From positions 44,217 to 108,216 of the forward strand of contig JAJXTV010000008.1 in NCBI GenBank assembly GCA_021783515.1: a stretch of DNA of 64,000 nt, read 5' to 3'. This stretch comes from Nitrospirota bacterium. GTDB taxonomy: Bacteria > Nitrospirota > Thermodesulfovibrionia > Thermodesulfovibrionales > UBA6898. A program made the translations under genes and the position numbers. The notes below the pieces were generated by a model. That model was given only the letters and a program-made list of their open reading frames with translations. It made no database searches and was not told the DNA's origin. The first letter of the stretch is position 1. Every line of letters starts with the position of its first letter. Shown piece by piece: positions 1 to 64,000 of the stretch.

Positions 1-1176
1 AACCTGAAGGCCCGCGCAACCGAAGACATCACGGTGAAGGCAAGGCTGTTGATGTACAAGGTTTGGGGGCATGAGACCGAAGAGCCGGTCGCCGGCCCGT
101 CAAGCGCATTCTTCGCGGATAAGTTCTTCGTCTTCGACGGCAATGTCGGCCATCTCCCGGAGGACAACATCCTCAGAGTGGACCAGGCCTTCGCCACATG
201 GTCGAATATCGCAAATCAGCCGATCTGGTTCTCGGTCGGCAGAAGGCCGTCGACCAGCGGCGTACCCACGAATCTCAGGGAGAACCTCGAGAGGAGCGGA
301 AATGCCGGCGTGCCGGGACTCATGATCGACTATGCCTTCGACGGCGCGACGCTCGGGGTGGCGCCGGACATCGAGGCGCTCCCCGGCGCATACGCAAAGA
401 TCTGCTACGGCAAGGGCTTCGACAGCGGCTACAGGCCGAACAACGGCCTTGAGGACGTCGGCTTTCTCGGGATAAACGTCGCCCCCTACGATACCGACAA
501 TCTCCATGTCGAACTGCAGTGGGACAGGGCGTTCGGCCTCTTCGGCTATCCTGAGTACCGCAACGGCACGAACCTCGGCTTCGGACCCAACGTCAACCTC
601 GGGGACGTCGACCAGTACGGGATAACGGTGATGGGCAAGCTCTTCGACAACCTGAACCTCTTTGCAAGCGGCGCGCTGAGCGTTACGCATCCCAACGACA
701 ATCTCGTAACGGTCGTCGCGCCGGGCGTTCCCGGAGGGCTGCTGCCGGTCGGCGGACTCATGTACGACGCCGGCGGCGAGAGGAAAAACCATACGGGCGG
801 AGCCCTCTATCTCGGTGCGCGGTACGACTTCATCTCGACCGGAACGAAGATCGGCCTGGAGTACAACTACGGCTCGAAATACTGGCTCGCCTTCGACCCG
901 ACCTCGGACGACATGTGGACGAGCAAGCTCGGCGCCCACGGCAGCGTCTACGAGGCATACGTTATTCAGGAGATCAAGAACAAGCCGCTTTCGAAATACG
1001 GCAAGGCATATTTCCGGCTCGGCTATCAGTATTATGACTTCAAATATACCGGCAGCAACAACTGGGTCGGAGAACCGAAAAGCATGTCTGACCTGAACAA
1101 TCCGATGAACGCCCAGATGTTCCCGCCGCTCGACAAGGCGCACGACATCTACCTTACCTTCGACGTGACGTTCTGA
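1..1176 (+). CDS. DUF3373-type outer-membrane porin, 5'-truncated by the window edge
   Basis: The frame is open from base 1, so the listed GTG start at 34 is probably internal and the gene begins outside the window. The 391 visible residues are rich in alternating aromatic/polar strands and Gly/Asn turns, and end in LTFDVTF with the terminal Phe typical of beta-barrel outer-membrane proteins. Overall it resembles DUF3373 porin-like proteins found in Geobacter and Nitrospirota; the family has no defined substrate. A strong intrinsic terminator follows the stop codon, so this is the last gene of its transcript. Family assignment is from recalled similarity; the barrel character is visible in the sequence. 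Confidence 0.72.
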   Translation, partial: NLKARATEDITVKARLLMYKVWGHETEEPVAGPSSAFFADKFFVFDGNVGHLPEDNILRVDQAFATWSNIANQPIWFSVGRRPSTSGVPTNLRENLERSGNAGVPGLMIDYAFDGATLGVAPDIEALPGAYAKICYGKGFDSGYRPNNGLEDVGFLGINVAPYDTDNLHVELQWDRAFGLFGYPEYRNGTNLGFGPNVNLGDVDQYGITVMGKLFDNLNLFASGALSVTHPNDNLVTVVAPGVPGGLLPVGGLMYDAGGERKNHTGGALYLGARYDFISTGTKIGLEYNYGSKYWLAFDPTSDDMWTSKLGAHGSVYEAYVIQEIKNKPLSKYGKAYFRLGYQYYDFKYTGSNNWVGEPKSMSDLNNPMNAQMFPPLDKAHDIYLTFDVTF

Positions 1177-1192
1177 AGTACCCTCCCCCATT

Positions 1193-1219
1193 GGAGGGGC
1201 GCAAGCCCCTCCTTTTTTT
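1193..1219 (+). terminator. Rho-independent terminator after the porin gene
   Basis: A perfect 8-bp stem GGAGGGGC / GCCCCTCC with a GCAA tetraloop is followed by seven T residues. It lies 17 bases after the porin stop. The U tract is present only on the + strand, so it does not serve the convergent ftsH gene. Confidence 0.92.
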
Positions 1220-1258
1220 GCCTGACTCTATCTCCCCCTCGCCTATGCGCGGAAAGGC

Positions 1259-3169
1259 CTATCCATTCTTTTCCCTCGCCTCTTGGATGATCTTCTCGAT
1301 CTGGCCTTTTTCGAGGACCTCTTCCTTCAGGAGCGCCTCTGCAAGCGCGTCGAGCACAGGCCTGTTTCCGGCCAGGATCTTCTGCGCCTTCTCGTCTGCC
1401 TCGCTGATCAGCTTCTGGATTTCCTGGTCCATGATCCAGGCCATCTCTTCGCTATAGCGCTTCGGCATCGAGAGCTCGCGGCCGAGAAACGGGTGTTCCT
1501 CGCCCCGGCCGAGGTTCACCGGGCCGATCCTGTCGCTCATGCCCCACTGGGAGACCATCTTCTCTGCAAGCGACGTAGCCTCTTTCAGATCGCTCGCCGC
1601 GCCGCTGCTGACGTCGTTGAAGACCAGCTTCTCGGCGTTCCTTCCGCCCAAGGCCACGCAGAGCCTGTTGACGAGATAGGCCTTCGGATAATAATGCCTG
1701 TCCTCCTCGGGGAGGAGCTGGGTCACGCCCATCGCCATGCCGCGCGGGATGATGCTCACCTTATAGATAGGGTCGGTGCCCGGCAGCTCCCGGGCCACCA
1801 GGGTATGCCCCGCCTCGTGATAGGCGGTGATCTTCTTTTCGAGATCGCTGATAGTCTCTTCCCGCTTCGAACCCATCAGGATGATGTCCTTCGCCTCCTC
1901 GAAATCGCTCATCTCCACCTTTTCCTTCTTCTTCCGCAGGGCGACCAGCGCCGCCTCGTTCGCCAGGTTTTCGAGGTCCGCGCCCGTCATCCCGGGGGTC
2001 CCCTTGCCGATTGTATCGAGGTCCACGTCGTCCGACAGGATCTTGGCCCTTACGTGGATCTGAAGTATCGCCTTCCGTTCCTTCCATCCGGGCCTGTCGA
2101 CCACGATATGTCTGTCGAACCGGCCCGGCCTCAGAAGGGCGGGATCGAGCACGTCCGGCCGGTTGGTCGCCGCCATGACGATCACCTCTTCATGCGGGTC
2201 GAAGCCGTCCATCTCGCTCAGGAGCTGATTGAGGGTCTGTTCCCTTTCGTCGTGTCCTCCCCCCAGCCCCGCGCCTCTGGTCCTTCCGACCGCGTCGATC
2301 TCGTCGATAAAGATTATGCTGGGATGCGTCGTTCTGGCCTTCTGGAACATGTCCCTCACCCGCGACGCACCGACCCCGACGAACATCTCTATGAACTCCG
2401 ATGCGCTGATGCTGTAAAAAGGCACGCCCGCCTCGCCTGCGGTGGCCCGGGCAAGGAGCGTCTTGCCGGTCCCGGGAGGCCCGATCAGGAGCACCCCCTT
2501 GGGGACCTTTGCCCCGATCTTTGCGTACCTCGAAGGGTCCTTCAGATACTCGATCGTCTCCCGGAGCTCCTGCTTCACGTTGTCCATGCCGGCCACGTCC
2601 TGAAACGTCACGCCCGGCTTTTTTGTGTCGAAAAGTTTCGCCTTGCTCTGTCCGAAGGTGAAAAGACCCCCCGCCCCGCCCTGGATCTGGTGCTGGGCCC
2701 TCCTCATGATCCACATCCATACCCCGATGATCAACACCCAGGGCAGAACTCCGATCACGAACTGCCAGAAGAGCGATTTCCCCTCCTCGGGCTCGACGTT
2801 GATCACCACGTTCTTCTTTTCGAGCTCGGCGAGAAGGTCTTCTCCCTGAAACGACGGCAGATATGTCCGGAATTCGGTGACCGCCACCGGTTTCTTTTCG
2901 CCCGGATAGGTAATGTCGACCTTCCTGACGAACTCACCTGTCACCTCGAGCTTCTTTATCGAAACCGACTTGATGTTCCCGGCGCCGAGCTGCTCGATGA
3001 ACTTGGTATAGTTTATGTCGTACCGCTGAGGCCCGGAAGGGGCGAAGTACTGGCTCCACAGGAACATAACGAGGAAGACGAGCAGCACTGCAGCCGACAT
3101 TCTCCACTGGGGATTCCTGAATTTTCCGGAAATATTCTCTTTCATGCCAGGGTCTTTTGTTTCAGCCAT
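1259..3169 (-). CDS. ftsH: ATP-dependent zinc metalloprotease FtsH
   Basis: Membrane-anchored AAA+ protease that degrades misfolded membrane proteins and selected regulators. There are two N-terminal membrane segments (about residues 24-43 and 133-155) around a periplasmic domain. The AAA module follows, with Walker A GPPGTGKT (about 230-237), Walker B IIFIDEID (about 285-291) and the second region of homology [18 protein letters not shown]. The zinc-binding HEAGH motif is at about 451-455. The 636-residue length is normal. No good ribosome binding site precedes the ATG at 3169, so the Met at residue 9 is an alternative start. It is convergent with the porin and divergent from the next gene; no operon partner is visible. 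Confidence 0.97.
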
Positions 3170-3345
3170 GCAGTCATTGTAACATCTTATCCGGAAATCT
3201 AGAAGCGTCCTTTTTCTCCGTCTTATATCCCCGTTGCCTCAAACAGAAATCGATGCGAAATGATATCTATGCAACCCGCCCGGAAATGGATACAATGAAA
3301 TTGAGGAAACGGAAAATACAATCCCTCAGGAGGAGAAAGGGACCT

Positions 3346-3789
3346 ATGGACAGAATAATTATCGCCGTTGATCTGGGTCGTTTCAGGGCCTATCGCGTCA
3401 CACAGGAAATACTGGAAAGTCCGCATCTGAAAATGATTGAGAGCTACGACTCGATCGAGGGGCGGACGAAGCTGATCGACAAAGTCACCGACACGGCGGG
3501 GCGTTTCAGCAGGAAGGCGTCCGGGACGAAGGTCGCAGGATACCCGGAGCAGCACAATTTGGCACTCGAAGAGGACAAGAAGATCATAAAAAAAATCGCC
3601 GATGATATCGAGGTCCTCCTTTCGAAAAACAACTCGACCGAATGGTATTTCGCCGCTCCGACGGAGATCAACGGCCGCATCATCGAAAGGCTTTCTTCCG
3701 AGGCAAAGGCTCGGCTGGCAAAGAACGTCCCGGCGAACATCACCAAGGCGAAGAAGGCGGACATCCTCTCGTATTTCGCGGCGGCATGA
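3346..3789 (+). CDS. Host attachment protein-like (BaeRF family) protein
   Basis: A 147-residue protein. The ORF track starts it at 3157, but the ATG at 3346 is preceded by AGGAGGAG at the right spacing and begins MDRIIIAVDLGRFRAYRV, so I use that start. The conserved C-terminal region (YFAAPTEINGRIIERLS, AKARLAKNVPANITK) matches the layout of the Host_attach/BaeRF group, relatives of archaeo-eukaryotic release factor domains. These proteins are mostly uncharacterised; the 'attachment' name comes from Agrobacterium. Its stop overlaps the alanine dehydrogenase start (ATGA), so the two are translationally coupled. Family call is moderate; biological role unknown. Confidence 0.62.
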   Translation: MDRIIIAVDLGRFRAYRVTQEILESPHLKMIESYDSIEGRTKLIDKVTDTAGRFSRKASGTKVAGYPEQHNLALEEDKKIIKKIADDIEVLLSKNNSTEWYFAAPTEINGRIIERLSSEAKARLAKNVPANITKAKKADILSYFAAA

Positions 3790-4868
3790 TCATCGGCGTT
3801 CCGAAGGAGATAAAGAAGGAGGAGTACCGCGTCGGCATCGTGCCGTCGGGGGTGAAAGAGCTCAGGGCCGCGGGACATACCCTCCTGATAGAGAAAGATG
3901 CGGGCGCGGGCAGCGGCTTCAGCGATGAAGAGTACCTCGATGCCGACGCCGACGTCGTCGAACAGGGCGTCCTCTTCGAAAAATCCGATCTCATCGTCAA
4001 GGTGAAGGAGCCGCTGCCCGAGGAGTACGGCCTGCTGAGGCAGGGGCAGACGGTCTTCACCTATCTTCATCTCGCCCCGAACAGGGAACTGACCCGTTTT
4101 CTCGTCGAACGAAACATCACGGCGCTCGGCTACGAAACGCTCGAAAAAGGCGGAGCGTTGCCGCTCCTTTCGCCGATGAGCGAAGTGGCCGGAAGGATGG
4201 CGCCTCTCATGGCGGTCTACTACCTGCAGATGATCCACGGCGGCACCGGCGTGCTCGCCACCGGCGTCGCCGGCGTCAGGCCGGCGAAGGCGCTCATCCT
4301 CGGCGCCGGGGTAGTCGGCAGCAACGCCGCGAGGGTCTGCATCGGTCTCGGCATGGACACGGTCGTCATCAGCAAGGGCACCGACAAGCTTCAGCGTCTC
4401 GACGAGCTCTTCATGGGAAGGATCCATACCCTGCCGGTGACCGCGCATGACGTGGGGGAAGAGGTCAGGGACGCCGACATTGTGATAGGCGGGGTGCTCG
4501 TGCCGGGAGGCAGGACGCCGGTGCTGATCCCCAGGGCGATGCTCGCCACGATGAAAAAAGGGGCGGTGATCGTCGACGTTGCCGTCGACCAGGGAGGCTG
4601 CGTGGAGACGTCGAGGCCGACCACCCACGACAATCCGGTCTACACCGTCGACGGCATCATCCACTACGCCGTCGCTAACATGCCCGGCGCATTTCCGCGG
4701 ACCTCGACGATCGCTCTTACGAACGCAACGCTGCCGTATATAAAGATGATCGCGGACCTCGGGGTCGAAAGAGCGATCGCACAAGATCCCGCCCTCAGGA
4801 GCGCGCTGAACACCCACCAGGGCAAGATCGTCCACCCCGTAGTCGCTGCGGCTTATGCCGGTCAGTAA
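3786..4868 (+). CDS. ald: Alanine dehydrogenase
   Basis: NAD-dependent oxidative deamination of L-alanine to pyruvate and ammonium (EC 1.4.1.1). The ATG at 3786 overlaps the upstream stop as ATGA and gives MIIGVPKEIKKEEYRVG, the canonical N terminus; the longer ORF-track version is not needed. Lys74 (VKVKEP) and His95 (YLHLA) correspond to the family's substrate-binding Lys and catalytic His. The Rossmann motif GAGVVGSNAA lies at about 173-182. At 360 residues it is of normal family size. It is coupled to the BaeRF-like gene and followed immediately by a palindromic repeat. Confidence 0.95.
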   Translation: MIIGVPKEIKKEEYRVGIVPSGVKELRAAGHTLLIEKDAGAGSGFSDEEYLDADADVVEQGVLFEKSDLIVKVKEPLPEEYGLLRQGQTVFTYLHLAPNRELTRFLVERNITALGYETLEKGGALPLLSPMSEVAGRMAPLMAVYYLQMIHGGTGVLATGVAGVRPAKALILGAGVVGSNAARVCIGLGMDTVVISKGTDKLQRLDELFMGRIHTLPVTAHDVGEEVRDADIVIGGVLVPGGRTPVLIPRAMLATMKKGAVIVDVAVDQGGCVETSRPTTHDNPVYTVDGIIHYAVANMPGAFPRTSTIALTNATLPYIKMIADLGVERAIAQDPALRSALNTHQGKIVHPVVAAAYAGQ

Positions 4869-4869
4869 G

Positions 4870-4887
4870 GGCGTATTGCAATACGCC
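4870..4887. repeat. 18-bp perfect palindrome after ald
   Basis: GGCGTATTGCAATACGCC reads identically on both strands and begins two bases after the ald stop codon. There is no T tract, so it is not a standard intrinsic terminator. It resembles a trimmed copy of the widespread GGGGC...GCCCC palindromes, like the one at 43414-43441. Confidence 0.8.
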
Positions 4888-4971
4888 GCTGGCCGATAGC
4901 CCCGTCACGCCAGACATTTTCTCTCCTTCCGGTGGCATACTATAAAGGGTAAGCGTCCATCGAGACGGATC

Positions 4972-4985
4972 GGAGGTGCCTCATA
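4972..4985 (+). promoter_or_regulatory. Shine-Dalgarno GGAGGT positioned on an AUA start codon
   Basis: GGAGGT (4972-4977) is followed after five bases (GCCTC) by ATA in frame with the ABC ATPase. The in-frame GTG at 5007, chosen by the ORF track, has no Shine-Dalgarno. The eight codons gained (xSRDVVFK) match the usual family N terminus. Confidence 0.6.
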
Positions 4986-5693
4986 TCCCGGGATGTCGTA
5001 TTTAAGGTGAAAGGGCTGGCCAAACTCTACCGCATGGGAGAGGTCGAGGTCCACGCGCTCCGCGGCGTCGACCTGGACCTCTTCGCCGGGGAACTGGTCG
5101 TCCTCCTCGGCCCCTCCGGCAGCGGAAAGTCGACGCTCCTGAATATCCTCGGCGGACTCGACACCGCATCGGCCGGAGAGGTAGTATACCGGGAAAAAGA
5201 CCTCACAAGGGCCGCCGAGCGCGAGTTGACGGAATACCGCAGGCATCATGTCGGGTTCGTCTTTCAGTTCTACAACCTCATCCCGAGCCTGACCGCGCAG
5301 GAGAATGTGGCGGTCGTCACCGATATCGCGAAAAGACCGATGAAACCCGAAGACGCGCTCAGTCTCGTGGGGCTGGGGGAAAGACTCACTCACTTCCCCG
5401 CCCAGATGTCCGGCGGGGAGCAGCAGCGCGTAGCAATCGCGCGGGCGATCGCGAAAAACCCCGACGTCCTGCTCTGCGATGAGCCGACCGGCGCCCTCGA
5501 TTCCACAACCGGCATAAAGGTGCTCGAAGCGCTCGAGAGAGCCAACCGCGAACTCGCCACGACTACGGTCATCATCACCCATAACGCCGATATCGCCGGC
5601 ATCGCCGACCGCGTCATCCACCTCAGCGACGGCAGGATATCCGAAGTCAGCGTCAACGACGTGAAGAAGCGTCCGGGGGACCTCCACTGGTGA
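4983..5693 (+). CDS. ABC transporter ATP-binding protein, MacB/LolD type
   Basis: Nucleotide-binding subunit of a type VII (MacB/LolCDE-like) ABC system. It shows Walker [10 protein letters not shown], the Q-loop FQFYN, the signature MSGGEQQR, Walker [13 protein letters not shown] and the switch His in TVIITHNA. The ORF track starts at GTG 5007. I place the start at the AUA codon at 4983, which has a well-spaced GGAGGT and restores the usual N terminus ([11 protein letters not shown]), giving 236 residues; this is inference. The stop overlaps the permease start (GTGA), so the genes are coupled. With the following permease and HlyD adaptor it forms a tripartite export pump; substrate unknown. 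Confidence 0.93.
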
Positions 5694-8062
5694 TTCCCCT
5701 CCCGATGCTCGACCGCAAGCTTCTGCGCGACCTCTGGAAAATGAAGGGGCAGGCGCTCGCAATCGTCCTCGTTATCGTAAGCGGCGTCGCAACTTACGTG
5801 ATGCTGATCGGCACCATGGATTCGCTGAATATGACGAGAGACAGGTTTTATCGCGACCATCGCTTCGCCGATGTCTTCGCGCAGCTGAAGCGCGCGCCGG
5901 ACTCCGTGAAGGCCCAAATCGCGGAAATACCGGGTATCGGGACGGCCGAGACCCGCGTGGCCGCCGACGTGAAACTCGACATCAAGGGTTTCCCTGAGCC
6001 TGTGACGGCGCGGATCGTCTCACTGCCGGACGTCGGTCAGCCCCTTCTCAACACGCCCTACATCAGAAAGGGAAGGATGCTCGAGCCGTACCGGTCCGAC
6101 GAAGTGCTTGTGAGCGAGGCGTTTGCCGAAGCGCACCGCCTCTCGCCGGGCGACACCTTCGGCGCGGTCATCAACGGCAGGTGGAAGACGCTCGTCATCG
6201 TCGGCACCGCCCTTTCGCCGGAATTCGTTCTCCAGTCGAGACCCGGGGCGATCAGTCCGGACTACAAACGCTATGCGATACTCTGGATGGGGCGCGACGG
6301 CCTCGGGACCGCATACAACATGAAAGGCGCATTCAACGACGTGATCCTGACCCTCTCCCGCGGCGCAAGGGCGGAGGACGTCATCCTGCGGCTCGACTCT
6401 CTCCTCGACCGGTACGGAGGTCTCGGAGCCTATGCCAGAAAGGAGCAGATATCCCACCGTTTTCTGAGCGAAGAGTTCAAGCAGCTCCAGAGAAGCGCAG
6501 ACATCTTCCCTGCGATCTTCATCGCCGTCTCGGCCTTTTTGCTGAACGTCGTCGTCAGCAGGACCGTCGGCATCCAGCGCGACCAGATCGCGATTCTGAA
6601 GGCCTTCGGATACTCCAACCTCGGCGTCGGCGTCCATTATACGAAGATGGTGCTTGTCATTGTAGTCGCAGGCATCGCGGGCGGCCTCGCCGCGGGGACG
6701 CGCCTCGGAGAGGCCCTCGGCGGCGTCTATATGGCATTTTACCGCTTCCCCTATCTCGTCTTCGAGCTGAGGCCGGGGGTCGCCCTTACCGCCGCCGGCA
6801 TCACGACCGCGGCGGCGCTGGCAGGCACGTTTTTCTCGGTCCACCGGGCCGCGACGCTCCCGCCCGCAGAGGCGATGCGTCCCGAGCCGCCCGCACTGTA
6901 CCGCCGCTCTATTGTGGAGCGTCTCGGCATCGGCAGGCTCCTCGCGCAGCCGACCCGGATGATCCTGCGGAATATCGGCAAAAGGCCGGCCCGCTCCCTG
7001 CTGATGATCGCCGGGGTCGCGCTCTCCTGTGCTATCATGATAGCAGCGACTTTTTCGAAAGACGCCGTCGACTTTATGGTCGACGTCCAGTTTACACGTT
7101 CTCAGAAGGAGGACCTCACGGTGACGTTTACCGATCCTACCTCGAAGAAAGCGGTCTACGAGTTGATGGGGCTTCGGGGTGTGACCCATGCGGAGGTCTT
7201 CAGGTCCGTCCCCGCCCGCCTCAGGTTCGGCCACCGGAGCTACCGGACGTCGATCCAGGGGATAGAGCCCGGGGGCTCTCTCAACACCCCTCTCGACAGC
7301 AGCCTGAGGCCGATCAGCCTCCCTGAAGACGGCATCGTACTCAACGACTATCTCGGCGCCATCCTCGGAATCAGGCCGGGAGACATGCTCACGGTCGAGG
7401 TGCTCGAAGGAAACCGGCCGGTCCGTCAGGTGCCGGTGGTCGGACTCGTCAAGCAGTATATCGGGCTGCAGGGGTATATGGACATCCATGCCCTCAACCG
7501 GCTCATGAAGGAAGGCGGCGCAATCTCCGGCGCCTACCTCTCTGTGGACCCGCGCTACCGGGCCGAGGTGTATAAGACCCTCGTCGAAATGCCGAGGGTG
7601 GCCGGCGCGGTCGTGAGGAAGGAGGAGATCAGGAATTTTTATGATACCCAGGCGGAGGCGCTCCTCTTTTTCACCTTTATCGCCACTATCCTCGGGGGCA
7701 CGATCGCCTTCGGCGTCGTCTATAACAGCGCACGGATCGCACTTTCCGAGCGGAGCAGGGAACTGGCGAGCCTGCGGGTGCTCGGCTACACTCGCGCAGA
7801 GATCTCGTATATCTTCCTCGGGGAGCTGGGGCTGATAACGATCGCGTCGATCCCGTTGGGAATGCTGATGGGCCGCGAGATCGCTTCGTATATCGCCAGG
7901 GCGATCAGCTCGGAGCTCTTCCGGGTGCCGATGGTGATAGGCGGCGCGACTTACTCTCTCGCCGCCGCGGTGGTGGTCGTCTCGGCGTGCTTTTCCGGCC
8001 TCATCGTGCGCCACCGGCTTGACCACCTCGATCTCGTGGCGGTCCTGAAGGCGAGGGAATAG
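5690..8062 (+). CDS. ABC transporter permease with two FtsX domains
   Basis: A 790-residue permease. An N-terminal membrane segment ([20 protein letters not shown]) leads into a periplasmic domain. Next comes an FtsX block of three helices (about 275-400), then a second N-type segment ([20 protein letters not shown], about 440), a second extracytoplasmic domain and a C-terminal FtsX block (about 660-785). This duplicated architecture differs from the single four-helix MacB. The start is GTG at 5690 overlapping the ATPase stop; an internal ATG at 5705 is an alternative. It should pair with the ATPase and the HlyD protein 5 bp downstream. Export of a lipophilic or antimicrobial compound is plausible, but the substrate is not evident. 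Confidence 0.9.
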
Positions 8063-8067
8063 ACGGC

Positions 8068-9261
8068 ATGAGCAGAACGAGATGGCTCCTCCTGGCCGCC
8101 GTCGCCGCGGTCGTCGTTTTTTCGATCATGTACGGCTTCATGCCGAAGCCGGCGGTGGTCGACATCGTAAAAGCCGCGAAGGGTCCGATGACGGTGACCG
8201 TCGAGGAGGAAGGCAAGACGAGGGTAAAAGACCGGTATGTCATCTCGGCGCCGGTGGCAGGCTTTCTCAGGCGCATCGACCTGGACGTGGGAGACCCGGT
8301 GAAGAAGGGGCAGGTCGTGGCCGACCTCGAATCGCAGAAGGCCCCTGTCCTTGATCCGAGAAGCCGGGCCGCAGCCGAGGCATCGGTCTCGGCCGCCGGG
8401 GCTATGCTCGCTGCGGCAGAGGAAACCGTTAGCGCCCGGACGGCCGCCGCGGACTACGCAAAGGCGAATGCCGCACGGTCAAGGAAGCTGTTTGAGTCGG
8501 GGTATATCTCGAGGGATGCAATGGACCAGTCCGAAAGCGAGGCAAAGCGCACCGCAGCCGACCTGCTTGCGGCAGAAGCCGCGGCGAAGTCCGCGCGGTT
8601 CGAGCTCGCAAAAGCGCGGAGCGCCCTCGGGTATTCCGCTGCGGAGCAGACAGTTAACCGCGGCAAGATCGTCCCTGTCCGCGCTCCGGCCCCCGGGTGC
8701 GTTCTGAAGATCTATCACGAGAGTGAAGGCTCGGTGAATGCCGGCGATCCCCTGATCGACATCGGCGATCCCGCCGGTCTGGAAGTGAAGGTGGAAGTCC
8801 TCTCCGAGGACGCGGTCAGGATAAAGCCGGGGATGACCGTACTCTTCGAACGCTGGGGCGGCGAGGGAAATCTTTTGGGAAAGGTGCGGACCGTCGAGCC
8901 GGCCGGCTTTACGAAGATCTCGAGCCTCGGCGTCGAAGAACAGAGGACGCTTGTCATCGCCGACATTACGGCTCCGCCGGAGAGTTGGCAAAAGCTCGGC
9001 GACGGTTATCGCGTCGACGCCCGCTTCGTGATCTGGGAAGGGAAAGACGTGCTTCAGGTCCCGGCCGCCGCCCTCTTCAGAAAGGGCGACGGATGGGACG
9101 TCTTTATCGTGCGCGGCGGGAAAGCCCGTCTTCAGCCCGTTCAGCTCGGACACAGGACCGGACTGGCCGCCGAGATCGTTTCAGGACTCGCTGCAGGCGA
9201 CCAGGTGATCGCCCATCCCGACGATTCGGTCAGGGACGGCTCGCGCGTAAGGCCGCGGTAA
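8068..9261 (+). CDS. HlyD/RND-type periplasmic adaptor subunit
   Basis: A 397-residue membrane-fusion protein that would link the inner-membrane ABC pump to an outer-membrane channel. An N-terminal anchor (WLLLAAVAAVVVFSIMYGF) is followed by a biotinyl-lipoyl-like half (VISAPVAGFLRRIDLDVGD), an Ala-rich alpha-helical hairpin (about residues 90-185), the second lipoyl half (VRAPAPGCVLKIYHESEG) and beta-barrel domains. It starts 5 bp after the permease stop and is the last gene of the operon. No outer-membrane TolC-like gene is adjacent. It converges on the DUF3108 gene with a 12-bp gap and no visible terminator. Confidence 0.9.
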   Translation: MSRTRWLLLAAVAAVVVFSIMYGFMPKPAVVDIVKAAKGPMTVTVEEEGKTRVKDRYVISAPVAGFLRRIDLDVGDPVKKGQVVADLESQKAPVLDPRSRAAAEASVSAAGAMLAAAEETVSARTAAADYAKANAARSRKLFESGYISRDAMDQSESEAKRTAADLLAAEAAAKSARFELAKARSALGYSAAEQTVNRGKIVPVRAPAPGCVLKIYHESEGSVNAGDPLIDIGDPAGLEVKVEVLSEDAVRIKPGMTVLFERWGGEGNLLGKVRTVEPAGFTKISSLGVEEQRTLVIADITAPPESWQKLGDGYRVDARFVIWEGKDVLQVPAAALFRKGDGWDVFIVRGGKARLQPVQLGHRTGLAAEIVSGLAAGDQVIAHPDDSVRDGSRVRPR

Positions 9262-9273
9262 GATACAGCCCGG

Positions 9274-10086
9274 CTATCGTTCGGTCTCGACCTTCTTCAA
9301 CTCCGCCACGACCCTGCCGATCGGGACCTTTGTCTCGACCCTGACCGGGAACCTGTTTTCGTCATTCGAGAGCCAGATGCGGATGTCGCCCTTGTTCTGG
9401 AAGAGGCCGTCGGACTTGAGGACCGGCTTGACGACGATCGCGTCGATCTCGCCCTTGTCCGCGAACTTCACCCTCTCCCTGCCAAGCACGCTCACCTCGG
9501 CATTCAGAAACTTGTTGCTGTCGAATACGTCGATGAAGATCTTCTTTTCCGGCTCCAGCTGCTTCGTCCTGAGAAAATAGAATCCCGAGATCACGTCCCA
9601 GAAGACTCCCTGTTTTCCTTCGTGGTCCTTCCTGAGCCCCTTCAGATAATCGAAATAGGTGATCTTCCCGTTTTCCGCGTCGAACCTCGTCTCTTTGTCG
9701 CTCCGGTACTTGCCCTCACGCTGGCGTATCCTGAAGTTCAGCGGCAGGCCGTCTTTGACCTTGCTCTCCGCGAAATCCTCCACCTTGTAGAAGTTCGAAA
9801 GAAAGGCCGCCGAATGCACCTCGGAGGTGATCCTGACAAGCCCCCGATCTCTGCTGCCTTCGAGGACCGCGCTTCCGACATAGATACCGATCCAGTAGAT
9901 ATCGTAATAAAATTTTTCCCGCGTATAATGCAGGAGCCGTGGAACTGCTCCGGACCGGAGGACCGGGGCAGGAGCATCGCCTCCCGGCGCTGTTTCGGGA
10001 ACGACTGCCGCCGCCGCGGCATAGAGCAGCGCGCAGGACAGGAACATCGCCGTCACAAGAAACGGAAGCCGCTTCGCCCTTGTCAT
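9274..10086 (-). CDS. DUF3108 family exported protein
   Basis: A 270-residue protein using the ATG at 10086, which gives MTRAKRLPFLVTAMFLSCALLY, a Sec signal peptide with an Ala-rich cleavage region. The longer ORF-track start would bury it. The body (FYYDIYWIGIYVGSA, ITSEVHSAAFLSNFYKVEDFAES, WLSNDENRFPVRVETKVPIG) is typical of DUF3108, periplasmic proteins of unknown function thought to form a beta-rich fold. A single Cys in the leader is not in a good lipobox. It stands alone on this strand with a gap of about 240 bp upstream in which I recognise nothing. Confidence 0.82.
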   Translation of the reverse strand: MTRAKRLPFLVTAMFLSCALLYAAAAAVVPETAPGGDAPAPVLRSGAVPRLLHYTREKFYYDIYWIGIYVGSAVLEGSRDRGLVRITSEVHSAAFLSNFYKVEDFAESKVKDGLPLNFRIRQREGKYRSDKETRFDAENGKITYFDYLKGLRKDHEGKQGVFWDVISGFYFLRTKQLEPEKKIFIDVFDSNKFLNAEVSVLGRERVKFADKGEIDAIVVKPVLKSDGLFQNKGDIRIWLSNDENRFPVRVETKVPIGRVVAELKKVETER

Positions 10087-10327
10087 CTTTGCACCGTCCC
10101 AGGCATATTCTATAGTAAATGAAGAAATCCGCCGAATACAACCAGGAGGCATGTGGTGAGCGGTCTGTGGGCCTGGGGAAGGAAAGTTTACCCTGTCGTT
10201 TCATACCGGCGGGAAAGTTCCTCACATCCTTTCTGATGCGATAGGCTTTCGGGCCGCTCCCCCCGCCTCTATGGTAATATTTCTTCAACTGGTGGGTTTA
10301 TGCGGCAAGCGTGCGAGGGACGAGCGG

Positions 10328-11431
10328 TTAGAGTCTCAGGACATCGCAGGCGTTGGTGAAAACGGATTCGTGCATGCCAAATTGCCTCACGATCCTGAGA
10401 TGGCTGTCGAGCGGATTACCCCGCTCCCTGATATGCGTCATCATCTCATGAGGACTCAACGGGTCCCTAAAGACATTGATATCCACCGCAGGCATCGGAA
10501 AGTCGCTCCCGTACAGAAACCGCCTGGGGCTGATCCTTCCCTCGGCTATCTCCTGCACGATCCGTTCGAGATACCGTATCCGCAACGGCGTGCAGCAGGC
10601 CGAAATATCGGCGAAAAGGTCCCACCTTCTCGCGTCGGCGTCCCTCAGCATCCCGATCAACTCCTCGAAATATCCCGCGTCGGACGGCATGACAGCCCCT
10701 GCCGACGGCGATGCGCAGTTCGCGATAATCACCCTGACCCCGATATCAAGTGCGCGTGTCAACTTCCTGGGATCGTTGTACCTCGCTATCCTGAAGTCCG
10801 AGGGGTGCACCGCAAATTCCGTCCCCGCATGGCAGAACAGCGGCACCCCCTCCCTCGCCAGCCGCACGTAAAAGGGAATGCATCGGTCGTCCTCGGGATT
10901 AATCTGCTGGCCCGCCGGCGCCCATACGAAAAGCGCCGCGCCTTCGGCGATGCACCGTTCCGTTTCGGCGATCATCTGTCCGGGGAGACGATAGGGGTGG
11001 ACCGAAGCCCCGAGAAGCACCCGCCCATTCTGTCGCGCCATCCCGATCACATAGTCGTTCGGGACGACGAGATGCGATTCGGAATCCACAAACTTGCCGT
11101 TTTTGTGCACCCCGTCCATCGCGAGCAGCACCGAGCGGTCCGTTTCTTCCGACGTATCGACTGCATCGATAAGCGCTTCTTTCAGCCTTTCGTCACCGGC
11201 CTCGAAAGTCGGCATATTGAAAGAAATGAGCATAGCCGCAAAGGTGGGTCCGCTCAGGAATTCCTGCGAGGCCCAGCACCCCTTGCCCGAATCCCCCACG
11301 CCGAGCGCGTGCACATGAAGGTCGATCACTTCTCTGCCGGTCAACCGGGAGGGCTGTCCCACCCCCTCAGCCTCAGCCATAAGGTCGTTTTCCGCCATCT
11401 CCTCCAACCGGTCTCCGGAAGAGCTGTTCAT
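10328..11431 (-). CDS. Amidohydrolase-like TIM-barrel protein
   Basis: 367 residues from the ATG at 11431, which overlaps the LuxR-type gene stop (ATGA); the ORF-track start is seven codons upstream. A VIDLHVHALG motif near the N terminus is the metal-binding HxH of the amidohydrolase superfamily. LFCHAGTEFAVHPSDF and a late FLYGSDFPMP supply the later His and the catalytic Asp of Amidohydro_2-type enzymes. Substrate cannot be told from sequence. Its translational coupling to a DNA-binding LuxR-type protein suggests the two act on one regulon or signal; that is inference. Confidence 0.78.
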   Translation of the reverse strand: MNSSSGDRLEEMAENDLMAEAEGVGQPSRLTGREVIDLHVHALGVGDSGKGCWASQEFLSGPTFAAMLISFNMPTFEAGDERLKEALIDAVDTSEETDRSVLLAMDGVHKNGKFVDSESHLVVPNDYVIGMARQNGRVLLGASVHPYRLPGQMIAETERCIAEGAALFVWAPAGQQINPEDDRCIPFYVRLAREGVPLFCHAGTEFAVHPSDFRIARYNDPRKLTRALDIGVRVIIANCASPSAGAVMPSDAGYFEELIGMLRDADARRWDLFADISACCTPLRIRYLERIVQEIAEGRISPRRFLYGSDFPMPAVDINVFRDPLSPHEMMTHIRERGNPLDSHLRIVRQFGMHESVFTNACDVLRL

Positions 11432-11814
11432 TCGCCGCCACCGGCGGCACATTCAGCCGCGACGGAAACTGCCTGCATCCTGCTCACTACGCCCAATTTC
11501 TTCATGATATTGCCGACATGATAATTTACCGTCCTCTCGCTTATGCGAAGGATCTGCGCAATGTCCCACGATGTCTTGCCCATCTTCAGCCATTTAAGCA
11601 CTTCCTTTTCCCTCGGAGAAAGACAGTCCAGTAACTTCCCCCCACAGCCGCCCGAGCCATATCCCATTTCCCCTCCGTACCGGCCTTTGCGCATCCCCCA
11701 CGGCAGATCCTCAGCAAAGACCGGGCCAATAGCGGAACATATGAAAAAGGTATTGATTTTGAAGAGATTTATCCGGCGAATGCCCGGTTTCCCGGCAGGC
11801 AAGACTACAATCAT
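11428..11814 (-). CDS. Short LuxR/GerE-type HTH regulator
   Basis: The C-terminal 60 residues form a complete GerE/LuxR helix-turn-helix (LSPREKEVLKWLKMGKTSWD, ISERTVNYHVGNIMKKL, RMQAVSVAAE). The 128-residue ORF has no receiver or autoinducer domain; the N-terminal stretch before about residue 60 looks non-conserved. The true start may be an internal Met (the Met at residue 41, base 11694, or one shortly after). The HTH resembles that of acyl-homoserine-lactone regulators, but without the ligand domain. Overlap with the amidohydrolase (ATGA) indicates an operon. Either a stand-alone DNA-binding domain or the tail of a formerly larger regulator. Confidence 0.75.
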   Translation of the reverse strand: MIVVLPAGKPGIRRINLFKINTFFICSAIGPVFAEDLPWGMRKGRYGGEMGYGSGGCGGKLLDCLSPREKEVLKWLKMGKTSWDIAQILRISERTVNYHVGNIMKKLGVVSRMQAVSVAAECAAGGGE

Positions 11815-11887
11815 TAGAGAGAGACTATATAATAATCAGAGAGTAACGGCCTTTTCCCCCGTTCACCACCCTCCGAATGCTTGCAAG

Positions 11888-11913
11888 CCCCCTGCCTCCC
11901 GGCAGGCAGGGGG
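11888..11913. repeat. Intergenic inverted repeat (CCTGCCGGCAGG class)
   Basis: Ten-base arms CCCCCTGCCT / AGGCAGGGGG flank a CCCGGC centre, just beyond the response regulator stop. Related elements lie at 15931-15985 and 57396-57439. It could act as a weak terminator but has no T tract. Confidence 0.65.
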
Positions 11914-11937
11914 ATATGTCTGATAAACGGCGAGCCG

Positions 11938-13281
11938 CTATTTGATCCCGAATTCCTTTATCTTCGCGAAAAGCGTGGCATAGCTCATCTCGAGCATCTC
12001 GGCGGCCTTCGTCTTATTGCCTTCCGTCCTTGCAAGCGCCTCGACGATCATCTTCTTTTCGAGGTCCTTCACCGCCTCCTTCAGCGAGATGTCGCCGTAC
12101 ATGTAGCGGTCCCTCCCCCTCTGGCCCATCAGCGACTCGACGCATTCCCGCTCGATCACGTCCGTTTCGGTATGGAGCGCCGCCCTCCGCATTACGTTTT
12201 TCAGCTCCCTCAGATTGCCGGGCCATGTATACTTCGCAAGAGACGCGAGGGCGTCGGCAGAGATCTCCCTGATCTGCTTGTTCAGCTCGGAGGAGGCATC
12301 GAAGAGGAATTTGCGGGCAAAAAAGGGGATATCGTCCGCCCTCTCCCTGAGAGGCGGCAGGCAGATGATGAATTCACCGAGGCGGTAATATAAATCTTCC
12401 CTGAACTCCTTTTTCTCTACCGCATCCCTGATGTCTTTGTTCGTGGCCGCGATGATCCTCGTGTCGACGTCCAATTCGCTCGTGCCCCCCAGCGGATATA
12501 TCTTCTTCTTCTCGATAACGCTGAGGAGCTTTGCCTGCACGTGGGGCGACATATTCTCGAGTTCGTCCAGAAAGATCGTGCCGCCCTGGGCCGCCTCAAA
12601 ATAGCCCGGTTTATCCTTCTCCGCGCCGGTGAAGGCGCCTTTTTTGTATCCGAACAGCTCGCTCTCGACAAGCAGGTCAGGGATAAGGCCGATGTCTACG
12701 CTCACGAAAGGCTTGCCCGACCTCCCGCTCAGGCTGTGGACGGCCTCTGCCACCACCGATTTGCCGGTTCCGGTCTCTCCCTGGATGATCACCGAAAACT
12801 GCGTGCCCGCAACCTGCTCGATCTGCCTGATCACCGCTTTCATCGCCTCGCCCCTGCCCAGTTGGTGCTCGAGGGAAGATTTCAGCGCGTTCTGCGCCCT
12901 CTCGATCTCCTTCGATAGCCGCCGCGTCTCCAGCGCCCTCCGGAGCGTGATCACGAGTCTGCTGAAATCGGGAGGCTTCACCATGAAGTCGTAGACTCCG
13001 TTTTTCATCGCCTCGACCGCGGTCGGAATGTCGCCGTGGGCGGTGAGAATGATGATCGGGACATCGGGGGCGATCCTTCTGAACTCGCGCATCGCGTCGA
13101 CGCCGTTCATGCGGGGCATCTGAAGGTCGAGCAGCACCGCGTCGGGCGGTTCCTTTCTGAAGAGCGTGATCGCCTGCAGGCCGTCCTCCGCCTCGACGAC
13201 CGAAAAGCCCTCGTCGCCCAGCACCTCACTGACGATCCCCCTCAGGTCCTTCTCATCGTCAACAAGCAACACTCTGTCCAT
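11938..13281 (-). CDS. NtrC-family sigma-54-dependent response regulator
   Basis: 447 residues. The N-terminal receiver domain (VLLVDDEKDLR; phospho-acceptor in LLDLQMPRMNG, about residue 52) is followed by a sigma-54 AAA+ domain with Walker A GETGTGKS and the sigma-54 loop GAFTGA. Walker B is present as FLDE. A Fis-type HTH ends the protein (NKTKAAEMLEMSYATLFAKIKEFGI). It activates sigma-54 promoters when phosphorylated, presumably by the kinase encoded 22 bp upstream. It is the third gene of a binding protein-kinase-regulator operon. No target promoter is evident nearby. Confidence 0.96.
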   Translation of the reverse strand: MDRVLLVDDEKDLRGIVSEVLGDEGFSVVEAEDGLQAITLFRKEPPDAVLLDLQMPRMNGVDAMREFRRIAPDVPIIILTAHGDIPTAVEAMKNGVYDFMVKPPDFSRLVITLRRALETRRLSKEIERAQNALKSSLEHQLGRGEAMKAVIRQIEQVAGTQFSVIIQGETGTGKSVVAEAVHSLSGRSGKPFVSVDIGLIPDLLVESELFGYKKGAFTGAEKDKPGYFEAAQGGTIFLDELENMSPHVQAKLLSVIEKKKIYPLGGTSELDVDTRIIAATNKDIRDAVEKKEFREDLYYRLGEFIICLPPLRERADDIPFFARKFLFDASSELNKQIREISADALASLAKYTWPGNLRELKNVMRRAALHTETDVIERECVESLMGQRGRDRYMYGDISLKEAVKDLEKKMIVEALARTEGNKTKAAEMLEMSYATLFAKIKEFGIK

Positions 13282-13303
13282 TCATCGTACCTCGTCGCGG
13301 AAT

Positions 13304-14875
13304 CTATTCACTCTTATTTTCCATATCCGGCCCACTTTTTTCGAGCAGAGGGATATAGACCTTGAACATGGTGCCCCTTCCCGGCTCCGAATCGACCCAC
13401 ACCCAACCCCTGTGCTGCTTGACGATGCCGTAGACGATTGCAAGCCCGAGCCCCGTCCCCTTTCCGACGTCCTTCGTCGTAAAGTAAGGCTCGAATATCC
13501 GCTCCCTCGTCTTTTCGTCCATGCCCGGCCCGGTGTCGCTCACGGTAATCATCCCGTACCCCCCGGGGGTCGGCGGATACGAGCTTCGCGTTTCCTCCGG
13601 GGCAACGGACACGGTCCCGACCGTGATTGAGAGCATTCCCCCGTCAGGCATCGCGTCGCGGCCGTTCGTGCAGAGGTTCATCAGGATCTGGTCGATCTGG
13701 ACACTGTCGCTCATCACCATGACCGGTTCGTCCGATAAGCCGATACTCAGCCCCACGGCCTCCCCTGCCATGTTATCGAGCATCGGCTTGAGCCTTCTGA
13801 CGACGACGTTCAGGTCAACAGGCCGGAGTTCGAACTGGTGCGTTCTGCTGAAGGTGAGCAGTTCCCGGATCAGGTTCTGCGCCCTGCTGATCGAATCGTG
13901 CACCTGCGTCGTGTGCCTGCGCAGCTCGTCGCCCGCGCCCAGTTTTCTGTCGATCAGATAGACTGAACCCCGCAGCGTGGCGAGGATATTATTAAAGTCG
14001 TGCGCAACCCCCCTGGCGAGCGTGCCGACCGCCTCCATCTTCTGGGCGTATCTGAGTTTCGTCTCCAGTGCCTCTTTCTCCTCCTCCCGCCTCTTCAGGT
14101 TGTCCGACATGGTATTGAAGTCCATCGCAAGCCTTCCGATCTCGTCCATCGACTCCACCGGCAGCTTATCGACCGTCCCGCCCGCTCCGAGCGTTCGCAC
14201 CGACTCGGCAAGGTCGGTGAGCGGCCGCATGATCCTCTTCACCCCGATATAGATGGCGATACTTCCTGCAAGCAAAAAGAGCAGGGTAGCGAGCGCATTC
14301 CGGAGGAGGATCGCCCTCATTTCCGCCCTGAGTCCTCCCTTGTCCAGAACGACCTCGACATACCCGATGACGTTCTGCACGCCCTTCCCCTGCGTCTCCC
14401 CGAAATAAAGGGCCTCATCCATGTTCCGGTATGTTTCGAACACGACCGGAGAGAGGAACCCGATCGTATTGTCATCTTCGTCGCTCCTCGGCACGGCGCC
14501 CGCCCGCGCCAAAAACTTCTCCCCGCCTTCCGGGATCGGGGAAGCCGGTTTCCCGCCGGAGGCCCGCTTCTTCTCTACCATCAGGACCTGCCTGTCGGCG
14601 TTGTATACCACCACCGCAAGGACGTTTCTCTGTCCCATCACCCCCTGGACCGCGTCTTTCAGCATTTCCCTGTTTTCGGCAAAGACCCAGGTCCTGATGT
14701 TATAGGCGAGGATGCCGGTCAACATCGTTCCTTCTTTATTGAGGTCTTTCCTCGCCACGCCGCTCTGGTAGGAGACGAGGAAGCCTGAAAGGACGGTGGC
14801 CACCACAAGGACCGAGAGAACGAACGTCCTGAAGACCTTGAAGCCGAAGCTCTTTCTAAAGCTCCTAGTCGACAT
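13304..14875 (-). CDS. Membrane sensor histidine kinase
   Basis: 523 residues. TM1 at about 13-33 and TM2 at about 195-213 bound a periplasmic sensor region; then a HAMP domain (RIMRPLTDLAESVRTL), HisKA with the phospho-acceptor in GVAHDFNNILATLRG, and a HATPase_c with DTGPGMDE and GTGLGLAI. The ATG overlaps the end of the upstream binding-protein gene by 11 bp, indicating coupling. The AHDFNN H-box is typical of kinases that pair with NtrC-type regulators, in agreement with the next gene. The ligand is probably sensed through the partner binding protein (inference). Confidence 0.95.
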   Translation of the reverse strand: MSTRSFRKSFGFKVFRTFVLSVLVVATVLSGFLVSYQSGVARKDLNKEGTMLTGILAYNIRTWVFAENREMLKDAVQGVMGQRNVLAVVVYNADRQVLMVEKKRASGGKPASPIPEGGEKFLARAGAVPRSDEDDNTIGFLSPVVFETYRNMDEALYFGETQGKGVQNVIGYVEVVLDKGGLRAEMRAILLRNALATLLFLLAGSIAIYIGVKRIMRPLTDLAESVRTLGAGGTVDKLPVESMDEIGRLAMDFNTMSDNLKRREEEKEALETKLRYAQKMEAVGTLARGVAHDFNNILATLRGSVYLIDRKLGAGDELRRHTTQVHDSISRAQNLIRELLTFSRTHQFELRPVDLNVVVRRLKPMLDNMAGEAVGLSIGLSDEPVMVMSDSVQIDQILMNLCTNGRDAMPDGGMLSITVGTVSVAPEETRSSYPPTPGGYGMITVSDTGPGMDEKTRERIFEPYFTTKDVGKGTGLGLAIVYGIVKQHRGWVWVDSEPGRGTMFKVYIPLLEKSGPDMENKSE

Positions 14876-15767
14876 TTTCCGCCCTCTTCAGTACCTCGCC
14901 CCTTATCCTGATGCCGAGCTTGCCGGCGATCTTCCGGTTGATCACGAGGATCGCCTTTCTGACGTCTTCCCTTACCGGCGTGTCGTTATTCCCTGCAAGT
15001 ATCCTCCGGGACATCTCGCCGGCCTGGCTCCCCATCTCCCTCGGCGAGGCGTAAAGGCCCGCCGTCGCTCCGAGCTCGACATATTTTTTCGAGAAGGTGA
15101 ATACCGGCACCCTGTTCTTGAAAGAAAAGAGAAGGAGATATTTCACCGCCTCCGGATTTACGACCGTTGCGTCGGGGAGCATCCAGAAGAGGTCGACCCT
15201 GTCCTTCATGCCGTCGAGGAGGGCAGGGAAGTCTCCCGGCCGCGAGGTCTTCTTTGCGACGAGCTCGATCCCTCTGGCCTGGCAAAAGGACTCGGCCTCC
15301 TGTATCGCCGCCTCGGAATGCTTCGCGTCGTATATTACGCCGACCCTTTTCACAAACGGGAAGACCTCGATCATCGCCGAGAGGCGTTTCTGAGGAGAGA
15401 TGTACATGCTCACTCCGGATGCGGCCTGGCCGGGACCGAAGGAGATGGAACGCGGCACCATCGAATAGATCACGGGGATGCCCGGGATCTCCTTCGCCAG
15501 GTTAAGGGCGTCGAGGCCGACGGTGAAGACCGCCGACGGTCTCATCTCCCTGATCTGGGCAAAGGCTTCCCGGCCGCCGTTTTCCGAGAGCGTGATCTGT
15601 CTCAGATCGCAGCCGCAGGACTGCTCGAATCCCTCAATCGCCTCGTCGTACGGCTGGATGTCCGCGCTTTTGATGGCCACAATCATGTGCGCCTCTGAAA
15701 ACGCGGGAAAGGCGAGAAGGAAAAGCAGCGCAAGTGCTATTACTATGCGGTATGTATCTTTACGCAT
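14865..15767 (-). CDS. ABC_sub_bind-type periplasmic binding protein
   Basis: 300 residues with a signal peptide (IVIALALLFLLAFPAFSEA). The rest is the bilobed fold of the ABC substrate-binding family PF04392 (VFTVGLDALNLAKEIPGIPVIY, VGVIYDAKHSE, LFWMLPDATVVNPEAVKYLL). No transporter genes follow; instead it leads a kinase and a response regulator, so it probably serves as the sensory input of that two-component system rather than for uptake. It is the first gene of the operon; a repeat-filled gap lies upstream. Confidence 0.85.
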   Translation of the reverse strand: MRKDTYRIVIALALLFLLAFPAFSEAHMIVAIKSADIQPYDEAIEGFEQSCGCDLRQITLSENGGREAFAQIREMRPSAVFTVGLDALNLAKEIPGIPVIYSMVPRSISFGPGQAASGVSMYISPQKRLSAMIEVFPFVKRVGVIYDAKHSEAAIQEAESFCQARGIELVAKKTSRPGDFPALLDGMKDRVDLFWMLPDATVVNPEAVKYLLLFSFKNRVPVFTFSKKYVELGATAGLYASPREMGSQAGEMSRRILAGNNDTPVREDVRKAILVINRKIAGKLGIRIRGEVLKRAENVD

Positions 15768-15853
15768 CCGTCCCCACGGAAAAATTACACATTTGAACTA
15801 TAACAGAAGCGGGAGAATAACACAATACCGCACGGCCCTTATTTTCCTCCTTG

Positions 15854-15890
15854 CCACCCCGGCCTGCGGCCCTCCCCCTTGCAAATGGAG
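15854..15890. repeat. Dispersed GC-rich intergenic repeat copy
   Basis: CCACCCCGGCCTGCGGCCCT followed by CCCCCTTGCAAATGGAG. A diverged copy in reverse orientation is recognisable at about 25920-25947 (GGGGGTGGTCGAAGGCCGG). No coding potential. Confidence 0.5.
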
Positions 15891-15930
15891 GACGCCAGAA
15901 CAGCATCGCGCACGACGTGCTTTTGCCGTA

Positions 15931-15985
15931 ACCCCCTCCTTGGTTAAGGAGGCCAGCCTGCCGGCAGGCTGGGGCTGGGAAGGTG
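15931..15985. repeat. Dispersed intergenic repeat: CTCCTT..AAGGAG plus CCTGCCGGCAGG
   Basis: An inverted repeat CCTCCTTGGTTAAGGAGG is followed at once by CAGCCTGCCGGCAGGCTG. The same two-part layout, inverted, occurs at 57396-57439. The rest of the 15768-16034 gap holds no ORF I would support. Confidence 0.7.
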
Positions 15986-16034
15986 GTGTGAAACCAATGA
16001 TTTGTCTTAGAACCTATCCCAACATGGGTTCTCG

Positions 16035-17330
16035 TTAAGTCCCTGTCAGACCGTACCTGATGTCCTGCATCACGAACGCCTCGAGCGTAGCGTCGAAGAG
16101 GGCCTTCTTGCAGTCAACTCCCTCCATGGCGCCGTCGCGGACGAGCTTCATATACCTGCAGCCTCCGAAGCAGAGCGGCAGATAGGCGCAGTCGAGGCAT
16201 TTCTCGTTCTTCCAGTTATCAAGGTGATGAGAGGCGCGGCAGTCCTTCATCCCGGACCGGATGTCGCCAATCTGGTATTCTTTCCTCCCGAGAAGCCCGG
16301 GGCATTTGCAGATGCTCCCGTCGTAGTTCACCATGATATTGTCCCTGTGCTCCATCATACAGACGCCCGGACCGGTCCGCTCAAGCCTGCAGCCCCTCCT
16401 GAGTATCTCTTCTCTCAGATATACGCTCGCACCAAAAAGCCAGGGCTCATCCGCGGACATCAGCCCCTCATGAAAATCAGGCAATGCGTAATCCGCACTT
16501 TCGGCGACGACGGGAAAGAACCCCCGCATCACGACCTTCGACGGCAGAAGCCCCTCTCCGGTCAGATAATCGAGAAGCCGGGGGAACCGCCCATAGTTCT
16601 CCTTCGTGAAATTGCCTCCGGTCTGGATTTCGATCATGCCGCAGACGTCCTTGATATTCCCTATGATCCGTCTGAAGCTGCCCCTGCCTGATTTGTACGG
16701 TCTGGAGGAGTCATGGCTCTCCTCGGGCCCGTCTATCGTGACATAGGCCTCTTTCAGACCGAGCTTCTTCATCGCCTCCACGGTTTCTTTCGTCAGAAGC
16801 GTCCCGTTGGTAATGAGATAGAAGCTGAAGGGGATTCCGGCAGAGCGCGCGATCCGCTTCAGTCGCAACGCTACGAAGAGGATGAGATCCCTGCTCATGA
16901 GCGGCTCGCCTCCGTAGAAGGTGATCTGGAGCTCTTTGATCTTCGGCCGGGAGGATATCCTCTTCTTCACGAACTCTACGAAGTCGGCCGCCGCCGCCTT
17001 CGACATATAATGCCTTCCCTTCCTCGTGCCTTCGAAGCAGTACCTGCAGGCGAGGTTGCAGTCGAGGCCCATCACGAGCTTAACGCTCAGTGTCCTGTTC
17101 AGGCGGTTCAGGCCTTCGAGCCATCCGAGCATCTCTTTTCTCTCTTTTTGAGGATCGACGAGAAAGCCCCCTTTCCTGAAAAGTTCCCTGTCGCCCGCAA
17201 GGCGCGGGACGCCCTTTTTCAGGCTTGACAGTGGGATCTTGAGAATGGAGGCGTTCCTGGTGGAAAAGAGCACGAGGCCCTTCGGGTCTTCAGGATCGGG
17301 AAATGCCTTATAGTATTTCGAAAGCTGCAT
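16035..17330 (-). CDS. Radical SAM/SPASM peptide maturase, geopeptide-maturase type
   Basis: 431 residues from the ATG at 17330; the ORF track uses a TTG three codons earlier that lies in a terminator T tract. The radical SAM cluster motif is CNLACRYC (Cys91, 95, 98). The C-terminal SPASM region is Cys-rich (ICKCPG, CLDCAYLPLCFGGC, GVDCKK) and should hold auxiliary FeS clusters. The N terminus (LVLFSTRNASILKIPLSSL) and the ending (VDCKKALFDATLEAFVMQDI) match, from memory, the maturases assigned to 'geopeptide' systems in Geobacter. Such enzymes modify ribosomal peptides. The small Lys/Ala-rich gene with a Cys-Cys tail just upstream is the likely substrate, with a hairpin terminator between. 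Product unknown. Confidence 0.88.
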   Translation of the reverse strand: MQLSKYYKAFPDPEDPKGLVLFSTRNASILKIPLSSLKKGVPRLAGDRELFRKGGFLVDPQKERKEMLGWLEGLNRLNRTLSVKLVMGLDCNLACRYCFEGTRKGRHYMSKAAAADFVEFVKKRISSRPKIKELQITFYGGEPLMSRDLILFVALRLKRIARSAGIPFSFYLITNGTLLTKETVEAMKKLGLKEAYVTIDGPEESHDSSRPYKSGRGSFRRIIGNIKDVCGMIEIQTGGNFTKENYGRFPRLLDYLTGEGLLPSKVVMRGFFPVVAESADYALPDFHEGLMSADEPWLFGASVYLREEILRRGCRLERTGPGVCMMEHRDNIMVNYDGSICKCPGLLGRKEYQIGDIRSGMKDCRASHHLDNWKNEKCLDCAYLPLCFGGCRYMKLVRDGAMEGVDCKKALFDATLEAFVMQDIRYGLTGT

Positions 17331-17337
17331 CTTCAAC

Positions 17338-17364
17338 AAAAAAAGGGAGGGCAGACGCCCTCCC
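17338..17364 (-). terminator. Intrinsic terminator/attenuator between peptide and maturase genes
   Basis: On the - strand a perfect 8-bp stem GGGAGGGC / GCCCTCCC with a 4-base loop runs into seven T residues. It starts 18 bases after the peptide stop and ends 7 bases before the maturase ATG. Transcription of the maturase would need readthrough, giving far more peptide mRNA than maturase mRNA. Confidence 0.9.
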
Positions 17365-17382
17365 CATTCTTACGGCCGGAAA

Positions 17383-17649
17383 CTACCTTACAGTCATAAC
17401 CACGCCCCTGCAGCACGGTGCCGCTGTCGCCTTTCTGGTCGTCTTCTTCGCGACTTTCTTCGCGGTGGTTTTCTTTGCAGTCGTTTTCTTTGCAGTCGTT
17501 TTCTTTGCAGCGGTCTTCTTGGCCGCGGTCTTTTTCTTCGCCGCAGGCTTCTTGGCCGCAGGCTTCTTCTTCGCCGCAGGCTTCTTGGCCGCAGGCTTCT
17601 TCTTCGCCGCAGGCTTCTTCGCGGCCGCCTTCCTGATCGTCTTCTTCAT
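17383..17649 (-). CDS. Lys/Ala-rich small protein with Cys-Cys tail; candidate RiPP precursor
   Basis: 88 residues with a very strong ribosome binding site (AGGAGGAGGA). Residues 1-70 are near-perfect AAKK/PAAKK/TTAKK repeats, like histone H1-type tails. The last 15 residues break the pattern: ATAAPCCRGVVMTVR. The gene sits between a TonB receptor (53 bp upstream) and a radical SAM/SPASM maturase, separated from the latter by a terminator hairpin. I infer a precursor with a basic repetitive leader and a short Cys-Cys core. The alternative is an H1-like DNA-binding protein whose neighbour is coincidental. The repeats are also reflected in low-complexity ORFs in other frames, which are shadows. 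Confidence 0.7.
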   Translation of the reverse strand: MKKTIRKAAAKKPAAKKKPAAKKPAAKKKPAAKKPAAKKKTAAKKTAAKKTTAKKTTAKKTTAKKVAKKTTRKATAAPCCRGVVMTVR

Positions 17650-17702
17650 ATCCTCCTCCTTTGATAAGAGAGTATGCTATACCCCTGAAAGGGGCTTCCT
17701 AC

Positions 17703-19589
17703 CTAGAACTTGTACCGGACTCCCGCCTCGATCCACCGGTTCAGTCCAGGCGCCACACCATCGCTATATGACGAACCGTTGAGAATGTTATGACCGGTGA
17801 AGAAGGCCTCCAGCGAGGTGTCGTTCTTCTTCAGGATCTCCTTTATCACGTTGAAATCCATCACGAAGCCGTTATACGTCGCCGCCCAGAACGAAGGGAG
17901 GTCCCACCAGAGATAATGGCCCTTCATCACCGCCCTCAAGCCCTTGCCCTCGTCATAGGAAAGAGACGTAGTGATGCCGTATCTTCTCGTCTCGTCGAAC
18001 TCCCTCTCATCAGAGAAGTTGTCCAGCCTCACGCTCTCATAATGGGTGCCGGCCTTAAGCGTAAGGCCCTTCCATTTCTTCGTGATGATCTCGAGCTCTC
18101 CGCCTATCGTCTTTTCCTTGCCGGCGTTTTCTACTGTCAGGAGGTCCCCCTCGAGGCTCTTATCGACTATGATATCGTTGATATCGTGCAGAAACAAGGT
18201 GAGCTTCGCGCTCACGACGTTTGCGACATTCGCCTCAGCCCCCACTTGATAGGACCATATCTTCTCGGTGTTCAGGCCGGGGTTCCCGACAAAGCCGAAG
18301 CCAGGGTGATCAAAAAACGATGGGATCGCCGCATCATGGAAGCCCCTGCTCACGAGCGCCCTGAGAAGGAAATCTTTCGAAACGAGATAGGTAACTCCAA
18401 GACTGGGGCTGAAGATATCGCCTCCGAGGTTGGCATGGTCGAACCTCAGACCCGGGGTGATGGTCAGAGCTCCGAGCGATATCGTGTCGTTTGCGAAGAA
18501 GGCATATTTGTTCTGGTCTACAGACCCGTCAGGATAGAAATCAGCCTTTGCCGTTCCCGTCATCACATCCGTTCCCGCTACTATACTATGCGCCCCCGTC
18601 CTCCACGTGAGGCTGCCGCTGAAGCCGTACTTGTCGAATTTCGTGCCGGAATCGAAAATCGGCTCGTTCGTGCTGACCGTCTTCTCATACATCCCCTCAT
18701 TATTGTTAAAAATCCATCCGGAGACATTAAGGTCAAGGTCCTTGCCGAACGATGTCTGAAGGGATGCCCTTCCGTAGATCTGTTCTAACTTATACGCATC
18801 GAACGCGTCATAGTCTATGAACAGCCAGTCCCACTGGACGCTGTCGTCCTTGTGGTAGAGAAACGAGAGATCGATCTTCGTCTTTTCTCCCGCATCGACC
18901 GTGAACTTCGAAAAGAAATTGTTATGATGGAAATAATGATCGCTTCTCAGTCCGTCGGAGTTCATCGCACCGCCATAGAGATATGCGCCTATTGGCCCTT
19001 TCCTTCCGATAAGCTCGGCCCTGGCGTCGCTCGTATTTCTCTCACCGTACGATGCATAGGCGGTCCCGTGCATGTGATCTCCCGGGCCCGCCGATTTCGT
19101 GATGATGTTTATCACGCCTCCGAAAGAGGACCCCCACGTGGACGACGCAGGCCCCTTTATGATCTCGATCCTCTCTATCATTTGGACAGGCAGGATGCCG
19201 CTGGCGACTGCGTTGGATTCATTCTGAAGCGGCACGCCGTCGAGGAGGACCGCGACCCTCGCATATTCGGAGCCGTGTATGCCGATACCTCCCTGTGCGC
19301 CAGGCCCGACATTGTCCGCGACCTCGACGCCTGTCACGAAATAGAGCGCGTCGGCGACGGTATGGGCGTTCATCAGTTCGATGTCCCTTGCGGTAACGAC
19401 CTCGACGTTCTCGGCGACGCGCGAAATCGACTTGAGGCTCCTCGTCGCCGAGACGACCCGAAGCTCATCTTCCTTGAAATACATGAGGAGAAAGTTGCGT
19501 TCTTCTTCGGACATTGCAAAGGCGGCTGACGAAAGGTGAGTGAGAATGAGGACGACCAACAGAACCAGCGCGGGCCTACTGAAAGACAT
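17703..19589 (-). CDS. TonB-dependent outer-membrane receptor
   Basis: 628 residues with a signal peptide (LVLLVVLILTHLSSAAFA). An N-terminal region (FLLMYFKEDELRVVSATRS) leads into a plug domain (VADALYFVTGVEV; VAVLLDGVPL; IERIEIIKGPASSTWGSSFG; VINIITKS), then a 22-strand-type barrel ending in GVRYKF. It imports siderophores, cobalamin or other metal complexes with TonB-ExbBD energy; the substrate cannot be read. GGGAGG sits 10 bp before the ATG. The peptide gene follows after 53 bp with no terminator, so receptor, peptide and maturase may form one transcript; that makes a peptide metallophore a reasonable hypothesis. Confidence 0.93.
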   Translation of the reverse strand: MSFSRPALVLLVVLILTHLSSAAFAMSEEERNFLLMYFKEDELRVVSATRSLKSISRVAENVEVVTARDIELMNAHTVADALYFVTGVEVADNVGPGAQGGIGIHGSEYARVAVLLDGVPLQNESNAVASGILPVQMIERIEIIKGPASSTWGSSFGGVINIITKSAGPGDHMHGTAYASYGERNTSDARAELIGRKGPIGAYLYGGAMNSDGLRSDHYFHHNNFFSKFTVDAGEKTKIDLSFLYHKDDSVQWDWLFIDYDAFDAYKLEQIYGRASLQTSFGKDLDLNVSGWIFNNNEGMYEKTVSTNEPIFDSGTKFDKYGFSGSLTWRTGAHSIVAGTDVMTGTAKADFYPDGSVDQNKYAFFANDTISLGALTITPGLRFDHANLGGDIFSPSLGVTYLVSKDFLLRALVSRGFHDAAIPSFFDHPGFGFVGNPGLNTEKIWSYQVGAEANVANVVSAKLTLFLHDINDIIVDKSLEGDLLTVENAGKEKTIGGELEIITKKWKGLTLKAGTHYESVRLDNFSDEREFDETRRYGITTSLSYDEGKGLRAVMKGHYLWWDLPSFWAATYNGFVMDFNVIKEILKKNDTSLEAFFTGHNILNGSSYSDGVAPGLNRWIEAGVRYKF

Positions 19590-19742
19590 ATCGTCGAATC
19601 CTCCCGAAAGTTAGTGCGAGAATCTCTATCTGAATTTTGTTCTGTCTTTTCAATGGTCGCATTTTCAATTTTACAAAGTATATTCTAATCTAATGTCGCA
19701 TGTCCAGAAAAAAAAGATAAATAGGCGGCGACCTGTACGGCG
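19590..19742 (-). promoter_or_regulatory. AT-rich upstream region of the TonB receptor gene
   Basis: This stretch is markedly AT-richer than its surroundings. On the - strand it contains the direct repeat ATTGAAAA twice, 15 bases start to start, and -10-like A/T blocks (TAGAATATAC). It probably holds the promoter and operator of the receptor gene. I cannot identify a Fur box or name a regulator. Confidence 0.4.
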
Positions 19743-19769
19743 AAAAAAAAAGGGCCGCACGTGCGGCCC
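19743..19769 (-). terminator. Intrinsic terminator of the atp operon
   Basis: The - strand carries the perfect 18-base palindrome GGGCCGCACGTGCGGCCC followed by nine T residues, about 30 bases past the atpC stop. It also insulates the TonB gene downstream. Confidence 0.93.
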
Positions 19770-19799
19770 TGCCCTATCTATCCCTTTTGGCCCGACTTC

Positions 19800-20212
19800 T
19801 TATTTGACTCTCTTAATCTCCACGACCTGCGACCTCATGACGGCGCGTTCGAGCGCGGCCTCGGCCCTGGCGAAATCAACGTTCTCGGCGTGCTTCAGCC
19901 TCTCTTCCGCCCTCTTCTTCGCAGCCATCGCCCTGTCCATGTCGATGTCTTCCGAGCGCTCGGCGCTGTCGGCGAGGATCATCACCTTCTCGGAGCCGAC
20001 CTCGGCATAGCCCCAGTTTACGAAGAAATACCTGGCCTCGCTCCCCTTCTTGCAGGTGAGCATGCCGATCTTGAGGGTCGTCACGAACGGCACGTGGCCG
20101 GGCAGTACGCCGAACTCGCCTTCGCTTCCCGTGGCGGCGACCTCGTCGACCTCCTCGCTGAACACAAGGCCCTGCGGGGTCACTATCTCAAGAAGTATCT
20201 TTCCCTCAGCCA

Positions 20213-20213
<1 letters not shown>
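19800..20213 (-). CDS. atpC: F1 ATP synthase epsilon subunit
   Basis: 137 residues from the ATG at 20213, which overlaps the atpD stop (TAATG); the longer ORF-track start runs into atpD. The N-terminal beta sandwich ([41 protein letters not shown]) and the C-terminal two-helix region are both present. Epsilon couples rotation to catalysis and inhibits ATP hydrolysis. It is the last gene of the operon, followed by a strong terminator. Confidence 0.96.
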
Positions 20214-21646
<1,433 letters not shown>

Positions 21647-21688
21647 TCATGTGTATATTCATATGGTGAGCGGCAGACCGCCTCCATA

Positions 21689-22558
21689 TTATCCTTTCAA
21701 TGCCTCGACGCCGCCGACGATGTCCATGAGCTCTTTCGTGATCGACGCCTGTCTGGCCTTGTTGTACTGAAGTGTCAGACTGCCGATCATGTCGTTGGCC
21801 GCCCTCGTCGCGTTCTCCATCGCGGCCATTCTCGCCGCCTCTTCGGATGCCTGCGACTCAAGAAGCGCACGGAAGATCTGGATCTCGACGTTCTTCGGAA
21901 CGAGCCTGCTGAAGATCTCCTGCTTGGAGGGCTCATAGATGAAATTGTAGATCGGCAGCGTCTCCTCCGCGGCCTCTATCGGCGCAAGGGGCAGGAGCCT
22001 CGTGATCACCACCTGCTGGGCGATGGCCGACTTGAACTCGTTGAAGATCAGCACGACCTCGTCGGTCGTCTCGCTGGTGTAGTTCTCGATGATCTCCGAG
22101 GCGATCTCCTGGGCGTTGGCGTAGGAGATCTTGCCCGAAATCCCGGTCCAGGCCTTCCGCATCTCGACGTTGCGTCTTTTGTAGTAGTCGCGGGCCTTTC
22201 TTCCGACGACGTCGATCGTCACCTCATACCCTTCGCGCTTCAGCTCGTCGATGTGGCGTACCGCGGCCTTCATGATATTGGTGTTAAAGGCGCCGCAGAG
22301 CCCCCTGTCGCTCGTCATCACGAGCACCTCGATATTCCTCCGGGGCCTCACCGTCAGAAGCGGATGGATCTCTCCCTCGGCGCCGCTTGCGAGACTCGAC
22401 AGAATGCCGTTCATCCGTTCGGCGTAGGGCCTCATCTCGAGCATCCGCTGCTGCGCCTTCCTGAACTTCGCGGCCGACACCATCTTCATCGCCTTGGTGA
22501 TCTTGCTGGTGCTCTCTACCGCTTTTATTCTTCTTTTGATGTCTCTCAGTGTCGCCAT
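21689..22558 (-). CDS. atpG: F1 ATP synthase gamma subunit (central shaft)
   Basis: 289 residues beginning MATLRDIKRRIKAVESTSKITKAMKMVSAAK, the standard N-terminal coiled coil, and ending in the matching C-terminal helix (ATRAANDMIGSLTLQYNKARQA). A GAGGAG ribosome binding site precedes the ATG. It rotates within the alpha3beta3 head. The 88-bp gap to atpA upstream carries a degenerate heptamer repeat array. Confidence 0.97.
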   Translation of the reverse strand: MATLRDIKRRIKAVESTSKITKAMKMVSAAKFRKAQQRMLEMRPYAERMNGILSSLASGAEGEIHPLLTVRPRRNIEVLVMTSDRGLCGAFNTNIMKAAVRHIDELKREGYEVTIDVVGRKARDYYKRRNVEMRKAWTGISGKISYANAQEIASEIIENYTSETTDEVVLIFNEFKSAIAQQVVITRLLPLAPIEAAEETLPIYNFIYEPSKQEIFSRLVPKNVEIQIFRALLESQASEEAARMAAMENATRAANDMIGSLTLQYNKARQASITKELMDIVGGVEALKG

Positions 22559-22577
22559 ATTTCTCCTCTATCGTAAA

Positions 22578-22641
22578 GGGTGGTGCGTAACGGGTGATGA
22601 ATGGGCCTTCACGGCCTTACCCCTCACTCCTCACTCTTCAC
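22578..22641 (-). repeat. Degenerate heptamer repeat array between atpA and atpG
   Basis: Read on the - strand, GTGAAGA GTGAGGA GTGAGGG GTAAGGC form a 7-base-periodic array (22614-22641). The flanking sequence to 22578 shows weaker heptamer echoes (CGGGTGA, TGAATGG). It resembles short tandem heptanucleotide repeats known from cyanobacteria. No coding function. Confidence 0.6.
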
Positions 22642-22646
22642 TGTCT

Positions 22647-24155
<1,509 letters not shown>

Positions 24156-24159
24156 CAGA

Positions 24160-24699
24160 TCACCCCTTTATAAGCTCATCTTTTAACAGCCTAAGCTGGC
24201 CTTTTACGCTGCTGTCGTACATGGTGCTGCCGACCTTGACCAGCACCCCCCCGAGCAGGGACGGGTCGATGACGTATTCGATGTCGACCTCCCGCTCGAT
24301 CAATTTCTTCAACGAGGACTTCAGCCTCGCCTCATAGTCCTTGCCGATCTCGACCGGCGTCATGACGACCGCCTTCGCCCGCCTCATCCTTTCGAGATAG
24401 AGCGCGGTCGCGATCTTCAGGACGTCCGAAAGCGCCGCGACCACCCTGATCTCGGTAAGATGCATGACGAACTTGACCACCTTTTCGGAAAGACCCGCCT
24501 TCGCCGCGACCTGCTGAAACGCCTTCGCCCGCTCCTCGGCGGAAAAACCGGGGTTCACGAGCAGGCTCCTGAACTCCGCGCTCTTCTGCATCAGGTTATC
24601 GACCACGCCGAGCTCCACAAGGGCCTTCGGCATCTCCTCGACGCCCACCACGCTCATGAATGTCTTTGCGTATTTCTTTGCCTGTTTTACCGGTTTCAA
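24160..24699 (-). CDS. atpH: F1 ATP synthase delta subunit
   Basis: 179 residues. An N-terminal helical bundle ([13 protein letters not shown]) and the C-terminal OSCP/delta signature ([32 protein letters not shown], residues shown in part) are clear. Its ATG overlaps the atpF stop (ATGA). Delta fixes the peripheral b/b' stalk to the top of F1. Confidence 0.95.
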
Positions 24700-25307
24700 T
24701 TTTTGCCCTCTATCTTTGCGACGGATTCCTCGAGCAGCTTCATCTGCTCTTCCCTGGTCATTTTCTCCCGCAGCTTCTTCTCGGCGAGTTCCATCGCGAG
24801 TTCGGCCGCCTCTTTCTTGATCGCCGACTTCGCCTGCTTCACCTCGAAGTCGATGTTCGTCTTCGCCTGCTCGAGGATCTTGTCCTGCAGTTTGGCGCCT
24901 TCTTCCACCAGCCTCGCCTTTTCCTTCTCGCCGGACATCCTCGCGGCGGAGATCAGCTCATCCATCTCCTTGTCCTTCACCCGAAGCCTCTCTTCCACCT
25001 GCGAAAGCGCCTTCTGTGCAAGCTCCTTCGCCTCGCGCGCCTCCTTCAGGCTCTGCTCGATCAGCTCGGTCCTCTTCTTGAAATATCCCTTGAGGTCCGC
25101 CTTCCTTATCGCGTAGACGAGGAGGACTACCAGGACAAAAAAGTTTATGACCGGCCAGAAATAAGCCTTAAAGAGAGACACCTGCTCCTCCCCGCCCTCC
25201 TGAGCGAAGGCGACGGCGGCGAAAAGGAGAATTTGAAGCGCAATAAGGAGCGGAGTGAAGAGCGCCGAACCTTGAACTTTGGACCTTAAACCTTGAACTT
25301 TCTTCAT
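24696..25307 (-). CDS. atpF: F0 ATP synthase subunit b, with a repeat-derived N terminus
   Basis: 203 residues. Residues 1-13 (MKKVQGLRSKVQG) are encoded by a heptamer DNA repeat. A hydrophobic leader (LLIALQILLFAAVAFAQ) and the membrane segment (PVINFFVLVVLLVYAIRKA) precede a long Lys/Glu-rich coiled coil that dimerises with b'. b subunits with an extra leader-like segment are known in related groups; the repeat in front of it looks like a later intrusion. An internal in-frame start would remove it, but I see none with a good ribosome binding site. Overlaps the b' gene by 4 bp. Confidence 0.9.
   Translation of the reverse strand: MKKVQGLRSKVQGSALFTPLLIALQILLFAAVAFAQEGGEEQVSLFKAYFWPVINFFVLVVLLVYAIRKADLKGYFKKRTELIEQSLKEAREAKELAQKALSQVEERLRVKDKEMDELISAARMSGEKEKARLVEEGAKLQDKILEQAKTNIDFEVKQAKSAIKKEAAELAMELAEKKLREKMTREEQMKLLEESVAKIEGKN
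25267..25301 (-). repeat. Heptamer array inside the atpF start region
   Basis: On the - strand AAGTTCA AGGTTTA AGGTCCA AAGTTCA AGGTTCG form five consecutive seven-base units. Three units make 21 bases, so in translation the repeat appears with a 7-residue period (KVQG...KVQG). Confidence 0.75.
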
Positions 25308-25726
25308 GCCTTTACCAACTTCCTGACTATCTCGTCCGAGAATTTCTCAACATCGGCCCTGAGCGCCTGCCTCGCCCTGGCGACTTCGGCCTGCAACTCT
25401 TCCCTCGCCTTCTGCAGCATCGCCCCGGCCTTCGTCTCGGCGTCGGTGAGGGCCTGTTTCTGCGCATTGAGGCCTTCGTTTCTCATCGACTCGAAGGCGT
25501 CCTTCGCCTTCTTTCTCGCCTCGCCGAGATCCTTGTTCATCTGGGCGATGCCCTCTTCCTTCTTCGCGTCCATCTCCCTTGCGGCGCTGAGCGCGCCCTT
25601 GGTGGAATCTTCTCTTTCCTTGAAGATCTTCAGGAGGGGCTTGTAGAGGATGATATTGAGGACAAACATGAGAACGAGGAAATTAGCTGCCAAAATCAGG
25701 AGCCAGTTAATGTGTATGTCAAGCAT
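25304..25726 (-). CDS. F0 ATP synthase subunit b' (second b-type stalk)
   Basis: 140 residues from the ATG at 25726, which has AGAGGAGA just upstream; the ORF-track start is 18 codons earlier and lacks one. The single N-terminal membrane helix (WLLILAANFLVLMFVLNIILY) is followed by the conserved PLLKIFKERE turn and a charged coiled coil. Presence of both b' and b implies a heterodimeric peripheral stalk. First gene of the operon, behind a strong promoter. Subunits a and c (atpB, atpE) and atpI are not here and must be encoded elsewhere. Confidence 0.93.
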   Translation of the reverse strand: MLDIHINWLLILAANFLVLMFVLNIILYKPLLKIFKEREDSTKGALSAAREMDAKKEEGIAQMNKDLGEARKKAKDAFESMRNEGLNAQKQALTDAETKAGAMLQKAREELQAEVARARQALRADVEKFSDEIVRKLVKA

Positions 25727-25770
25727 CTTATCTCCTCTTGGAATGAGATTTTTTGCCTTGAAACTCACGA

Positions 25771-25799
25771 AGATTAGCATAGGGCCAAAAGTTTGTCAA
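25771..25799 (-). promoter_or_regulatory. Sigma-70 promoter of the atp operon
   Basis: On the - strand a perfect -35 TTGACA (25794-25799) is separated by 17 bases from TAATCT (25771-25776), which is preceded by TGC as in extended -10 elements. The predicted leader to the b' ATG is about 40 bases. Confidence 0.72.
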
Positions 25800-26039
25800 G
25801 CCTTTTTATATTTAGAAATAAGAGGTTACCTAAAAATTTATCTATAGCCTGATAAGTAATTTTTATTATTATTTCATGGGGCAAGGTTACGGGGCCGCAA
25901 ACACTGCCGCTGTCTGCCGGCGGGGGTGGTCGAAGGCCGGAGTGGTACTTGGAAGAATAGGCAGCCCGATGCAGCAGAAATTATAGTTATAGTAATATAA
26001 CAGGCATGAAAGCCATTTTTTATTTTCCGGACATATAAT
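25800..26039. other. Gap between atp operon and mutS2: AT-rich flanks around a GC-rich repeat relic
   Basis: About 80 AT-rich bases, then a GC-rich block of roughly 100 bases (25877-25975), then another AT-rich stretch before mutS2. The block includes a reverse copy of the CACCCCGGCC repeat (25920-25947). It can fold (GGTC GAA GGCC), but I do not recognise a riboswitch or small RNA. The mutS2 promoter must lie in the second AT-rich part. Confidence 0.45.
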
Positions 26040-28400
26040 ATGGAAACGGCTTCTCTTCAGTCGCTCGAATTCCCTCGGCTTCTCGACCTTGTGGGGGCGC
26101 ATGCCCGCAGCGAGGCCGGCCGGCGCTCCGTGCACGCTATTGTGCCCTTCGCCACGACAGAGGAGATTAAGCGCCGGCAGCAGTTGGTCGGAGAGATCAT
26201 GACGATGTCGGCGCAAGGGGCCCCGCTCCGGATGTCGGGTTTCCCGGATATCGGGCCGCTGCTCGCCAGGGCTAAGCCGGACGGCGCGGTCCTCGAGGCT
26301 CTAGAGCTGGCCGGCTTCATCCCTATGCTGGGGACATCCAAAGCAGTCGCGGAGCAGATACAGGGAAGCGACAACCTGCCGTCCCTGCAGGAGCTCGCCT
26401 CCGGACTGACCGGCTTTCCAGAAATCCTCCGCCTCCTCACACGCTCGGTAAACAGCGAAGGGGATATCCTCGACAGCGCCTCGGCCCTGCTTGCGGACCT
26501 GCGGGAACGGATAAGGAGACTCGAGGTCAGGATACAAAAGAAGCTCGAGGAGATGGTCAGGGACGAGCGGCTCGGCGTCTTCCTCCAGGACGACTTCATC
26601 ACGAAGAGGTCGGGAAGATGGGTCATCCCGGTCCGGATGGACTCCAAGGGTCAGGTGGCCGGGGTCGTCCACGACGTCTCGGGCTCCGGAGAGACCGCCT
26701 TCATGGAGCCGCTCGCGATCATCAATATCGCAAACGAGCTCGAAAACCTCGTAGCCGAGCAGAAGGCAGAGGAGATACGGATACTCAAAGCGATCTCCGC
26801 GAAGGTTCGCGCGGAGGCGGACGGGATCGCATCGGAATACGCCGTCGTCGTCCGTCTCGACCTTCTGAACGCGATATCGGAGTTCGGGAGTTCGCTCCGC
26901 ATGGAGCTCCCGGCGGTCAGCGAAGCGGGTTCTCTCTCGCTCCGCGGCGGCCGCCATCCCCTCCTCATGATCGCGCTGAAGAAGTCTGCCGGTCTCGGAG
27001 AAGTGGTCCCCCTTGATATCGCACTCGGTGGAGAGAACACCGTGATGGTGATCACCGGTTCGAACGCGGGCGGCAAGACGATCGCGATCAAGACGGTCGG
27101 CCTGCTCCTGCTGATGGCGCATGCGGGCATGCCGGTGCCGGCGTCGCCGGCATCCGTCTTCCCTCTGGCGACGAAGGTGCTGGTCGACATAGGCGACGAG
27201 CAGTCGATCGAAAGCAGCCTCTCGACCTTCTCGGCGCATATCTCCCACATCTCGGCGATCCTGAGGTCCGCCGGACCCGGATCGCTCGTGCTGATCGACG
27301 AACTCGGCACCGGGACCGACCCCGAGGAAGGCGCGGCGCTCGCCTGCGCGGTACTCAACGAGCTGAGGGCGGCGGGGGCGCTCGTCTTCGCCACCACCCA
27401 CCTGTCGGAGATCAAAGGGTTCGTCCACAGGAGCGAAGGCATGCTGAACGCCTCGATGGAGTTCGACCGCAAGACGTTCCTTCCGCTCTACCGGCTGCGG
27501 ACGGGAGAGCCGGGCCAGTCCCACGCCCTCGAGACTGCGCGCAGATACGGCCTTCCCGAAGGAATCATCGACTCGGCAAAGGCGATGCTCGGCGGGGTGA
27601 AGGCCGAGTTTGACAACCTCATCGACGACCTGCAGCGGAAGCGGGAGGAATACGAACACGCGCTCGAACGGCTCGGGGAAGAAAAGAGGGCCCTGGCCGA
27701 AAAGCTCGACCTTGCCGGCAGAAGACTGGCCGAGGCGGAGGCATCGAAGAAAGAGGCCCTTGCGAAGGCGTATCAGGATGCGGCGGGAATCGTCCTCGAC
27801 GCCAAGAGGAAGATGCATTCTCTGATGGAGGAGTTGAAAAAGGGGGACAGGGCAAAAGGCCGCGAGGTCATCCGTAAAGCGGAGGCGGTCCAGAAAGAGG
27901 TATCGCAAAAGATACGGGAATACGGCGCGGTCGAAAACAGGCCGCTGGCGCTCGAGGAGATCAGAGAGGGAGAAATGGTCTTCGTCACCTCTGTCGGCTA
28001 TGACGCCTCGGTGGTCAAAGTAGACAGGAAGGAACGGCGTGTCCGGGTCTCGGCCGGCGGCAAGGAGATCGAAGTCCCTGTGGCAGACATCTCAGCCGGG
28101 AAGGGAAAGCCCCTTGCGGGAGAAAAAGAAGTGCGGCCGGCCGTTCCGGACGAGGCTGTGACTTCGCGGATCAATCTGCTCGGCATGAGGGTGGAGGAGG
28201 CGCTCTCGAAACTCGAACCTTTCCTCAACCATGCGGCGCTCGCCGGCCTGACCGAAGTGACTATCATCCACGGCTACGGGACGGGCGCTCTCGCCCGGGC
28301 TGTACGCGAGCATCTCGAAGGCCACCCGCTGATAAAGAGTTTCAGGAAGGGAGAGCCTTCCGAAGGCGGGGGAGGGGTGACCGTGACAACGTTGAAATGA
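26040..28400 (+). CDS. mutS2: Endonuclease MutS2
   Basis: 786 residues. MutS-like core and clamp domains, then ATPase motifs: Walker A GSNAGGKT, Walker B VLIDELGTGTDPEEG and ATTHLSEIKG. A long coiled coil follows (about 520-620). The C-terminal Smr endonuclease domain carries INLLGMRVEEAL and IIHGYGTGALARAVREHL. There is no mismatch-recognition domain, as expected. MutS2 is linked to suppression of homologous recombination and, in Bacillus, to rescue of collided ribosomes. Stands alone, divergent from the atp operon. Confidence 0.96.
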   Translation: METASLQSLEFPRLLDLVGAHARSEAGRRSVHAIVPFATTEEIKRRQQLVGEIMTMSAQGAPLRMSGFPDIGPLLARAKPDGAVLEALELAGFIPMLGTSKAVAEQIQGSDNLPSLQELASGLTGFPEILRLLTRSVNSEGDILDSASALLADLRERIRRLEVRIQKKLEEMVRDERLGVFLQDDFITKRSGRWVIPVRMDSKGQVAGVVHDVSGSGETAFMEPLAIINIANELENLVAEQKAEEIRILKAISAKVRAEADGIASEYAVVVRLDLLNAISEFGSSLRMELPAVSEAGSLSLRGGRHPLLMIALKKSAGLGEVVPLDIALGGENTVMVITGSNAGGKTIAIKTVGLLLLMAHAGMPVPASPASVFPLATKVLVDIGDEQSIESSLSTFSAHISHISAILRSAGPGSLVLIDELGTGTDPEEGAALACAVLNELRAAGALVFATTHLSEIKGFVHRSEGMLNASMEFDRKTFLPLYRLRTGEPGQSHALETARRYGLPEGIIDSAKAMLGGVKAEFDNLIDDLQRKREEYEHALERLGEEKRALAEKLDLAGRRLAEAEASKKEALAKAYQDAAGIVLDAKRKMHSLMEELKKGDRAKGREVIRKAEAVQKEVSQKIREYGAVENRPLALEEIREGEMVFVTSVGYDASVVKVDRKERRVRVSAGGKEIEVPVADISAGKGKPLAGEKEVRPAVPDEAVTSRINLLGMRVEEALSKLEPFLNHAALAGLTEVTIIHGYGTGALARAVREHLEGHPLIKSFRKGEPSEGGGGVTVTTLK

Positions 28401-28415
28401 GCGCGGTTGAGGGGC

Positions 28416-29750
28416 TCAGTGTTTCTTCAGAAACGCGCCGATGTCGCGCGACACCGGATTGTCCTTCCAGTCCCAGGCCCGGGACGGCATGACATCTATG
28501 CTGACCGGCTTGGCGTCCCATCCCCCTGCGGGATAGATAAAGGCTCCCACTCCCTGGATGAATAACGACCAGGCAAAAAAGACCATGAAGGCGGCCCATG
28601 GCAGAGAACCCTTACGCGCATGTCGAAACCAGGGGATGGCCGCCAACAGGAGCATCGGCTGGACCTCGGTGAGGTACCGGGGACCAAAGCTGTAGCCGCC
28701 CCACCAGGTAGGCCATTTCGTCAGAAGCAGCACCTGCCCCGCAAAGGAGACGATCATTACCAGATAGAAACCAAGGTCAGGGACCTTCCCGCGGATTCCC
28801 CGGTAAAGGCCGGTGAATCCGAAGAAGGCAAGGGGGAAATAGAGGAAGAGTCCGCGGCCGGGACTCAAGAGCAGGCCGCCGAGCCCTTCCAAAAAATCAG
28901 CGTCGAAGGGCCGTGTGTATCCGCCCCGGAGCGTACCGAATACCGCCACATTGTATAGAGCGAGCGCCGCACCGAGCGCAGTCGCCGGGAACAGATAGTG
29001 GAGCCAAAAAGAGGGGCGTCTTATCAGTATCCATCCTCCCAAGGCGGCGGCAAACAGAACGTTGGTCGGTCTGACCGCAACTGCGAGCCCGCAGCAGAGC
29101 CCGACAAGAAGCGCCTTCCCCGCCGACGGATTATCGACGTGCGCAAGGGCAGCAAGAGCCGCCGACAGGATGAAGAGGACGCCGGGTCCGTGCTGCCAAA
29201 GCGCCTGGGATGAGATAGCCCAGGCCTGGGACGCAAAGGCGTATGCGAACGTCAGGACCCATGCCTGCCTCCGCGCCAGACCGAGTCGAAAACAGAGCAG
29301 ATAAAAGAGAACCACCGTACCCGAGGCGACAGCAGAGGCAGAAATTTTTTCGGCAATCCGGGAAAAAAATGCCCATTCCGCCGTATCCGGATGGAAGAGA
29401 TGGTAGATTCCTACCGGCAGCATATAGAACGGGGTGACGAGCAGGCCGGTGGCAACGGGGTACGCGGAGAAGATCCCGTATCTCGTTTCATGAAAGAAAT
29501 AGGGAACAGGAATGTCCTTTTGACTTCGGTACATTCCCCCGCAATAGTCGGCGTAATAACGGCTGTATCTGTCCATGCGAAGCGTCCCTTCCGTCAGAAG
29601 GGTGACGGGAATAAGAGCTGCGGGGACGCTGTCGCCGGAAGCAATCGGACGCAGGTTGATATTATAGAGAAAAAAAGCGATGAGAAAGAGAAGGATGCCG
29701 TCGCGCACCCTCTCCCCGTTGATGCTCAAACGAAAAGGCGAACAGGACAA
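28416..29750 (-). CDS. Polytopic membrane protein, GT-C glycosyltransferase-like
   Basis: 444 residues with about ten membrane segments. An early extracytoplasmic loop after TM1 (IASGDSVPAALIPVTLLTEG...RMDRY) and the spacing of later helices resemble dolichyl-phosphate-mannose-type GT-C enzymes, but I cannot point to a confident Asp-Asp/Glu catalytic pair. A proline/aromatic motif KWPTWWGGYSFGPRYLTEVQPM is typical of a conserved group of uncharacterised bacterial membrane proteins. It ends 15 bp from mutS2 (convergent) and lies 16 bp upstream of nothing co-directional except apt/mtnP behind it; a joint transcript is possible. Confidence 0.6.
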   Translation of the reverse strand: MSCSPFRLSINGERVRDGILLFLIAFFLYNINLRPIASGDSVPAALIPVTLLTEGTLRMDRYSRYYADYCGGMYRSQKDIPVPYFFHETRYGIFSAYPVATGLLVTPFYMLPVGIYHLFHPDTAEWAFFSRIAEKISASAVASGTVVLFYLLCFRLGLARRQAWVLTFAYAFASQAWAISSQALWQHGPGVLFILSAALAALAHVDNPSAGKALLVGLCCGLAVAVRPTNVLFAAALGGWILIRRPSFWLHYLFPATALGAALALYNVAVFGTLRGGYTRPFDADFLEGLGGLLLSPGRGLFLYFPLAFFGFTGLYRGIRGKVPDLGFYLVMIVSFAGQVLLLTKWPTWWGGYSFGPRYLTEVQPMLLLAAIPWFRHARKGSLPWAAFMVFFAWSLFIQGVGAFIYPAGGWDAKPVSIDVMPSRAWDWKDNPVSRDIGAFLKKH

Positions 29751-29766
29751 GGCGGCTTTATCCCGG

Positions 29767-30300
29767 CTAGTCCCCTTCGAACTCGGTCAGCGAGAAGATC
29801 CGGTATCCCTTTTCGACAAGCCTCTTTTCCCCGCCCACGTCCGGAAGATTGACGATGAAGGCCATCTCCGACACTGTCCCGCCGAGCTTTTCGATCAGCG
29901 TCGCGGCCGCCAGCGCGGTACCGCCCGTCGCAAGGAGGTCATCGACAAGAAGCACCTTCGCCCCTGCCGCTATCGAGTCTTTGTGCATCTCTATCGTGTC
30001 GGCGCCGTATTCGAGCTTGTACTCGTGGCTCACCGTCTCGGCGGGAAGCTTGCCCTTCTTTCTCACCGGAATGAATCCCTTCCCGAGTGTGTAGGAAAGC
30101 GCGCCCCCTATGATGAACCCGCGGGATTCGATACCGACGATCACGTCGAACTCCACCTCCGCGGTGATGTACCGCTGGGTAAAACTGTCGATCGCGAGTC
30201 TGAACCCCACCGGGTCCTTGATCAGCGTCGTGATGTCCCGAAACATGATGCCCTTCTTCGGATGGTCGGGGATCGTCCGTATCTTCGATTTGATAGGCAT
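29767..30300 (-). CDS. apt: Adenine phosphoribosyltransferase
   Basis: 177 residues from the ATG at 30300, preceded by AGGAGGAA; the ORF-track start 50 codons upstream runs into mtnP. It converts adenine and PRPP to AMP (EC 2.4.2.7). The PRPP-binding motif VLLVDDLLATGGTALAA and the family N terminus IRTIPDHPKKGIMFRDITTL are intact. Fourteen bases separate it from the MTA phosphorylase gene upstream, whose product is adenine, so the two steps are linked metabolically and transcriptionally. Confidence 0.97.
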   Translation of the reverse strand: MPIKSKIRTIPDHPKKGIMFRDITTLIKDPVGFRLAIDSFTQRYITAEVEFDVIVGIESRGFIIGGALSYTLGKGFIPVRKKGKLPAETVSHEYKLEYGADTIEMHKDSIAAGAKVLLVDDLLATGGTALAAATLIEKLGGTVSEMAFIVNLPDVGGEKRLVEKGYRIFSLTEFEGD

Positions 30301-30314
30301 GTCGCTTCCTCCTG

Positions 30315-31079
30315 TCACCGGCATTCGCACTCCGTCCGTTCGATCGTCGTTATCGCGTCGAGGACCAGCCGTATCACATTGTCGGCGTTCTTTTTCATTA
30401 TTGAGAGTATCATGTCCCAGGTGACCGGCTCCTCGCCTTCTTTCCAGCAATCGTAGTCAGTCGACATCGCGATCGTCTGGTAGCAGATCCCGGCCTCCCT
30501 CGCAAGCGCCACCTCCGGGACCGTAGACATATTGATCACGTCCGCCCCCAGCATTCTGAACATGTGAGACTCGGCCTTCGTCGAAAACCTCGGCCCTTCG
30601 ATCGTCACCACGGTCCCCCGCGTATGGTGCCTGAGTTTCAGCCGTTTGGCGGAGTCAGTGAGGACCGAGCGGAGATACCCGCAGAAGGGCTCGGCCATCG
30701 GGGTATGGACCACCTTCTTCTCATGGAAGGTCAGCGGCCTGTGCCTCGTGAAATCGATGAACTGGTCCACAAAGACGAGGTCTCCCGGCCGTATTTTTTC
30801 GCGCAGGGAACCGACTGCGGTGGTGGCGAGGATATGGGTGCAACCCTCTTTCTTCAGCGCGTGGATGTTCGCGCGGTAATTGACGCCGGTGGGATAGATC
30901 GAGTGGTCCTTGCCGTGCCTGGCCAAAACGACCGCATCGACCCCCCTTATCTTTCCTATTGCCAATGGGGACGACGGATTACCGAAGGGCGTCTTCACCC
31001 TTTTCTCCGTCCTGTTTTTCATCAGCGAGGGGTTGTCGAGTCCGGACCCTCCGATGACGGCCACCTTGATCTTCGCCAT
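30315..31079 (-). CDS. mtnP: S-methyl-5'-thioadenosine phosphorylase
   Basis: 254 residues from the ATG at 31079, preceded by GGGAGGAG; the ORF-track start overlaps the divergent ATPase gene. Phosphorolysis of MTA to adenine and methylthioribose-1-phosphate (EC 2.4.2.28). Motifs: [32 protein letters not shown] (in part), [13 protein letters not shown] and [18 protein letters not shown], as in MTAP. The later Asp-rich region STDYDCW favours 6-aminopurines. apt directly follows and recycles the adenine; no other methionine-salvage gene is nearby. Confidence 0.95.
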
Positions 31080-31206
31080 GAGTCTCCTCCCTAGCAGGTT
31101 TGTGTAAGAAAGATAGCCGACGACGAAACGGAATGTCAAGGCGGCCCCGCTCCCCGCTCCGGCGTCTGCGGATGCCGAATTCACATCGCCCCGCCAGTGA
31201 AGTATA

Positions 31207-33651
31207 ATGGCTGATATGAGCGCCAAGATTCTCAACGGGCTTACTTCGGAGGAGGCGGCCGGGAAACTCCGCGAGGCAGGACCGAACCTGATCTATCGGC
31301 CCGACAAGACAAGTTTATTCAGGGTCGTCCGCCACGAGGTGGCCGAGCCGATGATCCTCCTTCTGTTCGTAGTCGGATTCTTTTACAGTATATGGGGAAA
31401 GGCCGGCGATGCGGCCACGATCTTTGTCATCATCGCTCTTCTTGTCCTGGCCGAGGCATATAACGAATCCCGCGCGAAAAAGGCGATCGCCTCTCTCGCC
31501 GTGATAGCCGCCCCGCGGGCAAAGGCGATCAGAGACGGCGCGGTGGCCGAAATCCTCACGGAAGAAGTGGTGCCCGGTGACCTCATTGTCGTGGCACAAG
31601 GCGCCCTGATCCCCGCCGACGCGACGGTTGTCGCCTCCGCGGGGCTTCAGGTCGACGAGTCGTCGCTCACCGGCGAGTCCGTTCCCCAGGACAAGAAGAA
31701 AGGGAACATGATCTTTGCGGGAACAACCGTAGTCGCCGGTGAGGGCGAGGCATATGTCCTTTCGACCGGCAGGAGCACAAGGCTCGGAGGGATAGCGGCG
31801 GCGCTCAAGACCGTTCAGGCCCCGAGGACCGTCCTTCAACGGGCCATGAAATCTCTCGTAAAGAAGCTCGTCTTCGTAGCAGTCTTCTTTTCAGTCGCCA
31901 TTCCCCTTCTGGGCGTGGCCCGCGGCCAGGACGTCAGGCTGATGGTGCTGACCGGCCTTTCGCTGGCGTTTGCGACGATTCCGGAAGAACTGCCGATCAT
32001 CATCACGATGGTGCTGGGGCTCGGCGCGTATCGCCTCTCCCGGCATAAGTTCCTCGTCAAGCGCCTCCAGGGCGCCGAGACGCTCGGAAACGCAACCGTG
32101 ATCGTAAGCGATAAAACCGGAACGATTACCGAGGGGAGGATGCGGGTCGCCGAGGTATACCCGGAGAAAAGGGAGGCGGCGGTGCTCGATGCCGCCCGCG
32201 GTTCTCTCCCGGAACTCGTGCTCTCGCCTATGGAGATGGAGCTGAAAGAAGCGGCAGCGCAGAGGGGCTCGGGACGGGTGCTTCCGGAAATACTCCGCCA
32301 GAGGAACCTGGGCGACAGGGGAAAGAAGACGAAGGCGGTGGTGCGGAAGAATGAGGGCCATTTCGCGCTCTATACGGCGGGCGCACCCGAGGAACTGCTC
32401 GGCTCCTGCCGCGGAAACGGAGAAATGGGCGCGCTTCTCGCCGCCGAATCTTCGAAGGGAAGACGGGTCATCGCCGTGGCCCGGCGCGATCTTCTGCCCG
32501 GCCAGGAGACGCTGGATTTCGCAGAGATCGAGAGGGACATGGACTTCTGCGGGCTGATCTCCTTCGAGGACGCTCCGAGGGAAGACGTCGCCGAAACGAT
32601 CGCGCTCGCAGCGAAGGCCGGGATCAGGACTATCATGGTGACCGGCGACCATGCCATGACCGCATACTTTATCGCCGAAAAAATCGGCGTCCCTGCCGGA
32701 AGGGTGCTCGAAGGAAAAGACCTCGACGGGATGACAGGGGAGCAGCTTCAGGCAGCGGTCCGGGAGTGCCGGATCTTCGCTCGCACCGACCCTTCCCACA
32801 AACATCGCATCGTCAGGGCGCTTCAGGCAAACGGCGAGGTGGTTGCGGTGACCGGCGACGGCGTCAACGACGTGCTCGCACTCAAGGCGGCGGATATAGG
32901 GATCGCCATGGGCCTCAGGGGTACAGACGTGGCGAAGGACGCGGCGGATGCGGTGCTCGCCGACGACGACTTCACCACGATCGCCCGCGGCATATTCGAA
33001 GGAAGAACTTTTTTCGACAACCTCAGGAAAGGGATCGCCTATTATCTCTCGGTGAAGGCTGCGCTGATCATGATCTTTCTCCTCCCCGTCCTCATCGGCA
33101 TACCGATGCCGTTCAGCCCGATCCAGATCGTCGTACTCGAGCTCTTCATGGACCTTGCGGCGTCGGCGGGGTTCGTCTCGGAGCCGAAGGAAACGAACAT
33201 CTATTCCAGGCCTCCCCGCAACCCCCGGGAAAAGGTCCTTACCCCCCGTATCGCGGCGCGCGTCCTTGCCGGAGGGCTCGTCCTCTCCGGCTCGGTCTTG
33301 GCCGCATACTTCTATGCGCGGCATCTCGGAATGGACCTGGCCCAGACCCAGACCTTCGCGTTTTCGGCGTGGATATTCGGCCACATCTTCCTTGCCTTCG
33401 TCTCCCGCTCCGAAAGCGAACCGCTTCTGACCCTCGGAATTTTCACCAACCCCGTGATAAACCTCTGGGCGGCGGGGGCGGTTGCCTTCCTGCTTCTGGG
33501 CATCTATGTGCCCATGCTCAGCGAAAAACTGAACCTCGCATCAATAGACTTCGGCAGAATACTCGCCATCGCCGCCGCCTCCCTTGTGATCGTCGGATCG
33601 CTCGAAATGCGGAAGTACCCGGGCCGGCCCCCCCACCCGGATCGCTCATAA
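31207..33651 (+). CDS. P2-type cation-transporting P-type ATPase
   Basis: 814 residues. Phosphorylation motif [10 protein letters not shown], actuator TGES in [11 protein letters not shown], hinge [21 protein letters not shown] and about ten membrane helices. The membrane signature in TM4 is PEELP rather than the PEGLP usual in Ca2+ and other P2 pumps. The nucleotide-binding domain is shorter than in SERCA-like pumps. Probably a Ca2+ or similar divalent/monovalent cation exporter; ion not decidable here. Start could be ATG 31207 or 31216. Divergent from mtnP with no partner gene. Confidence 0.9.
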
Positions 33652-33709
33652 ACTTCAGACCGTTTGCTGCACTCTTCCTCACCCGACATCAGGAGAGAAT
33701 ACCCTCTGT

Positions 33710-35320
33710 CTATTTCCTCCGTTCGCCCTCAGTTGGCGCAACTTTCCGGCGCAGCTCGTCACGGAATTCGAGGTATCCCGCCGGCGGTATCCCCTCGCTT
33801 TTTTGAATGGCCCAGTCTGCCGCGTCCAGCGCCTCCTGCAGACGGCCGAGGCGAACGAGGATTCCGGCCCTCGTCATGGAGAGCCCCGAATACTTCTCTG
33901 CGAAACCTCTTCGCCGCGCGATTGCCAGCGCTTCGTCTATGTCTTCCAGCGCTTCTGCGTACTCTCCCGCCTTAAAGCGGTATCGTGCGCGGGCATCGTA
34001 CGCGGCCCCCGCCTGATGGGGAAAGAGACCGATCTCCCTCGTTGCGACTGTTTCGGTGCTGCGCCAGACGGGAATAAGCCGTTCCGTCGCCACGGCGTAA
34101 CAGACTACCTGAGACGCCGCAACTCCGATGACGAGTGCTGCAATTGCCGGATGTCCCTTCTTCCGCATCCTCCGGATGAGCGAGGTGACTCCTGCACCCC
34201 ACAACAGCGACAATCCGAGCGACGGCAGATAGGAATACCGGTCGGCCATCCACTGACCGCCCGTCTGGACGATCCCCAGCATCGGCGCGAGAGTGACAAG
34301 GAAATAGAGCCAGGACGCGGGCCAGACCCGTCTGCCCCTGCTGACAACCGCAGCAGCGGAAAGCGCGACCACGCCGGCCGCGTAAGGAAGATATTCGGCC
34401 GCCGCGGTTTCTGCCACGTTCCCCGGATGAGGGTAATAGGGCGCCAGAGAAGCGGGCCAGACCGTTTTCCAGAGATAAAATATCGCTGCCTTACAGGCAA
34501 TGAGAAGTCTCGAAGAAAGAGTCAGGCCGGCCAGCAGAGACATCGGCTCATGTTGGGCGGATATCGTGAGCAGCGCGGAGCCGGCCGCCATCAGCAGCAA
34601 CGGCGCCTTTTCGGTCAATGCGCCACGGAAGCTGTCTCTGCCCGTGATCCGCGCAAGGGGATACCAGTCGACAATCAGCAGGACCAGAGGAAGGCTCACC
34701 GCAACCGGTTTGCTCAGCAGAGCCAGAGACGCCGAGACCAGCGTCATCCAGTACGCCCCGAAAGCCGGAAAGCCCCGCTCCGGACGGGCCGAGCGCCTCT
34801 CGACGTAACGGAGATGCCACCAAAGGGACGCGGTCACAAAGAAGATGCAGAGCACATCCTTTCGCTCGCTCGCCCATACGACCGACTCGACCCGCAGAGG
34901 ATGAAGCCCGAAGAAAAGCGCGGCGGCCACGCTGCCTGCCGCGACAAGATTCCGGTCCCGCTCCCTCCTTTCAGCGGCCCCTCTCTCCGTGCTCGACTTT
35001 TCAAGCAGGGAGGCGAAGAGAAAACAGGACAGGAACACCGTGGCGCTGTGCAATACGATATTCGTCAGATGGAACCCGAACGGGTTTTCTCCCCAGAGCT
35101 GCCGGTCGAGCGCCAGAGAGAGCATCGTAAGCGGATGCCAGTTTGCCTCGTAAAAATGTGTAAACGACCACACCACTGTATTCCCGTTCAAGGCGGCGAT
35201 ATGACGATTGTCGACGATATAGCCGACATCGTCCAGTTCCAGGAAGCCGTTCCGAAGGGCGGGGAGGAAGACCACAAACGTCGTCAGGCCGGCCAGCAAA
35301 GCGCCCGCCCATATCTTCAT
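33710..35320 (-). CDS. TMTC-like polytopic membrane protein with C-terminal TPRs
   Basis: 536 residues from the ATG at 35320, preceded by GGGAAGGA; the ORF-track start adds 40 unlikely residues. An early luminal loop FLELDDVGYIVDN, HFYEANWHPLTMLSLALDRQ and LFFGLHPLRVESVVWASERKDV are the hallmarks of the TMTC/O-mannosyl-transferase-like family (GT-C fold, acidic pair in ELDD). About 11 membrane segments precede a C-terminal TPR-like region (AYDARARYRFKAGEYAEALEDIDEALAIARR, quoted in part). A protein O-glycosylation role is inference. Isolated gene. Confidence 0.72.
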   Translation of the reverse strand: MKIWAGALLAGLTTFVVFLPALRNGFLELDDVGYIVDNRHIAALNGNTVVWSFTHFYEANWHPLTMLSLALDRQLWGENPFGFHLTNIVLHSATVFLSCFLFASLLEKSSTERGAAERRERDRNLVAAGSVAAALFFGLHPLRVESVVWASERKDVLCIFFVTASLWWHLRYVERRSARPERGFPAFGAYWMTLVSASLALLSKPVAVSLPLVLLIVDWYPLARITGRDSFRGALTEKAPLLLMAAGSALLTISAQHEPMSLLAGLTLSSRLLIACKAAIFYLWKTVWPASLAPYYPHPGNVAETAAAEYLPYAAGVVALSAAAVVSRGRRVWPASWLYFLVTLAPMLGIVQTGGQWMADRYSYLPSLGLSLLWGAGVTSLIRRMRKKGHPAIAALVIGVAASQVVCYAVATERLIPVWRSTETVATREIGLFPHQAGAAYDARARYRFKAGEYAEALEDIDEALAIARRRGFAEKYSGLSMTRAGILVRLGRLQEALDAADWAIQKSEGIPPAGYLEFRDELRRKVAPTEGERRK

Positions 35321-35481
35321 GTCCTTCCCGCGTTGCGTTTTCTGCATCAGGGAAAGATGACCCCGCATCCCCGCTCCGGGGTGTAACCGGACCGGGAACA
35401 CGCCTGCATATCCGAAATGCTGCGTAAGGAATCGGTACACAAAATGTGAATTTCAGGAAGTTTCATAATCAAAAGTTCACG

Positions 35482-35513
35482 TTGACTGCCTCTCCTGTTT
35501 CTTGGGATAGTAT
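35482..35513 (+). promoter_or_regulatory. Candidate promoter of the PilZ gene
   Basis: TTGACT (35482-35487) followed by the A/T block GGATAGTATAG; the best -10 (TAGTAT) lies at a long 20-base spacing. Suggestive only. Confidence 0.3.
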
Positions 35514-35549
35514 AGCAGCTCATCGAAGGACATGGAGGTGACGCCGAAG

Positions 35550-35816
35550 ATGGTAGAAAAACGAAAGCATGACCGGCGCGATTTCATCGCAGTGATCGAA
35601 TACGGGGTAAGGCGGGACGCCGGGACAGAGACCTGCAAGGGGGTCGCGGCAGACATCTGCGAATCGGGGTTTTCCCTTTATCTTTTCCGGCTTCTCGCCA
35701 GGGGGGAAGAGATCATGATCAGAACGGAGCTGCCGGTTTCTCCGCGGACCGCCTCGGTGCGCTGGATCAGGAGAATCGACGGTAACATCTTCAAGGCCGG
35801 TCTGATGTTCGTTTAG
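35550..35816 (+). CDS. PilZ domain protein
   Basis: 88 residues from the ATG at 35550, which is preceded by GGAGGTG nine bases upstream; an upstream ATG at 35532 is an alternative. KRKHDRRDF supplies the RxxxR motif of c-di-GMP-binding PilZ domains, though the second motif D/NxSxxG appears as DICESGFS. The rest (GEEIMIRTELP, ASVRWIRRI, FKAGLMFV) fits the PilZ beta barrel. A single-domain c-di-GMP adaptor; target unknown. Confidence 0.85.
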   Translation: MVEKRKHDRRDFIAVIEYGVRRDAGTETCKGVAADICESGFSLYLFRLLARGEEIMIRTELPVSPRTASVRWIRRIDGNIFKAGLMFV

Positions 35817-35882
35817 CCGGCGGCGCACCCGCCCGGTATCCAGAGTGAGGCGGCCTGATCTTATGTGAGAGAAATGCGAGCG

Positions 35883-36182
35883 ATGCAGAGGAAGAACTGC
35901 TGGGAAAAGAAGCGATGCGGGAGAGAGATGGGAGGGCAGAACGCCTATGAGCTGGGGGTATGTCCCGCCGCTACGGAGATCCGCCTCAACGGGATTCACG
36001 GTGGGGAGAATGCCGGCAGGGCATGCTGGACCATCGCCGGAACTATGTGCGAAGGCGCGGTCCACGGAAGCTTTGCCCAGAAATATCACAACTGCGGCAG
36101 TTGCGAGTTCTACAACCTGGTGAAAGAGGAGGAGGGGGACTGTTTTCGTGCGACGATCACGCTTCTGGCGAAGATCGAGTAG
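35883..36182 (+). CDS. Two-CW domain protein, Cys-rich
   Basis: 99 residues if started at the ATG at 35883 (MQRKNCWEKKRCGRE); GTG 35865 and ATG 35874 are alternatives. Two Cys-Trp pairs (NCWEKKRCG and RACWTIAG) plus VCPAATE, MCEGAVHG, NCGSCEFY and GDCF give about ten Cys, as in the 'two-CW domain' family common in deltaproteobacteria and Nitrospirota. Function is unknown; metal or FeS binding, or association with signalling proteins, has been guessed. It follows the PilZ gene by 66 bp. Confidence 0.8.
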   Translation: MQRKNCWEKKRCGREMGGQNAYELGVCPAATEIRLNGIHGGENAGRACWTIAGTMCEGAVHGSFAQKYHNCGSCEFYNLVKEEEGDCFRATITLLAKIE

Positions 36183-36185
36183 TCC

Positions 36186-36893
36186 CTATTCCTTAACCTT
36201 CTCAATCGCCTTTTTCGCCGCGCGCGCCTCGGCTTCCTTCTTCCTCTTTCCGGAGGCCGAGGCCAGCCTCCTGCCTTCCAGAAAAACCGCAACGGTGAAG
36301 ATCCTCTGGTGTTCTTCACCTTCTTCCTTGATCACCTTGTACTCGGGCAGGATCCCGTAAAGGGACTGCGTCTTTTCCTGGAGCTCCGTCTTGAAGTCAT
36401 AGAACTCTCCGGATTCGATCGCCCGCTTCACCCTGTCTTCAAAGAACCTGAGTACGACCTGCCTGGTCTTTTCATAGCCGCTGTCCAGATAGACCGCCCC
36501 GATGACCGCCTCGAACACGTCGGCGAGGATTGATTTCTTCGCCCTTCCGCCGGTGGATTCCTCGCCCTTCCCGAGAAGAATATGCCTGCCCAGAGAAACC
36601 GAAGAGGCGATCTCGGCGAGGACCGCTTCGCAGACGAGAAAGGACTTCATCTTCGCCAGGACCGATTCCTCGTACCGTTCGCCGAGGAGAAACAGGTACT
36701 CGACGACCACGAGTCCCACTACGGAATCCCCCAGAAATTCGAGGCGTTCGTTGTACGACCGGGTCTTCCCCTTGTTTTCGTGGTAGAAGGATTTATGCGT
36801 CAGCGATTCCGAAAGCAGGTCCCTGTCCCTGAAGTGATAGCCGATCTTTCGTTCGAGGTCGGAGGCTTCCCGTGACGATGCCGGAGAGGTCAA
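36186..36893 (-). CDS. rnc: Ribonuclease III
   Basis: 235 residues from a TTG at 36893 that overlaps the fabF stop (TTGA). The ORF-track ATG at 36962 lies 70 bp inside fabF and gives a non-conserved extension. The RNase III signature [13 protein letters not shown], the second acidic motif [13 protein letters not shown] and a C-terminal dsRNA-binding domain ([14 protein letters not shown] ... [19 protein letters not shown]) are present. It processes rRNA precursors and structured mRNAs. Co-location with acpP-fabF is common in bacteria. Convergent with the two-CW gene with 3 bp between. Confidence 0.95.
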
Positions 36894-38134
36894 CGGGAGA
36901 ACTTCTTGAAAAGAAGGCAGGCGTTCGTCCCGCCGAAACCGAAGGAGTTCGACATGGCGCATCCAACCGCGGCCTTACGCGCCTTATTCGGGACGTAATC
37001 GAGATCGCATTCGGGATCGGGGTTGTCGAGGTTGATCGTCGGCGGGATCATCCCCTCCCGTATCGTCAGCGCGCAGACAACCGCCTCGACGCCTCCCGCG
37101 GCGCCGAGAAGATGGCCGGTCATCGACTTGGTCGAACTCACCGACACCTTATATGCATACTCGCCGAAGACCGACTTTATCGCCGCCGTCTCGAGCTCGT
37201 CGCCGTATTTCGTCGACGTCCCGTGCGCGTTTATGTAGTCCACTCCAGAGGGCTCCGTCCCGGCGTCCTTCAGTGCCATCGCCATGCACCGCGCAGCGCC
37301 TTCTCCGCCCGGAGCCGGCGAGGTAATGTGATAGGCGTCTCCTGTCAGGCCGTACCCGGCGATCTCGGCGTATATCTTCGCGTTCCGCTCGAGGGCGTGC
37401 TCCAACTCCTCGATGATCATGACGCCGGACCCTTCCCCCATAATGAAACCGTCCCTGTCCCTGTCAAAAGGCCTGCTCGCCTTTTCCGGTTCGTCGTTCC
37501 TCGTCGAAAGCGCCTTCATCGCATTGAACCCGCCGATGCCCATGGCGGTGATGCACGACTCGGCCCCTCCCGCAATCATCGCGTCTGCGTCTCCCCGCTG
37601 GATCACCTTGAATGCGTCTCCGATCGCATGGCTTCCCGTGGCGCATGCGGTCGCGGGAGCAGAATTAGGCCCTTTTGCTCCGAATTTTATCGAGACATTG
37701 CCCGCAGCGAGGTTGATGATCAACATTGGGATGAAGAAGGGGGTGATCCTTCTGGGTCCCTTTTCGAGCAAGACCTTGTGGTAATGCTCGATCGCGGGAA
37801 GTCCGCCCATCCCGGAGCCCAGGTACACGCCCACGCGGGGGGCGTTGCGGTCGTCGATCTTCAGCCCCGAGTCCTCCATCGCCATCGTCGAAGCGGCGAC
37901 CCCGAAGTGGATAAACCGGTCCATCTTCTTGATCTCCTTCGGCTCGATGTAGTCCTCGGGATTGAACCCGTCGACCTCGCCGGCAATCTGGGTAGGAAAG
38001 GCGGAGGCGTCGAACTGCGTGATTTTCCTGATGCCGGACCTGCCGGCAAGCAGGCCATTCCAGCTTTTTTCAACGCCGGCGCCCAGGGGCGTGATCAGCC
38101 CCAGTCCTGTAACGACGACCCTCCTCTTCGACAT
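36890..38134 (-). CDS. fabF: Beta-ketoacyl-ACP synthase II
   Basis: 414 residues, elongating condensing enzyme of type II fatty-acid synthesis. The active-site Cys is in [14 protein letters not shown], and the His pair in [11 protein letters not shown] and [21 protein letters not shown] closes the protein. It is encoded directly after acpP: its start at 38134 coincides with the last base of the acpP stop. Confidence 0.97.
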
Positions 38135-38364
38135 TAAGACTGTTTGCTCTTGATATATTCGACCGCGTCCTTGACCTTGGCGATCTTCTCGGCGTCCTCG
38201 TCCGGGATTTCGATATTGAACGTCTCTTCGAAGGCCATGACGAGCTCGACCGTATCGAGCGAATCCGCTCCGAGGTCCTCGACAAACGACGCCTCCGGTG
38301 TTACTTCGGCTGCGTTTACGCCCAGCTGCTTCGCGATTATTTCCTTCACCTTTTCTTCAACCAT
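38134..38364 (-). CDS. acpP: Acyl carrier protein
   Basis: 76 acidic residues with the phosphopantetheine attachment Ser in [16 protein letters not shown]. It carries acyl intermediates for FabG and FabF, encoded on either side. The 93-bp gap to fabG upstream may hold its own promoter or processing site, as acpP is usually expressed more highly; nothing clear is visible. Confidence 0.97.
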
Positions 38365-38457
38365 TCCTATACCTCCCTATTCATTATTGCAATTTTAGAC
38401 TCGACAAAAAAGAACGGGGCACGCCTGCGGAAGACGCAGTCGCACTCCGTGTGTGTG

Positions 38458-39204
38458 TTACATATACATGCCGCCGTTGACATGCACCACCTGCCCCGTG
38501 ATGTACCCTGCCTCACGGGCGGCAAGGAAACAGACCGCATTGGCAACGTCATCGACCGTCCCGAAGGCGCCGACCGGTATTGATTTTAACATTTCCTGTC
38601 TCACATTTTCAGCAAGGGCATCTGTCATGGCGGTCGAAATAAAACCGGGCGCCACGGCGTTCACGGTCACCCCCCTGCTCGCGTATTCCCGGGCCACCGT
38701 CTTGGTGAGCCCGACGATGCCCGCCTTGGATGCGCTGTAGTTGACCTGGCCGGGATTCCCCATGAAGGCGACGACCGAGGCGATATTGACGATCCTGCCG
38801 TACTTCTGCTTCACCATCACCTTCACCGCCTCTTTCGAACAGAGGAAGACCCCCTTGAGGTTTATGTTGATGACCGCGTCCCAGTCCTCTTCCTTCATTC
38901 TCAGCACCAAGCCGTCTTTGGTGATGCCGGCGTTGTTGACCAGGATGTCGAGCCTTCCCCATTCCTTCATCACCGCCTCAAAGGCCTTTGAGACCTCTTC
39001 AGACCGGGAGACATCGAGCCTCACCGCCATCGTCCTGACCCCGAGGTCCGCCAGCTCCCGGGAGGCCTCTCCCGCGGTCTCCTCCGACACGTCCGCGATC
39101 ACGAGGTCCGCACCCTGCTTCGCCAGCTGTGCGGCGATCGACCTGCCGATGCCGCGGGCGCCCCCGGTGATCATTGCCACTTGTCCCTTGAAGTCCATTT
39201 GCAC
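38458..39204 (-). CDS. fabG: 3-oxoacyl-ACP reductase
   Basis: 248 residues, short-chain dehydrogenase using NADPH. Cofactor motif TGGARGIG, structural NNAG in LVNNAGITKDGL, and catalytic Ser-Tyr-Lys with YSASK. Ends VVHVNGGMYM as in FabG. First gene visible of the fabG-acpP-fabF-rnc operon; fabD and fabH are not in the window. Divergent from the citrate/homocitrate synthase-family gene. Confidence 0.95.
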   Translation of the reverse strand: MQMDFKGQVAMITGGARGIGRSIAAQLAKQGADLVIADVSEETAGEASRELADLGVRTMAVRLDVSRSEEVSKAFEAVMKEWGRLDILVNNAGITKDGLVLRMKEEDWDAVININLKGVFLCSKEAVKVMVKQKYGRIVNIASVVAFMGNPGQVNYSASKAGIVGLTKTVAREYASRGVTVNAVAPGFISTAMTDALAENVRQEMLKSIPVGAFGTVDDVANAVCFLAAREAGYITGQVVHVNGGMYM

Positions 39205-39264
39205 CCCCTGGAAAAACGTCTATAATTGTAACAAAGTGCCGGTTTCTTTTCCAGTCCTTTTCTA

Positions 39265-39273
39265 TGGTATAAT
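39265..39273 (+). promoter_or_regulatory. Extended -10 promoter of the citrate/homocitrate synthase-family gene
   Basis: TGG TATAAT: a perfect -10 hexamer (39268-39273) with the TGn extension and no convincing -35. Predicted leader of about 45 bases before the ATG at 39326. Confidence 0.6.
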
Positions 39274-39325
39274 TAATTTCGCCCACAATCCGTGCCATCA
39301 AATCTTTATGTACAAGAGAGGGACT

Positions 39326-40561
39326 ATGACAGGGAAAGTTTATCTGATCGACGTGACCAACAGGGACGGGGTGCAGACCTCCCGCATCCTGCTTCCCAAA
39401 CTTTCGAAAACGATGCTGAACATCTATCTCGACGAGATGGGTGTCTATCAGAGTGAAATAGGATTTCCCACTCTGCGCCACGAGGTAAATTATATCAACG
39501 GCAACCTGGAGTTGGCCAAGGCCGGGGTGATGAACCGGATCCATCTCGAAGGGTGGTGCCGGGCAGTGACGGACGACGTAGTACTGGCGTTCAGGAACTG
39601 TCCGGAGATCAAGCACCTCAACATCTCGATGTCGACGTCTGAGATCATGATCCAGGGGAAGTTCCAGGGGAAAAAGACCTGGAAAGACATCGTCAAATCG
39701 ATGGTCGAGGCGGTCAAGACCGCGCGCGAACTCGGCGCCGAGACGGTCGGCGTCAACGCCGAGGACGCATCGAGGACCGAACTCGACAGGCTGATCGATT
39801 TCGCCCTTGCCGGCAAAGAGGCGGGCGCCGACCGTTTCCGGTACTGCGATACGCTCGGGGCGGACGATCCGATCACAATCTACGACAGGATCAAGGCTCT
39901 CGCGCTTGCGACGAAATTTCCCCTTGAGATGCACTGCCACAACGACCTCGGCATGGCCGAGGCGGTCTCCTGCGCCGGCGCGCAGGGCTCCATCGAGGGA
40001 GGGGTCGATACGTATATCAATACGACGATCAACGGCTATGGGGAGCGGTGCGGAAACTGCGACCTCGTCTCGACGATCCTCGCGCTGAAATTTTCCCACG
40101 GGCTGAGCAAAAAGGTGCACCTCGACGAACACGTGGACCTGAAGAAATCCTGGAAGGTCGCGAAATACGGCTCTTACGCATTCGGCCTGCCGATCCCGAT
40201 CAACCAGCCCGGCGTCGGATCAAATGCCTTCGCCCACGAGTCCGGGATCCATGCCGACGGCGCGCTGAAAGACCGGCGCAATTACGAGCTCTACGACCCC
40301 GAGGACGTCGGCAGGGGAGAGCCGGAACTGCACGAGACCGGACGGATCATCACGACCGGGGAATATGGCGGGATCAAGGGCTTCAGACATGTCTACGACA
40401 AGCTCGGCATCCACTTTCACACCGACGACGAGGCGAGAAAGATACTCGAACTCGTCCAGTATGCCAACCTCCATACGCAGAAGCCCCTGACGGACGACGA
40501 ACTTCGGCTGGTCGCCACCCATCCCGACAGCGTCAGGAAGATTCTCACAATGAATGTGTAA
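39326..40561 (+). CDS. Re-citrate synthase / homocitrate synthase family enzyme
   Basis: 411 residues from the ATG at 39326 (AGAGAGGG upstream); the ORF-track start is far upstream in an unrelated frame extension. It is an HMGL-like acyltransferase TIM barrel: the N-terminal IDVTNRDGVQTSR holds the catalytic Arg-Asp, and MHCHNDLGMAEA the metal-binding HxH. ESGIHADG lies in the C-terminal part. The N terminus reads DVTNRDGVQT instead of the DTTLRDGEQ of LeuA/NifV, which as I recall is typical of Re-citrate synthases in clostridia and sulfate reducers. Activity could instead be homocitrate or a related synthase. A long palindromic terminator follows. Confidence 0.75.
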   Translation: MTGKVYLIDVTNRDGVQTSRILLPKLSKTMLNIYLDEMGVYQSEIGFPTLRHEVNYINGNLELAKAGVMNRIHLEGWCRAVTDDVVLAFRNCPEIKHLNISMSTSEIMIQGKFQGKKTWKDIVKSMVEAVKTARELGAETVGVNAEDASRTELDRLIDFALAGKEAGADRFRYCDTLGADDPITIYDRIKALALATKFPLEMHCHNDLGMAEAVSCAGAQGSIEGGVDTYINTTINGYGERCGNCDLVSTILALKFSHGLSKKVHLDEHVDLKKSWKVAKYGSYAFGLPIPINQPGVGSNAFAHESGIHADGALKDRRNYELYDPEDVGRGEPELHETGRIITTGEYGGIKGFRHVYDKLGIHFHTDDEARKILELVQYANLHTQKPLTDDELRLVATHPDSVRKILTMNV

Positions 40562-40577
40562 GGTCCGGAGATAAATA

Positions 40578-40627
40578 GTCAAAAAAGAAAGGGCGGAGAA
40601 AATTTTCTCCGCCCTTTCTTTTTTGAC
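40578..40627. terminator. 50-bp perfect palindrome, bidirectional terminator
   Basis: The sequence GTCAAAAAAGAAAGGGCGGA GAAAA is mirrored exactly over 50 bases, with a GC-rich core stem, an A tract on one side and a T tract on the other. It lies between the + strand synthase gene (stop 40561) and the - strand gene ending at 40667, serving both. Confidence 0.93.
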
Positions 40628-40666
40628 CTGTCGGCGATATTTCCCGGCGGCCGCTGAATCCGCCCC

Positions 40667-41092
40667 TCAGTCGTTAGCTCCCTCAGGGGGGTCTTTGTCA
40701 GCACCCTCGTCCCGCAAAAGAAGCGGAAGCCGCGCGCCAGCAAGAAAGAATCCGGCGGATATAAAGACCGCGCTGCAGGCTACTGTGAAGGCAAGCGATT
40801 TCCCATGCCACAGCCCGGCAAACCAGCGTCTGAACGCGTCCGAGACAACAGCAGACTTTCCCCCAAAGACTTCCATATCATGGATATACGTCTTGGAGTC
40901 CTCCGGCGAGACCGGATACACCTGTCCGCCCGCCATTTCATACCCGGCGTCGCGTTGCGGGCCGTCGACCGCAGTCCCGTACACGGCGGCAGCGCCCGCC
41001 AGCCCCGCCAGCAGGATCGCTGCGCCGGCGATCTGCAAACGCCTGCGAAGAGCACCCTTCGGCCGCCTCCGGCGGCCGTACTTATCGCTCAT
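40667..41092 (-). CDS. Two-TM membrane protein of unknown function
   Basis: 141 residues with a basic N terminus (YGRRRRPKGALRRRL), TM1 at about 20-40, an extracytoplasmic loop containing VYPVSPEDSKTYIHDMEVFGGK, and TM2 at about 98-118 (AFTVACSAVFISAGFFLAG). The loop sequence PEDSK.Y...ME.FGGK looks conserved, as does RWFAGLWHGKSLA. It begins 23 bp after the haem-containing kinase gene, so probably shares its transcript. I do not recognise a named family. Confidence 0.6.
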   Translation of the reverse strand: MSDKYGRRRRPKGALRRRLQIAGAAILLAGLAGAAAVYGTAVDGPQRDAGYEMAGGQVYPVSPEDSKTYIHDMEVFGGKSAVVSDAFRRWFAGLWHGKSLAFTVACSAVFISAGFFLAGARLPLLLRDEGADKDPPEGAND

Positions 41093-41115
41093 CGTCCCGC
41101 GCCGTCCGGCAGTCT

Positions 41116-43131
41116 CTATGCAAGATATTGCACCGGCACGTTGGCGTTTTCGGGCATATAGATAGGCAGGGAAATCGTAAACTTCGTACCTCTTCCCTCC
41201 TGGCTCTCGACATCGATCTTGCCTTTATGGCTCTGGATTATCTTATAGGTGATCGAGAGTCCCAGTCCTGTCCCTTTCTCCCGTTTCGTGGTGAAAAAAG
41301 GCTCGAAGATCTTCGGGAGCACCTCGTTCGGTATGCCGTGGCCGGTGTCCGATATCTCGACGAGGGCTGTTCTGTCGTTATTCGAGGTGCGGATAGTGAT
41401 CTCCTTCTGCCTCTGCCGGCCGGCCTCGACCATCGCGTGTACCGAGTTGTTCAGCACATTCAGAAAGACCTGTTTGATCTGGTTGGGATCGCCCATGATG
41501 ACCGGCAGCTCGGAGTAATGCTCATGGATCCTGATACTCGCGTCCTTCAGCTGCACCCCGATAAGGGTCACCACCTCCCTCAGCAGGCCGTTGAGGTCCA
41601 CAGCGCGTATCTCGAGCGGCCTCCGCCTCGCAAACTCCAGGAGCTGCTGCACGATGTCTCTCGCCCGCATCGACTCCTTCTCGATCACCTCAATGTCCTT
41701 CATAATGTTCTCGATGTTTCCTTCTTCCTTGATCAGCTCGGCATACCCCATGATGCTCGTCAGCGGATTGTTGATCTCGTGGGCGACATTCGAGGCAAGT
41801 TCGCCGATTGCCGCCAGCTTCGCGGCCTGCACCAGCTGCTCCTGCGTCTCTCTCAGTTCCTTCATCTGCGCCCTCAGGTCTTCGTAGAGCTTGATGTTTT
41901 CGATCGCAACCGATACGTTGTTCGAGATGATGCCGAGAAGCCGCGACGACTCCTCATGGAACTCCCCTTCCGTCTTGTTCGCCAGACGTATGACGCCGGC
42001 GAGGTCGCCTTTCAGGCTCACCCAGCCCAGAAGCAGGGTTCGAACATGCGTCGCCTGCACTCCCAGAAGTCCGGCCGGCAGACCATCCTCCCCCGGGGAG
42101 TTGACGATCATCGGCCTCCGGTTACTGGCCGCGTACAGCTTCCTCATCGCCCCGCCCGGCACCCGGATCGACCGGGCCTCGGCCTCATCCATTCCATGGG
42201 CCGGAAAGGCATGCTCAAGATACTCACCGCGCTCATCGAACAGCAGAAGGCCGCATTGCTCGACGCCTACCAGCTCGGCTACGCCCCGCGATACCTCGCG
42301 GACGATGTCCCCGATGTTCGAAACCGAGTGAAACGGGAGGGTCACCCGGTAGAGTCCGGTCAGCTTATTCATATGCTGAACGACCTTCTCGTTGCTTTCC
42401 TTCAAAGAGATGCTCATGTCGTTGATGGACGCCGCGAGTTCGCCGAACTCGGTCGTATCGGAATAGCCCGTGGTGCAGCCGAGGTTCCCCGCGGCAATCT
42501 TCCTCGATACCCCGATCAGTTCGCGCACGGGGCTTATGATGTTCCTTGTCAGCCGCGTCGCGATCCAGAGCGCGATAAGGAACGAAATAAAGAGCGTGAC
42601 GATCAGTATCCGCTGCGCCCGCCGCACGTCGTCGATCGCCTTCTGTGTCCTCTCCTGAAGCCGCTGGTTCGCGATCAGAGCCATTTCGGATGTCATGTTC
42701 AGCAACTCGGTCCCTATATTATAGGACTCCGTTTTAAGCGACCTGATCCTCTCCTCATCCGCCGAGGCGGTGATATAATAGCTCAGCGATGTCTCGAACC
42801 TGTCGATCAGCCCTCTGACATCGCGGAGTTTCTGCGTCATCAGGGGAGAGTGGTGACACTGGGTACAATGATTGATCGACTTGTCGAGGTCCGTGACGTT
42901 CGAGACTATCTTGTCGAGGCGGCTCCCCAACTCGGTATGGACGGTAAGCAGGTCCTGCTCCACGTTCTGGATCTTGATGATCAGGTCCTGTCTGAGGATT
43001 TCTACGTTGTGAAGGGTGATGATTTCCTGGAGCTGCGAGGTGGTAAAGGTGATGTACAGCATGGATATGACCGCCCCTGCCGTGAAGACCGCAAAGAGAA
43101 CAGACAGAAACGCTATGATCCTGTTTTTCAT
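41116..43131 (-). CDS. Sensor histidine kinase with periplasmic c-type haem motif
   Basis: 671 residues. TM1 at about 7-29, a periplasmic domain of some 140 residues, TM2 at about 172-190, HAMP, a GAF domain (about 255-420), HisKA with VAHEINNPLTSIMGY and HATPase with DTGHGIPNE and GTGLGLSITYKI. The periplasmic domain contains CTQCHH (Cys89, Cys92, His93), the attachment site for one covalently bound haem c. Haem-c sensor domains are known in Geobacter-type kinases and chemoreceptors, where they respond to redox or gas ligands. No response regulator is adjacent; the small membrane protein downstream is the only partner. Confidence 0.93.
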   Translation of the reverse strand: MKNRIIAFLSVLFAVFTAGAVISMLYITFTTSQLQEIITLHNVEILRQDLIIKIQNVEQDLLTVHTELGSRLDKIVSNVTDLDKSINHCTQCHHSPLMTQKLRDVRGLIDRFETSLSYYITASADEERIRSLKTESYNIGTELLNMTSEMALIANQRLQERTQKAIDDVRRAQRILIVTLFISFLIALWIATRLTRNIISPVRELIGVSRKIAAGNLGCTTGYSDTTEFGELAASINDMSISLKESNEKVVQHMNKLTGLYRVTLPFHSVSNIGDIVREVSRGVAELVGVEQCGLLLFDERGEYLEHAFPAHGMDEAEARSIRVPGGAMRKLYAASNRRPMIVNSPGEDGLPAGLLGVQATHVRTLLLGWVSLKGDLAGVIRLANKTEGEFHEESSRLLGIISNNVSVAIENIKLYEDLRAQMKELRETQEQLVQAAKLAAIGELASNVAHEINNPLTSIMGYAELIKEEGNIENIMKDIEVIEKESMRARDIVQQLLEFARRRPLEIRAVDLNGLLREVVTLIGVQLKDASIRIHEHYSELPVIMGDPNQIKQVFLNVLNNSVHAMVEAGRQRQKEITIRTSNNDRTALVEISDTGHGIPNEVLPKIFEPFFTTKREKGTGLGLSITYKIIQSHKGKIDVESQEGRGTKFTISLPIYMPENANVPVQYLA

Positions 43132-43213
43132 AAGATTGATTTATGTCCCTACGCTACAATAAAATATAACCAATCGGGAAGAAATATAGCAATTCCTTTG
43201 AAGGAGCGTCCAG

Positions 43214-43417
43214 ATGATCGAAACAACGATACAGGTAGACGGAATGTCCTGCCAGCATTGCGTCATGAGGGTGAAAAAGGCGGTCGAAGGGCTGACGGGA
43301 ATCGCGAAGGCCGACGTGCAGGTCGGTGTCGTAAATGTAACCTTCGACGATGCAAAAATTCAGAAGAAGGAGATCGAAGACGCCATCGTCAAGGCGGGGT
43401 ACAAGATACACGGGTAG
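43214..43417 (+). CDS. CopZ-like heavy-metal-associated domain protein
   Basis: 67 residues forming one HMA domain. The metal-binding loop GMSCQHC near the N terminus is the Cu(I) site of CopZ/Atx1-type chaperones. AAGGAG precedes the ATG. No copper ATPase or CueR/CsoR gene is adjacent, so its delivery partner is elsewhere. Its stop codon is part of a 28-bp palindrome shared with the convergent kinase gene. Confidence 0.9.
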   Translation: MIETTIQVDGMSCQHCVMRVKKAVEGLTGIAKADVQVGVVNVTFDDAKIQKKEIEDAIVKAGYKIHG

Positions 43418-43441
43418 GGGCAATTCATGAATTGCCCCTAC
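43414..43441. repeat. 28-bp perfect palindrome over two convergent stop codons
   Basis: GTAGGGGCAATTCA is followed by its exact reverse complement. It spans the TAG of the CopZ-like gene and the TGA of the kinase gene. It looks like a member of the widespread GTAGGGGC...GCCCCTAC palindromes; a terminator role is possible but no T tract is present. Confidence 0.88.
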
Positions 43442-45281
43442 TTCGTGGGAGCGCTACATAAAAGACCGCCCCCTCATTCGTCGTCGCTTCGGCCCATATC
43501 CGGCCCCCGTGCCGCTGGACGATGCGGTGAACGATCGAAAGTCCTATGCCCGTGCCCTCGAATTCGTTCGCGCTGCGCAGCCGCTGGAAGACCCCGAACA
43601 GCTTCTCCGCATGCTGCATGCTGAACCCGACGCCGTTGTCCCGCACAAAATAGAGGTGCTCGGCCTCGCCGCTCCTTCCCCCGACCTCGACTACCGCATC
43701 TGCCCTCTTCCTGGTGAACTTGACCGCGTTCGAGAGGAGGTTTTCGAACACCTGCCGGAGGAGCACGGGGTCTCCCTTGATCGGGGGCAGCGGCTCAACG
43801 ACAAATGAAACGGTCCTCTCCGGCAAGGCCCGCCGAGCCTCTTCGCAGAGCCCCTTCACCATCTTTTCGACGTCGACCTCGGCGACATTCATCTCCTGCC
43901 GGCCAATCCGGGAGAGGTCTAAAAGACCGTTTATCAGCCGGTCCATCTTTCCGGCGTTCGCCTCTATGGTGCCGAGGAGGTCCCTCCCTTCGGCATCGAG
44001 CCTCTCCCCGTAGTCTTCCAAAAGCGCCCGCGAAAAGCCGCCTATGATCCGAAGCGGGGCTCGGAGATCATGGGAGACCGAATAACTGAACGCCTCCATC
44101 TCGCGGTAGGCGAGTTCCAGCCCGGAGGTGCGCTCCTTCACCTTTCCCTCCAGTTCCTCGTTGAGTGCCCGCAAGGCATCCTCCGCCTCCCGCCTCATCC
44201 TCTCATTTTCGATGAAATCGACCGCAAAGGACACGTCCTCCGCAAGGGCGGTGAGCAAATCGATCTCCTCCCCGGTGAAAAACTGCGGCCTTTCCGAATA
44301 TATGGTGAATGCACCGATCACCTCCGACCCGATGCGAAGGGGGAAAGAGGCCGACGAGCGGAACCCGTGCCGCAGGGCCTTCTCCCGCCAGGGCCTCATG
44401 ATCGGATCGACCTCTGTGTCGCTGCAGATGAAATGTCTCTTATCGAAGACCGCCCTCCCGGTCGGCCCCTTTCCCTCCGGCACATCGGCGGCAATGACCC
44501 TGACCGCATCAAGATAGCCGCCCTCGTCTCCCCAACACGCCACTGGCCTCACCTCGAGCGTCTCAGGGTCTTTCATCCCTATCCACGCCATTCTGAACAT
44601 CCCGTCTTCGACCGCAATCCTGCAGACCTGCTCATATAATTTTTCGGTTTCCCGGATGCGGACGATCGCCTCATTGATCTTGCTGAGCACCGAATAGAGA
44701 CGGTTCAGGCGGAGAACGTTTTCCTGAGCCGTCTTTCGATCGGTGATATCATGGAAATAGACGGCCAGACCTTCTTTGGAGGGAAATGCCCGGACCTCCA
44801 CCCAGATAGCAAGGAGAGGGGAAAGGGCTTCAAACGATACCGGCGTCATCTCGGCCAGCGCCCTGTGGTATTGTTCGTAAAAGACCGAATCGGCCGCCCC
44901 GGGGGCCACTTCCCATATCGTCCGGCCGAGGAGTTCGTCAAGGCTTCTCCTCCAGAGCCGCGCTGCCTCATTATTGACGTAGGTAAAACGCCACTGGCGA
45001 TCAAGGGTGAAAAAACCATCGGAGATGCTCTCGAGGATATCGAGCAGTCTCTCCTGGTTCCTGCGGCCCTGCGCCTCGGCCTTGTGGCGGACGGCCATCT
45101 CCCCCCCAAGCTCCTCGTTGCGGCGGGCAAGTTCGGAGGAGCTTACACGGGGGCGAGTGGCAGCCGTTTCCTTCTTTTTTCCGGCGGAGTCCGGCACACT
45201 TCTAAATCCTTTGTCTTTCATCCCGGGGTTCCCCTTCTCCGGACCGGCGTCGCGGCCTTCCTTGGGATGCCTTTTCGCCAT
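43425..45281 (-). CDS. Soluble PAS-GAF sensor histidine kinase
   Basis: 618 residues without membrane segments. The first 70 residues are charged and coiled. A PAS domain (about 75-190: SISDGFFTLDRQWRFTYVN) and a GAF domain (about 215-365) precede HisKA with SVSHDLRAPLRIIGGFSRAL and a HATPase with DNGVGFSMQHAEKLFGVFQRL and GTGIGLSIV. The HDLRAPL H-box and C-terminal layout are like bacteriophytochrome-type kinases, but no chromophore Cys is evident. Orphan: no response regulator nearby. The last codons overlap a palindrome. Confidence 0.93.
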   Translation of the reverse strand: MAKRHPKEGRDAGPEKGNPGMKDKGFRSVPDSAGKKKETAATRPRVSSSELARRNEELGGEMAVRHKAEAQGRRNQERLLDILESISDGFFTLDRQWRFTYVNNEAARLWRRSLDELLGRTIWEVAPGAADSVFYEQYHRALAEMTPVSFEALSPLLAIWVEVRAFPSKEGLAVYFHDITDRKTAQENVLRLNRLYSVLSKINEAIVRIRETEKLYEQVCRIAVEDGMFRMAWIGMKDPETLEVRPVACWGDEGGYLDAVRVIAADVPEGKGPTGRAVFDKRHFICSDTEVDPIMRPWREKALRHGFRSSASFPLRIGSEVIGAFTIYSERPQFFTGEEIDLLTALAEDVSFAVDFIENERMRREAEDALRALNEELEGKVKERTSGLELAYREMEAFSYSVSHDLRAPLRIIGGFSRALLEDYGERLDAEGRDLLGTIEANAGKMDRLINGLLDLSRIGRQEMNVAEVDVEKMVKGLCEEARRALPERTVSFVVEPLPPIKGDPVLLRQVFENLLSNAVKFTRKRADAVVEVGGRSGEAEHLYFVRDNGVGFSMQHAEKLFGVFQRLRSANEFEGTGIGLSIVHRIVQRHGGRIWAEATTNEGAVFYVALPRSRGNS

Positions 45282-45424
45282 GAATACTCCCCGTCGTTAT
45301 TCATCGTTATTAAAGTGGTCTATAGGATAGCAAAAAATATCTGAGGAAAGAAAACAGAAAAAAAGCAGGAAAGGATGCTGCGAAGGGTGCGAAAGGAGGG
45401 CCTCGCCGGCAGCCGACCGCCGGA

Positions 45425-47485
45425 CTATACGCTCCTCAGTTCCCCGCCGGTCTTCCGGAGTATATATGCGACGAGACCCCCGTGGACAGCTTCGACCTCT
45501 TCGTCGGTCAGCGTCCTGTCGGCTGAACGGTAGGTAATCCGGTACCCCAGGCTCTTTCTGCCCTGCGGGATATTCTTCCCCTTATAGGCGTCGAAAAGTT
45601 CCACATTTTCGAGATACCCCGAGGGATAGGCCGACAGCTCCCGCATCACCTCGGCAGACGAGAGAGCGTCGTCCAGGACGATTGCGATATCGCGCTCGAC
45701 CGCCGGGTATTTCGGTATCGCAGAGTAGGCCAGTCTCCCGGGGACGGCAGCAAGAAGCCTTTCAAGGCTCAGTTCAAAGACGACGATCTCCGGCTTCGGT
45801 ATCTTGAGGGCGAGCTTCTCCACCACCCCGGGGGTCAGTTCGCCGACATATCCGATGCGTTCCCCGCTGAGAAGCGCGTCGGCAGACTTCCCCCTGTGGA
45901 GAAAAGCCTCTGACGAAGGCACGTAGGAAAGTCCTGTCATCTTCATTTCCGCGAAGAGAGAATCGATCATCCCCTTGACGACATAAAACGACGGCGCCTC
46001 CTCCTTCCACAGGGAGGGCAGATTTTCGCGGAAGAGGATGCCGCCCAGCATGAGTTCTTCGTCCGGCAGTCTGCCACCGCGGTCGATAAAGATCCTTGCC
46101 GCCTCGAAGCACCTGATATCCCGCGCACCCCTCGCCAGATTATAGAGGAAGTTTTTCACGAGCGAAGGCGTCAGCGTCGTCCGCATGAGGGAATCTTCCT
46201 GACGGAGCGGGTTCAGGACCCCCACGCTTTTCCTCCTGTCGTCACCGGGAGGGATCAGCAGCGTATCGAGGTCCGCCTCGTTCATGAAGCTGTAGTTGAT
46301 CACCTCCGTGAAACCGGTCTTTCTGACCGCCTCCTTTATCCTGCCGATGTCGCCTTCCCTCTTGTTCAGGACCCCCGCCGAAAGCCCGGTCTTCGGGTTT
46401 CTCGCCGCGATATTGCCGAAGCCGAAGGTCCTCGCCACCTCCTCGACGATATCGTAATATTCCCTCACGTCCCTGCGGTAGGGGGGAGGAACCGCGCGGA
46501 ACCTCTCGCCGAGGTCTTCGCTCCGGATGCCGACCCTCCCGATCAGCGCCCTCATCTCGTCCTTTCCGATCGACGTGCCGAGCAGGGAATTCACCTGGTC
46601 ATATCCGGCCTCGACGACCGACGGGACGTATTGTTCGGGATAGGCGTCGACGATCCCGCCGATCGCCCCGCCGCCGGTCTCCCTCATGAGCAGGGCCGCC
46701 CTGTTGAGCGCGTTTTCGAGGAACACGATATCCGTACCCCTCTCAAAGCGGTAAGAGGATTCGGTCTTAAGCCCGAGCGCCTTCGAGGTCCTTCTGACCG
46801 AGGTCGGCTCGAAATATGCGCTCTCGAGAAAGATATTCTTCGTCTCGGGCGTCACGCTCGACCCCTCGCCACCCATCACGCCGGCAATCGCCACCGGTCC
46901 GTTGCCGTCCCAGATGAGGAGCATGTCCGGAGAGAGCTCCCTCCCGGCCCCGTCGAGGGTCACGATCTCTTTCCCCTGCCCTGCCCGTCCGACACGGATT
47001 GAGGCCCCGAAGAGCTTGTCCGCATCGAATGCGTGAAGGGGATGGCCGAGTTCGAGCAGCACATAATTCGTGATATCGACGATATTGTTGTTGAGAGAGC
47101 GGACGCCGCAGCGCTCCAGCCTTGCCTTCATCCATGCGGGCGAATCGCCCACGGTCACGCCGCTGATCATCCTGCCGGCATACCGGTTGCAGAGGGCCGG
47201 ATCGAGTATCTCGACCGTCACGCCCGACGCCGGCAGCCCGCCCTCTATGGCGGTGTCCGGCATCCTGAGGGGCAGATGAAAGGCTGCTGCCAGTTCCCGT
47301 GCGACGCCGAGGATGCTGAGACAGTCGGGCCTGTTCGGCGTGACATTCACTTCCATGACGACGTCGGCGCCGGCATTCTCCATACCCTCGATCTCGAGGC
47401 CGGCCATCGTGAGCCTGTCGGCAATCTCCCCCGGGGCCGCCTGTACGTCGACGAATTCCTTCAGCCATTCAAGAGAGACTTTCAT
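45425..47485 (-). CDS. pheT: Phenylalanyl-tRNA synthetase beta subunit, lacking the tRNA-binding domain
   Basis: 686 residues against about 790-800 for the common bacterial form. The N terminus MKVSLEWLKEFVDVQ runs at about residue 40 (AGLEIEGMENAG) straight into ADVVMEVNVTPNRPDCLSILGVARE. The EMAP/OB-fold tRNA-binding domain usually found there, about 110 residues, is absent. B3/B4, B5 (YFEPTSVRRTSKALGLKTESSYRFERG, quoted in part) and the C-terminal anticodon-binding FDX-ACB domain are intact. It follows pheS by one base. Probably functional; a clean domain deletion rather than decay. Confidence 0.95.
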   Translation of the reverse strand: MKVSLEWLKEFVDVQAAPGEIADRLTMAGLEIEGMENAGADVVMEVNVTPNRPDCLSILGVARELAAAFHLPLRMPDTAIEGGLPASGVTVEILDPALCNRYAGRMISGVTVGDSPAWMKARLERCGVRSLNNNIVDITNYVLLELGHPLHAFDADKLFGASIRVGRAGQGKEIVTLDGAGRELSPDMLLIWDGNGPVAIAGVMGGEGSSVTPETKNIFLESAYFEPTSVRRTSKALGLKTESSYRFERGTDIVFLENALNRAALLMRETGGGAIGGIVDAYPEQYVPSVVEAGYDQVNSLLGTSIGKDEMRALIGRVGIRSEDLGERFRAVPPPYRRDVREYYDIVEEVARTFGFGNIAARNPKTGLSAGVLNKREGDIGRIKEAVRKTGFTEVINYSFMNEADLDTLLIPPGDDRRKSVGVLNPLRQEDSLMRTTLTPSLVKNFLYNLARGARDIRCFEAARIFIDRGGRLPDEELMLGGILFRENLPSLWKEEAPSFYVVKGMIDSLFAEMKMTGLSYVPSSEAFLHRGKSADALLSGERIGYVGELTPGVVEKLALKIPKPEIVVFELSLERLLAAVPGRLAYSAIPKYPAVERDIAIVLDDALSSAEVMRELSAYPSGYLENVELFDAYKGKNIPQGRKSLGYRITYRSADRTLTDEEVEAVHGGLVAYILRKTGGELRSV

Positions 47486-47486
47486 A

Positions 47487-48533
47487 TCAAAACTGCCTCA
47501 GAAACCGGATGTCGTTTTCGTAGAAGAGCCGGATATCGTCTATCCCGTATTTCAGCATCGTCATCCTCTCGACACCCATGCCGAAGGCGAATCCGGAATA
47601 TCGTGAAGGATCGTAGCCGGCCATATCGAAGACCCGCGGGTTGACGAGCCCCGAGCCCAACACCTCGAGCCAGCCGGTCGTCTTGCAGACCCTGCAGCCC
47701 TTCCCCCTGCAAAAAACGCAGCCGATGTCCACCTCGGCGCTCGGCTCGGTGAAGGGGAAAAAACTCGGGCGGAACCTGACCGGCGTCTCCTTCCCGAAAA
47801 AAATGTGGATAAAGAGCTCGAGCACCCCCTTGAGGTCGCTGAAGGAAATGCCGGTATCGACCATGAGCCCTTCGACCTGGTGGAACATGGCGGTATGCGA
47901 TACATCGGCGTCGCAGCGGTATACCTTGCCCGGCGCGATGATCTTCAGCGGCGGCCGCCTCTTCTCCATCACCCTCACCTGAACGGGGGAGGTATGGGTC
48001 CTCAGCACCACGTCGTCCGAGACATAAAAAGTGTCCTGCATATCGCGGGCGGGGTGGTCCTTCGGAATATTGAGCGCCTCGAAATTGTAATGGTCGAGCT
48101 CGACCTCGGGGCCGTCCTCTATGCCGAAACCCATCGATACGAAGATGTCTTTTATCTCGCCGAGGACCTGGTTGATGGGATGTCTTCGGCCGAAGGGAAC
48201 GGCCTTGCCCGGGAGGGTGATGTCGATCTTTTCGGTGAGGAGTCTTTTTTCTTTCTCGCCTTCGCGGAGAAGGATTTCCCTGCCCCGGATCGCCTCCTCG
48301 ACCGCCCTCTTCAGGTCGTTGAGCCTTCTGCCGAACTCCTTCTTCCTCTCAGGCTCGGCGATCGAGGAAAGGGCCTTCATCCCCGTAGTGAGAAGCCCCT
48401 TTTTCCCCGTATATTTTGTCTTGACCTGCTGGAGTGCGGCGAGATCGGCCGCCCCGTCTACGTCGGCCCGGAACTCACTTTCTAGCTGACTGAAGGAACT
48501 GAGCAGCTGCTCTGGCGAAAGAAGTTCATCCAC
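47487..48533 (-). CDS. pheS: Phenylalanyl-tRNA synthetase alpha subunit
   Basis: 348 residues. An N-terminal coiled coil (about 1-100), then the class II core with HPINQVLGEIKDIF (motif 1 side), TSPVQVRVM, FHQVEGLMVD, a Cys-rich segment CVFCRGKGCRVCKTTGW and motif 3 GFAFGMGVERMTMLKYGI. It pairs with PheT as an alpha2beta2 enzyme. It lies 9 bp downstream of rplT in the translation operon. Confidence 0.97.
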   Translation of the reverse strand: MDELLSPEQLLSSFSQLESEFRADVDGAADLAALQQVKTKYTGKKGLLTTGMKALSSIAEPERKKEFGRRLNDLKRAVEEAIRGREILLREGEKEKRLLTEKIDITLPGKAVPFGRRHPINQVLGEIKDIFVSMGFGIEDGPEVELDHYNFEALNIPKDHPARDMQDTFYVSDDVVLRTHTSPVQVRVMEKRRPPLKIIAPGKVYRCDADVSHTAMFHQVEGLMVDTGISFSDLKGVLELFIHIFFGKETPVRFRPSFFPFTEPSAEVDIGCVFCRGKGCRVCKTTGWLEVLGSGLVNPRVFDMAGYDPSRYSGFAFGMGVERMTMLKYGIDDIRLFYENDIRFLRQF

Positions 48534-48542
48534 CGGACTGCA

Positions 48543-48902
48543 CTAGGAGGCGAGTTGGGTCTTTACTTTCTCTGCAATCAGTCCGAAGGCCTTCGGATCG
48601 CTGTAGGCGAGCTCGGCCAGAGCCCTTCTGTCGAGCGCGATCTCCGCTTTCTGCAGCCCGTTCATGAACTGGCTGTAATTGAGGCCCATCGCGCGGACCG
48701 CGGCGCTGATCCTCGTGATCCAGAGAGACCTGAATTCGCGTTTCTTCGCCTTCCTGTCCCGATAGGCGTACTGAAGCCCCTTGTCGACGGCCTCGGTTGC
48801 AGTCCTGTAAAGCCTGCTCCTGCCGCCGTAATAGCCCTTGGCCCTGTCGAGTATCTTCTTCCTTCTCTGTCTTGTTTTAAAACCGCCTTTTGCCCTCGGC
48901 AT
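48543..48902 (-). CDS. rplT: 50S ribosomal protein L20
   Basis: 119 residues with the usual basic N terminus ([31 protein letters not shown], in part) and the compact C-terminal domain (INGL-like [21 protein letters not shown]). It is needed for early 50S assembly and in several bacteria represses its own operon through leader RNA. Located between rpmI and pheS as in most bacteria. Confidence 0.98.
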
Positions 48903-48921
48903 CTCTTCCTCCTCAAAATCA

Positions 48922-49021
48922 GTAAAAAGTTACACGTCAAAAGTAAAAAGTCACCGCGCAGATGAGGGAACAACGATCTCCGATCCGTTCCTTTTCACCT
49001 TCTACGTTTCACCTTCTTTAC
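48922..49021. repeat. Two degenerate heptamer arrays between rpmI and rplT
   Basis: + strand GTAAAAA GTTACAC GTCAAAA GTAAAAA GTCACCG (48922-48956), and - strand GTAAAGA AGGTGAA ACGTAGA AGGTGAA AAGG (about 48990-49021), each with 7-base periodicity. The second begins in the rpmI stop codon. Confidence 0.65.
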
Positions 49022-49215
49022 ATGTACGGCAACAGTTTCTTTATCCCGTCGTGATCGCTTTCGGAAACCAGAGCGCTCGTCCTCAGCTTCCTCGTCCTTT
49101 TGGACGGCTTGCTCGTCAGGAGATGGCTCTTATAGCCGTGCCCTCTCTTGATCTTTCCGGTGCCGGTTACCTTAAACCGTTTTGCTGCCCCTCTGTGCGT
49201 CTTCAGCTTTGGCAT
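49018..49215 (-). CDS. rpmI: 50S ribosomal protein L35
   Basis: 65 residues from the ATG at 49215, preceded by GGGAGGT; the ORF-track start 49 codons upstream includes the leader. [20 protein letters not shown] and the C-terminal basic cluster are diagnostic. It has its own promoter and structured leader upstream. Confidence 0.98.
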
Positions 49216-49237
49216 CTCTACCTCCCTAAAAGTAAAC

Positions 49238-49277
49238 GGGAGCCGGCGCGCGGAACTCTCTCCTTCCGCCTTCTCCC
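49238..49277 (-). ncRNA. Structured leader of rpmI-rplT, candidate L20 autoregulatory element
   Basis: In the leader RNA, an outer stem GGGAG/CTCCC encloses an inner stem GCGGAA/TTCCGC with an 8-base GGAGAGAG loop. It lies between the predicted start of transcription (about 49287) and the rpmI ribosome binding site. Ribosomal protein L20 represses its operon through leader RNA in other bacteria; that this one does so is inference. Confidence 0.45.
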
Positions 49278-49293
49278 TGGAAACAAGATACGT

Positions 49294-49322
49294 ATTATAC
49301 CTTAAAAAAAAATATTTGTCAC
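49294..49322 (-). promoter_or_regulatory. Internal sigma-70 promoter upstream of rpmI
   Basis: - strand GTGACA (five of six to the -35 consensus, 49317-49322), a 17-base T-rich spacer, and a perfect TATAAT (49294-49299). It would drive rpmI-rplT-pheST independently of thrS-infC. Confidence 0.8.
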
Positions 49323-49367
49323 GGATGAAGGTTGCGCCGGCGTCAGCGAAATGCGCTGCCACGCGCC

Positions 49368-49880
49368 CTATGACTTGGGGGCTACCACCATCGTGATATG
49401 GTTTCCCTCGAGCCTCGGCTGCTGCTCGATCTGAAATTTTCCCGAAAGCTGCTGGCTGATCTTTTCGAAGACCTTCATCCCGAGTTCGGGCCTCACAATC
49501 TCCCTCCCCCTGAAGTACATGACCACTTTGGCCTTGTCGCCGTCTTCGATAAAACGGTTGATGTTCCGTATCTTCAGGCCGAGGTCGTGCTCGCTTACCT
49601 GCGGCCTGACCTTGACCTCTTTTAAGTCCGACGTCTTCTTCTGCGTTTGCTTCTTGTTCAGCTGATATTTATATTTCCCGAAATCAAGGATCTTGCATAC
49701 CGGGGGCACGGCGGTCGGCGATACCTCGACCAGGTCGAGTCCCCTGTCGGCCGCGCGCCCGAGCGCATCTCTTACCGACATCACGCCCAACTGCTCCCCC
49801 TCGCTGCCGATGACCCTTATCTCTTTCGCACGGATCTGTTCATTGACGCGTATGTTCTTACCGACTTCCCTGCTGCTTAT
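49368..49880 (-). CDS. infC: Translation initiation factor IF-3, AUA start codon
   Basis: 170 residues when started at the ATA at 49880; the ORF track starts 30 codons late and drops the conserved N-domain segment ([20 protein letters not shown]). AGGGAGGT sits six bases before this ATA and no ATG, GTG or TTG is suitably placed. The ATA overlaps the thrS stop (ATAA). IF-3 rejects near-cognate start codons, and in E. coli infC itself starts at AUU so that IF-3 represses its own synthesis; the same logic fits here. The C domain ([19 protein letters not shown]) is intact. Confidence 0.96.
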
Positions 49881-51781
49881 GTCCGCACCTCCCTGGAGTT
49901 TATCTTTTCGAGAAGAAAAGATATCAATTCATCCACGCCGAATGGGCCTATATTCTCCCCATTTCGCCTTCTGAGCATCACCGCGTTTTCAGATGCCTCT
50001 TTATCGCCTATTATAACCGAGTACGGGATCTTGCGAATAGTGCTTTTCCTTATTTTATTGCCGATCTTCTCGCTGTCTAGATCCGTCTCCACCCTCACTC
50101 CGCGGGCGCCCAGCGCGGACGCCAGCGACCGCGCATAATCGGCGTGCCGCTCCGAAATCGTCAGCACCGACACCTGCACCGGAGAAAGCCAAAGGGGAAA
50201 CGCGCCGGCATAATGCTCCACCAGCATGCCGAAGAAGCGCTCGATCGACCCCAGAAGGGCCCGGTGGATCATATACGGGCGGTGCTGCTGATTGTCCACC
50301 CCGATGTAGTTCATATCGAACCGCTCCGGCTCGTTGAAATCAAACTGCACCGTGGAGCACTGCCAGAGCCGTCCCAGCGCGTCCTTGATCTTGATGTCGA
50401 TCTTCGGGCCGTAGAACGCGCCGCCGCCCTCGTCCATCTCATAGGCGAGGCCCGCCTTGTCCGCGGCGATCCTGAGCGCCTGAGTCGCCTGCTCCCACAT
50501 CCTGTCGTCGCCCACGGCCTTTTCCGGCTTCGTGGCGATGTAGGCGGTAAACTCCTCGAACCCGAAGGTCCTGAGCATCCTGACCACAAAGCCCAGGACC
50601 TGTATGACCTCCTGCTCCATCCCCTCGGGCGCCACGAAGATATGCGCGTCGTCCTGGGTAAACCCCCTCACCCGAAGCAGCCCGTGAAGCACGCCGGAAC
50701 GCTCGAACCGGTATACCGTGCCCAACTCAGCATAGCGCATCGGCAGGTCCCGGTAGGATCGGAGCCTGTTCTTATAGATCTCGATATGGAAGGGACAGTT
50801 CATCGGCTTGACGTAAAACTCCTGCCCTTCCACTTCCATGGACGAATACATGTTCTCCTTGTAGAAGCCGAGATGCCCCGACGTCTCCCAGAGGGTCGCC
50901 CGGCCCACATGGGGGGAATATACGAAATCGTAGCCGTTCTTCTGATGCTCGTCCCTCCAGAAGTCCTCTATCGTCTTCCTTATGAGCGCGCCCATGGGGT
51001 GCCACAACACCAGTCCCCCTCCCACGTTTTCGGAAAGGGAAAAGAGATCGAGCTCCTTGCCGAGCTTGCGGTGGTCACGCTTCTTCACCTCTTCGAGGAA
51101 ATTCAGGTAGTCCTTCAGGTCCTTGGGGTTATTGAAGGAAGTGCCGTATATCCTCTGGAGCATCTTGTTCTTCTCGTCGCCCCGCCAGTAGGCGCCGGCG
51201 ATGCTGAGGAGCTTGAACGCGGCTATCCTCCCGGTCGACGCGAGATGCGGTCCCCGGCAGAGGTCGACAAAACCGCTTTCTTCATACACCGTCACCGTCT
51301 CGTCCGGAATCGCCGCCAGGAGCTCGACCTTATAGGGCTCTCCCTTCTCCGTAAAAAAGTCGGCGGCTTCCTGTTTCGACATCTCCTTCCTGACGATCGG
51401 AGAGTTCTGCCTGACAAGCTTCTCCATCTCCTTTTCGATGGCGGCGATGTCTTCGGGAGTGAAGGTCCTGCCGATGTCGAAATCGTAATAAAAGCCGTCC
51501 TCGATCGCCGGCCCGATCGCCACCTTCGCCTCGGGAAAGAGGTTCTTGACGGCGTGGGCCATGACGTGCGACGTGCTGTGCCGGTAAATCTCTTTTCCCT
51601 CTTCGGAGTCGAAGGTGATCGCCTCGACAAGGGTGCCCTCTTCGAGGGAATCGATTGAGGTGAGATCGCGGGGCAGACCGTTTATCCTGACCGCTACTGC
51701 CTTTGCCTTTTTGAGCTGTTTCTGCAATTCCGAAACATCGGCGACGTCCAGTTCTCTTCCGTCCTCTGTCCTGAGCTTAAT
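49877..51781 (-). CDS. thrS: Threonyl-tRNA synthetase, AUU start codon
   Basis: 634 residues when started at the ATT at 51781. The ORF track starts at an internal TTG 18 codons later, which removes the first strand of the TGS domain (IKLRTEDGRELDVADVSEL). GGAGGT lies six bases upstream of the ATT. TGS, the editing SAD domain (HSTSHVMAHAVK; CRGPHLASTG) and the class II core follow, with zinc ligands in MNCPFHI and later His. The gene starts a thrS-infC-rpmI-rplT-pheST cluster. It has a clear promoter about 40 bases upstream. An AUU start would place it, like infC, under IF-3 discrimination. Confidence 0.96.
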   Translation of the reverse strand: MKLRTEDGRELDVADVSELQKQLKKAKAVAVRINGLPRDLTSIDSLEEGTLVEAITFDSEEGKEIYRHSTSHVMAHAVKNLFPEAKVAIGPAIEDGFYYDFDIGRTFTPEDIAAIEKEMEKLVRQNSPIVRKEMSKQEAADFFTEKGEPYKVELLAAIPDETVTVYEESGFVDLCRGPHLASTGRIAAFKLLSIAGAYWRGDEKNKMLQRIYGTSFNNPKDLKDYLNFLEEVKKRDHRKLGKELDLFSLSENVGGGLVLWHPMGALIRKTIEDFWRDEHQKNGYDFVYSPHVGRATLWETSGHLGFYKENMYSSMEVEGQEFYVKPMNCPFHIEIYKNRLRSYRDLPMRYAELGTVYRFERSGVLHGLLRVRGFTQDDAHIFVAPEGMEQEVIQVLGFVVRMLRTFGFEEFTAYIATKPEKAVGDDRMWEQATQALRIAADKAGLAYEMDEGGGAFYGPKIDIKIKDALGRLWQCSTVQFDFNEPERFDMNYIGVDNQQHRPYMIHRALLGSIERFFGMLVEHYAGAFPLWLSPVQVSVLTISERHADYARSLASALGARGVRVETDLDSEKIGNKIRKSTIRKIPYSVIIGDKEASENAVMLRRRNGENIGPFGVDELISFLLEKINSREVRT

Positions 51782-51793
51782 CTCCCTACCTCC
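51779..51793 (-). promoter_or_regulatory. Ribosome binding site and AUU start of thrS
   Basis: GGAGGT (51788-51793), six spacer bases AGGGAG, then ATT (51779-51781) on the - strand. The arrangement mirrors that at infC, where ATA (49878-49880) has GGGAGGT six bases upstream. Confidence 0.75.
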
Positions 51794-51822
51794 GCGGGTA
51801 ACCAGTATTTGACCACACTTCC

Positions 51823-51850
51823 ATTATAATGTGAACGGAATATCTTACAA
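51823..51850 (-). promoter_or_regulatory. Sigma-70 promoter of thrS
   Basis: - strand TTGTAA (51845-51850), 16-base spacer, perfect TATAAT (51823-51828). The predicted mRNA leader before the AUU start is only about 35 bases, too short for a T-box; none is seen. Confidence 0.75.
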
Positions 51851-51854
51851 GAAA

Positions 51855-52055
51855 TTATTTTTTAATTTCAATGGGCGTTTTCGCGCCGCAGACCGGGCAA
51901 TCGGCACTCCGCCTGATGCGGAGCTTTCTGAACTCCATGTCCGAGGCGTTGAAGACGAGCATCCGGGAAAGCAGCGGCGGGCGAAAGCCGGTGACGAGCT
52001 TGATCGCCTCGATCGCCATCATGCAGCCGAGCATGCCGGAAACGGCCCCGAGCGC
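51855..52055 (-). pseudogene. C-terminal remnant of a HesA/MoeB/ThiF-family gene
   Basis: About 66 codons in one frame ending in TAA encode LGAVSGMLGCMMAIEAIKLV, then LVFNASDMEFRKLRIRRSAD and CPVCG. This is the tail of an E1-like HesA/MoeB/ThiF protein, with the zinc-ribbon end CPVCG. The adenylation core is missing and no start exists. It is joined directly to the nifB remnant, as if a deletion fused two neighbouring genes. HesA genes are common in nif clusters. It is not in the ORF track because it lacks a start codon. Confidence 0.75.
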
Positions 52056-52057
52056 CG

Positions 52058-52346
52058 GTTGATGAGCCCCCTCTGCTGGTTCGTCACGATCAGTTCCGCG
52101 GCCTCCTTGCCGTGATATGTCTTGCCGCGCCAGGAGGCCCTCGAATATACCTTTTCGGCAATAAGATGCGTCAGCGCATTGATGGTAATGGTGATGCTCC
52201 TGACCCCCACCCGGAGGAGGTCTTCAATCCGTTCCGGCAGGCAGAGCCCGTTCGTCGAGACGCAGAGAATCAGTTCGGGAAACTACTTGCGGATCTCAGA
52301 CATGACCTCGAAGGTCGAATCGTTTGCGAGGGGATCGCCGGGGCCG
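52058..52346 (-). pseudogene. nifB: nifB relic (radical SAM nitrogenase cofactor enzyme fragment)
   Basis: Read in one frame: GPGDPLANDSTFEVMSEIRK, an in-frame TAG, then FPELILCVSTNGLCLPERIE, VGVRSITITINALTHLIAEK and SWRGKTYHGKEAAELIV. The GPGDPLAN, STNGL and TITINA motifs and the RGKTY segment are those of the NifB radical SAM domain. The CxxxCxxC region, the C-terminal NifX-like part and the start are absent; a faint echo of the cluster motif (RNCDALNFYAGNG) lies about 60 bases upstream in a shifted frame. One premature stop and apparent indels show it is dead. The neighbouring HesA-like tail suggests a lost nif locus. Confidence 0.75.
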
Positions 52347-52696
52347 CATCTTCCTCATGCAGACGAGGTCGGTGCTGCTCCAGCCGTTCCCCGCATAAAA
52401 GTTGAGGGCATCGCAATTCCGGCGGGGAAGACGCAGACCGACGCCCTCCCGGAAAGGAACATCCGGGATAATGAAGAGAGACTGTCAGGGAAGGCGCGAC
52501 CGTATTCCCGCGAAAAACAGTTGATGACTGAACGAATCGATCAACCCGGTAATAGACCGCCGGGCAAGTCCGGGAAGATCACGCCGACAGGGTATTTCTG
52601 GTCGAGCCGAAATCCCTTGAGCCGGAGAAAGAGGAGAACCTCAAAGACAGCAGGGTCGATTTCAGACTCCAATAGCTGCGCGCCCGGAGAACCCGC
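52347..52696 (-). other. Decayed coding sequence upstream of the nifB relic
   Basis: No intact gene. At 52542-52682 one frame reads SEIDPAVFEVLLFLRLKGF and LDQKYPVGVIFPDLPGG with no start codon, clearly protein-like but not firmly recognised (a DUF559-endonuclease-like pattern is possible). At 52355-52450 a frame with IIPDVPFREGVGLRLPRR may be the eroded N-terminal half of nifB. The listed + strand ORFs here are not convincing. Confidence 0.4.
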
Positions 52697-53062
52697 TCAG
52701 TCCTGCCCCTCTTTACCGCCGCGACTCGTCCAGTGAAGAAGCATTGCTACCTTCCATATCACAAGGACGACTAAAAGAGCGTAAAGGGCGGCCATAAGAA
52801 AGGGGTGTTTCTGAAAGCTGACCACTGTCAAAGACAAGGCGATCAGCGTGATGATCGGGATCAGGGAAACCTTCGCCGAAAGCGAGTTGCACCCGTCGAC
52901 GTACTCATAATACTTATCCAAAGCGACACGGCCGGCCACGGCGACTATGGCGGATAAGAACAGGGCCAGTTGACGCCATCTCATTAACGAAAACATTATT
53001 ATGGAAGCAAGCAGGAAGAAAAACGCCGCTTCCATAATTGCCAGCCTGGCACCCGCCTTCAT
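52697..53062 (-). CDS. Small polytopic membrane protein of unknown function
   Basis: 121 residues from the ATG at 53062, which has GGAGG upstream; the ORF-track start adds 56 unlikely residues. Four hydrophobic segments (about 9-29, 31-50, 65-85, 88-108) with short polar loops. No motif I recognise. Alone on its strand between the gene graveyard and pgi. Confidence 0.6.
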   Translation of the reverse strand: MKAGARLAIMEAAFFFLLASIIMFSLMRWRQLALFLSAIVAVAGRVALDKYYEYVDGCNSLSAKVSLIPIITLIALSLTVVSFQKHPFLMAALYALLVVLVIWKVAMLLHWTSRGGKEGQD

Positions 53063-53385
53063 CTCGGCCCCTCCTTGCGCCTGACGCGACGGGGAAAAAA
53101 CAGGGAAGATACGATTCTTTGCATTTGTCGGACTCTCGACTAAATCATAGCGTGCTTTTATCCCATAATCAACAGGCAGAGGAAACGGCCTCTGCCGGAT
53201 CAGGGCCGCTATTGAATGTCCGGTGTCCATGCCAAAAACCCGTCTGAGTTAGCCGGCGGGGCGCTCTTTCCGCCAGCTTGCAGCGTCAGGGCATGGCGAT
53301 CTTCCGCTGCGGAAGGGGTTGCGCGGTTTTTCAAGCCGGTGTAAGATGAACTATATTCTTTACTGCCCTTTATTCCCGGAGGAAA

Positions 53386-54729
53386 ATGATGCTAACGCTT
53401 AATTTCGCGAACATGATGGAAGAAGTGATCGGCCCCAACGGGACGAACGACAAGGCGATCGAAACGCTCAGGGCCAAAACGCCGGAAATACATGCCGATA
53501 TTATCGGCCGCAAACGGAATGAGCTGGAATTCATGGGTCTCCCGGACCAGGATACGGCAGAGGTCAAAAAGCTCGGCGGCGAGGTGCGGGGTGAATCCGA
53601 TGCCTTCCTCCTCCTCGGAATAGGCGGCTCGGCGCTGGGGCCGAGGGCAGTCCTCGAGGCATTGAGCCCTCTTCATAACCTCAGGGAAGTGCCGAAGGTC
53701 TTCATCTACGACAACGTCGACCCGCGGACGCTGAGGCATATCCTTTCGGTCGTGGACCTCGGGAAAACGACCGTCAACGTCATCTCCAAATCGGGCAGCA
53801 CCGCCGAGACGGCCGCCGGGTTCATGATCCTCTGGGACGAGATGAAGAAGGCCGTCGGCAAGGATGCGGCAAGGAGATTTATCGCGACGACCGACCCGGC
53901 ATCCGGCAACCTCAGAAAGATCGCGGACGACCACGGGATGAGGACCCTGCCGATCGAAAAGGGAATCGGGGGCAGGTATTCGGTGCTCAGCCCGGTCGGC
54001 CTGCTCCTGGCCGAAGTAATAGGCGTCGACTCCCGCGAACTGCTCAGGGGGGCGGCGGAGATGCGGTCGCGCTGCTCGACGGACGACATAGGGAAGAACC
54101 CGGCGTACATGTTCGGAGGGCTGCTCTATCTCATGAATGTGAACGCGAACCGGAATGTAAACGTCCTTATCCCCTACGCCGACGGCCTCAAGTTTCTCTC
54201 GGAGTGGTTCTGTCAGCTCTGGGCCGAAAGCCTCGGGAAAGACGGCAAGGGCATGACCCCCTATCCTTCGGTCGGCACGACCGACCAGCATTCCCAGATG
54301 CAGCTCTGGATGGAGGGCCCCGGTGACAAGGTCGTCACCTTTATCAGGGTCGGCGAATACGGCGCGGACTACACGATCCCCAGGGTTTTCGAGGAAATCG
54401 AGGGAACGAGCTATCTTTCCGGTCACCGCCTTTCCGAGCTGATAAAGGCCGAAGAAGAGTCTTCCGAACTCTCCCTCGCAAAAAGGGGCCACCCGAACAT
54501 GACGATAGAGGTCCCCTCGATCGACGCCTACCATCTCGGAGAGCTCTTCCAGTTCTTCGAGATCGCCACCGCCTTCACCGGCCTTCTGATGGGGATTAAT
54601 CCCTTCAATCAGCCCGGAGTGGAGGAAGGGAAGAACTTCACCTACGGGATGATGGGGAAGAAGGGCTTCGATGCCAAGAGGGAAGAGGTCGAGAAGGCGA
54701 GGAAGGACAGGGCCGGCAGACAGGCGTGA
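53386..54729 (+). CDS. pgi: Glucose-6-phosphate isomerase
   Basis: 447 residues, the compact bacterial form. Sugar-phosphate motifs LLLGIGGSALGPRAV, VNVISKSGSTAETAA and GIGGRYSVLSPVGLL are diagnostic, as is the late GINPFNQPGVEEGKN with the catalytic region. It interconverts glucose-6-phosphate and fructose-6-phosphate (EC 5.3.1.9). GGAGG precedes two tandem ATGs (53386, 53389). Monocistronic; a 12-bp-stem hairpin lies 80 bases downstream. Confidence 0.97.
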   Translation: MMLTLNFANMMEEVIGPNGTNDKAIETLRAKTPEIHADIIGRKRNELEFMGLPDQDTAEVKKLGGEVRGESDAFLLLGIGGSALGPRAVLEALSPLHNLREVPKVFIYDNVDPRTLRHILSVVDLGKTTVNVISKSGSTAETAAGFMILWDEMKKAVGKDAARRFIATTDPASGNLRKIADDHGMRTLPIEKGIGGRYSVLSPVGLLLAEVIGVDSRELLRGAAEMRSRCSTDDIGKNPAYMFGGLLYLMNVNANRNVNVLIPYADGLKFLSEWFCQLWAESLGKDGKGMTPYPSVGTTDQHSQMQLWMEGPGDKVVTFIRVGEYGADYTIPRVFEEIEGTSYLSGHRLSELIKAEEESSELSLAKRGHPNMTIEVPSIDAYHLGELFQFFEIATAFTGLLMGINPFNQPGVEEGKNFTYGMMGKKGFDAKREEVEKARKDRAGRQA

Positions 54730-54810
54730 AGCAATACTAGAAGGCTGGGAAGTAGGTGCCCAGGGATGAAAATAGAGTGCTGTAATACGCCAGCCGTCGC
54801 ATCGCAGAAT

Positions 54811-54837
54811 CGGCAGGGGCGCGCTGCGCCCCTGCCG
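54811..54837. repeat. 12-bp-stem inverted repeat between pgi and a lipoprotein gene
   Basis: CGGCAGGGGCGC, a GCT loop, then its exact complement. No T tract. Another member of the AGGGGC/GCCCCT palindrome class, placed between convergent genes. Confidence 0.75.
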
Positions 54838-54896
54838 CTATACTCCGCGGTGTCAGTCCCGACCGCCCCGGGAACCGTACCGTTTAAATCGCAAGC

Positions 54897-55376
54897 CTAC
54901 TTATAGACCGCAAACGTTGCGCCATTCTCCGGAACGAAATACCTGGTAACGCTGTCAACTCCCTCCCACCAAAAATCCGCCGATGGAAATGTACCGACCA
55001 AGGCCCCTTCATCCAGGTCCATCAACCACGTGGCGGGTACAACGAAATTATCACCCTGACTGTGCACCGAGCCGTCGGCGTTATAGGTGACCCACTTAAT
55101 GGTGAGATCAGAGTCATACTGAACGACCAGCAACTTGCCATAGCGACCTTCGTTCGTATGGTAAACCACGATGGTTCCGGCGGGAATCATGTTATTGCTG
55201 TTGTTGCTGCCGTCGATATTGGAAGAACTGAGCGTCAGCACTTTAATATCGTCCAAACTCAGAGCATCGAAAGACTTCGGCGGAACTGCCGGACTGTCGT
55301 TACTGCTGCCGCCGCACGCGGCCAAGCCGACTACCACCATCGTAAAGACTATCGCCCACAAAATGCCCTTTTTCAT
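54897..55376 (-). CDS. Small exported lipoprotein of unknown function
   Basis: 159 residues from the ATG at 55376, preceded by GGGAGGAAAAG; the ORF-track start is 24 codons early. A lipoprotein signal peptide (LWAIVFTMVVVGLAACGGSS) with the lipobox LAAC puts the acylated Cys at residue 21. The mature part is Ser/Asn-rich at first and then beta-like with many aromatic residues (ADFWWEGVDSVTRYFVPE). No family recognised. Monocistronic. Confidence 0.75.
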   Translation of the reverse strand: MKKGILWAIVFTMVVVGLAACGGSSNDSPAVPPKSFDALSLDDIKVLTLSSSNIDGSNNSNNMIPAGTIVVYHTNEGRYGKLLVVQYDSDLTIKWVTYNADGSVHSQGDNFVVPATWLMDLDEGALVGTFPSADFWWEGVDSVTRYFVPENGATFAVYK

Positions 55377-55784
55377 CCTCTTTTCCTCCCTTTGCACGTT
55401 AAGCGGCCATAACCGCCCGAAATATTGACAAGCATCGGCCTCGACCACGGTTTTATTACGGTTTTATTTAAGATTCAAAAGAAGTGATGACCACTTACTC
55501 CAATCTCCATATAGCCGCTATCCTAACGCATATCGCCCCCTATCCTGGCGGCATGAAGCCGCATGTTTTATAGCACAGCGCCATATTTGGGTCAAGAAGA
55601 ATTTTCGCATCGAACCTCAATTTCCGCGTTCTGGAAGAGATACGTAGAAGTTTTGTTTAGGCAAACCACCCCGTTGCTCCGCTCCACCCCTCCTTATCAA
55701 AAGAGGGGAGTTATTTTGCGGTATTGCAGTTTACGCTCGCCCGTTTTAGTAAGGGGCAAATGCTAATGGGGATTTCCCTCACCT
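55377..55784. other. Non-coding gap with repeats
   Basis: Holds the lipoprotein promoter region, with a tandem ACGGTTTTATT ACGGTTTTATT near 55458-55482, and an intergenic repeat at 55687-55708. The 67-codon ORF at 55563 crosses the repeat and is not supported. Confidence 0.5.
55687..55708. repeat. Dispersed CTCCTT..AAGAGG intergenic repeat
   Basis: CCCCTCCTTATCAAAAGAGGGG, an imperfect inverted repeat related to the first half of the element at 15931. Confidence 0.6.
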
Positions 55785-56876
55785 TCATTTATTCTTCTTC
55801 CTTCGGCGCCCCTCCTGGTCGGCGGCAAGCATTGCGCAGACCACGAGATCGGCAGACACGTCCGCGGCCTCGTGATGAATGAACTCTCCCTCCGCGCAGG
55901 CCCGAGACGCCGCTTTTCGCAGATCGTCGCCGGACGAGCCGGCCAGGCCGATGTCGTCGAGAGTGGTCGGCAAACCGACGGACTCACAAAAGGTGTAGAC
56001 TTCGTCTATCACTGACCCGGGCTTGCCCGTGAGAAATAATGAGGAAAGCACCCCAATGGCGACCTTTTCTCCATGATAGTAATGATGGGTCTGGGGAAGG
56101 ACGGTCAAGCCATTATGAATGGAATGGGCCGCGGCAAGGCCGCCGTTCTCAAAGCCGAGACCGCTCAGCAGGGTGTTCGCCTCGACCACATGCTCAAGCG
56201 CCGGAGTGACGGCCTTCGCCTCGCAGGAGACCTTTGCCGCGACGCCGAATTCGAGCAACGTGTCATAACAGAGCCTCGCCAGCGCGTAAGAGGTCATGGA
56301 GCCTTTTTCTCCCACCTCGTTATTTGAGAATGTGGCCCGGCAGCTTTCCGCCTCGAACCAGGTTGCCAGTGCATCTCCCATCCCCGACACCAAAAAGCGG
56401 ACCGGAGCATTCGCGATGATCTCCGTATCCACCAGGACAAGGTCGGGGTTCCTTCGCTGGCGGGCGACCGATACGACTTCACCCCGGTCGTAGACCACCG
56501 CGCAGGAGCTGCACGGGGCGTCCGTCGAGGCGATCGTAGGGACGACCGCGACGGGAACCTTCAGTCTGTCGGCAACAATCTTGCCGGTATCGATGGCCTT
56601 TCCGCCGCCGATCGCGACAACGAATTCCGTGCCGCGCTCCCTTCCGATCGAGCAAAGCCGCCCGATCTCCGCCTGGCAGCACTCCCGGTTGAACAGCTCT
56701 ATATCAAGTTGAATGCGGTCCGATCCGGCCCCCAGCTTTTCCGTGAGGGTCTTATGAGCGGAAGGGGCTAAAACGGCCAGCCCTTTCTTGCCGAACAAGG
56801 CGAGTTCGCCGCCCAGCCGATCGATCATCTTGAAGCCCTGCATGTAGCGCCCCGGGAAAACGGTCTTGGTAATCAT
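55785..56876 (-). CDS. Iron-containing dehydrogenase, glycerol dehydrogenase (GldA) type
   Basis: 363 residues from the ATG at 56876, preceded by GGGAGGC; the ORF-track start adds 23 codons. NAD-binding GGGKAIDTGKIVAD, then the GldA-type ASTDAPCSSCAVVY. Metal ligands are expected in the TWFEAE region and in AAHSIHNGL and HYYHGEKVAIGVL. It should oxidise glycerol or a similar polyol to a ketone with NAD+. The next gene on the strand is a truncated esterase 77 bp upstream. Substrate assignment is moderate. Confidence 0.85.
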   Translation of the reverse strand: MITKTVFPGRYMQGFKMIDRLGGELALFGKKGLAVLAPSAHKTLTEKLGAGSDRIQLDIELFNRECCQAEIGRLCSIGRERGTEFVVAIGGGKAIDTGKIVADRLKVPVAVVPTIASTDAPCSSCAVVYDRGEVVSVARQRRNPDLVLVDTEIIANAPVRFLVSGMGDALATWFEAESCRATFSNNEVGEKGSMTSYALARLCYDTLLEFGVAAKVSCEAKAVTPALEHVVEANTLLSGLGFENGGLAAAHSIHNGLTVLPQTHHYYHGEKVAIGVLSSLFLTGKPGSVIDEVYTFCESVGLPTTLDDIGLAGSSGDDLRKAASRACAEGEFIHHEAADVSADLVVCAMLAADQEGRRRKKNK

Positions 56877-56953
56877 CGAAAGCCTCCCTCTGTAATGTTC
56901 TTCTCCTGATCGCCAGTCATGACCGCCGGCAATCACATCCGACACTTGAGTTA

Positions 56954-57397
56954 TCAGTGACCGAGCAACTTCGCGACCGACCTATCGAGACCCGCCAGAA
57001 AGGAGTCCACGGCTTTGGTATAGTCCTGCTTTTCCCCTAATCTCTGATTAATGTCTTTGTGCGAAAGGTCCTCCTTCAACACGGTTGCCCGCACACCCAG
57101 AGACTGCGCCTTCGATACGAACCGCCCAGCCTGATCGCAGGAAGCGAAACGCCTTGTCGAGCAGACGGCAAGGATCGGTTGTCCTTTTCCGGTTAATGCG
57201 TAATATGGCGAGGCCGACTTCCAATACGCCGGATCGCTGCCGAACGCGCGGTCATAAAAACGGGCGTGTCCCTCCTTCATGATACGAGAGACATCAAGCG
57301 CAGCGCTGTCGAGCAGGACCGTCCCAAGCCAGGGAAGGGCTCCCGCCTTATAGGCAAGGGAAGGAGACGCGGCCAGCAGTGCAGCGAGATGCGCGCC
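56954..57397 (-). pseudogene. N-terminally deleted alpha/beta hydrolase (esterase)
   Basis: The ORF runs 56954-57460, but only from about 57397 does it look like protein: AHLAALLAASPSL, LPWLGTVLLDSAALDVS, SASPYYALTGKGQPILAVCS and the late DLSHKDINQRLGE, i.e. the second half of a BD-FAE-like esterase. The family's oxyanion-hole segment and most of the nucleophile elbow (GHSAGAHL) are gone; here the elbow reads RQTGGAHL and the Ser is lost. The preceding 21 codons are translated intergenic repeat. The Asp and His of the triad remain. Non-functional. Confidence 0.8.
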
Positions 57398-57439
57398 CCC
57401 TGTCTGCCGGCAGGCAGGCCTCCTTAACCGGGGGGGGAG
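57396..57439. repeat. Dispersed two-part repeat at the esterase breakpoint
   Basis: On the - strand GGTTAAGGAGG then CCTGCCTGCCGGCAGACAGG: the same element as 15931-15985, inverted. It abuts the exact point where esterase homology begins. Confidence 0.75.
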
Positions 57440-57500
57440 TTTATGGTTGCCGGGGAGCACATTTTCATTTCATCCACCTCTAAGGTAATATATCGGCACC

Positions 57501-58805
57501 ATGTACAACCTGGTGAGTTTCTCGGGGATATTCGTGCTGATGGCGGTGGCGTGGGTGCTTTCGGCCGACAGGCGGGTGATCAACTGGCGGGTGATTATCT
57601 GGGGGCTTGTCCTTCAGCTCGTCTTCGCCTTCTTCATCTTCGTCGTGCCGATAGGCTCTCAGGTCTTCCTCGTCGTCAACGACGCGGTCGTGAAGGTGCT
57701 CGACAGCGCCATGGCGGGCACGAAGTTCGTCTTCGGCAGGCTCGCCCTTCCTCCCGGCATGAAGAACGAGGCAGGGGAAGAATCCATAGGCTTCATCCTC
57801 GCCTTTCAGGCCCTGCCGACGATCATCTTCTTTGCGAGCCTCATGTCTGCGCTCTACTACATCGGCGTGATGCCCTGGCTGATAAAGATCTTCTCCCGCG
57901 CCTTCACCCGGCTGATGAGGATAAGCGGCGCGGAGTCCCTCAGCGTCTCGAGCAACATATTCGTCGGCGTCGAGTCGAACATGACGATCCTGCCGTATCT
58001 CGGGACGATGACCCGCTCGGAGTACTGCACGATCCTCGCCGCCGGAATGGCGACAACCGCCTCGAACGTCCTTGCGCTCTACGTCTTCCTTTTAAGGGGC
58101 ACGTTCCCGACGATCGCCGGCCATCTCGTCTCCTCCTCTCTCCTTTCGGCCGTCGGGGCGATCGTCATGTCGAAGATCATCATGCCCGAGACCGGCAGAC
58201 CCGAGACACTCGGCAAAGAAATCCCTCCCCATTATGAAAAAGAGTCTACGCTCATGCAGTCGGTGATCACCGGGGCGAACGAGGGGATGAAGATGCTCGT
58301 CGGCATCGTGGCGCTGCTCCTGGCGTTCCTCGGCATCGTGGCGCTGGCCGATTCCGTGATCGGCGGCATCGGACTCAGGATAAACGAGCTGACCGGCCTA
58401 GGCGTCGACTGGTCGCTGAAGGGGCTCCTCGGCTACCTCTTCTACCCCCTCACACTCGCGATCGGGGTGCCGCCGGCCGACGCCTTCGAGGTCTCGAAGC
58501 TGATCGGGGAGCGGGCTGTCCTCACCGAGGTGAAGGCCTATCAGGACCTCGCGGTGCTGCTATCAAATCACACGCTGAAGGACCCGCGTTCCGCCGTCCT
58601 CGCCTCATACGCCCTGAACGGCTTCGCCCATTTCGCGTCGCTGGCGATCTTCGTCGGCGGGACGGCGGCCCTCGTTCCCAAGAGGACGAAAGACATTTCG
58701 GATGTCGGCTTCAGGGCGCTCATCGCCGCAACTCTGGCGACCCTTATGACCGCCGCGATGGCCGGCACCTTCTTCACCTCCGGCTCGATACTGCTGGGGA
58801 AGTAA
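57501..58805 (+). CDS. NupC-type concentrative nucleoside transporter
   Basis: 434 residues with about ten membrane segments. CNT-family motifs: FVFGRLALP, FQALPTIIFFASLMSALYYIG, the substrate-site segment SSNIFVGVESNMTILPYL and late NHTL..PRS..LASYALNGFAHF. It takes up nucleosides with Na+ or H+. In many CNTs the core motif reads GQTEAP; here the corresponding GVESNM suggests a divergent specificity. The ribosome binding site is weak. Stands alone; divergent from the esterase relic. Confidence 0.9.
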   Translation: MYNLVSFSGIFVLMAVAWVLSADRRVINWRVIIWGLVLQLVFAFFIFVVPIGSQVFLVVNDAVVKVLDSAMAGTKFVFGRLALPPGMKNEAGEESIGFILAFQALPTIIFFASLMSALYYIGVMPWLIKIFSRAFTRLMRISGAESLSVSSNIFVGVESNMTILPYLGTMTRSEYCTILAAGMATTASNVLALYVFLLRGTFPTIAGHLVSSSLLSAVGAIVMSKIIMPETGRPETLGKEIPPHYEKESTLMQSVITGANEGMKMLVGIVALLLAFLGIVALADSVIGGIGLRINELTGLGVDWSLKGLLGYLFYPLTLAIGVPPADAFEVSKLIGERAVLTEVKAYQDLAVLLSNHTLKDPRSAVLASYALNGFAHFASLAIFVGGTAALVPKRTKDISDVGFRALIAATLATLMTAAMAGTFFTSGSILLGK

Positions 58806-58862
58806 CCCCTAGGGCGACTATTTCCACAAGGGACACTCTCCCCGCCGTATGCAGCAACAAGC

Positions 58863-59717
58863 TCAATACTCCTTCATGACCTTATAGACCGCCGAGAAGT
58901 CGAGCCCCTCCATCCCCCTTGCCATGGTCATCCCGAAGAGCTCTTTCGCGATGCTGCCGGTGAAAAGAGGCATCTTCAGCGACCCGGCGAGGTCCTGCAG
59001 GAAATGCAGGTCTTTATAGATAAGGGAGCAGGAGAAGTGGGTCGAAAAATCCTCCTTGAGCAGTTTTTCCTTCTTTGCGGTCAGGACCAGCGAATTGCCG
59101 GCCCCTGCGGAGAGTATGTCCAGCACCTGCGCCTTATCGATTCCCGCCTTCTCTCCGAATGCAACTGTCTCCGCAAGAGCGGCCATAAAGGCCCCAAGGG
59201 TCAGATTGTTGATCAGTTTCATCTTGATGGCGAGCGACGGCTTTTCGAGATAAAAGATATGATTGCCGATTTTTTCGAGCAGGGGCTTCGCCTTTTCATA
59301 CGCCGAGGACTCGCCGCTCACCAGCACCGTCAGGTTTCCCCGGGCCGCAGGGACGACGCTCCCGAGCACGGGAGATTCGAGATACGACCCTCCCCGCTCC
59401 CGGAGCATCTCATGAAAAGAGAGCACATCCCTGAAGTGGTTCGTCGTCGTGTCGATGACGATCTTCCCTTTGCAGTCCGCCTCCAAGAGGCCGCCCTTTT
59501 CCGTCAAGACCGCTCTCACAGCGGCGCTGTCGAAGAGGTTCAGGAAAACAACGTCGGCCTTCGCCGCTGCGGCAGAGGGGCTCCCGGCGATCTCCGCCCC
59601 CAGGTCCGCTGCCTTTTCCTTCGTCCTGTTCCAGACGATCAACTCCACTCCCTCGGACATCAAGCGCTTCGCCATCGCCTTGCCGAGATGCCCGAGTCCG
59701 ATAAATCCTGTTTTCAT
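58863..59717 (-). CDS. NAD(P)-dependent beta-hydroxyacid dehydrogenase-like oxidoreductase
   Basis: 284 residues from the ATG at 59717 (GGGGAGG upstream); the ORF-track version has 116 spurious residues. Rossmann motif GFIGLGHLGKAMAKRL, WNRT as the second strand end, substrate motif in YLESPVLGSVVPAARGNL and the catalytic Lys in IKMKLINNLTLGAFMAALAE. It belongs with 3-hydroxyisobutyrate/glyoxylate-succinic semialdehyde reductases. Physiological substrate unknown. Divergent from mscL. Confidence 0.9.
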   Translation of the reverse strand: MKTGFIGLGHLGKAMAKRLMSEGVELIVWNRTKEKAADLGAEIAGSPSAAAAKADVVFLNLFDSAAVRAVLTEKGGLLEADCKGKIVIDTTTNHFRDVLSFHEMLRERGGSYLESPVLGSVVPAARGNLTVLVSGESSAYEKAKPLLEKIGNHIFYLEKPSLAIKMKLINNLTLGAFMAALAETVAFGEKAGIDKAQVLDILSAGAGNSLVLTAKKEKLLKEDFSTHFSCSLIYKDLHFLQDLAGSLKMPLFTGSIAKELFGMTMARGMEGLDFSAVYKVMKEY

Positions 59718-59877
59718 GACGCCTCCCCATTCACGATGATTACGCGGAACGAGAGTTCCGCTTCCCTTATTATCGCTCGAAAAGCAGCCGCTGCACAGAT
59801 GGGGAATCTTCACTTTTCCCTTTTCATGTTCTCTGTCTTGTGCTAGAGTGATGGTAAAAAGACCGAAGGAGGGCGCA

Positions 59878-60333
59878 ATGTTCAAGGAATTCAAGGAATT
59901 CGCGGTAAAGGGGAACGCCGTCGATATGGCGGTAGGCATCGTCATCGGGGCGGCATTCGGCAGTATAGTAAGTTCTCTTGTCAAAGACGTCATTATGCCG
60001 CCCATCGGTCTGCTCCTCGGCAACGTCGATTTCGCCAACCTTTTTGTCGTCCTGAAACAGGGCACGGTTGCCGGACCCTATGCCACGCTTGCCGAGGCGA
60101 AAAAGGCCGGAGCGGTCTCGATCGATTACGGGATTTTCCTCAATACCGTGATAAGCTTTCTCATCGTCACCTTTTCGGTCTTTCTCCTCGTTCGGGGCAT
60201 CAACCGGATGAGACGCGAGGAGCCGCCCCCCCCTCCTCCGGCAACGACAAAAGAATGCCCTTACTGCCTGTCGGTCATCCCGGTAAAGGCGACCCGCTGC
60301 GGCCACTGCACCTCGGACCTCGGGGGAAAATAG
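59878..60333 (+). CDS. mscL: Large-conductance mechanosensitive channel with C-terminal zinc ribbon
   Basis: 151 residues from the ATG at 59878, which has GAAGGAGGG upstream. [28 protein letters not shown] is the MscL N terminus and TM1 (gate). TM2 is at about 92-112, followed by RRMRREE-like charges. The extra C-terminal tail [23 protein letters not shown] forms a four-Cys zinc ribbon, seen in a subset of bacterial MscL proteins. It opens as an osmotic safety valve. Confidence 0.95.
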
Positions 60334-60392
60334 AAAGGACCCCGCACGCCTCCCCTTGACACCGGTTGTTTGGATGGCCGACACTATCAGGG

Positions 60393-60575
60393 ATGGATTT
60401 CTGCGACATGGACTGCAAATACGCGCGTTTTTCGGATTCGGACTCGGTCGACGGGTCCCGCAGCTGCCGCACCTTCGTCGCCCTCTACTGCGGCCTCAGA
60501 AAGACTCTCGTCCACAAGAACCTGCCCTGCGCCGACAGGAGACAACGGAAGGGAAGAAAAGGGCGCCGGACATGA
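60393..60575 (+). CDS. Cys-rich mini-protein, coupled to the TPR protein
   Basis: 60 residues from the ATG at 60393: MDFCDMDCKYARF, then GSRSCRTFVALYCGLRK and LVHKNLPCADRR. Five Cys in a CxxxC...C...C...C layout suggest metal binding. I recall similar short conserved proteins in Nitrospirota and deltaproteobacteria, with no known function. Its stop overlaps the next start (ATGA), so it is translated and coupled; the larger ORF in the +2 frame over this stretch is a shadow. Confidence 0.65.
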   Translation: MDFCDMDCKYARFSDSDSVDGSRSCRTFVALYCGLRKTLVHKNLPCADRRQRKGRKGRRT

Positions 60576-61864
60576 CCGTGTCTGACGCCGCTTTCCATTT
60601 TCTCCTTCCTCGTGTCGCGGAGACCGCCTCCGGCATTCCCTCCCCCGACGGGCAGGCGCGCACCGGCCTTTTCTATCTGCTGCTCATCGCCCTCGTACCG
60701 GTATGTATCGCACTTTTCTTTCTCATCAGGTTCGTTTACAGAAATACCATCGGCGAGAGGATGAAGACCACTTTGCTCGAAGACTACCGGAAGGAGGCGG
60801 CGGAATACGAAAGAAAAGGGAAATTCGTATCGGCGGCCGCGGTATACGAAGAAAAGCTGAAAGACCGTAAAAAGGCCGCCGCGCTTTACGAAAAAGGCGG
60901 CGATCACCGGAGGGCCGCCCTCCTGTACGAATCGCTCGGGATGTCCCAAAAGGCAAAAGAGATGTATGAAAAGCAGGGCGATGCGGAAGGGGCCGCAGGG
61001 GTTTCGATCCAGGAAGGGGAATACGAAGAGGCGGCAAAGATCTACGACAAGGCCGGCAAAAAAATCGACGCCGCTATGGTGCTCGAAAAGGCGGGCAGAA
61101 GGCTGGCGGCGGTGAGGATCTACCGGGAGGCGGGACACTACAAGCGGGCGGCGGCGCTTCTGGAACAGGAGGGCCTGATGAAAGAGGCCGCGGAGATGTT
61201 CGGACTGGCGCTCGCTGGAAAGAATATCTCCCCTTCGCATATCGCCGATTTTTATGCCTATGCGTTCAAACTCGAAAAGGCCGGGGATGCCGGGAGGGCG
61301 GTCGAGGTCCTGCGTGAGATCGACAAGGCGGACCCCGCCTATAAAGATGTCAGGGAAAGGCTCCATGGCTTGTCGACGGGCCCGGTGGCAAAAGAGACGG
61401 TCCCCAAGGGGGTTGCGACGCTCAGAAATTTTATCAGGAGCGGAAAGATAGAGCCCCGGTACAGCCTGAAGCTCTGGGTGCAGATACTGAAGAAACTGCA
61501 GGATGCGTATAAACGCGGACGCAGGCCGGGCCTTTTGAGCCCCGACAACATCACGATCGACGCGCAGAACACCATCGCTTTCCTCGGCGTCCCGGTTTCT
61601 TCCGCCTATGTCTCGCCCGAGGTCACCAAAGGACTGGAGCCGGACGCGAGGGCTGACGTGTACGCGGCAGGTGTGATCCTCTACGAGATGCTGACCGGCG
61701 ACCTTGAAGGGCTGGGCTCCACGCGCGTCATCGACATGGTCGGGGATGTTCCCGACTGGCTCGACGAGATCGTCATACGCTGCATCAGAAAGGTGCGCGA
61801 GGACCGGTATCAGAGCATAGAAGAGATCTTCACGGACCTCAAGACCCTCTCGAAGGGCGGATGA
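60572..61864 (+). CDS. Membrane-anchored TPR protein with C-terminal pseudokinase-like lobe
   Basis: 430 residues from the ATG at 60572; the longer ORF-track start overlaps the mini-protein. One membrane segment (FYLLLIALVPVCIALFFLIRFVY, about 34-56) is followed by helical TPR-like repeats (about 65-260; A.LYEKGGDHRRAALLYESLG). The last 140 residues resemble the C-lobe of a Ser/Thr kinase: LLSPDNITID in place of HRDLKPxNI, FLGVP in place of DFG, then YVSPEV, ADVYAAGVILYEMLTGD and a DRYQSIEEIFTDL end. The ATP-binding N-lobe and catalytic Asp are missing. Probably a signalling scaffold. Confidence 0.75.
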   Translation: MTVSDAAFHFLLPRVAETASGIPSPDGQARTGLFYLLLIALVPVCIALFFLIRFVYRNTIGERMKTTLLEDYRKEAAEYERKGKFVSAAAVYEEKLKDRKKAAALYEKGGDHRRAALLYESLGMSQKAKEMYEKQGDAEGAAGVSIQEGEYEEAAKIYDKAGKKIDAAMVLEKAGRRLAAVRIYREAGHYKRAAALLEQEGLMKEAAEMFGLALAGKNISPSHIADFYAYAFKLEKAGDAGRAVEVLREIDKADPAYKDVRERLHGLSTGPVAKETVPKGVATLRNFIRSGKIEPRYSLKLWVQILKKLQDAYKRGRRPGLLSPDNITIDAQNTIAFLGVPVSSAYVSPEVTKGLEPDARADVYAAGVILYEMLTGDLEGLGSTRVIDMVGDVPDWLDEIVIRCIRKVREDRYQSIEEIFTDLKTLSKGG

Positions 61865-61883
61865 TCCGGGGTATCACGCTCCT

Positions 61884-62525
61884 ATGCGCAGGATATCTGC
61901 AGATGAATTCAGGGCGGCCTTTCCCGCGTTCGACAGATCGCCGGGCAAGCTTGTCTCGGATATACTGGCCGTCGCCCGCCTGCACGCCTTTCCGAAGGAC
62001 GCCCGGATATACTCGGAGGGAGATGTTTGTTCGGCCATCGCCTTTTTGCTTTCGGGCGAACTCCGCGTGTACAAGGCGGGAGAATCGGGACGGGAGATCA
62101 CCCTGTACGAAATCACCGCAGGCGAGACCTGCATCCTCAACGCCTCCTGCATCCTCTCCGGCATGTCATACCCCGCAAACGCGGTCTCTCTCGCTGAAGG
62201 GGAAATGCTCCTGATTCCCGCTTCTGATTTCCGCGGGCTGATGGACCACCACGAAGAAATGAGGGAGTTCGTCTTCACGGTGCTGAGCAGAAGGTTGTCC
62301 GCCGTGATGTCCCTTATCGAAGAGATCGCCTTCGGGAAGATGGACGAGCGGCTTGCGTCGTACCTCCGGGAAAAGGCCGAAGGCGGCATGCTGCAGGCGA
62401 CTCATCAGAAGATCGCCGACGACCTCGGGACGTCACGCGAAGTCGTCAGCCGTATATTGAAGGACTTCGAGAGAAAAGGAATGGTCTCCCTTTCGAGAAA
62501 CCTGATATCTCTTCTCAGCCGCTGA
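61884..62525 (+). CDS. Crp/Fnr-family transcriptional regulator
   Basis: 213 residues. An N-terminal cyclic-nucleotide-binding-type barrel (DARIYSEGDVCSAIAFLLSGELRVYK; GETCILNASCILSG) and a C-terminal HTH with ATHQKIADDLGTSREVVSRILKDFERKGMV, quoted in parts. It has no Fnr-type four-Cys FeS motif. The HTH TSREVVSR is of the Fnr/NtcA kind. It begins 20 bp after the TPR-pseudokinase gene, so the three genes from 60393 probably form one unit. Confidence 0.92.
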   Translation: MRRISADEFRAAFPAFDRSPGKLVSDILAVARLHAFPKDARIYSEGDVCSAIAFLLSGELRVYKAGESGREITLYEITAGETCILNASCILSGMSYPANAVSLAEGEMLLIPASDFRGLMDHHEEMREFVFTVLSRRLSAVMSLIEEIAFGKMDERLASYLREKAEGGMLQATHQKIADDLGTSREVVSRILKDFERKGMVSLSRNLISLLSR

Positions 62526-62953
62526 GCTGCTTTGCAGACCGCCTAAACATTATCACGCCAGCGGCGTTACATCGTCTTTGGCAGGTCATTCCCCCACTTG
62601 ATCGGAAAATCCAGTCTTTGCTGCAGTTTTCGGGCCACAATTTCTGCCACCCCTTCCGATCGCTTCCAGCCATCCGTTCCGATTTAAACCTGCTACCGAG
62701 CAGTCCCTCCTGAACGTATTGCAGCATTCTTCCTCAAGCGTTGGGTTACTTTCGGAAAGAAGCATGTTCTGGTGTGTCACCGGAAAGAGGTGTGCCCCTC
62801 CTACTCCGCAAAATGCCCGTGCGGCCGACAGTATCAGTTTCCGCTGCTAATGCGTTGTCCAGAAGCGCACACAGGGGAAAGTCGACCCCGGTATGCGTCT
62901 CGCCAGTTCAATTACTACCTATACATAAGCCGGTTCCCTGGCTACGGAGTCCC
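62526..62953. other. Gap without a recognisable gene
   Basis: About 430 bases of less GC-biased sequence. Short ORFs on both strands (for example 62586-62780 -, 62741-62995 +) show no motif I recognise. Fragments such as VARKLQQRLDFPIKWGNDLP on the - strand hint at an eroded gene, but I cannot name it. No tRNA, repeat array or insertion-sequence ends seen. Confidence 0.4.
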
Positions 62954-64000
62954 CTAGAGGCCGTATGCCGCTCCCTCCCAGTACTCAAGGAGTGAGTCGA
63001 TCTTAAGCCTGATGTCCATAGTATCGCTGTCGGTGATAAACAACAGGGAATCGACAGCATTTAGGAGATCTGAGATATTCATCTCGACATCGTCTATTCC
63101 GGTAATTGTCCTCGTCTGGACGTTCTGGATGTATTTGATTGCATTGTCGGCCTTCGCCTTCTGCTGTCCCGACAGGGTAAGGGCATTCAGCCGGCTCAAT
63201 ACGTCTCCTGTCACCGTCGGAATATCCTTCTGCACGGTGATATCGGCGGTAAGCGTCTGATAGAAGTTATACACGCCGTTTTCGATGAAGCCGACTTCGG
63301 TCCGGGTGCTGAAGGTCCCCGCCTCATCCGGCGTGAGCGCATAGTAAAGAACGGTCTTCGTCTCGTCCGGTTCGAGGTGGACGCTCGTTATCCAGGGGTT
63401 ATCGATGACCCATGAGCCGGTCGCAGGATCGTACAGGCTCAGGGCAGAAGGATAGCTCTCGGTCAGCTGGAGATCGAAGGCGGCCCCGAGACTCGTCAGG
63501 GTTATACCGACCGGCACGAGCTGCTGCGGCCCGATAGCTGCCGTATCCAGAGGAGTATGAACATGGGCCAGGGAATTCTTAAGGAGTGTGGCGAAAGCCC
63601 CGTAATCGCCGCTGCTCATGCCGAGGTCGAAGGCGTAGTAAAGGACCTTGCCTTTCCCGTATTGCCGCTCGATGATACCGGGGTATTCGTTCGTCCCCTT
63701 CTTCGTCGTCTCGACTATCCAGCCGACTACTTCCAGCGGATCGAGCGCATCCACCTTCAGCGCATTCCCTGATGACTGGAAGACTCCTGCCGAAGCCAGG
63801 TCGCTGTCCAACAGCTCAATGGGGTAATTACTTCCTGAAAGGCCACTCTTGCCTCCTATGCCGAAGACGTCGGCATCGAGGTTCTGTCTTTCGAACATCG
63901 AGGCGACCAGCCCCTTCCCGGAATAAACCTGTTCTCGCAGCTCCTCGGAGAAGTGGTCTTCGATGGGGAGCTGGTTTCCCAGGATGAGGAAGTCGGTATA
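62954..64000 (-). CDS. 3' part of a large surface/periplasmic protein, continuing past the window
   Basis: The frame is open to base 64000, upstream of the listed Met at 63898, so the 5' end lies beyond the window. About 348 residues are visible. The first part (LILGNQLPIEDHF, GKGLVASMF, YGKGKVLYYAFDLG) resembles a glutamine-amidotransferase-like or ThuA-like fold used in large extracellular proteins. An Ig/CARDB-like beta region (WVIDNPWITSVHLEPDETKTVLYYALTPDEAG, in part) follows. A helical C-terminal region with a repeated ...D.LL.ITDSDTMDIRLKIDSLLEY ends the protein. No anchor motif at the C terminus. Function unknown. Confidence 0.55.
   Translation of the reverse strand, partial: YTDFLILGNQLPIEDHFSEELREQVYSGKGLVASMFERQNLDADVFGIGGKSGLSGSNYPIELLDSDLASAGVFQSSGNALKVDALDPLEVVGWIVETTKKGTNEYPGIIERQYGKGKVLYYAFDLGMSSGDYGAFATLLKNSLAHVHTPLDTAAIGPQQLVPVGITLTSLGAAFDLQLTESYPSALSLYDPATGSWVIDNPWITSVHLEPDETKTVLYYALTPDEAGTFSTRTEVGFIENGVYNFYQTLTADITVQKDIPTVTGDVLSRLNALTLSGQQKAKADNAIKYIQNVQTRTITGIDDVEMNISDLLNAVDSLLFITDSDTMDIRLKIDSLLEYWEGAAYGL

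Follow-up and report, generated by a model that had tools for sequence, protein, structure and literature searches.

What do three co-directional genes at positions 16035-19589 of a Nitrospirota contig (JAJXTV010000008.1, GCA_021783515.1) make, and what becomes of the product? The initial annotation of the window, i.e. the whole 64,000-nucleotide stretch analysed here, described a TonB receptor, an 88-residue Lys/Ala-rich ORF with a Cys-Cys tail and a maturase resembling the geopeptide enzymes. All three genes are present as described, on the minus strand, and the system runs past this interval, reaching down to 11938. The reading preferred here, to which we assign a probability of roughly 0.55, is a geopeptide-type RiPP operon joined to a receiver module, by which a peptide with a Cys core would be exported, recaptured and sensed. 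Its starting points are observed, namely gene content, linkage and a conserved core, and from these a chemistry, a ligand and a loop are proposed. The homologous loci surveyed all come from Nitrospirota genomes.

The maturase gene (16035..17330, minus strand) encodes a radical SAM/SPASM protein of 431 aa with an N-terminal RRE-like domain. It scores 509.7 bits against NCBIfam TIGR04280 (cut-off 400), residues 4-429 covering positions 1-427 of 428 in the profile, which makes it a member of the geopeptide maturase family. The most likely start codon is the ATG at 17330 (MQLSKYYKAF), where the homologues start, rather than the TTG at 17339. The CxxxCxxC motif and all seven SPASM cysteines are invariant in 44 homologues; the full set is C91/95/98, C324-G338-C343, C378xxC381x5C387x3C391 and C407. 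In the AlphaFold model (pLDDT 94.4), the N-terminal domain has strands at residues 7-12, 15-23 and 29-33 followed by helices to residue 77. The winged helix of three strands and three helices that characterises an RRE is therefore seen in the model, and the nearest solved fold is that of CteB (5why), a SCIFF/ranthipeptide maturase with the same N-terminal RRE and C-terminal SPASM arrangement. However, identity to the SCIFF/ranthipeptide enzymes is low (20%), and because a Pfam search of the N-terminal domain returned no match, the RRE assignment is a structural one. Models for PapB and CefB follow among the next-best matches. The RRE-like domain would bind the precursor leader, and since the maturase is akin to CteB/PapB/CefB-type enzymes, the change made to the Cys-Cys core would most likely be a Cys-based radical crosslink.

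The predicted precursor (88 aa, 17383..17649, minus strand) consists of a Lys/Ala-rich repeat leader of 78 aa and a core or tail, CCRGVVMTVR, its C-terminal end being ATAAPCCRGVVMTVR. The gene is preceded by the ribosome binding site AAAGGAGGAGGAT and then ATG, and contains a 33-bp repeat unit with 91% matches. Short ORFs whose C-terminus is preceded, 7-14 residues before it, by an invariant Cys-Cys pair were found in 47 loci, beside nearly every Nitrospirota maturase, and the pair is invariant in the 43 precursors that were aligned. In 42 of 51 loci such an ORF terminates at most 260 bp upstream of the maturase, compared with 62 of 2454 same-strand (2.5%) and 96 of 2561 opposite-strand (3.7%) control windows. 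The window ORF thus qualifies as a precursor in the functional sense, being short, adjacent to the maturase, conserved in its core and recurrent in relatives. This recurrence upholds the central proposal of the initial annotation, that a Cys-Cys precursor, a geopeptide-type maturase and a TonB receptor belong together. It does so for the tail; the Lys/Ala leader, by contrast, is no general feature and occurs in 11 loci from three clades.

The usual precursor has about 30 aa and a leader of the form I-x-V-L-D-x-G (IVVLDKG...CC...), the same leader and Cys-Cys pattern as the geopeptide system. Nevertheless, the matches of Nitrospirota precursors to the geopeptide model TIGR04229 are weak (14 of 43, best 3.8e-5), and no six-frame match in 396 Nitrospirota genomes reached its cut-off of 30 bits. 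The window precursor gave no match to TIGR04229. Though outside that family, it is, judged by its synteny and tail, a precursor for a geopeptide-type system. The Lys/Ala composition could also be that of a common nucleoid protein of the histone H1 or HC2 type, with no relation to the maturase, and weak matches to HC2 (31.8 bits against a cut-off of 40) and to the H1-like family NF038053 (27.7 bits against 80) fit such a protein. However, every match lies below its cut-off, leaving the ORF outside both families, and ends at residue 76, ahead of the Cys-Cys tail. Moreover, all 11 such ORFs occupy the precursor position of TIGR04280 maturases, there is no second copy in the host's own genome, and three intermediates (L066, L068, L070) retain remnants of the standard short leader. 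We regard a plain nucleoid protein as very improbable.

The Lys/Ala leader is, as far as the sequences can tell, a derived form with at least two independent origins, and the 88-aa precursor, with its histone-like leader, seems to have arisen from a form with a leader of about 20 aa. No relic of the standard leader is detectable in the window precursor, for which 18 of 100 shuffles score equally well; the sister species (L073) has the same precursor type. Residues after the Cys-Cys pair vary widely between species, and at one locus (L052) two precursors stand in tandem, alike in their leader and different in their cores. In a sister group of maturases the precursors have 23-25 residues and a single Cys. 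At two loci (L055, L078) the upstream region is readable yet contains no precursor, and both are also without receptor and binding protein.

Between precursor and maturase lies a GC-rich hairpin with a T-run (17344..17365, minus strand; arms GGGGAGGGC-GTCT-GCCCTCCCT, then T6). The initial annotation had pointed to this hairpin, and it stands up: its fold has z = -2.25 against dinucleotide shuffles, and nearly all homologous loci have an equivalent (44 tested, median z -4.2, 41 below -2, mononucleotide shuffles). It is probably a partial terminator or attenuator.

The TonB-dependent outer-membrane receptor (628 aa, 17703..19589, minus strand) has a plug (PF07715, 4.5e-20) and a beta-barrel (PF00593, 3.9e-28), and its nearest solved structures, the enterobactin and B12 receptors, are distant. 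The view that it is dedicated to the system agrees with the presence of a receptor in 46 of 47 maturase loci with enough flank. The host's own genome contains two different geopeptide loci, and its only two full-length relatives of the receptor are both found there. On the other side of the maturase is a module absent from the initial annotation, which changes the most likely function. It comprises a periplasmic solute-binding protein with a Sec-type signal (PF04392, TrpX-like, 8.2e-27; 14865..15767, minus strand), a membrane histidine kinase with a weak sCache_4 match, HAMP, HisKA and HATPase_c (13304..14875, minus strand; the two genes overlap by 11 bp), and an NtrC-type response regulator with receiver, sigma-54 AAA and Fis HTH domains (11938..13281, minus strand). 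Among 34 well-flanked loci the binding protein is present in 29, side by side with the kinase in 27, and a GAFTGA-type regulator adjoins the module in 10 geopeptide loci. Binding protein and kinase lie either downstream or divergently upstream, so their linkage does not depend on any single gene order. Four genomes have receptor, binding protein and kinase together with neither peptide nor maturase. Therefore these three form a unit, which in such genomes could sense something else. Among characterised PF04392 proteins, the closest relatives carry annotations for tryptophan or as uncharacterised proteins, none for peptides. The host genome encodes three PF04392 proteins, two of them at geopeptide loci; the third adjoins a probable beta-barrel protein elsewhere.

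No dedicated exporter or protease gene was found in the window locus, as had been noted at the outset, and a half-size MFS protein lies 3′ of the maturase in only 7 loci. Cleavage of the leader and secretion of the short C-terminal peptide would fall to housekeeping proteases and exporters. The TonB receptor would then return the peptide to the periplasm, where the binding protein, which in the window has neither a permease nor an ATPase gene of the ABC type next to it, would capture it and hand it to the kinase. The regulator may tune transcription. Good sigma-54 sites upstream of the peptide were found by scan in L042 and L084 only (2 of 47 loci, 0.1 expected), with a further match seen by eye in L002 and none before the window peptide; autoinduction by the regulator is therefore unsupported and is not claimed.

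The same layout would also serve a metallophore, as the initial annotation had suggested, with a modified Cys-Cys peptide that binds metal outside the cell, is re-imported through the TonB receptor and is sensed in its loaded form, or as metal status, by binding protein and kinase. Vicinal cysteines are good soft-metal ligands, and receptor-only genomes fit scavengers of a public good. Methanobactin is taken up through the TonB receptor MbnT and periplasmic MbnE, a relative of OppA/AppA (PMC7558416). RiPP precursor, receptor and binding protein are likewise combined here, and the sister maturase group has an OppA-like SBP_bac_5-type protein in place of PF04392, with a kinase alongside in several. 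However, the modification enzyme, the regulator and, in the main group, the binding-protein family differ from those of methanobactin. Moreover, the binding protein has no conserved inner-membrane uptake transporter as a neighbour, the variable residues after Cys-Cys are unlike a fixed chelate, and none of the genes conserved across loci is metal-related, the only widely common neighbours being receptor, binding protein and kinase. A metallophore is the less likely of the two readings. Many radical SAM RiPPs are antimicrobials, and a secreted antimicrobial peptide, its receptor serving self-recognition or being incidental, would fit tails that differ from species to species. Against this, the loci share no conserved immunity gene, the adjoining receptor, binding protein and kinase suggest reception, and one genome holds two different geopeptide loci; such an activity seems improbable.

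SCIFF-derived ranthipeptides are reported, in a study cited by PMC8326336, to act in quorum sensing in Clostridia. SCIFF precursors, however, have spaced Cys-rich repeats rather than two adjacent cysteines, and the outer-membrane receptor module sets the present system apart. The geopeptide models TIGR04229 and TIGR04280 include neither a Lys/Ala leader nor linkage to receptor, binding protein and kinase, both of which are seen here. Geopeptide function appears to be undescribed so far, since no open-access paper naming geopeptides or TIGR04280 was found; nor did the literature yield anything combining radical SAM, TonB-dependent receptor, RiPP and SPASM. The link to a TonB receptor and a kinase coupled to a binding protein suggests a concrete function, in which the same cell makes, releases, recaptures and senses the peptide. 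More tentatively, the whole may be a Gram-negative RiPP autoinducer sensed by TonB import through binding protein and kinase, with receptor-only genomes as eavesdroppers and, in some lineages, a leader that has become a histone-like Lys/Ala tract and taken on a second role. Precursor diversity is also widened, by the 88-aa Lys/Ala form and the 23-25-aa single-Cys family beside related maturases; annotation by sequence would miss both, the one through its likeness to nucleoid proteins and the other because it is too short.

Where the leader is short, its charge varies inversely with that of the maturase N-domain (rho -0.71; r -0.56, p = 0.009 by phylogenetic contrasts), an exploratory result from one of several comparisons, and the Lys/Ala systems break this pattern. 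A plasmid tblastn and a viral-contig search returned distant radical SAM proteins only, and a contig search returned one relative. Just upstream of the TonB gene is a candidate sigma-70-type promoter, TGGACA-18-TATACT (19677..19706, minus strand; 10 of 12 consensus matches), a weak candidate because shuffled sequence of the region yields as many sites of this kind. A terminator-like hairpin lies at 19770-19751, on the ATP-synthase side.

On the minus strand of the window, the three genes of the initial annotation are all present and accurately described: a TonB-dependent receptor (19589-17703), an 88-codon precursor ORF of Lys/Ala-rich repeats ending in APCCRGVVMTVR (17649-17383) and a radical SAM/SPASM maturase (17330-16035). 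Homologues begin at the position matching the ATG at 17330, which makes a length of 431 aa most likely for the maturase. However, the proposed three-gene system overlooked what lies downstream on the same strand, namely a secreted PF04392 solute-binding protein (15767-14865), a membrane histidine kinase (14875-13304), whose gene overlaps that of the binding protein by 11 bp, and an NtrC-type regulator (13281-11938). An F-type ATP synthase gene cluster (20279-25780) directly precedes the operon, as it does in several relatives.

The maturase scored 509.7 bits against the NCBIfam geopeptide radical SAM maturase model TIGR04280 (cut-off 400 bits). All ten expected iron-sulfur cysteines (CxxxCxxC and the seven-Cys SPASM pattern) were invariant across 44 homologues. 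The fold is established as a prediction by a confident AlphaFold model (mean pLDDT 94.4), in which an RRE-type domain of three strands and three helices forms the N-terminus. The best solved structural match was CteB (5why), which was also top by sequence (5wgg, 5.2e-18); this SCIFF maturase forms thioethers and binds the leader through its RRE (PMC8326336). The NCBIfam matches ranking next were other Cys-directed maturases (TIGR04463, CefB and PapB). This, together with the kinship to CteB, points to a Cys-based radical crosslink as the likeliest chemistry.

Geopeptides are known by name only, from the models TIGR04229 (precursor) and TIGR04280 (maturase), and no paper naming the family was found in the open-access literature. 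TIGR04280 matches were gathered from 53 of 396 Nitrospirota genomes and their surroundings read, establishing gene content and linkage. In 42/51 usable loci, the end of a small Cys-Cys-tailed ORF lay no more than 260 bp upstream of the maturase, compared with 2.5% of control windows on the same strand and 3.7% on the opposite strand. Among the nine exceptions, the peptide adjoins its receptor at locus L079 and lies at -825 at L077, whilst at L002 an N run (3938-3999) exactly covers the precursor gene and the Cys-Cys tail SMACCPGTSKIRSTG is readable past the assembly gap. Loci L055 and L078 contain neither peptide nor receptor, and the remaining four are distant maturases scoring below the TIGR04280 cut-off. 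The conserved core is the Cys-Cys pair, which precedes the C-terminus by 7-14 residues (mostly 8-9) in 47 loci, and its two cysteines are the sole invariant columns in an alignment of 43 precursors. No six-frame match across the phylum Nitrospirota reached the TIGR04229 cut-off. Upstream of the L052 maturase, two tandem precursors share a common leader and have diverged in their cores around CCAGAFP, a pattern typical of RiPP precursors.

Nearly every locus has a stable hairpin between the peptide and maturase genes (median z -4.2 against mononucleotide shuffles, 41 of 44 loci below -2), supporting the 'precursor high, enzyme low' layout suggested earlier. In the window it occupies 17365-17344 on the minus strand, is followed by T6 and ranks first among terminator-like sites of the region.

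Whilst the Cys-Cys tail of the annotated precursor recurs, its Lys/Ala-rich leader is found in only 11 loci; the usual precursor is ~30 aa, with a short leader of consensus I-x-V-L-D-K-G. On the maturase tree, Lys/Ala leaders fall in the window's family clade, L045/L046 and L043/L048, requiring three changes, at least two of them forced by well-supported branches. Leaders were compared with 100 tail-keeping shuffles for fit to the short-leader profile. Those of L066 and L068 beat all 100, and shuffles equalled the real leader once each for L043 and L048, three times for L070 and six for L046. By this comparison the window precursor shows no short-leader relic; its Lys/Ala tract contains 33-bp DNA repeats (91% matches). 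The simplest reading of these sequences is that the Lys/Ala leader derives from the short one, probably through expansion of a basic leader segment and erosion of the original motif. An H1/HC2 identity for the window precursor was rejected, the model matches being under cut-off and ending short of the Cys-Cys tail.

At geopeptide loci whose flanks were long enough, the TonB receptor recurs with homologous maturases in 46/47, the binding protein in 29/34 and the binding-protein/kinase pair in 27/34, placed either downstream or divergently upstream. Therefore, the downstream module is no local accident. No further neighbour is widely shared. The next commonest, at seven loci (L040, L041, L049, L053, L052, L078 and L090), is a half-size MFS protein (~185-192 aa, PF07690 N-terminal half) immediately 3′ of the maturase, a possible exporter. 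Neither an ABC permease nor an ATPase gene lies beside the window PF04392 gene. In the lineage of L082 and L083 only, a gene read by eye a few kb away from the geopeptide locus carries an N-terminal CPMHPEI metal-binding-type motif and resembles copper-type P-ATPases. The window's own genome contains a second geopeptide locus (C12, equivalent to L040), where a 33-aa precursor, MVKEEIEVLDGGIDLTVVGPMGACCGAALIPIK, is likewise accompanied by a receptor, a binding protein and a kinase. Together, these two loci account for both of the genome's close receptors and for two of the three PF04392 proteins that it encodes.

Distant maturases (220-305 bits against TIGR04280) mostly lack the Cys-Cys peptide. 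Seven of them (L087, L089, L086, L091, L093, L095 and L096) are followed immediately by an unannotated ORF of 23-25 aa (e.g. MKIIKKGEKKVKSTPVHCTFLIG and MKLQIVKKGERKIKSKPSFCGWYAR), whose I-x-K-K-G leader recalls that of geopeptides and whose single Cys lies exactly five residues before the C-terminus in 7/7; these ORFs are a probable sister RiPP family. The following gene encodes an SBP_bac_5 (oligopeptide-type) binding protein, in most cases succeeded by a probable kinase, and a TonB receptor lies upstream in three sister-group loci (L087, L089, L092). The presence of another binding-protein family in the equivalent position suggests a link between the peptide and the ligand of the binding protein. 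The receiver module (receptor, binding protein and kinase), the Lys/Ala leader variant and these single-Cys precursors are apparently new here.

In the mechanism we propose, the RRE would recognise the leader, the maturase would modify the cysteines, and housekeeping proteins would take off the leader and export the peptide. Re-import would proceed via the TonB receptor, with the binding protein and kinase sensing the peptide and output passing through sigma-54. Autoinduction is without support, because sigma-54 sites upstream of the peptide were found only at L042 and L084, plus L002 by eye. A metallophore stays the main rival, since the RiPP methanobactin is re-imported through the TonB receptor MbnT to the OppA-like periplasmic protein MbnE (PMC7558416); a combination with sensing is also possible. 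The likeness lies in a TonB receptor and a periplasmic binding protein within a RiPP system. The proposed sensing mechanism gives geopeptides a functional hypothesis that is directly testable.

Receptor relatives are also encoded by genomes that gave no TIGR04280 match at the threshold applied. In four (L214, L215, L217 and L219), receptor, PF04392 binding protein and kinase are found together with no Cys-Cys peptide or maturase, an absence that is not certain as such genomes are mostly drafts. Receptor, binding protein and kinase are therefore a unit, and the genomes carrying it alone may be eavesdroppers or scavengers, or may sense a different ligand.
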